IMG/VR virus record: IMGVR_UViG_3300021180_000123
Coordinates: 1-21,229 of that record
DNA length: 21,229 nt
Origin: a virus
Reading direction: 5' to 3' (one strand)
Part shown: positions 1-21,229 of the stretch, piece by piece
How the letters are laid out: each line of letters starts with the position of its first letter
How positions within the stretch are numbered: position 1 is the stretch's first letter
Position numbers and translations under genes: made by a program
The notes under the pieces: generated by a model
What the model saw: the letters and a program-made list of their open reading frames with translations, nothing else
Databases searched by the model: none
Told to the model about the DNA's origin: nothing

Positions 1-13
1 CCCAACACACCCT

Positions 14-334
14 ATGGTAAAGAAGGTTAAAAAAAGGGCTAAAGCCACGCCGAAGGCTTGGAAGTACCTAACTGATAATAAGTTAAAAGGTGCTTATGGT
101 GAGACAGACTTTGAGAAGAAGGTAGTAAGAGTAAATAAGAAGAGACATAAGAAGGGGCCGAAATGGGGTATAGCTGGAAAGGATAACACTATCCTAAATA
201 CTATCGTGCATGAAGACATGCATGTAAAGAGGCCGAAAATGAAGGAAAGAGATGTAAGAAAGGCAACAAGGAAGAAGGTGGCGAAAATGGATAAGAGGAC
301 TAAAAAGAAGTATTATAACAAATTGAAGAGTTAA
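14..334 (+). CDS. Small basic protein with HExxH metallopeptidase-like motif
   Basis: A 106-residue, extremely Lys/Arg-rich protein. A hydrophobic stretch followed by HEDMH (His66, Glu67, His70) matches the zinc-binding HExxH motif of metallopeptidases; Glu78 could be a third ligand, but spacing this short is unusual, so activity is uncertain. Family knowledge: small phage HExxH proteins are often annotated as SprT-like or Zn-dependent proteases. The basic composition would suit nucleic-acid binding. It lies directly before the probable small terminase, with one base between stop and next ATG, so it is probably co-transcribed with the packaging genes. The ATG at 14 is preceded by T, as in most genes here, and only 13 bases precede it in the window, so a longer start outside cannot be excluded. 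Function not firmly known. Confidence 0.6.
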   Translation: MVKKVKKRAKATPKAWKYLTDNKLKGAYGETDFEKKVVRVNKKRHKKGPKWGIAGKDNTILNTIVHEDMHVKRPKMKERDVRKATRKKVAKMDKRTKKKYYNKLKS

Positions 335-335
335 C

Positions 336-944
336 ATGGAAAGGAGAAGTAAAACCGTTGATATAGATATTCCCTCTTATCCTAAGGGATCTGAGTTGAT
401 ACAAGGAGAGGCTGGAAGGATTTTTCTTCAGTTGGAAAATCACAACCACCTAGAGGTAGCTTACCTATTTGGTTTAGATAGATACTTCACTAGTGAGTCT
501 TCTATGAGGTCTGCTATTACAAGAGCTTATAATCTTGTGTTGGCCGACCCAATGAAGTATGATGTGGCTCCTGAAAAGGCAGGATTTATACAGGGGTTGG
601 TAAGTTCTAGGGGTATTGTAAAGAGAAACCCAGAATCTATAAGAGAAGAGAATGAGTTGAAGCAAATGGATATTACTGGGATGATTCTTAGTACAAGGGA
701 TCTAGCTGCTGGGTTGGTGAGGAGAAAGTTGGATTACTTGGATAAACATCCCAAAGCTTTACAAGAGGAGAAGTTAAAGGACTTGGGTTGGATCTTGGGT
801 GTGTTATTTGATAAGGGCCAGATAATCAGGGGCGAAGCCACAGAACATATTGCTGTGATGTCTTCACTTCCTGAACACATGAATCCAGATGAAGCATTGA
901 AAGCAATCTTACAAATGAGGGAGGAGTTTAACACAAAGAAATAA
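336..944 (+). CDS. Probable terminase small subunit
   Basis: A 202-residue, mostly helical protein two genes before the large terminase. Small terminases bind the packaging site and regulate the large-subunit motor. Residues about 35-70 read like a DNA-binding helical segment (EVAYLFGLDRYFTS followed by an amphipathic helix), and the C-terminal part is charged and helical, as in small-terminase oligomerisation regions. The assignment rests mainly on gene order and on general resemblance to the small terminases found next to this kind of large subunit; no diagnostic motif is present. The start ATG follows the previous stop by one base (TAA-C-ATG) and has no clear SD. It could instead be another packaging-associated DNA-binding protein. 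Confidence 0.5.
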   Translation: MERRSKTVDIDIPSYPKGSELIQGEAGRIFLQLENHNHLEVAYLFGLDRYFTSESSMRSAITRAYNLVLADPMKYDVAPEKAGFIQGLVSSRGIVKRNPESIREENELKQMDITGMILSTRDLAAGLVRRKLDYLDKHPKALQEEKLKDLGWILGVLFDKGQIIRGEATEHIAVMSSLPEHMNPDEALKAILQMREEFNTKK

Positions 945-945
945 T

Positions 946-1086
946 ATGGAATCTACACAAGAAGTTGCGAGAGATTTACCTGAAGAAGTAGTTAGTCAGG
1001 GTACTACAAGTAAGAAAGAAATTGATTTCAGTGCTTTTGCAGAAGACCCGGCAGAGTCTCCTAATGTCTGCATTAGTTGTCAATGA
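946..1086 (+). CDS. Small hypothetical protein between the terminase genes
   Basis: A 46-residue reading frame fills the gap between the two terminase genes. Its ATG sits in the TAATATG junction with the upstream gene (stop, one T, start), exactly as at nine other junctions in the window. Its TGA overlaps the ATG at 1083 of the large terminase as ATGA, a standard translational-coupling arrangement. The protein is acidic with a C-terminal CISCQ. No homologue is recognised; it may act only as a coupling peptide or as a small partner of the terminase. Support comes from the two precise junctions rather than from similarity. Confidence 0.6.
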   Translation: MESTQEVARDLPEEVVSQGTTSKKEIDFSAFAEDPAESPNVCISCQ

Positions 1087-2711
1087 TACTAGACGTCTCG
1101 GCAGAGAGTGAAAGAAGGAAACTCCTCTTTCAGGACTACGTCCACTCTGAGGAATATCAAAGAAAGTTGGTCGAAAGACTGCGGGTTAATGACGCCTGTA
1201 ACAAACACAAGGAAGCTCAGGCTTTAACCTATGCCCTTTGTGCTAGACCTGATAACCCAGCAGAGGGGTGTATTTTCTTTATAGAGAACTTTGGGTGGAC
1301 CTTTGACCCTCGTCCTGAAGCTGACCCACATGACCTTCCCTTTATTCTATTTGAATATCAAAAGGATGCAATAAGGGCGTTATTTGACCACATAGACAAT
1401 GGTAAAGATTTGCTATTTGAGAAGTCCCGAGATATGGGGGCCTCATGGTTAATCTTTGCTTATGTCCCTCTTTGGTATTGGTTGTTTAGAGATGGGTCGA
1501 ACTTTTTGATGGGTTCTTATAAAGAAGCTTTGGTAGATAATCGAACAAGAGACTCACTATTTGGAATGTGTGACTACGCGATACAAAACCTCCCCAAGTG
1601 GTTACTTCCTAAGGGGTTTAACTTTGAGAAGCATCGAAACCAAATGAAGTTGGTTAATCCAGTGAACTTCAATCAGATTACCGGAGATACTATGAATCCT
1701 GATTTTGGTCGTGGAACAAGAAAGACCGCCATCTTATTCGATGAGTTGGGAAGTTGGGAATATGGGAAGGAGGCATGGGAATCTTCATCCCAAGCAACAA
1801 GGTGTCGTATCGCCAACTCGACTCCAAAGGGATATAACTTCTTTGCCATGTTAAGAGGTTCGGGGGTAGATGTTCACACCATGCACTGGCGTCAACACCC
1901 TCTTAAAGATGAGATGTGGTATGAGTTTGAGAAGGTCAGGAATCCTGCTGAAACAATCGCCCAGGAACTTGATATTAGTTATACTAAATCTAGAGAAGGT
2001 AGAGTATACCCAGAATGGGATGATGTAAATATACAGCATGGTCATTTTCCTTATGATCCTTCCTTACCTTTATATATTGGGTGGGACTTCGGACGCTCAG
2101 ATGACACTGCGATAATTTGGTCCCAAAAAGACACTAGAGGTAAGTTAAGGATTATCGACACCTACAAAAACTCCAATAAGCACATAGAGTTCTTTATTCC
2201 ATTTGTTACTGGATTTATTTCAATGGAACTATATGGTAAGTATAATTATCTTCCCGAGGAGATGGCGATGATGGAGGCGCATAGACAGTGGGGACTACCA
2301 ACTCACTTCGGCGACCCCAGCGGAAGGTTCATCACTCAAGCTTCTGATTACTCTGTGTTCGACCTATTGAAACAACATGGAGTGATTGTAAACTTTAAGG
2401 ATGAATGGAAGGGTTTTCAAAAGAGAAAGTCTGCGGCCAAACTCTTAATTATGAATGGAATCGAACTCAATGATACCCCAAGATCTGTTTACTTCGATAT
2501 GTGTATGACACAATCGGCTTATCCTAAGGTAAGACGTGAGGGATCAGAAGAGATTAAATCGGACCAACCGGTACATAACTGGACCTCACACTATCGTTCA
2601 GCCTTTGAGTATCTTGCCCTTGGAATTGCAAACTATGATGTTCCCCATAGACACTCTATTGACAAGTTTAAAAAGAGTAGGTTTAACGAACGGCGGCTAA
2701 TCGGTTATTAA
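1083..2711 (+). CDS. terL: Terminase large subunit (DNA-packaging ATPase and nuclease)
   Basis: The motor that pumps phage DNA into the prohead and cuts the concatemer. Counting from ATG 1083 (542 residues), the ATPase domain shows a variant Walker A, KSRDMGAS (about 114-121), a Walker B, ILFDEL (about 217-222, Asp220-Glu221), and the coupling motif NSTPKG (about 245-250). The C-terminal RNase H-like nuclease shows GWDFG (Asp about 335) and FGDPSG (Asp about 411) as acidic metal ligands. Length is normal for the family. A TTG six bases upstream (1077) is in frame, but ATG 1083 overlaps the preceding stop as ATGA and is the better start. The SRDMG form of Walker A, without the usual Lys before Ser/Thr, is known in one branch of terminases. 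It ends with TAATATG into the next gene. Confidence 0.95.
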   Translation: MILDVSAESERRKLLFQDYVHSEEYQRKLVERLRVNDACNKHKEAQALTYALCARPDNPAEGCIFFIENFGWTFDPRPEADPHDLPFILFEYQKDAIRALFDHIDNGKDLLFEKSRDMGASWLIFAYVPLWYWLFRDGSNFLMGSYKEALVDNRTRDSLFGMCDYAIQNLPKWLLPKGFNFEKHRNQMKLVNPVNFNQITGDTMNPDFGRGTRKTAILFDELGSWEYGKEAWESSSQATRCRIANSTPKGYNFFAMLRGSGVDVHTMHWRQHPLKDEMWYEFEKVRNPAETIAQELDISYTKSREGRVYPEWDDVNIQHGHFPYDPSLPLYIGWDFGRSDDTAIIWSQKDTRGKLRIIDTYKNSNKHIEFFIPFVTGFISMELYGKYNYLPEEMAMMEAHRQWGLPTHFGDPSGRFITQASDYSVFDLLKQHGVIVNFKDEWKGFQKRKSAAKLLIMNGIELNDTPRSVYFDMCMTQSAYPKVRREGSEEIKSDQPVHNWTSHYRSAFEYLALGIANYDVPHRHSIDKFKKSRFNERRLIGY

Positions 2712-2712
2712 T

Positions 2713-3075
2713 ATGGGAAGTTACTACTTTAAACGTTTGATTAGAGAGGCAAAGAAGATTTCGCCCCATATTCGATTCAGGGGAATTAAATATGGATTCT
2801 ACCGTATCTACTACCAGGGAGCTTATATTGGAGAGTGTCATAAGGACATGCCGCTACTTGGATATGATATTGTGGAGAAAGACTATCGTCTTGATTCCTA
2901 TAAGGATTTTGATGAATATCATGATGTCATGGATCAAACCGCCCACCTCAAGAACTTCAGGGAGGGATATGTGGAAACACTAGACAAACTCCAGACCAGG
3001 ATCTATATGTTTAGAAAAGACCGGGAATTTTATAAAACAGCCATTAATGGATACAAGACCTTGCGTATCAAGTAA
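2713..3075 (+). CDS. Hypothetical protein between terminase and HNH nuclease
   Basis: A 120-residue protein rich in aromatic and charged residues (Tyr, Phe, Lys, Asp), with no signal peptide or membrane segment. The N-terminal half (RFRGIKYGFYRIYYQGAYIG) looks like a small beta-sheet and the C-terminal half (about 70-120) is helical and could form a coiled coil. It is not recognised. It sits between the large terminase and an HNH nuclease, with TAATATG junctions on both sides, so it is part of the packaging transcript. An accessory role in packaging is only an inference from position. Confidence 0.7.
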   Translation: MGSYYFKRLIREAKKISPHIRFRGIKYGFYRIYYQGAYIGECHKDMPLLGYDIVEKDYRLDSYKDFDEYHDVMDQTAHLKNFREGYVETLDKLQTRIYMFRKDREFYKTAINGYKTLRIK

Positions 3076-3076
3076 T

Positions 3077-3415
3077 ATGGGAGGAAAACATCTACCTGGT
3101 TATAAGAAAAAGTATCAACAAGAACATCCCCAGATATATAGGGATTCTAATAAGAGATACTTAGACAGATTAAGAAATGCAGTATTTGATCTACTGGGTC
3201 ATAGTTGTGCAATTTGTGGTTTTAATGATAAACGTGCACTGCAAATAGATCACGTAGAGGGTGGCGGTTCGGTTGAATTAAAAGGAATAAGTAGAGATAA
3301 ATACCTTAAAATGGTGATAGAAAGTGCAGTGAATCAAGAGGAAAAGTACCAGATCCTTTGCGCAAACTGCAACTGGATCAAACGCGATACCAATAAGGAA
3401 CTAGACAAACTCTAG
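3077..3415 (+). CDS. HNH endonuclease
   Basis: A 112-residue HNH nuclease. Zinc-knuckle pairs CAIC (Cys44, Cys47) and CANC (Cys95, Cys98) flank the catalytic segment LQIDHVEG (Asp58-His59), the usual order for HNH proteins with a treble-clef zinc site. HNH proteins beside terminase and portal genes are known in HK97-like phages to assist packaging by stimulating terminase cutting; free-standing homing enzymes look similar, so that is the alternative. I chose ATG 3077, which makes the TAATATG junction with the previous gene; an in-frame ATG at 3047 would overlap that gene by 29 bases. The gene ends with TAG at 3415, and the promoter for the portal gene overlaps its last codons. Confidence 0.88.
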   Translation: MGGKHLPGYKKKYQQEHPQIYRDSNKRYLDRLRNAVFDLLGHSCAICGFNDKRALQIDHVEGGGSVELKGISRDKYLKMVIESAVNQEEKYQILCANCNWIKRDTNKELDKL

Positions 3416-3430
3416 TTATAATGTTATACT
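3402..3430 (+). promoter_or_regulatory. Candidate sigma70-type promoter of the portal gene, near-leaderless
   Basis: TAGACA (3402-3407), a 17-base spacer and TATACT (3425-3430), with only nine bases before the portal ATG at 3440. Transcription should start about 7 bases after the -10 box, giving a leader of about 2 nt and no room for an SD site. A perfect TATAAT at 3417-3422 overlaps, but its -35 (TAAGGA) is poor. The box lies over the 3' end of the HNH gene. Confidence 0.6.
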
Positions 3431-3439
3431 ACCCAAAAT

Positions 3440-5611
3440 ATGGCTGACCAGATATATGGGGATAAGACCTTGACCTCTGCTACTCGGGCAGGAGGACCAG
3501 ACCAGATCACCTCAAAAACCCCCAATAATCTTCCTGCTCTTCAGCCGGTAACTTATGTAGATCCCCAACAGGAGTTCTACATGCCCTCTGATATGGAGAA
3601 GCAGGTGGTTAGAGAGACCTTCTTCAAGTTCCGCTGGACTCAAGACATGAGAAATCGTGCCTACGAGTACATGGATAACCGGACCCTTATTGAATATATC
3701 GATGACTCTGTTAAGCGTTTTACTACCAATATCTTTTCTCGTGAAGGGCTAGAAGATTGGCAAGCTCGGGTCCACGACCCATTCACACGTAATAAGGTGT
3801 TGGAAGTCTTGGGCCGAATCGTGTCCGTCTTACCCATTGCCTCCTTTATGCCAAGGGGTGATGAGGATATCCTTAGAGCTGATATCTTAAATAACCTATA
3901 CTCCTATTCTGAAGAGAAGGACAACTTCGAGGAGTTTATGACCCAATATCTTCTTGAGGCTATTGTCAAGGGAACTGCTGTTGGTTATGAGGGAATGGAA
4001 TATCATGTTCGTAAGGTAAGAGATGTTAAGGGTGTTGGAGATGATATCACCGTTACTGAAGATGAAATTAAGGAAACTAAGTTATTTGCTGAGATAGTCC
4101 CCCTTGAAGAGTTTTATCCAGCCCATGTCGGTATTAGAACGATTAAACAAATGCCTTTCTGCTTCTGGAGAAGGGAGATTTCCTATGATGAGTTTAAGGC
4201 AAATTGGCAGATGTATGAGCGTTATGTTCACGTCAAACCCCACGCTCCGTTATCTCAGTGGAGAGAGCAGCGGCCTTTTTATCTCGATTATGTATCTACC
4301 ACAGTACAACCTGGTAATGTGGAAATCGTTAGACTCTACGACAAAATCAATGATGTCTATGTTATTCTGGCTAACGGTGTGTGGCTTAATCCTATTGTTG
4401 GGAAAGGTGACAAAGAACTTGTAAGTCCTCTTCCTTGGAATCACAAGGAGCTTCCGTTCTTCGATGCGAAGTTTGACTTCTTTGGTAATTGGTTCTATGG
4501 TAAGTCACTTCCTGACAGACTTCAATCTTTCCAGGATGTTATGGATGTACTTACGAATATGGTGTTGGACCAGTCATTCCTTACCATCTTCCCACCCTTG
4601 CTTACTGCGGGCAACGATGCCATTGAAGATGATTATCTCCGCCCGGGTCGCCGAACTCCTATTGACACTCAGGGCCTACCCCTAAACCAAGCCTATGCTA
4701 AACTGGATCTTGGAGCACCTTCTGGGTGGCATGAGTTTATATTGAATTGGACCAAGGGAGTTCTTGAGGAGTCTTCGGTTAATATAGCTGGTCAGGGAAT
4801 GGGTGGTACTGGTAATCGTGTTACAGCCCAAGAAGTTGGTGTGGCTCAACAAGGTGTTCAGGCCCTTATGTCAATCTTTGGTAGGATGATTAATTATGCC
4901 CTGAAACAAAAGGCCATGCTACGTGGTGCCAATATTCTCCAGTTCTGGACTGATCCAAATACTCCAATGTTACAGGGGGTTCTCGGAGACACAGCTGATG
5001 AAGACTTTAAGAAGGCCTTTAACTTAATCAAGGTAGATGGAACTACATTAGCAAGCGGTAAGCGTGGAACGAAGGTAATAGCCATGTACCAAGGCCAGGA
5101 GAACATGCCGACCCAACAGACTCTTAAGGCAAAAGCCGTTGTCAAACAGGCGATGAATCCAGGAGGTCGTCCAGTTGAGTACGTAGCTGTTGATGCTGCC
5201 TATCTACGAAATATTGAGTTCAATGTTAAACTGATTATGGACCAAAAGAAAGATCAGACCAAGGATCTTGAGAAGGCTCTTCAGCTTGAGAAGATCCGAG
5301 TTTATATGACGTTCTTTGGAAGCCAAGTAGACACGCAAGAACTCCTTGCCCAAACAGCAGAGAAGTTTGGTGATGACCCATCTAAGGTTATGGCTAAACA
5401 GCAACAACCTGGCCAACAAGGACAACCTCAGCCTGGTCAACCTGGACAAAAAGGACAACCCGGTCAAGGTGCTCCAGGGGGTCAGAATATTGGCACCAAA
5501 CCTCAGTTTAATATTACTGGGAACATGACTAATACTGGGTTGGGAGTAAATGGAGGTATGCAGAATATGGGAGAATTAATGGGGACGGGTCAAGTAACTA
5601 ATAATAAATAG
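3440..5611 (+). CDS. Portal protein with collagen-like C-terminal segment
   Basis: A 723-residue protein downstream of the large terminase, with the size and character of podovirus and P22-type portals, the dodecameric ring through which DNA enters and leaves the head. Supporting stretches include the segment around GKSLPDRLQSFQDVMDVL (about 355-372), typical of portal wing/stem regions that begin a long helix, and the following hydrophobic helix. There is no signal peptide. Residues about 654-682 form an unusual Pro-Gly-Gln stretch with collagen-like G-x-y spacing, followed by a Gly/Asn/Met-rich tail; such tails are not part of the core portal fold. The start is fixed by a promoter that leaves only nine bases before the ATG. 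It is followed by a small gene after TAG-GT. Portal is by far the best reading. Confidence 0.85.
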   Translation: MADQIYGDKTLTSATRAGGPDQITSKTPNNLPALQPVTYVDPQQEFYMPSDMEKQVVRETFFKFRWTQDMRNRAYEYMDNRTLIEYIDDSVKRFTTNIFSREGLEDWQARVHDPFTRNKVLEVLGRIVSVLPIASFMPRGDEDILRADILNNLYSYSEEKDNFEEFMTQYLLEAIVKGTAVGYEGMEYHVRKVRDVKGVGDDITVTEDEIKETKLFAEIVPLEEFYPAHVGIRTIKQMPFCFWRREISYDEFKANWQMYERYVHVKPHAPLSQWREQRPFYLDYVSTTVQPGNVEIVRLYDKINDVYVILANGVWLNPIVGKGDKELVSPLPWNHKELPFFDAKFDFFGNWFYGKSLPDRLQSFQDVMDVLTNMVLDQSFLTIFPPLLTAGNDAIEDDYLRPGRRTPIDTQGLPLNQAYAKLDLGAPSGWHEFILNWTKGVLEESSVNIAGQGMGGTGNRVTAQEVGVAQQGVQALMSIFGRMINYALKQKAMLRGANILQFWTDPNTPMLQGVLGDTADEDFKKAFNLIKVDGTTLASGKRGTKVIAMYQGQENMPTQQTLKAKAVVKQAMNPGGRPVEYVAVDAAYLRNIEFNVKLIMDQKKDQTKDLEKALQLEKIRVYMTFFGSQVDTQELLAQTAEKFGDDPSKVMAKQQQPGQQGQPQPGQPGQKGQPGQGAPGGQNIGTKPQFNITGNMTNTGLGVNGGMQNMGELMGTGQVTNNK

Positions 5612-5613
5612 GT

Positions 5614-5928
5614 ATGTGGTGGCAACCCAAGATTATAGTTAAAACCATCGAGATCGAGAAGGACAGCACAGAGTCTGAACTCTCCTTTAAACTAGCCAAT
5701 AAGTTAGGAGACCTTACTGCGGTTGAAATTACGACCGAAGGGGTTGATCAACTCTTCACACAACTATCTGGGGTAGATGGTCTTTTAGACTACCTGGCTG
5801 ACACAATGAGGGCTGATATTAACCGTTATTTCTCTGCTGTCACTGACAAAGACCGCGACATTATTCGTGGTGCGTTCTCTCGGACTGCATTTATTAGGGC
5901 TGCCTTACTTGACAAATTAAGGAAATAA
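5614..5928 (+). CDS. Small hypothetical protein downstream of portal
   Basis: A 104-residue acidic, mostly helical protein with an N-terminal strand (KIIVKTIEI). The C-terminal half (DYLADTMRADINRYFSAVT then RGAFSRTAFIRAALLDKLRK) reads as amphipathic helices. It starts two bases after the portal TAG and has no SD, so it is probably translated by coupling with the portal. The last codons contain the -35 and most of the spacer of the strong capsid promoter. It is not recognised; a portal-associated accessory role is a guess from position. Confidence 0.7.
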   Translation: MWWQPKIIVKTIEIEKDSTESELSFKLANKLGDLTAVEITTEGVDQLFTQLSGVDGLLDYLADTMRADINRYFSAVTDKDRDIIRGAFSRTAFIRAALLDKLRK

Positions 5929-5937
5929 TCATATAAT
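5909..5937 (+). promoter_or_regulatory. Perfect-consensus sigma70-type promoter for the head operon
   Basis: TTGACA (5909-5914), exactly 17 bases, TATAAT (5932-5937): a full match to the bacterial housekeeping consensus at both hexamers and optimal spacing. The expected transcription start is near 5944. It drives a long structured leader and then the scaffold-like, decoration-like and major capsid genes, which must be made in the largest amounts. The -35 lies within the previous gene. Confidence 0.85.
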
Positions 5938-5943
5938 ACAGGA

Positions 5944-6118
5944 GATTTCATTGTGATGCCTGAGGTCTACACAGCCTGCCCTGTGTGGACCACAGACCTC
6001 AAAACGTGGTCTACCTGTAAAGGTCGTCGAGGGGCAACACCCTCCGAGCGCAGAAGCTCGTATAAAAAGTGCGTTAGTAAGCTTTCTGCGAAAGCGGAAA
6101 GATAAAAAAGTGTACGAT
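5944..6118 (+). ncRNA. Structured leader RNA or small RNA upstream of the scaffold-like gene
   Basis: About 175 nt between the promoter's expected start and ATG 6119 hold no plausible gene but a series of hairpins: TGAGGTCT (5961-5968) with AGACCTCA (5994-6001), enclosing ACACAG (5969-5974) with CTGTGT (5981-5986); ACCT-GTAA-AGGT (6013-6024, GNRA loop); GAGGG (6029-6033) with CCCTC (6040-6044); CGAGC (6045-6049) with GCTCG (6056-6060); and CTTTCTGC (6082-6089) with GCGGAAAG (6094-6101), closed by a GAAA tetraloop. GACCAC (5988-5993) can also pair with GTGGTC (6007-6012), which would make a pseudoknot with the first stem. No T-run terminator separates it from the gene, so a 5' leader is the simplest reading; a processed free RNA is possible. 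I recognise no known riboswitch or ribozyme. Confidence 0.65.
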
Positions 6119-6763
6119 ATGACAGAGGCAATAGTCCATAAGGTACCTGACGGTACTGGGGACGAAGGTGCAGTTACTCTCACCGCACAAGAGTACAAAG
6201 ATTTAACTGAAAAACTTGCGACGAAAGTCCAGGCTGAAGTTAATATGTCTCAGGAGCTTAAGGATCTTCGAGAGAAGAACCGTAAGTTGGCTGAACAACC
6301 TCAGGTCGAGACCAAAGATATTTCTTCGGTTGTCGAGGCAGAATTGGCAAAGCGAGATGCTGAACAATTGAAAACTATTCAAGCTATCGCCCTAACCAAT
6401 TGGCTTGAGGCCCATCCCCAATTTTCCCCAGAGGAAGATAAGGATGGACTTAAATTTGCCGCATTTCAAAAAGCACTTGGTCGTGTAAACCTGGTCGGGA
6501 TAAAGTCCGAACAAGATTATATACAAGTCCTTAACGATGCGTTACGCCTTACTGAACAGGTACCGACCATGCAACCAACTAATAATTTTGCGTCTTCTCC
6601 AATAGGAGGAGTTCCAGTCCGGGGTTCATCTCCGGTTCAGAACATGACTCCTGCTGAGCAGAAGTTCATCACAAACTCAATGGGTGGTAATATCGAAAAG
6701 TATCTTGTTCTCAAGGCAAAACGACCCGAATACGTTGAAGAGCTGCTTAAGTGGCAGAAATAG
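6119..6763 (+). CDS. Putative scaffolding / capsid assembly protein
   Basis: A 214-residue, highly charged, helical protein between portal and capsid genes, the normal place for a scaffold. Residues about 20-90 contain a coiled-coil stretch (TEKLATKVQAEV through LRDLREKN-like heptads); about 150-185 is a Pro/Ser/Gly-rich linker; and the C-terminal end (MTPAEQKFITNS onward) is a basic helical segment ending EELLKWQK, as expected for the capsid-binding tail of scaffolds. A GTG at 6110 is in frame, but ATG 6119 carries the preceding T seen at almost all starts and is preferred. It is preceded by the structured leader and has no proper SD. Scaffold is inferred from position and composition, not from a signature. 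Confidence 0.6.
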   Translation: MTEAIVHKVPDGTGDEGAVTLTAQEYKDLTEKLATKVQAEVNMSQELKDLREKNRKLAEQPQVETKDISSVVEAELAKRDAEQLKTIQAIALTNWLEAHPQFSPEEDKDGLKFAAFQKALGRVNLVGIKSEQDYIQVLNDALRLTEQVPTMQPTNNFASSPIGGVPVRGSSPVQNMTPAEQKFITNSMGGNIEKYLVLKAKRPEYVEELLKWQK

Positions 6764-6789
6764 ACGAATAGGGTGGTCGAAATTATAAA
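6761..6789 (+). promoter_or_regulatory. Weak candidate promoter before the decoration-like gene
   Basis: TAGACG (6761-6766), a 17-base spacer and TATAAA (6784-6789), beginning in the stop codon of the scaffold-like gene. Transcription would start near 6796, about 20 nt before ATG 6816. An AGGAG at 6795-6799 lies 16 bases from the ATG, too far for a good SD and at the very 5' end of such a transcript. Fits are 4/6 and 5/6, so this is tentative. Confidence 0.35.
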
Positions 6790-6815
6790 CAAATAGGAGT
6801 TTACATACGATTTTT

Positions 6816-7349
6816 ATGGCCTTTACATCTAGAGGTACATTGGACCCGCATGGTGCTCCTGTTCTTCGACACGAAATTCTCGCTAACAGCGTTACTTACG
6901 TCGTTGGTGATGCCCTCAAACTTACGTCCGGCTTTCCGGTCCTCGGTACTTCTGCCACTTTCCTTTATGGAATCTTGGAAGAAAACGAGACAAATAAGGC
7001 TGTGGGTCTCAACACGACTGGAGTAGCCGGTGCTACTGTAGGATCTTACGTCAACAGCTACCTTACTGCCTCCAACAACCAAACCGTTGTTTTGGCACGC
7101 GGTGCAATTGATATTAGTCGTCACACATTGTATTCAGCAAAAGTGAATGCAGCTCTCGGTACAACGCCAGGCTCTAACCTTCTTGGTTACTACCTTGACT
7201 TGGCCGATGAGACGCAACTCGCTGAGTCGTCTACATTGTCCACGACCCTTCAATTCTTTAGCTTTGGCCCAGACCTCTCAAGTGGTACTACACCAGTGAG
7301 ACTTATCGTTTCTTTACACCGATCTTTGGTCTTCGGAAACGATGGCTGA
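6816..7349 (+). CDS. Putative head decoration / capsid-stabilising protein
   Basis: A 177-residue, beta-rich, Thr/Ser/Gly/Leu-containing protein between the scaffold-like gene and the major capsid gene. The N-terminal part (GDALKLTSGFPVLGTSATFLYGIL) resembles small beta-barrel decoration proteins of lambda gpD type, which plug the capsid threefold positions, where an early strand pair and a GxV-type turn are common. No membrane segment or signal peptide. Codon use is biased toward C-ending codons like the capsid gene, fitting high expression. The gene ends in TGA and is followed by a hairpin. The call rests on position, size and strand-rich composition; a minor capsid or head-fibre subunit is the alternative. 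Confidence 0.5.
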   Translation: MAFTSRGTLDPHGAPVLRHEILANSVTYVVGDALKLTSGFPVLGTSATFLYGILEENETNKAVGLNTTGVAGATVGSYVNSYLTASNNQTVVLARGAIDISRHTLYSAKVNAALGTTPGSNLLGYYLDLADETQLAESSTLSTTLQFFSFGPDLSSGTTPVRLIVSLHRSLVFGNDG

Positions 7350-7354
7350 TGATA

Positions 7355-7382
7355 GGGGTATGGGCATAAATACTCATATCCC
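7355..7382 (+). promoter_or_regulatory. Intergenic hairpin just before the major capsid gene
   Basis: GGGGTATGGG (7355-7364) pairs with CTCATATCCC (7373-7382): ten pairs with two G-T wobbles and an 8-base loop. It lacks a following T-run, so it is not a canonical terminator. It may stabilise or mark a processing point for the capsid message. A -10-like TAGAAT at 7393-7398, nine bases before ATG 7408, copies the spacing of the portal promoter, but there is no matching -35. Confidence 0.5.
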
Positions 7383-7407
7383 AAGTGGTGTATAGAATTT
7401 ACATTCT

Positions 7408-8376
7408 ATGCCAGAAACAAGAGGTAAATGGACCGATCTTATCCCAGACACTGGGCTTAAGATCAGTGACATGTTTGATCAAGGTGATCTGGAATACCAG
7501 CCTGGTATTTTTGCGATCCTTCGTCAAGACAGCGGAACGGGTGCCCAAGTAAACTACACAGGTAAGACTGGCTTTGGTGAAGTCCCATCCTTCTTGGATG
7601 GTGACGATGTCCCAACGATTCAGCGCTACAAGACCTACACGACCTCAGTTATTTATTCTAACTATGGTAGTGCGGTTGAAGTAACGAAGAATACGATTGA
7701 GGACCGCGACTTCGCAGAAGAGTTGGGTGAAATGAAAGACCTGTCCCGAGCAATTAACTACTCGGTTGACAAGTCTGGATTCCAGCTCTTCAATGGTGGA
7801 TTCGCAACGGCGACAAACGTGAACAACTACATTATGACTTTTTATAATGATGGTGTTCCGCAGTTCTCGACCGTCCACCCGTCTGTTGTTCCTGGTGCTT
7901 CTTCGCAATCAAATGCGTCATCGACCGGTATCGTCTTGTCTCACGACAATCTCGAAACCGCTCGTATTGCACTGGAACTTCAACAGACTGACAACGGTAA
8001 GGCTTTGACGATGGTTGGCAAAACCACCCTCATTGTTCCGTTGAACTTGGAGAAGACCGGCCGTCAGACCTTGGAGTCAGCATACACTCCGGAAAGCGCA
8101 AACAATGCAATTAACATCTATCGAGGCATGATCGATATGATGTGCACGAAGTTCTTGGACACGATTAACGGTGGACTTAACACGCAATGGTTCTTGATTA
8201 ACCAGGGCGTGCACAAGCTCTACCATGACACGCGTCAGGAGAAGCGCCTTGAAATGGATACGAATATCCGCAACAAGGTTGTTACGTTTACGGTTGATGC
8301 TCGTTGGGCTGACCATTCTCGCGAATGGAAAGGGACATGGGGTAGCTTGGGTAACCTTGCTGCGTACTCGTCCTAA
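7408..8376 (+). CDS. Major capsid protein (HK97-fold)
   Basis: A 322-residue protein in the capsid position. Sequence character matches HK97-fold major capsid proteins of the Mu-like/GpT type: an N-terminal arm, then IQRYKTYTTSVIYSNYGSAVEVTKNTIEDRDF (about 71-102; the E-loop and spine-helix region), the RAINYSVDKSGFQLFNGGF helix (about 115-135), and a C-terminal A-domain with NIYRGMIDMMCTKFL. Codons are strongly biased toward efficient C-ending and CGT/CGC forms compared with the early genes, which use AGA/AGG, fitting a very abundant protein. There is no recognisable protease-cleaved delta domain, so assembly probably depends on the separate scaffold-like protein. It starts 59 bases after the previous stop and is followed by a hairpin. 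Confidence 0.85.
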   Translation: MPETRGKWTDLIPDTGLKISDMFDQGDLEYQPGIFAILRQDSGTGAQVNYTGKTGFGEVPSFLDGDDVPTIQRYKTYTTSVIYSNYGSAVEVTKNTIEDRDFAEELGEMKDLSRAINYSVDKSGFQLFNGGFATATNVNNYIMTFYNDGVPQFSTVHPSVVPGASSQSNASSTGIVLSHDNLETARIALELQQTDNGKALTMVGKTTLIVPLNLEKTGRQTLESAYTPESANNAINIYRGMIDMMCTKFLDTINGGLNTQWFLINQGVHKLYHDTRQEKRLEMDTNIRNKVVTFTVDARWADHSREWKGTWGSLGNLAAYSS

Positions 8377-8390
8377 CCGACACACAGTTT

Positions 8391-8411
8391 GGGCGTTCTG
8401 TCAAAACGTCC
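8391..8411 (+). terminator. Hairpin shortly after the major capsid stop, possible weak terminator
   Basis: GGGCGTT (8391-8397) pairs with AACGTCC (8405-8411) with one G-T wobble and a 7-base loop, 14 bases after the capsid stop. No T-run follows, so full termination is doubtful; attenuation or 3'-end protection of the capsid mRNA is as likely. The rest of the 96-base gap holds a weaker stem, TTCGC (8434-8438) with GCGAA (8460-8464), just before the next start. Confidence 0.35.
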
Positions 8412-8472
8412 CTCGACATTACGTTAAGCTTTATTCGCCAAGCCACGTACATGAGATAAGCGAATTATTAAT

Positions 8473-8724
8473 ATGTTAAACTGGGAAACTGGAACTGGAA
8501 CAAAAATTATGGGTCCAAAAACAATGGGACATTACAGTGAGCACATTGCAAAAATGAAATCTGGTGGTATGTCTCATCTCTTAGACAACCGCTCTTCATT
8601 CTTGAACAACTATGGTGTCAAGTCACCCGCTCCTGAAAGTCCTCTTCCTCAAGCGCTAATGGCTCAGGGAAGTGAGATTAGTACTCCGCCTGAACCCACA
8701 CCGGGAATGGTCATCAATAAATAA
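8473..8724 (+). CDS. Small hypothetical protein after the capsid gene
   Basis: An 83-residue protein. The first half is helical and basic (MGHYSEHIAKMKSGGMSHLL); the second half is Pro/Ser-rich and probably flexible (SPAPESPLPQ, TPPEPTPGM). It is not recognised. Its ATG is preceded by TAAT, making the same TAATATG heptamer as the gene junctions although the upstream gene ends 96 bases earlier, which argues that the motif itself matters for starting translation. It is followed by another TAATATG into the next gene. A head-associated or head-tail connector role is only suggested by its place after the capsid gene. Confidence 0.65.
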   Translation: MLNWETGTGTKIMGPKTMGHYSEHIAKMKSGGMSHLLDNRSSFLNNYGVKSPAPESPLPQALMAQGSEISTPPEPTPGMVINK

Positions 8725-8725
8725 T

Positions 8726-8914
8726 ATGGGAAAAGAAAATGATGAACCGGTAGACCTTAGGGCACAGCGAGTTAAGTTTCTCCCCAAGAATATTAGCCGC
8801 GATGAGGGTAATACAAAGATAAATGGAGGCATTGGGGATGGTGTTAACGATGGCGGGTCTGCCTATCAGATCGACGTCGAAGAAGACACCGAGGAGGATG
8901 AAAAGACTTCTTAG
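8726..8914 (+). CDS. Small acidic hypothetical protein
   Basis: A 62-residue acidic protein ending in a run of Asp and Glu (IDVEEDTEEDEKTS), probably disordered. The start at 8726 makes the TAATATG junction with the previous gene; a longer frame reaching back to 8672 exists but would overlap that gene. The acidic tail could bind a basic partner or mimic DNA, but nothing identifies a role. The downstream nuclease gene overlaps its last 17 bases. Confidence 0.55.
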   Translation: MGKENDEPVDLRAQRVKFLPKNISRDEGNTKINGGIGDGVNDGGSAYQIDVEEDTEEDEKTS

Positions 8915-9170
8915 TTCATCTTCTACCAAGGCGGAACGTAGGGTTTATGAGGTCTTAAAAGAACTTCACATTCCCTTTAAACATCGGTGGTTAGTGGGAG
9001 GATTAGAGATTGATTTCATCATCGGGGATATGGCCCTAGAAATAGATGGCCACGAACAAGATCCCGAGCGAAATCACAAGATACTGGAGATGGGATTAGC
9101 TCCAATTCACTTGTCAAACGAAGCAACAAAGAACCCAACTTACTTAAAAAACTTATTTTTAAACTTATAA
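8898..9170 (+). CDS. Small DUF559-type (PD-(D/E)XK, Vsr-like) nuclease
   Basis: A 90-residue protein with the core of the DUF559 / very-short-patch-repair-like endonuclease family. An N-terminal helix carries Glu13 (KAERRV), followed by GLEIDFIIGDMALEIDGHEQD (Asp39, Glu48, Asp50, His52): the D-x(8)-E-x-D/K centre with the family's typical IDGHEQ end. A following helix and a strand (LAPIHL) complete the fold. Compared with full Vsr proteins it lacks the zinc-binding part. ATG 8898 overlaps the previous gene by 17 bases; in-frame ATGs upstream (8823) would overlap more. A GGAGG directly abuts this ATG but is too close to act as a normal SD. Possible roles are nicking, repair or genome processing; free-standing phage forms are usually of unknown function. 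Confidence 0.7.
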   Translation: MKRLLSSSSTKAERRVYEVLKELHIPFKHRWLVGGLEIDFIIGDMALEIDGHEQDPERNHKILEMGLAPIHLSNEATKNPTYLKNLFLNL

Positions 9171-9174
9171 CTTT

Positions 9175-11247
9175 ATGGCGGGAACTCCGCAACTAACAGG
9201 GAATGCTCCGGTAGTGGGAACAAACCTATTTAAGTTAAATGCAAACTCTAGCTATGCGTCAGAGTATGTAGCCCTTGTAGACAGGAACCACACACCTGTT
9301 TTGCTTCAGGGTCTTACCGTACCTACAACTGGGTACTACGCAACTGGTGCTCTGTTCATGAACCAGAATGGTGGAACAGGCACAACTCTTTATTATAACG
9401 CCAGCACAACCGCAACTCCGAACTTTATCGCAGTATCAAGTTCAGGTGGGGGCGGTGGTGGACTTTCGATTCCGTTTACGGAAACGGATGGTGTTACTAC
9501 GACCGGTACTTCAATCGGCGACACGGGGACGGCACTTACCACAGGTAACCTCTTCTCGGGTACAGTAACTACGGGAACGTTTACAACTGGTGGTGTTGTA
9601 TTCAACGCCCAAATGCAGGCCGTTACGGCAGGTAATGGTTTTGTTGCCACTACAACTGGTGCTTATACTGGTACTGGCCTTTTGGTTCTTACAGCCAACT
9701 CAGCTACTACCGGTACGATTGCAGCAATCTCTGCCACGTCTCTTACGACAGGTAAAGCTTTGACAATCACCGGTTCTACTGGTATGACAGCAGGTTCTGG
9801 CGTTCTCGCTAACATCACCCTTGGTGCAGGTGTGGGTGGTGCAGGTATCGCAGTCGCTACAACGGGTGCATATACTGACACCGCAGGGTTGGTTAAACTC
9901 ACAGCTAACTCACTTACCACGGGTTCTATCGAAGTTGCATCGGCAACGGGTCAGACTTCTGGTACTCTTTACTCTATCACAGGTGGTGGAGCAAACGTTA
10001 CCACGGGTATCTTACTCGACTTGGAAATGGGAGCTGCTACCGCAGGTACAGGACTTAAGGTCTTGACGTCTGGTGTTTATGCTGGTTCTAACAACCTTGC
10101 TCTTTTCTCTGCTAACTCAGCTACTACTACGACTGGTATAGTTTCTATTACAGGTACAGGCCTTACCTCAGGTGTCGGCTTGCTTGTCACTGGCGGTGGT
10201 GCGAACCTTACTACTGGAACAGTTGTTTCTGTAGGAATGGGAGCGGCCACAGCTGGTACTGGTATTTCAATCACCACGACTGGTGTCTATGCCGGAAGCA
10301 ACAACATGCTCTCCGTGGTTGGTAACTCTGCAACTACGACCACTGGCCTTGTATCAATTTCTGGTACTGGACTTACGTCTGGTCAAGCACTGCTTGTCAC
10401 TGGCGGTGGTGCGAACATCACCTCTGGTGGTGCCACGGCGACAATCGCCATGGGGGCTTCTACGACAGGTATTGGTCTTTCTGTTACTTCCTCTGGAACC
10501 TACACGGGTACAGCAGGTAATGGTTTGGTCAACGTTACAGCAAACTCTGCCACAACGTCTGCTGGCCTCGTACAGATTTCAGGAACTGGTCTGACTTCAG
10601 GTCAGGCTCTCTTGATTACTGGTGGTGGTGCAAATGCAACCACGACTAACCCTACCGTCAAATTGACGATGGGCGCAGCCACGGCTGGAGTTGGTATGCT
10701 CATCACGTCCACTGGAACCTACGTTGGTACTGGTGGTTTGCTTGCTCTTACTGCCACGACTGCGACGACAGGATCTTTGGCGGTTATTACTGGTACTGGC
10801 CTTACGACGGGTATCGGACTTGTCATTAACGCAACAGCTGCAACCCTTACTACTGGGTTCTACCTTGCCGCGAATGACGCAGGTCTTAACGTTTACACGA
10901 TTGGTGCCAACGGTCACATCACAAGTAACCAAACAACCGCTCCTACGATTGCAGTCGGTACACAAAACGGTATTACCGCTGCGGCAATCACCGCTGGTTC
11001 ATCTGACGTTTGTGGTACGATCACAACTACAGGAACGAACAACAACGCCGGTAACACCGTCATGACAGTTACCTTTAACAAGACCTACACAGTTGCTCCT
11101 AAGGATGTACAGATGCAGGCTGTTAACCAAAGCGCCGCAACTTCGCAGGTCTTCGTTACCTCAACAGCTACTACGTTTGTTCTTAACATCGTTGCTAGTG
11201 CTACGGCTGGAGCCACGCCGTCTTGGACGTACTCAGTAACTGCGTAA
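9175..11247 (+). CDS. Large repeat-containing fibre / surface protein with C-terminal binding domain
   Basis: A 690-residue Thr/Gly/Ala/Ser-rich beta protein with no signal peptide. The N-terminus (about 1-95) resembles the short domain that begins many metagenomic phage fibres (YATGALFMNQNGGTGTTLYY) and ends in a poly-Gly hinge. Residues about 174-580 consist of five to six copies of a 69-73-residue unit with core features GTGLTSGxxLLxTGGGAN, MGAATAGxG and TTGxYxGxxxLLxxTANSATT, likely a beta-solenoid shaft. The last 70 residues (VMTVTFNKTYTVAPKDVQMQ) look like an H-type-lectin-like beta-sandwich seen at fibre tips. It probably projects from the virion to bind the host. The gene starts four bases after the nuclease stop. 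Confidence 0.65.
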   Translation: MAGTPQLTGNAPVVGTNLFKLNANSSYASEYVALVDRNHTPVLLQGLTVPTTGYYATGALFMNQNGGTGTTLYYNASTTATPNFIAVSSSGGGGGGLSIPFTETDGVTTTGTSIGDTGTALTTGNLFSGTVTTGTFTTGGVVFNAQMQAVTAGNGFVATTTGAYTGTGLLVLTANSATTGTIAAISATSLTTGKALTITGSTGMTAGSGVLANITLGAGVGGAGIAVATTGAYTDTAGLVKLTANSLTTGSIEVASATGQTSGTLYSITGGGANVTTGILLDLEMGAATAGTGLKVLTSGVYAGSNNLALFSANSATTTTGIVSITGTGLTSGVGLLVTGGGANLTTGTVVSVGMGAATAGTGISITTTGVYAGSNNMLSVVGNSATTTTGLVSISGTGLTSGQALLVTGGGANITSGGATATIAMGASTTGIGLSVTSSGTYTGTAGNGLVNVTANSATTSAGLVQISGTGLTSGQALLITGGGANATTTNPTVKLTMGAATAGVGMLITSTGTYVGTGGLLALTATTATTGSLAVITGTGLTTGIGLVINATAATLTTGFYLAANDAGLNVYTIGANGHITSNQTTAPTIAVGTQNGITAAAITAGSSDVCGTITTTGTNNNAGNTVMTVTFNKTYTVAPKDVQMQAVNQSAATSQVFVTSTATTFVLNIVASATAGATPSWTYSVTA
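9694..10914 (+). repeat. Tandem coding repeats of 207-219 bp in the fibre gene
   Basis: Units begin at 9694, 9904, 10111, 10321, 10540 and 10753 (the last is incomplete), each starting with codons for ANSATT or a close form. A partial unit precedes the first. Units 3 and 4 share a perfect 26-bp match at 10181-10206 and 10391-10416, exactly 210 bp apart, which points to recent duplication or gene conversion between copies. Confidence 0.85.
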
Positions 11248-11248
11248 C

Positions 11249-11497
11249 ATGATAACGCTCTTTAACCCCACCAGTAAAACAGTCTCAGTTACATTTGAGG
11301 GGACCATTTATTCTATCACTTCACATGGTACAATAGCGGTTTTCAATAATGTAGCAGAGTTCTGGCTAATGATTCATACCTTTTTAACGGTACAATCAGG
11401 CACAATCAAACAGGTAGGACTTGATACTATTGGTGGGGGGCAGAGCAATGTTCCAGCTACAGAGACTCCAGTTAATCCGATTTTTAATCACGAATAA
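11249..11497 (+). CDS. Small hypothetical protein, paralogue A of a tandem pair
   Basis: An 82-residue protein whose first 50 residues match the next gene product at about a third of positions (shared LxNPT, GxIY, VAxxW, IHxFL, terminal Gly). The N-terminal part reads as a compact beta domain with a helix at the W-containing segment; the tail (about 58-82) is Gly/Pro/Thr-rich and probably flexible. It starts one base after the fibre gene stop (TAA-C-ATG). No family is recognised. Given the location it may be a small structural or fibre-assembly protein; that is inference. Confidence 0.7.
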   Translation: MITLFNPTSKTVSVTFEGTIYSITSHGTIAVFNNVAEFWLMIHTFLTVQSGTIKQVGLDTIGGGQSNVPATETPVNPIFNHE

Positions 11498-11498
11498 T

Positions 11499-11723
11499 AT
11501 GACAACACTATATAATCCTACAGAAAACAACCTCAGTATTCAATACAAGGGAATTATCTATACACTTCCGGCCGGTAAGAGCGTAGAGTTCCCAGATGAG
11601 GTGGCGAGTTATTGGCACGGCAAGATTCATCAGTTCCTTGAGATAGATGGTGGGTCGTCTAAGGAGGCTACTGAGCCTGTCGAGGAAGTGAAGGTTTCAC
11701 GATCTCGCAAATCAAATCAATAA
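11499..11723 (+). CDS. Small hypothetical protein, paralogue B of a tandem pair
   Basis: A 74-residue protein (start at the TAATATG junction, ATG 11499). Its first 52 residues are homologous to the preceding gene product, while the tail is different: acidic then basic (EPVEEVKVSRSRKSNQ). The fold is probably the same small beta domain. Two adjacent diverged copies suggest gene duplication and specialisation, for example two related subunits in one ring or one fibre base. No known family is recognised. Confidence 0.7.
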   Translation: MTTLYNPTENNLSIQYKGIIYTLPAGKSVEFPDEVASYWHGKIHQFLEIDGGSSKEATEPVEEVKVSRSRKSNQ

Positions 11724-11724
11724 T

Positions 11725-12183
11725 ATGCTAGCTTATCCGGAACTAAAGGTAATCCCAATATTTGGGACAAAGACCCTCCCCGCAACAGGAGCAACACCTA
11801 CGGTTATAGCAACCAGCGCTACCTTAACTGCTGCATACTCTGGGAATGCTAAGTCCTTTGCGGCGGGTGGCAACTCAGAACTTGTTGTGTCTTGGAAGTA
11901 TACAACTGGGACTGGAGAGACAGGAACGACCCTCGATATCCAGGTTCTAAACAGTAACGACAACGTTAACTTCTATAACACAACTAACGAATCTGCATCT
12001 ACTGGAACCTCAACACTCTACACCAGAACGTTCGCAATAACTGGTGGTACAGGCGCAACTGCCTACTCCAACAGCTATCGTTTAGACATAACCTATCCTT
12101 TCATTAAAATACAAGTACAAGAGGGCGGAGTAAGCTCTAACTTTGGTACCTTGTTCATGGAGGGAACCTTAGGTGGCTACTAA
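11725..12183 (+). CDS. Beta-rich structural protein, hypothetical
   Basis: A 152-residue Thr/Gly/Ser-rich protein built of alternating strands with a clear beta-sandwich feel (SELVVSWKYTTGTGETGTTL, then DIQVLNSNDNVNFYN, later YPFIKIQVQEGG). This pattern, a measured-signal-like domain with a strand ending in IKIQVQE, is common in phage surface and tail accessory proteins. No signal peptide or transmembrane segment. It begins at a TAATATG junction and lies within the fibre block, so a fibre or head/tail surface role is plausible, though not proven. Confidence 0.6.
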   Translation: MLAYPELKVIPIFGTKTLPATGATPTVIATSATLTAAYSGNAKSFAAGGNSELVVSWKYTTGTGETGTTLDIQVLNSNDNVNFYNTTNESASTGTSTLYTRTFAITGGTGATAYSNSYRLDITYPFIKIQVQEGGVSSNFGTLFMEGTLGGY

Positions 12184-12185
12184 GT

Positions 12186-12938
12186 ATGAAGGTCAACCTC
12201 AAGACTCTGCTCGATGAGCAGAACGCTGAGGCTCACCTTATCACGCTCCGACAGGAGTTACTGGTAGTCCAGGCGGGTCTCACCATCGCACATAATGATA
12301 ACCTTGTTCTTCAACAGAAGAATGAGTCTCTTAAGGCTGAGAATCTCGCGACAGAAGAAAAATCTAAGGCTACTTTGGTGGAAGCAGATAAGCAACTTGC
12401 TGATGCAAGCTCCAAAAATCTGGAAGCCGACGCACGGTTACAGCAGGTTGCTTCACTGGAATCATCAAGTAGGGAACAACTGTCTAAGGCTCAACAAGAT
12501 CATGAACAGAAACTTCACGAGATACAGAGTCAGATCAGTATCCAATCTAACCACCTTGCAGATATACACACTGCAATAGAAACACACAAACCCATTATCG
12601 AAAGCATGGTCACTGCCATAGATCAACACAATTTGACCTTTCAGGCAATTCGTGCTAAAATAGATGAACATTCTAAAAACCATGAGCAAACGAAACAAGA
12701 AAGACAGGTGGAACTTATGGAACTTGATAAGTTGGTTGGACTCAAGAAGTCCGAGTTCGCAGAAGTCGAGCGCCAAGTTGCCGAAGAGGCCGCCAAAATC
12801 CAAATCCCCCGCCAGCAGATCGAAGAAGAAACACGACACCTCGAAATGAAACGTCGAGATATCCACATCTATGAAACCCGAATCCGCAAACTCTGGGCCC
12901 AACTTTATCCTGACCGGGCCATTAAAATTATAGAGTAA
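12186..12938 (+). CDS. Long coiled-coil protein in the fibre module
   Basis: A 250-residue protein that is almost entirely alpha-helical coiled coil: heptad-like Leu/Ile/Ala spacing runs from about residue 5 to 110 and again from about 150 to 235, rich in Gln, Glu, Lys and Ala, with few Gly or Pro. It ends with a conserved-looking cap (YETRIRKLWAQLYPDRAIKIIE). This is the only long helical protein among beta-rich fibres and could form a rigid trimeric stalk or a chaperone for fibre assembly. The last third uses more C-ending and CGC/CGA codons than the first two thirds, hinting at a mosaic origin. The start follows the previous stop by two bases. Confidence 0.65.
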   Translation: MKVNLKTLLDEQNAEAHLITLRQELLVVQAGLTIAHNDNLVLQQKNESLKAENLATEEKSKATLVEADKQLADASSKNLEADARLQQVASLESSSREQLSKAQQDHEQKLHEIQSQISIQSNHLADIHTAIETHKPIIESMVTAIDQHNLTFQAIRAKIDEHSKNHEQTKQERQVELMELDKLVGLKKSEFAEVERQVAEEAAKIQIPRQQIEEETRHLEMKRRDIHIYETRIRKLWAQLYPDRAIKIIE

Positions 12939-12939
12939 T

Positions 12940-14922
12940 ATGTCCATCTTTAGTGGGGTTAATAATCCGGGGTTAGACTTCGTCCAATTTACAGCAAGTG
13001 AGTTGGCTTTCATTTCTGATATCGGAGCAATTACCGCCTCTAAGGGAGACATGCTATATTACAGTGGAACTCACTGGACGAATCTTGCAATTGGTAGTAC
13101 CAACAAAGTTCTTACTGTAGCCTCTGGGTTGCCTTCCTGGGTTGCTCCTAGTAGTACGGCAAACTTGGTAGTTGGCACTTCTACAATAAGTAGTGGTACC
13201 AACACAAGTGTTTTATTTGACAATAGCGGAGTTCTAGGGGAATACACCATAAGCGGTAGCGGAAATGTTGCGATGACTACCTCTCCTTCATTCACTACTC
13301 CCGCCCTAGGAGTTGCCACAGCGACTACGGTAAATAAAGTTACACTCACGGCCCCAGCAACGGGAAGCACGTTAACAATTGCAGACGGTAAAACTCTTAC
13401 GGTCTCTAATACATTGACGCTTGCTGGGACAGATTCAACAACGATGACCTTCCCCACGACCTCTGCTACTATTGCTAGGACTGATGCATCTAATACATTC
13501 ACGGGTCACCAGACTATTGAGGGGGTAACAAGTACCGGCGCTACTGGCAGCGGGTTATTGGTATTTGCTACTTCGCCAACACTTACTACGGCTTCTCTTG
13601 GATCTTCCACGGCGATGACACAAACCCAGTTAGACGGTTCAACAAAGGTGGCGACAACCTCTTATGTTGACACTGCGGTGGCCAATGCTATTGCGGGGGT
13701 AAACCCAGCCGTTGCAGTACAATATGCGACGACAGCGGCGGGGCAGACGAGTGGATTAACCTATTCTAACGGAGTAAGTGGTGTAGGGGCCACAATGACT
13801 GGGGCGAATAATACTGTAACCACCATTGACGGACACGCTTTTGTGGTTGGCGATGTGGGAGTAACGCGAGTATTAATTAAGAACGACACACAATCCCCCA
13901 GTGGGGCGTTTAATGGTGTCTATCTTTTTACTGCCTTACATACTGCCGGAACTGGTGACGTCTTTACTCGTGCCCTAGACTATGACCAACCCTCCGATAT
14001 AAATAATACTGGAGCAATACCAGTTATAAGTGGTACCGCCAACACTGGAACATCGTGGGTCCAAACCTCTAACATAGTTAGTGTCGGTGTAACTCCATTA
14101 ACCTATGTTCAGTTTGGCATTAACCCATCTGGTATAGTTACTGCTGTTTCCATAGCAACTGCAAATGGGTTTTCAGGAAGTTCAAGTGGTGGAACCACAC
14201 CAGCTCTTACGATAGTTGCTGGTGCTATTGTTCCCACAACTGTAAATGGGTTAACTATTACAACCACAGCGGGTACATTAACAATTGCTAATAGTGCTTC
14301 GGCATCCCTCATAACTAGCGGTAATTTCGGACTCACGCTTACTTCAACAGCAACAACCAATAGTACATTTCCATCGGGAACACACACGCTGGCAGGACTA
14401 GACGTGGCACAAAGTTGGACGGCTGTGCAGACGTTCACGAATAGTGATATTAAACTTCTTGGATCTTCTACCGGAGCAACAACGTTCACTTCGGCAAATG
14501 CAGGAGCCTCGAACTTTACTATCACTATTCCAGCTGCCACGGACACACTCGCAGTACTCGGAACCGCACAAACCTTTACAGCCCAAGAAAAGTTCAACAA
14601 TATTGTTGATGTTAATAATGCGATCACTGCTTCCAGTAACGCGGCCACGGTTCCCGTCACCTTCCGGCTCAATACTGTTACTAACAACTCTGCCGCCACA
14701 CTTACTATTACCATGACGACCACAAGTGCGGTAGACGGCCAGATGACCGTAGTTCGTATTCTTGACTCCTCCGCAGCAGCTCAAACAATTACTTGGGTTA
14801 ATACCGAAAATAGTACAGTCAGCGCCCCAACGACATCGAACGGTTCAACGACACTATTTTTGACAGTAGGATTTATCTACAATGGTGGCACGTCGAAGTG
14901 GCGATGCATAGCAAATGCTTGA
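12940..14922 (+). CDS. Large tail-fibre-like protein
   Basis: A 660-residue Thr/Ser/Gly/Ala-rich beta protein typical of phage fibres. The N-terminus contains the common fibre element GDMLYYSGTHWTNLAIGS then a PSWVAP turn (about 37-70). Around residue 225-265 is the phage-fibre signature QLDGSTKVATTSYVDTAVAN. A beta segment (about 280-385, ending in a TYVQFG motif) and two further fibre-shaft elements (about 485-550, LDVAQSWTAVQTFTN and TAQTFTAQEKFNN) follow. The C-terminal 95 residues form a separate beta domain ending in TSKWRCIANA, seen at the ends of other environmental phage fibres. It is likely host-binding or a fibre network component. The start is at a TAATATG junction; the gene ends in TGA. 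Confidence 0.75.
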   Translation: MSIFSGVNNPGLDFVQFTASELAFISDIGAITASKGDMLYYSGTHWTNLAIGSTNKVLTVASGLPSWVAPSSTANLVVGTSTISSGTNTSVLFDNSGVLGEYTISGSGNVAMTTSPSFTTPALGVATATTVNKVTLTAPATGSTLTIADGKTLTVSNTLTLAGTDSTTMTFPTTSATIARTDASNTFTGHQTIEGVTSTGATGSGLLVFATSPTLTTASLGSSTAMTQTQLDGSTKVATTSYVDTAVANAIAGVNPAVAVQYATTAAGQTSGLTYSNGVSGVGATMTGANNTVTTIDGHAFVVGDVGVTRVLIKNDTQSPSGAFNGVYLFTALHTAGTGDVFTRALDYDQPSDINNTGAIPVISGTANTGTSWVQTSNIVSVGVTPLTYVQFGINPSGIVTAVSIATANGFSGSSSGGTTPALTIVAGAIVPTTVNGLTITTTAGTLTIANSASASLITSGNFGLTLTSTATTNSTFPSGTHTLAGLDVAQSWTAVQTFTNSDIKLLGSSTGATTFTSANAGASNFTITIPAATDTLAVLGTAQTFTAQEKFNNIVDVNNAITASSNAATVPVTFRLNTVTNNSAATLTITMTTTSAVDGQMTVVRILDSSAAAQTITWVNTENSTVSAPTTSNGSTTLFLTVGFIYNGGTSKWRCIANA

Positions 14923-14925
14923 TAT

Positions 14926-15582
14926 ATGGCTATTGGCTTTGACCACGAAACAAATGGACCCAACGGAGCGACAACTTCTCCGCAAACGTTCTCTCATACC
15001 ACCTCTGGAAGTAATCGATTCCTTTTTGTGGCGACAACACAGGCAGTCGAGGGGGCTGATGACATTAGCGCGATGACCTATAATAGTGTCACGATGACAA
15101 AGATAGCCGGTATTCAGTGCCCCTCAGACCGTTTCATAGGACTATGGGGTCTTGTTAATCCAGCCTCTGGATCTAATACAGTTAGTATTACATTCAGTGG
15201 TAACTTCATGACAGCTTATGCTGTCTCATATACTGGAGCCAAACAATCTGCACAGCCTGATAGCTCTAATTCAACAACTACAGGAGCCTCAACCTCTTTC
15301 ACGATGTCCACTACAGTAGTTGCCGCCAACTGCTGGACTATGTGCTATGCCAACAACACTAACCGGAACTCGACCGTCGGGGCCAGTACTACTAATCGCG
15401 CCCCCTCCACCGCCAACACAGACGCTGCCACCTTTGGTGACAGCAACACAACGGTAGGTACGGGTAGTCAATCGCTTAACTTTACCGCCGCAGCTGGAGC
15501 AGGTGCTTGGGGTGGTATTATGGCCTCACTAGCGCCCTTCGTCGCAGTAACAGTTAACAGTAACTTCCTCGCATTCATGTGA
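14926..15582 (+). CDS. Beta-sandwich surface protein
   Basis: A 218-residue protein resembling a single jelly-roll-like domain widespread in phage and bacterial surface proteins: SNRFLFVATTQ, then AMTYNSVTMTKI, RFIGLWGLVNPASGSNTVSI and MTAYAVSYTGAKQ, in the usual strand order of that family. The C-terminal part (about 130-218) is Ser/Thr/Asn-rich and ends with a hydrophobic strand pair. It could be a fibre tip or a carbohydrate-binding accessory. There is no signal peptide, so it should be virion-bound rather than secreted. It starts three bases after the previous TGA and lacks an SD. Confidence 0.6.
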   Translation: MAIGFDHETNGPNGATTSPQTFSHTTSGSNRFLFVATTQAVEGADDISAMTYNSVTMTKIAGIQCPSDRFIGLWGLVNPASGSNTVSITFSGNFMTAYAVSYTGAKQSAQPDSSNSTTTGASTSFTMSTTVVAANCWTMCYANNTNRNSTVGASTTNRAPSTANTDAATFGDSNTTVGTGSQSLNFTAAAGAGAWGGIMASLAPFVAVTVNSNFLAFM

Positions 15583-15584
15583 AT

Positions 15585-15866
15585 ATGGAACCAGTAATAT
15601 CAGAATCAGCCGGTATGGAGAGGAGTCTGGGCCGAGTTGAGGGCAAGTTAGACCTTGCGTTGACTGCGATTTCAGCGCTTGGGGCTTCGTTTGATGCCCT
15701 AGAAAAAGGTAGACTTTCTCGTCTTGAGGTTCAATTTGCAACCATGGAAACCACACTAAGAGTAGAGGCCAAATCAACAGCAACACGTAATGCCGTGCTT
15801 TGGTCTCTAGTTACCTCTTCGGTTTCAGGTATTGCTATATTGTTGGTGGTCCACTTCCTTGGTTGA
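15585..15866 (+). CDS. Coiled-coil protein with C-terminal membrane anchor (lysis accessory, XhlA-like)
   Basis: A 93-residue protein: residues about 10-68 form an amphipathic coiled coil (SLGRVEGKLDLALTAIS, LSRLEVQFATMETTLRVE) and residues about 69-92 a single hydrophobic membrane helix (AVLWSLVTSSVSGIAILLVV). This layout matches XhlA/haemolysin-type phage lysis accessory proteins, which sit in the membrane and work with a holin and endolysin. It lies directly before the endolysin. I chose ATG 15585, two bases after the previous TGA and with T at -1; GTG 15579 overlaps the previous gene. The stop TGA is embedded in the TTGACA of the endolysin promoter. Confidence 0.65.
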   Translation: MEPVISESAGMERSLGRVEGKLDLALTAISALGASFDALEKGRLSRLEVQFATMETTLRVEAKSTATRNAVLWSLVTSSVSGIAILLVVHFLG

Positions 15867-15891
15867 CATTTGGTGGCTTTAATGCTAGAAT
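15863..15891 (+). promoter_or_regulatory. Near-consensus sigma70-type promoter giving a leaderless endolysin transcript
   Basis: TTGACA (15863-15868), a 17-base spacer and TAGAAT (15886-15891), with just seven bases before ATG 15899. The expected start point is at or next to the A of the ATG, so the mRNA should have no leader. The -35 includes the TGA stop of the preceding gene. Confidence 0.8.
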
Positions 15892-15898
15892 GTAAGGT

Positions 15899-17062
15899 AT
15901 GTATCAAGTGGACCCCCTTAACACGCTCGGCCATACCGGCTTTATTGCCGTAGAACCAGTCCCAGCAGACTTTATAGCTGGTGGGGAAACTGGTATTCTG
16001 GAACAATCAAGGATCCCCAGTGGCAATTGGCAAACCTATCTCTCCCCCGGAAAACTCCAGAGATTCTTCTGGACATCTCCGGGAGGTATTCCTGCAAGTT
16101 TTGAAACTGATGCCTGCGTATCCTTCTCGGCCATTGACGCTGTACAAGCATACATGAATTGGATGTCTTCCAACGGCGGCTATTCACCCGACAACATAAG
16201 TTGGCTAAAAGAAAACGGATATTTTGATGTCAACGGACGAGTGAATCTATCTCCTCGTTTTATGGCAAAGGTGAGCAACACCACCACGGCGGGTAATTCT
16301 CTTCCAGCTGTTGCCAATGCACTCAGGACTTCGGGTGCAGTTCCAGTACTTAACTGGGATGCCCCACTCACAGAACTAGAGTCACTTGATGTAACCCAGA
16401 CAAACTGGTTTACTGCCGCATGGAACATTTACTATACTGATATCCCTTCTAACATCATCACCCTGGGATTGGAATTTGCAAAGCGTTTTGATGTGATGTA
16501 TGAGTGGATTGCATATCCGGCCGCACCACTTACCACTCCCCAGTTCTTAACCAAACTCCAGGTGGCACCTCTTCAGGTCGCCACAGCCGTATGTCCTCCC
16601 TGGAACACAGACCAGGTTATACTTGCTTGTGGGGCTGGAACCGCACATGCGACCCTTATGGATTCCATTGAACCTAATGGTGACTTTGATATCCGCGACC
16701 ACTACAACCCCTTTGACAAAAAACTCTCACCAGACTATACCATTACCTATGCAATGAGAATTGTCGTGGGTGAGAAACAACCAATTATTCCAACCCCAGT
16801 TTTCATACACCACTTTGCCCTGCCACTCTTCTTGGGACAAAGCGGGGTTGAGGTTGTTCACCTTCAAGATGCCCTTAAGGCGGATGGTGAGTTCCCAATG
16901 ATAGTTCTTTCTACCGGTTTTTATGGTCCGATAACCCAGGCGGCTGTTCTTGCGTTCCAACGCAAGTACCAGGTCGATACGCCACAAGCTCTTACGGAAT
17001 TGAACGGTACGAGGGTTGGGCCGAAGACAATTATTCAACTTAATAATCTTTTCAATAAATAA
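15899..17062 (+). CDS. Endolysin: papain-like (C1) cysteine peptidase with peptidoglycan-binding domain
   Basis: A 387-residue two-domain protein. Residues about 40-290 resemble a papain-like C1 peptidase: ETDACVSFSAIDAVQAYMNW gives the nucleophile Cys73 on its helix, AGTAHATLMD gives His250, and DHYNPF (Asn270) the third residue. Residues about 308-387 are a PG_binding_1 domain (GQSGVEVVHLQDAL, YGPITQAAVLAFQRKYQV, VGPKTIIQLN) that anchors enzymes to cell walls. There is no signal peptide, so release must depend on the neighbouring membrane proteins. The combination suggests cleavage of peptide cross-links in host peptidoglycan at the end of infection; a structural wall-degrading protein of the virion is the alternative. 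It has its own promoter with a leaderless start, and a TAATATG junction leads into the holin-like gene. Confidence 0.75.
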   Translation: MYQVDPLNTLGHTGFIAVEPVPADFIAGGETGILEQSRIPSGNWQTYLSPGKLQRFFWTSPGGIPASFETDACVSFSAIDAVQAYMNWMSSNGGYSPDNISWLKENGYFDVNGRVNLSPRFMAKVSNTTTAGNSLPAVANALRTSGAVPVLNWDAPLTELESLDVTQTNWFTAAWNIYYTDIPSNIITLGLEFAKRFDVMYEWIAYPAAPLTTPQFLTKLQVAPLQVATAVCPPWNTDQVILACGAGTAHATLMDSIEPNGDFDIRDHYNPFDKKLSPDYTITYAMRIVVGEKQPIIPTPVFIHHFALPLFLGQSGVEVVHLQDALKADGEFPMIVLSTGFYGPITQAAVLAFQRKYQVDTPQALTELNGTRVGPKTIIQLNNLFNK

Positions 17063-17063
17063 T

Positions 17064-17276
17064 ATGAATACAGCATTTTTAACTAATATCCACACGTACG
17101 TACAATTGGCAGTTGTTATTTCTGGGGCGCTTACAGCCTACCTTGGAATAGTTACACCGGGCGGTGAAGCCGCTGCCATAATTGGCGCAGTACTTGCCGG
17201 ACTTACCGTTTTCATTAACCAGAACCAAATCACCACCGCTACCGCAGCAGGAATGGCAGCAGCGAACAAAGGCTAA
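17064..17276 (+). CDS. Putative holin with two transmembrane helices
   Basis: A 70-residue protein with two hydrophobic segments, about 13-31 (VQLAVVISGALTAYLGIV) and about 36-52 (AAAIIGAVLAGLTVFI), separated by a short TPGGE turn, followed by a polar Thr/Ala/Gln tail. Two-helix hairpin proteins of this size next to an endolysin are typical class II holins, which form the inner-membrane lesion that times lysis. The start is in a TAATATG junction; a longer in-frame ATG at 17016 would lie inside the endolysin gene. The tail is not strongly basic, unlike many holins, so antiholin or membrane-anchored accessory remain possible. Confidence 0.65.
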   Translation: MNTAFLTNIHTYVQLAVVISGALTAYLGIVTPGGEAAAIIGAVLAGLTVFINQNQITTATAAGMAAANKG

Positions 17277-17277
17277 T

Positions 17278-17448
17278 ATGAGTAATGAATACGACAATAA
17301 TCCTAAGGCCGGAGATCCGGGAACTGAAACCGCTACGGCGGAAGGAATATTCACGGACCGCCCCGCGATGAAACGTAATAAATCAGCAGATCCTGAGGCT
17401 GACGCTTCGGGTGAAAAATACCTCGCAGACGAAGTAAAGTCAGGTTAA
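17278..17448 (+). CDS. Small hydrophilic hypothetical protein
   Basis: A 56-residue charged protein without membrane segments, rich in Asp, Glu, Lys, Ala and Asn and probably largely disordered. It begins at a TAATATG junction after the holin-like gene. It is not recognised and nothing in it hints at an enzyme. Position between the lysis and tail modules is its only context; a structural or lysis-regulating partner is conceivable. Confidence 0.55.
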   Translation: MSNEYDNNPKAGDPGTETATAEGIFTDRPAMKRNKSADPEADASGEKYLADEVKSG

Positions 17449-17453
17449 TATTT

Positions 17454-17834
17454 ATGGCGGAAGTTTCTACAGCCGCCCTTGCTGATCAGGCCATTACCGT
17501 AAAGTGGCCTTTTGATGCTGTATTTAAGAAGCACCTGTTAGATCTGATACATAGTTCCCAACCGGTCTTTGCGGGTGCGGTTGGGGGGTCCGTGGGTCTT
17601 CCTCGCGGCTGGAGTCTTTCTAGCCCAGGAACGGGTGATTATGTAGTAACACACAACCTAAACACCACTCAGTACTCCGTAGTAGCAACTCCACTAGAAA
17701 ATGACTTCACGAACTTCCAAACCATCTGTATGATTGCGACGGTGGGGGCGACCTCTTTTGAGGTATTAACTGGCAATACCCAGAACAATAATCTTGAAAA
17801 TCGAAGTTTTAACTTTATTCTCGCACTGAGTTAA
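17454..17834 (+). CDS. Small beta-rich putative binding protein
   Basis: A 126-residue protein. After a short helical N-terminus (KWPFDAVFKKHLLDLIHSSQ) come strands with the pattern GDYVVTHNLNTTQYSVVATP, then TICMIATVGATSFEVLTGN and NRSFNFILALS, which resembles the small beta-sandwich tip domains (H-type lectin-like) on many fibres. A virion-associated carbohydrate or receptor binder is therefore likely, though not shown. The start is five bases after the previous TAA with no SD. It runs into the next gene by a TAATATG junction. Confidence 0.6.
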   Translation: MAEVSTAALADQAITVKWPFDAVFKKHLLDLIHSSQPVFAGAVGGSVGLPRGWSLSSPGTGDYVVTHNLNTTQYSVVATPLENDFTNFQTICMIATVGATSFEVLTGNTQNNNLENRSFNFILALS

Positions 17835-17835
17835 T

Positions 17836-19755
17836 ATGCCCAAAGGAACGCAACCAACAGGATTAGGTACCGGCGATAGTGGTGCTAGTGGCGGCAGCGG
17901 AGCTGCTACCAATAGCATTGTTATTGACATGTCAGCAATGGGCGGACTTGCCGCTGGCTTCTGGGGCGATAGTGATCAGGCCGTTGCCCTTCCACAGCGG
18001 CGTATTCTGGTTAACGACACCAACACAAACCAATTAGCACAGGGCTTTTTCAACCCATGGATGAGGCAGGGCTACTTGTCCCCAACGGTAAGCACGCTCT
18101 CTACTATGGGCTATGTTAGTACACCTCCTACACTAGCGCTCACATCAGTCGAATATGATCCAGCTGCTGACACAATATACTGGGGCGAGGGAGGAGTAAA
18201 CGCCAGTGGAGGAAGTGGAATTTTTGACGCGGCCCCCAACGGGTCTATTCCGTCCTTTAATAACACTTCCGCCACTCGCGTCCACACCGTTGGAGCGGCC
18301 CTTGCTAACGTTAATATAATCGACCTTCAGGTTTACACTCTCAACGGCCTGAGAACCCTCTTCTACTCTTTTGGTTGGACAGCGAGCGGCGTTCAGAAGT
18401 CAGGAGTTGGGGCGACTGATCTAACCGGTACGCTTTCAGGCTCATCGTTTATAGATGGGTGGTCGGCTGGAACCGCTACATATAATGGATCTGATGTAAC
18501 AAATCCAATTACCACCCTTAAGTCTGCTGCCCCATTTCTTAGACTAGGTTCAAATGGTTTTATGTATATTATGGACGGCAGTTGGATACACCTCGTAGAT
18601 GGCACGACCATAGGGGGAACCGCAGGAACCATAACCGCCAACGTCTTTAATATTTCTCCAGTAGATTATATTGTAGACGCTATAGCATATAGACAACTAA
18701 TGTATCTAGCTTGTCAGTCTAGTGTGGTTGACCCACGCACAGCTGTGGGTACGGGTGTTAACTTCAGAACTGATTGCTATGTCACCGTATGGACTGAGAC
18801 AACAGTTACCACAAATCCCTCAACTAACATTGTAACAGACATCATCACCATTCCTGGCATTAAGTCAATCCAGAAGTTATATATCTCCCCCACAGATTCA
18901 TTAAGAATGATCTGTATAGCAGCCAATGGATTGACTCAAATTCGTGAATATAACGGAACTCAGTTTGCATTAGTTTGTGAACTGGGAGTTGGTGCGTCGC
19001 CCCAATACGCCGACTCACTTACAGTTGCAGAAAACCTAACGATGTGGATAGCTAATGATGGAACACTCTACGGTCATGGGATGGTCCTCGGGCAGTCACC
19101 TGAGGTACTTGGGAAAATAGGATCAATTGTTGCCCCGGGGGCTAACAATATCTTTCCGCAATACAATCTCCCACACACAGGAGCTATAATTTATGGAGCG
19201 GCCACTGAGTTCGGTGGTCCGACAAGCGGCTATAGACAAGACCTCCAAGGAGTAACGATCAGCTATTTAAACCCCCTCAACTCATTTACCTCGACAGCTG
19301 TAAAACTATATCCGTTCGATAAGGGAACGATTCAACTTGTAAACGGAGGGCCTACCACTCAGCAAAAAGCACTTGCCGGAAGTGTCTTTACTGGGGTACA
19401 CTTTCTTGAGTCTTCGACAGCAAGTTTCTATACGGGGACAAGGTTCATCTCCCAACTATCAACCGTAGCGTTCATCAACATCTTCCATGCTGCGGGAAAC
19501 AACAACTCACTGGCCACCACCTCTGCTACCGTCAATGTATACTTTAATGGCTCACAAACTGCCTGGGGTAGCGGGTTTAATATTACAGGTCTTGACATAA
19601 ACAAGGGATACAGGAGGCTAGAGATCAACCAGCCCTATGTCAATACGGTACAACTGGAGGTAACCTATAATACAGTAACAACCCTTAGCGACACCTTCGA
19701 CTTTCATCCCTACGTGGCGATTGTTTATTACAGCCCCACTAACACAAGGGGGTAA
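17836..19755 (+). CDS. Large beta-propeller-like tail protein, possible tail nozzle
   Basis: A 639-residue beta protein. After a disordered Gly/Ser/Thr start (about 1-30), the centre (about 100-440) shows repeated blade-like strand sets such as SVEYDPAADTIYWGEG, GFMYIMDGSWIHLVDG, DYIVDAIAYRQLMYLAC and LTMWIANDGTLYGHG, typical of a beta-propeller. The last 150 residues form another beta domain ending in YVAIVYYS. In T7-like and P22-like phages the nozzle protein next to the adaptor is a beta-propeller of roughly this size, and the adaptor-like gene lies directly downstream here. Nozzle is an inference from fold impression and neighbours; a fibre or surface protein is the alternative. Confidence 0.5.
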   Translation: MPKGTQPTGLGTGDSGASGGSGAATNSIVIDMSAMGGLAAGFWGDSDQAVALPQRRILVNDTNTNQLAQGFFNPWMRQGYLSPTVSTLSTMGYVSTPPTLALTSVEYDPAADTIYWGEGGVNASGGSGIFDAAPNGSIPSFNNTSATRVHTVGAALANVNIIDLQVYTLNGLRTLFYSFGWTASGVQKSGVGATDLTGTLSGSSFIDGWSAGTATYNGSDVTNPITTLKSAAPFLRLGSNGFMYIMDGSWIHLVDGTTIGGTAGTITANVFNISPVDYIVDAIAYRQLMYLACQSSVVDPRTAVGTGVNFRTDCYVTVWTETTVTTNPSTNIVTDIITIPGIKSIQKLYISPTDSLRMICIAANGLTQIREYNGTQFALVCELGVGASPQYADSLTVAENLTMWIANDGTLYGHGMVLGQSPEVLGKIGSIVAPGANNIFPQYNLPHTGAIIYGAATEFGGPTSGYRQDLQGVTISYLNPLNSFTSTAVKLYPFDKGTIQLVNGGPTTQQKALAGSVFTGVHFLESSTASFYTGTRFISQLSTVAFINIFHAAGNNNSLATTSATVNVYFNGSQTAWGSGFNITGLDINKGYRRLEINQPYVNTVQLEVTYNTVTTLSDTFDFHPYVAIVYYSPTNTRG

Positions 19756-19757
19756 AC

Positions 19758-19786
19758 TTGCATTATTAACCTACGTGTGGTATAAT
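19758..19786 (+). promoter_or_regulatory. Sigma70-type promoter of the adaptor gene, short leader
   Basis: TTGCAT (19758-19763), 17 bases, TATAAT (19781-19786), and 14 bases to ATG 19801. Transcription should begin near 19793, leaving about 8 nt of leader without an SD. It sits in the 45-base gap after the propeller gene, one of the few real gaps in the window. Confidence 0.7.
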
Positions 19787-19800
19787 TTGGCTTAAACACT

Positions 19801-21072
19801 ATGGCTGTAACAGTCGCTTCGCTGGTCAACGAGATGGATATGCACGTAGGTGATCAAACAACGAATCGTATTTCCGTTGCAAACCGATTACTTTACGCCA
19901 CGGAAGCAGTCATTTGGTTACAGGAGAAGCTCAAAAACGACCACAACGTAAGGACCTATACCTTCCCGTACGTTGATACAGTTAACTACTATCAGGTTAG
20001 CACTCCCCTATTTGACCTTTTAGATGGAGCTGACTTACGCAGAATGCAGGGTAAAAACTACCAATCCATGACTCACAAGTCTCCCAGGGAGCTCTCAGAG
20101 GAGATTTCACAGAGGATTTCGGGGGATGACTCATGGGCTATCGAGCGCCACGATGATAGTATTAATCTTGCTATCAATGCCAAGCCAAGGCATCAAGCTG
20201 TTACCATCGACAACTTTGATGGGGGTGTAGGAAACTGGGTAGGCGATGCGGTGAATTCCGATGTTTCGAACGTCGTCGTTGACTACAACACCTTCAACCA
20301 AGGTAATGCAAGTTTGAGATATGATGTTATTGTGGGCCAGTCTGGTAATCTTAGGACCACCATTACCTCAACTCTTATATCTGAAAACCTCAGCGCGATG
20401 TTTGATGTGGGGGTTTTCTTACTGGATGCATACATTCCCCAGAATGTCAACCCAGCCAACATCACATCCTATACATTATATTGGGGTAAGGATGCGTCTA
20501 ACTATTATACAGTTACTGTTACGGCTGACATTAATGGAAATGCCTTCGTCGCCAATAGCTGGTTCACCCTAGCATTTGATTGGGACGACGCCACCACAGT
20601 TGGCACCCCAGATCCTACAGGAACCATAAACACATACTGGAGAATAGACATGAACTTCAACGGAAGCTTGACAAGTGAAACCTTCTTCCATTACGACTTT
20701 TTCCGTGTTGCACAACCTGAAAACCTTACCCTGTTTTACATCAGCTGGTATGTTGGAACTAGTGCTACGGGAACTGAATTGACCGCCTTCACCAATACAT
20801 CCTATACTGATATACCATATTTCTCTGGATTATACGATCAGTATACAAAAGCAATAGGACATAAAATGGCAGAGTTTGCCTTTGCTGACCTTCGCCTAAA
20901 AGAAGAGTCTTTGGCTGAAGGGCAAAAGGCTGAGCAGAACTTCCTACGTGTTTACGCCATCTTCCCAACATCTATTACTAAGGAGGTTAAATCATTTAAA
21001 GTACACGGTATTAACTTTAGACAGCGCGGATTTAGTGCTGGTCGTTTCTTCCGAAATACTACTGAAAATTAA
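19801..21072 (+). CDS. Putative head-to-tail ring adaptor with inserted beta-sandwich domain
   Basis: A 423-residue protein. The N-terminal 130 residues (VASLVNEMDMHVGD, a helix IWLQEKLKND, and strands around YTFPYVDTVNYYQV) and the C-terminal helix pair (about 344-390, YDQYTKAIGHKMAEFAFADL, EGQKAEQNF) resemble the helical adaptor (tubular/gp4-like) that joins the portal to the tail nozzle of podoviruses. Between residues about 134 and 304 sits a distinct beta-sandwich (TIDNFDGGVGNWVGD at its start, FFHYDFFRV at its end) of the carbohydrate-binding-module or jelly-roll type. This insertion into a ring protein is unusual and would decorate the neck. The gene has its own promoter. Adaptor assignment is moderate; the insertion is clear from the changed composition. 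Confidence 0.5.
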   Translation: MAVTVASLVNEMDMHVGDQTTNRISVANRLLYATEAVIWLQEKLKNDHNVRTYTFPYVDTVNYYQVSTPLFDLLDGADLRRMQGKNYQSMTHKSPRELSEEISQRISGDDSWAIERHDDSINLAINAKPRHQAVTIDNFDGGVGNWVGDAVNSDVSNVVVDYNTFNQGNASLRYDVIVGQSGNLRTTITSTLISENLSAMFDVGVFLLDAYIPQNVNPANITSYTLYWGKDASNYYTVTVTADINGNAFVANSWFTLAFDWDDATTVGTPDPTGTINTYWRIDMNFNGSLTSETFFHYDFFRVAQPENLTLFYISWYVGTSATGTELTAFTNTSYTDIPYFSGLYDQYTKAIGHKMAEFAFADLRLKEESLAEGQKAEQNFLRVYAIFPTSITKEVKSFKVHGINFRQRGFSAGRFFRNTTEN

Positions 21073-21074
21073 TT

Positions 21075-21229
21075 ATGGCTGTCGCACCCACACAAGTAGG
21101 CTCTCTCTCAAGTACACTGAATGCTAACGCAGCACTTCAGGCACCAGGAACAATGGGCGGTGGTAATCCAGCACCCGCACCACAAAACACCGCTGTCTCT
21201 GGGGTTAGTACTACTAATAACACAGCCCC
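21075..21229 (+). CDS. Start of a gene running off the window (partial)
   Basis: An open frame starts with ATG 21075, two bases after the adaptor stop and with T before the ATG, and stays open to the window end (51 full codons). The visible N-terminus is Ala/Pro/Gly/Thr-rich and probably flexible (QAPGTMGGGNPAPAPQ). Its function cannot be told; another tail or internal virion protein is likely from its position. Confidence 0.7.
   Translation, partial: MAVAPTQVGSLSSTLNANAALQAPGTMGGGNPAPAPQNTAVSGVSTTNNTA

Follow-up and report, generated by a model that had tools for sequence, protein, structure and literature searches.

The T4-type gene 32 leader pseudoknot is, according to a 2010 review, possibly the sole viral pseudoknot in translational autoregulation (PMC3014915). 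In this operator, one pseudoknot lies 67 nt upstream of the AUG, and the A+U-rich ribosome-binding region behind it is unstructured. The operator is bound by gp32, the single-strand-binding protein encoded by the gene under its control, and this binding represses translation. In E. coli, complex pseudoknots serve as the alpha-operon (S4) and rpsO (S15) operators; the ribosome-binding site is included in these pseudoknots or embraced by them, and initiation is controlled by entrapment (PMC10931766). Phage HK022 carries put RNAs just downstream of a promoter and before a long operon, with the two stem-loops of putL lying immediately downstream of its own promoter (PMC9378689). These RNAs of ~70 nt, built from two stem-loops and a triplex, act on RNA polymerase and are not linked to a start codon. 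Two further structured RNAs invite comparison. The phi29 packaging RNA lies at a genome end, and tandem-domain riboswitches such as mini-ykkC have a pair of similar hairpins as tandem modules ahead of a gene.

Here we describe a 181-nt leader RNA (positions 5938-6118) ahead of a scaffold-type gene in the window, by which we mean the whole 21,229-nt virus stretch analysed; it belongs to a lineage of uncultivated phages. It shares with the gene 32 operator a pseudoknot in a phage mRNA leader upstream of a start codon. However, covariation supports two nested pseudoknots here, combined with a closing helix near the AUG, and the gene that follows is a scaffold-type gene ahead of a capsid gene. The gene 32 operator has its own product as ligand. 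Our case for the window leader is built from sequence comparison and computation. By analogy, the gene 32 leader pseudoknot is the closest known case in mechanism. The S4 and S15 operators differ in belonging to bacterial ribosomal-protein genes and in having known protein ligands. Although the phi29 packaging RNA is similar in length, the present leader is located inside a structural operon beside a start codon, and both loop sequences and architecture set it apart from mini-ykkC.

The leader matches no family in Rfam. The covariance-model search suggested in a preliminary description of this DNA returned no family above the gathering threshold in Rfam 15, for the window as well as for the leader cores of 20 relatives. 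The only hit in the leaders of these relatives was a tRNA in L166; under relaxed search settings the window leader still had no match, and L163 had chance-level hits only. The leader element is previously uncatalogued.

Promoter, leader and 5' domain

The preliminary description had reported a perfect TTGACA-17-TATAAT promoter, and this was borne out: it is the sole 12/12 consensus match within positions 3300-9300, and in most relatives a promoter with 0-2 mismatches to the consensus precedes the leader (Table 1). The multiple stems proposed for the leader are also present. Its minimum free energy is -68.1 kcal/mol, compared with -46.3 (sd 3.97) for shuffled sequence (z = -5.49), and none of 200 dinucleotide shuffles folded as low as the native leader. 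Leader folds in five relatives gave z values of -3.3 to -4.7. No terminator was found in the window leader.

Table 1 Features of the leader locus in the window
Feature	Position	Strand	Basis or remark
Promoter TTGACA-17-TATAAT, sigma70-type	5909-5937	+	Overlaps end of p104 ORF; promoter at same place in most relatives
P1, long 5' hairpin, interrupted stem, loop CCUGCC 5975-5980	5954-6001 (5954-5974/5981-6001)	+	MFE fold; 5' domains of relatives
P1b, candidate small hairpin AGACC/GGUCU	5994-6012 (5994-5998/6008-6012)	+	Own versus swapped arms
P2, long-range closing helix GUCGU/ACGAU	6023-6027/6114-6118	+	Flush with scaffold AUG
P3, hairpin GAGGG-GCAACA-CCCUC	6029-6044	+	Model-fitted alignment, relatives
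P4, hairpin CGAGC-GCAGAA-GCUCG	6045-6060	+	Directly 3' of P3
GNG1, first linear motif, GUGC	6069-6072 (GNG 6069-6071)	+	Covariation across relatives
Predicted pseudoknot 1, P4 loop GCA with UGC	6050-6052 with 6070-6072	+	Covariation
GAAA-loop hairpin, 8 bp	6082-6101	+	Optional insertion between GNG1 and GNG2; comparable in L212, L224 and L189
GNG2, second linear motif, GUGU	6110-6113 (GNG 6110-6112)	+	Covariation
Predicted pseudoknot 2, P3 loop GCA with UGU	6034-6036 with 6111-6113	+	Covariation
Scaffold-type gene	6119-6763	+	ATG 6119; named by position before decoration-like and capsid genes

The capsid protein is gpT-like. Searches of Pfam and PHROGs families gave no match for either the scaffold-type or the decoration-like protein, and both names are positional. 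Elsewhere in the window, a 122-aa ORF (window:3047-3415) with a weak, below-cutoff match to Endonuclease VII lies just before the portal gene and overlaps the tail of the ORF ahead of it.

The leader itself contains an open frame of 49 aa, from an ATG at 5956 to a stop at 6105, with AGGAG upstream. As a small protein gene this frame was refuted: five close relatives have no homologous ORF and their frames are full of stops, which leaves this reading practically no chance of being correct.

Most leaders carry P1 behind the promoter, but it is missing from short ones such as L155, L182, L183, L187 and L188. In relatives, P1 stems frequently contain single 1x1 mismatches at fairly regular spacing. 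In L166 (1588-1659), the tip of P1 is a canonical tRNA-Met (CAT) gene whose acceptor stem is extended by P1. The 5' arm of P1b is shared with the base of P1 in the window, so that the two hairpins are locally exclusive; across the leaders, P1b often uses the 3' arm of P1. Own P1b arms scored 10.1 and swapped arms 8.2 (permutation p = 5e-4, with a crude parser), and we consider this arm-sharing hairpin suggestive only.

The preliminary description had listed mRNA protection among the possible jobs, and this fits the 5' hairpin. It is improbable that the leader only stabilises the capsid mRNA against 5'-end decay, as the strong promoter-proximal hairpin in most leaders might indicate, because several phages keep the core without P1 and nested, partner-specific pseudoknots at the AUG would be superfluous for plain stabilising.

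Conservation and covariation of the core

Loci of relatives came from capsid-protein searches of viral contigs, which yielded 5, then 18, then 51. Of the loci matched by capsid, 47 extend far enough upstream to be judged (a count that takes in L158 through L292 and four duplicates), and in each of them the leader lies between a p104 homolog and the scaffold gene. Capsid identity to the window ranges from 37 to 89%. Pattern scans added L197, L204, L212, L224 and L292, for a total of 48 distinct leaders; matches in a broad pattern scan were mostly chance. Near-complete genomes (46-51 kb) have one strong model match each, always at the scaffold leader (11/11), and no matches were found before other structural genes. 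The element of these relatives is flanked by two structural genes in the interior of contigs, and the window is a 21,229-base fragment. The window matches the model at 11.3 bits (E = 3.2), yet this is the top hit and falls at the right position; judged by these matches, the window is a divergent member of the leader group. The model had no match in four phage records (named or deposited) whose gpT-like capsid is distant. Bacterial and archaeal genomes were scanned with capsid and portal as a prophage route to the host, and gave no relatives.

Two relatives showed additional features. The contig of L172 (L017:4150-5831) has a capsid gene seemingly split by an insert that contains a separate 187-aa ORF and may be an intron or homing element. 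Relative G001 (L207:15672-17207 and L208) has a cpn60 chaperonin, a ribonucleotide reductase, an amidoligase and a phiEco32-like COOH-NH2 ligase.

The core common to the relatives comprises two adjacent 5-bp hairpins (P3 and P4), followed by two A-rich linear motifs containing GNG1 and GNG2, usually AAAAAGGGA and in some members AAAAAGUGU. Covariation across relatives points to a nested double pseudoknot in which the P4 loop pairs with GNG1 and the P3 loop with GNG2. Examples of P3 and P4 loops are ACUCAA, ACCCAC, GCAUAA and ACACGA. Many members have a short, AU-rich P2. Read by eye, the inner module of L150, L152 and L153 seems to own a closing helix.

We observed a simple pairing rule: loops with C-A at positions 2-3 accompany GUG, and those with C-U or C-C accompany GGG. 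With alignments and loop table hand-curated and the leaders forming one lineage, so that they are not independent, the loop4-GNG1 table reads 10/0/2/33 (p = 2e-8) and the loop3-GNG2 table 7/0/1/37 (p = 1.8e-7). Crossed loop/GNG controls showed no association (p = 1). Mapped on a tree built from 43 capsid proteins, changes number 8 in loop4 and 9 in GNG1, and 4 in loop3 and 5 in GNG2. Independent pairs on this tree changed in the same direction and none in the opposite one, and the controls did not follow; the starred-branch pairs, 5 and 4, are too few for either sign test alone to reach 0.05. Held-out members follow the rule, and among them L212 and L224 combine a GCAUAA loop3 with a GNG2 of GUG, a form outside the search pattern.

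The closing helix was assessed by exchanging arms between phages: own P2 arms scored 9.7, compared with 5.5 for swapped ones (permutation p = 5e-5). In the model-fitted alignment, 81% of cells pair, compared with 62.5% after shuffling, and the covariation score is 0.463, compared with 0.166 for shuffled and at most 0.21 for slid versions. An automatic pairing parser was kept out of the covariation evidence because it selects for pairing. Together, the predicted twin-pseudoknot structure is well supported. The preliminary description had suspected selection for RNA structure and proposed looking for compensatory changes upstream of the scaffold gene. Such changes were found repeatedly and, because loop and GNG bases covary across at least 45 related leaders, we conclude that the structure is under selection.

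Other elements of the early description fared less well. Its pseudoknot between 5988-5993 and 6007-6012 was rejected: GACCAC and GTGGTC, offset by one base from the stated positions, form an alternative hairpin that is simply nested. The pseudoknots with support lie elsewhere and use other loops. Of its two GNRA-loop stems, the GAAA hairpin is real, but the insertion is missing from most relatives, and counterparts of the GTAA-loop mini-stem (6012-6023) are confined to the closest relatives. We also discarded kissing of the P1 loop (CUGCC) with GGGCA in P3/P4, which occurs in the close group only and is inseparable from ancestry.

The position of the core bears on two other explanations. An RNA antiterminator acting on RNA polymerase, as HK022 put does, could serve the long structural operon. 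In favour, structured RNA sits right behind a strong promoter, and a long series of structural genes on the same strand follows. We give this little credit, since the core is always near the start codon, far from the promoter in long leaders, and put RNAs are shorter and without the twin-pseudoknot pattern. It is even less likely that the locus releases a small RNA of its own or a packaging RNA resembling pRNA. The leader would offer a discrete folded unit with its own promoter and a length near that of phi29 pRNA, but P2 partly overlaps or directly precedes the coding start, and the leader has neither a terminator nor an Rfam match. The core's invariable place just before the scaffold AUG likewise makes this role, raised in the preliminary description, less likely.

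Start codon geometry and Shine-Dalgarno usage

In 42/45 leaders the 3' arm of P2 extends to position -20 or further downstream, counted from the AUG, and in 8 it lies over the AUG. GNG2 is separated from the AUG by 5-33 nt and, with this spacing variable, the blocking geometry differs between phages. Pairing to an E. coli-type anti-Shine-Dalgarno sequence averaged -6.1 kcal/mol for GGG forms and -1.4 for GUG forms. A plain Shine-Dalgarno role for GNG was ruled out, since the GUG variants lack this pairing yet are compensated in the loop, and the spacing to the AUG is so variable. These data indicate that the GNG motif is selected for folding.

SD-like 4-mers were found upstream of 6/103 ORFs in the window and two relatives, and of 0/25 in the window; this near-absence suggests an SD-independent host. 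In such a host, the folded twin pseudoknot might bind the 30S subunit, for instance through S1, and thereby load the scaffold AUG. High-affinity binding of pseudoknots by S1 has been reported (PMC10931766) and counts for this reading, as does the scaffold gene alone having a conserved structured leader near its AUG among so few SD-like sites. We nevertheless consider pure recruitment rather unlikely: a P2 arm over or beside the start codon resembles occlusion more, and the model finds no such element before other structural genes.

Proposed function and significance

The placement of P2 at the AUG, the retention of GNG for folding, the scarcity of SD sites and the lack of a terminator favour translational gating, with recruitment next. 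On balance, the leader probably controls scaffold and capsid expression in cis, at the level of translation, and its 5' hairpin is probably protective. We infer both its regulatory job and its trigger. As a control element, this conserved RNA would head the scaffold-capsid mRNA and act in cis, and its folded core would cover or shape the ribosome-binding region. Translation of the scaffold gene, and probably of downstream genes too, would depend on the opening or binding of this core, which may act as an operator or gate. The trigger may be a phage protein acting autogenously, a small ligand or a ribosomal protein (S1, for example), and P1 probably serves to protect the 5' end. Control of capsid output and ribosome recruitment, both among the jobs first proposed, stay live in this SD-poor genome.

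A bolder version is possible, albeit one we hold tentatively: in a host that works independently of SD sequences, the phage-encoded twin pseudoknot may recruit or gate ribosomes at one key gene, and its two repeated modules might sense a protein or ligand. If true, such a recruiter or gate would represent a new translation-initiation RNA class.

Translational pseudoknot operators have rarely been described in phages. The element presented here has no Rfam family, is kept down to 37% capsid identity with strong covariation, and occurs in low-SD genomes. In conclusion, it gives a concrete RNA candidate for setting the amount or timing of capsid in such phages.
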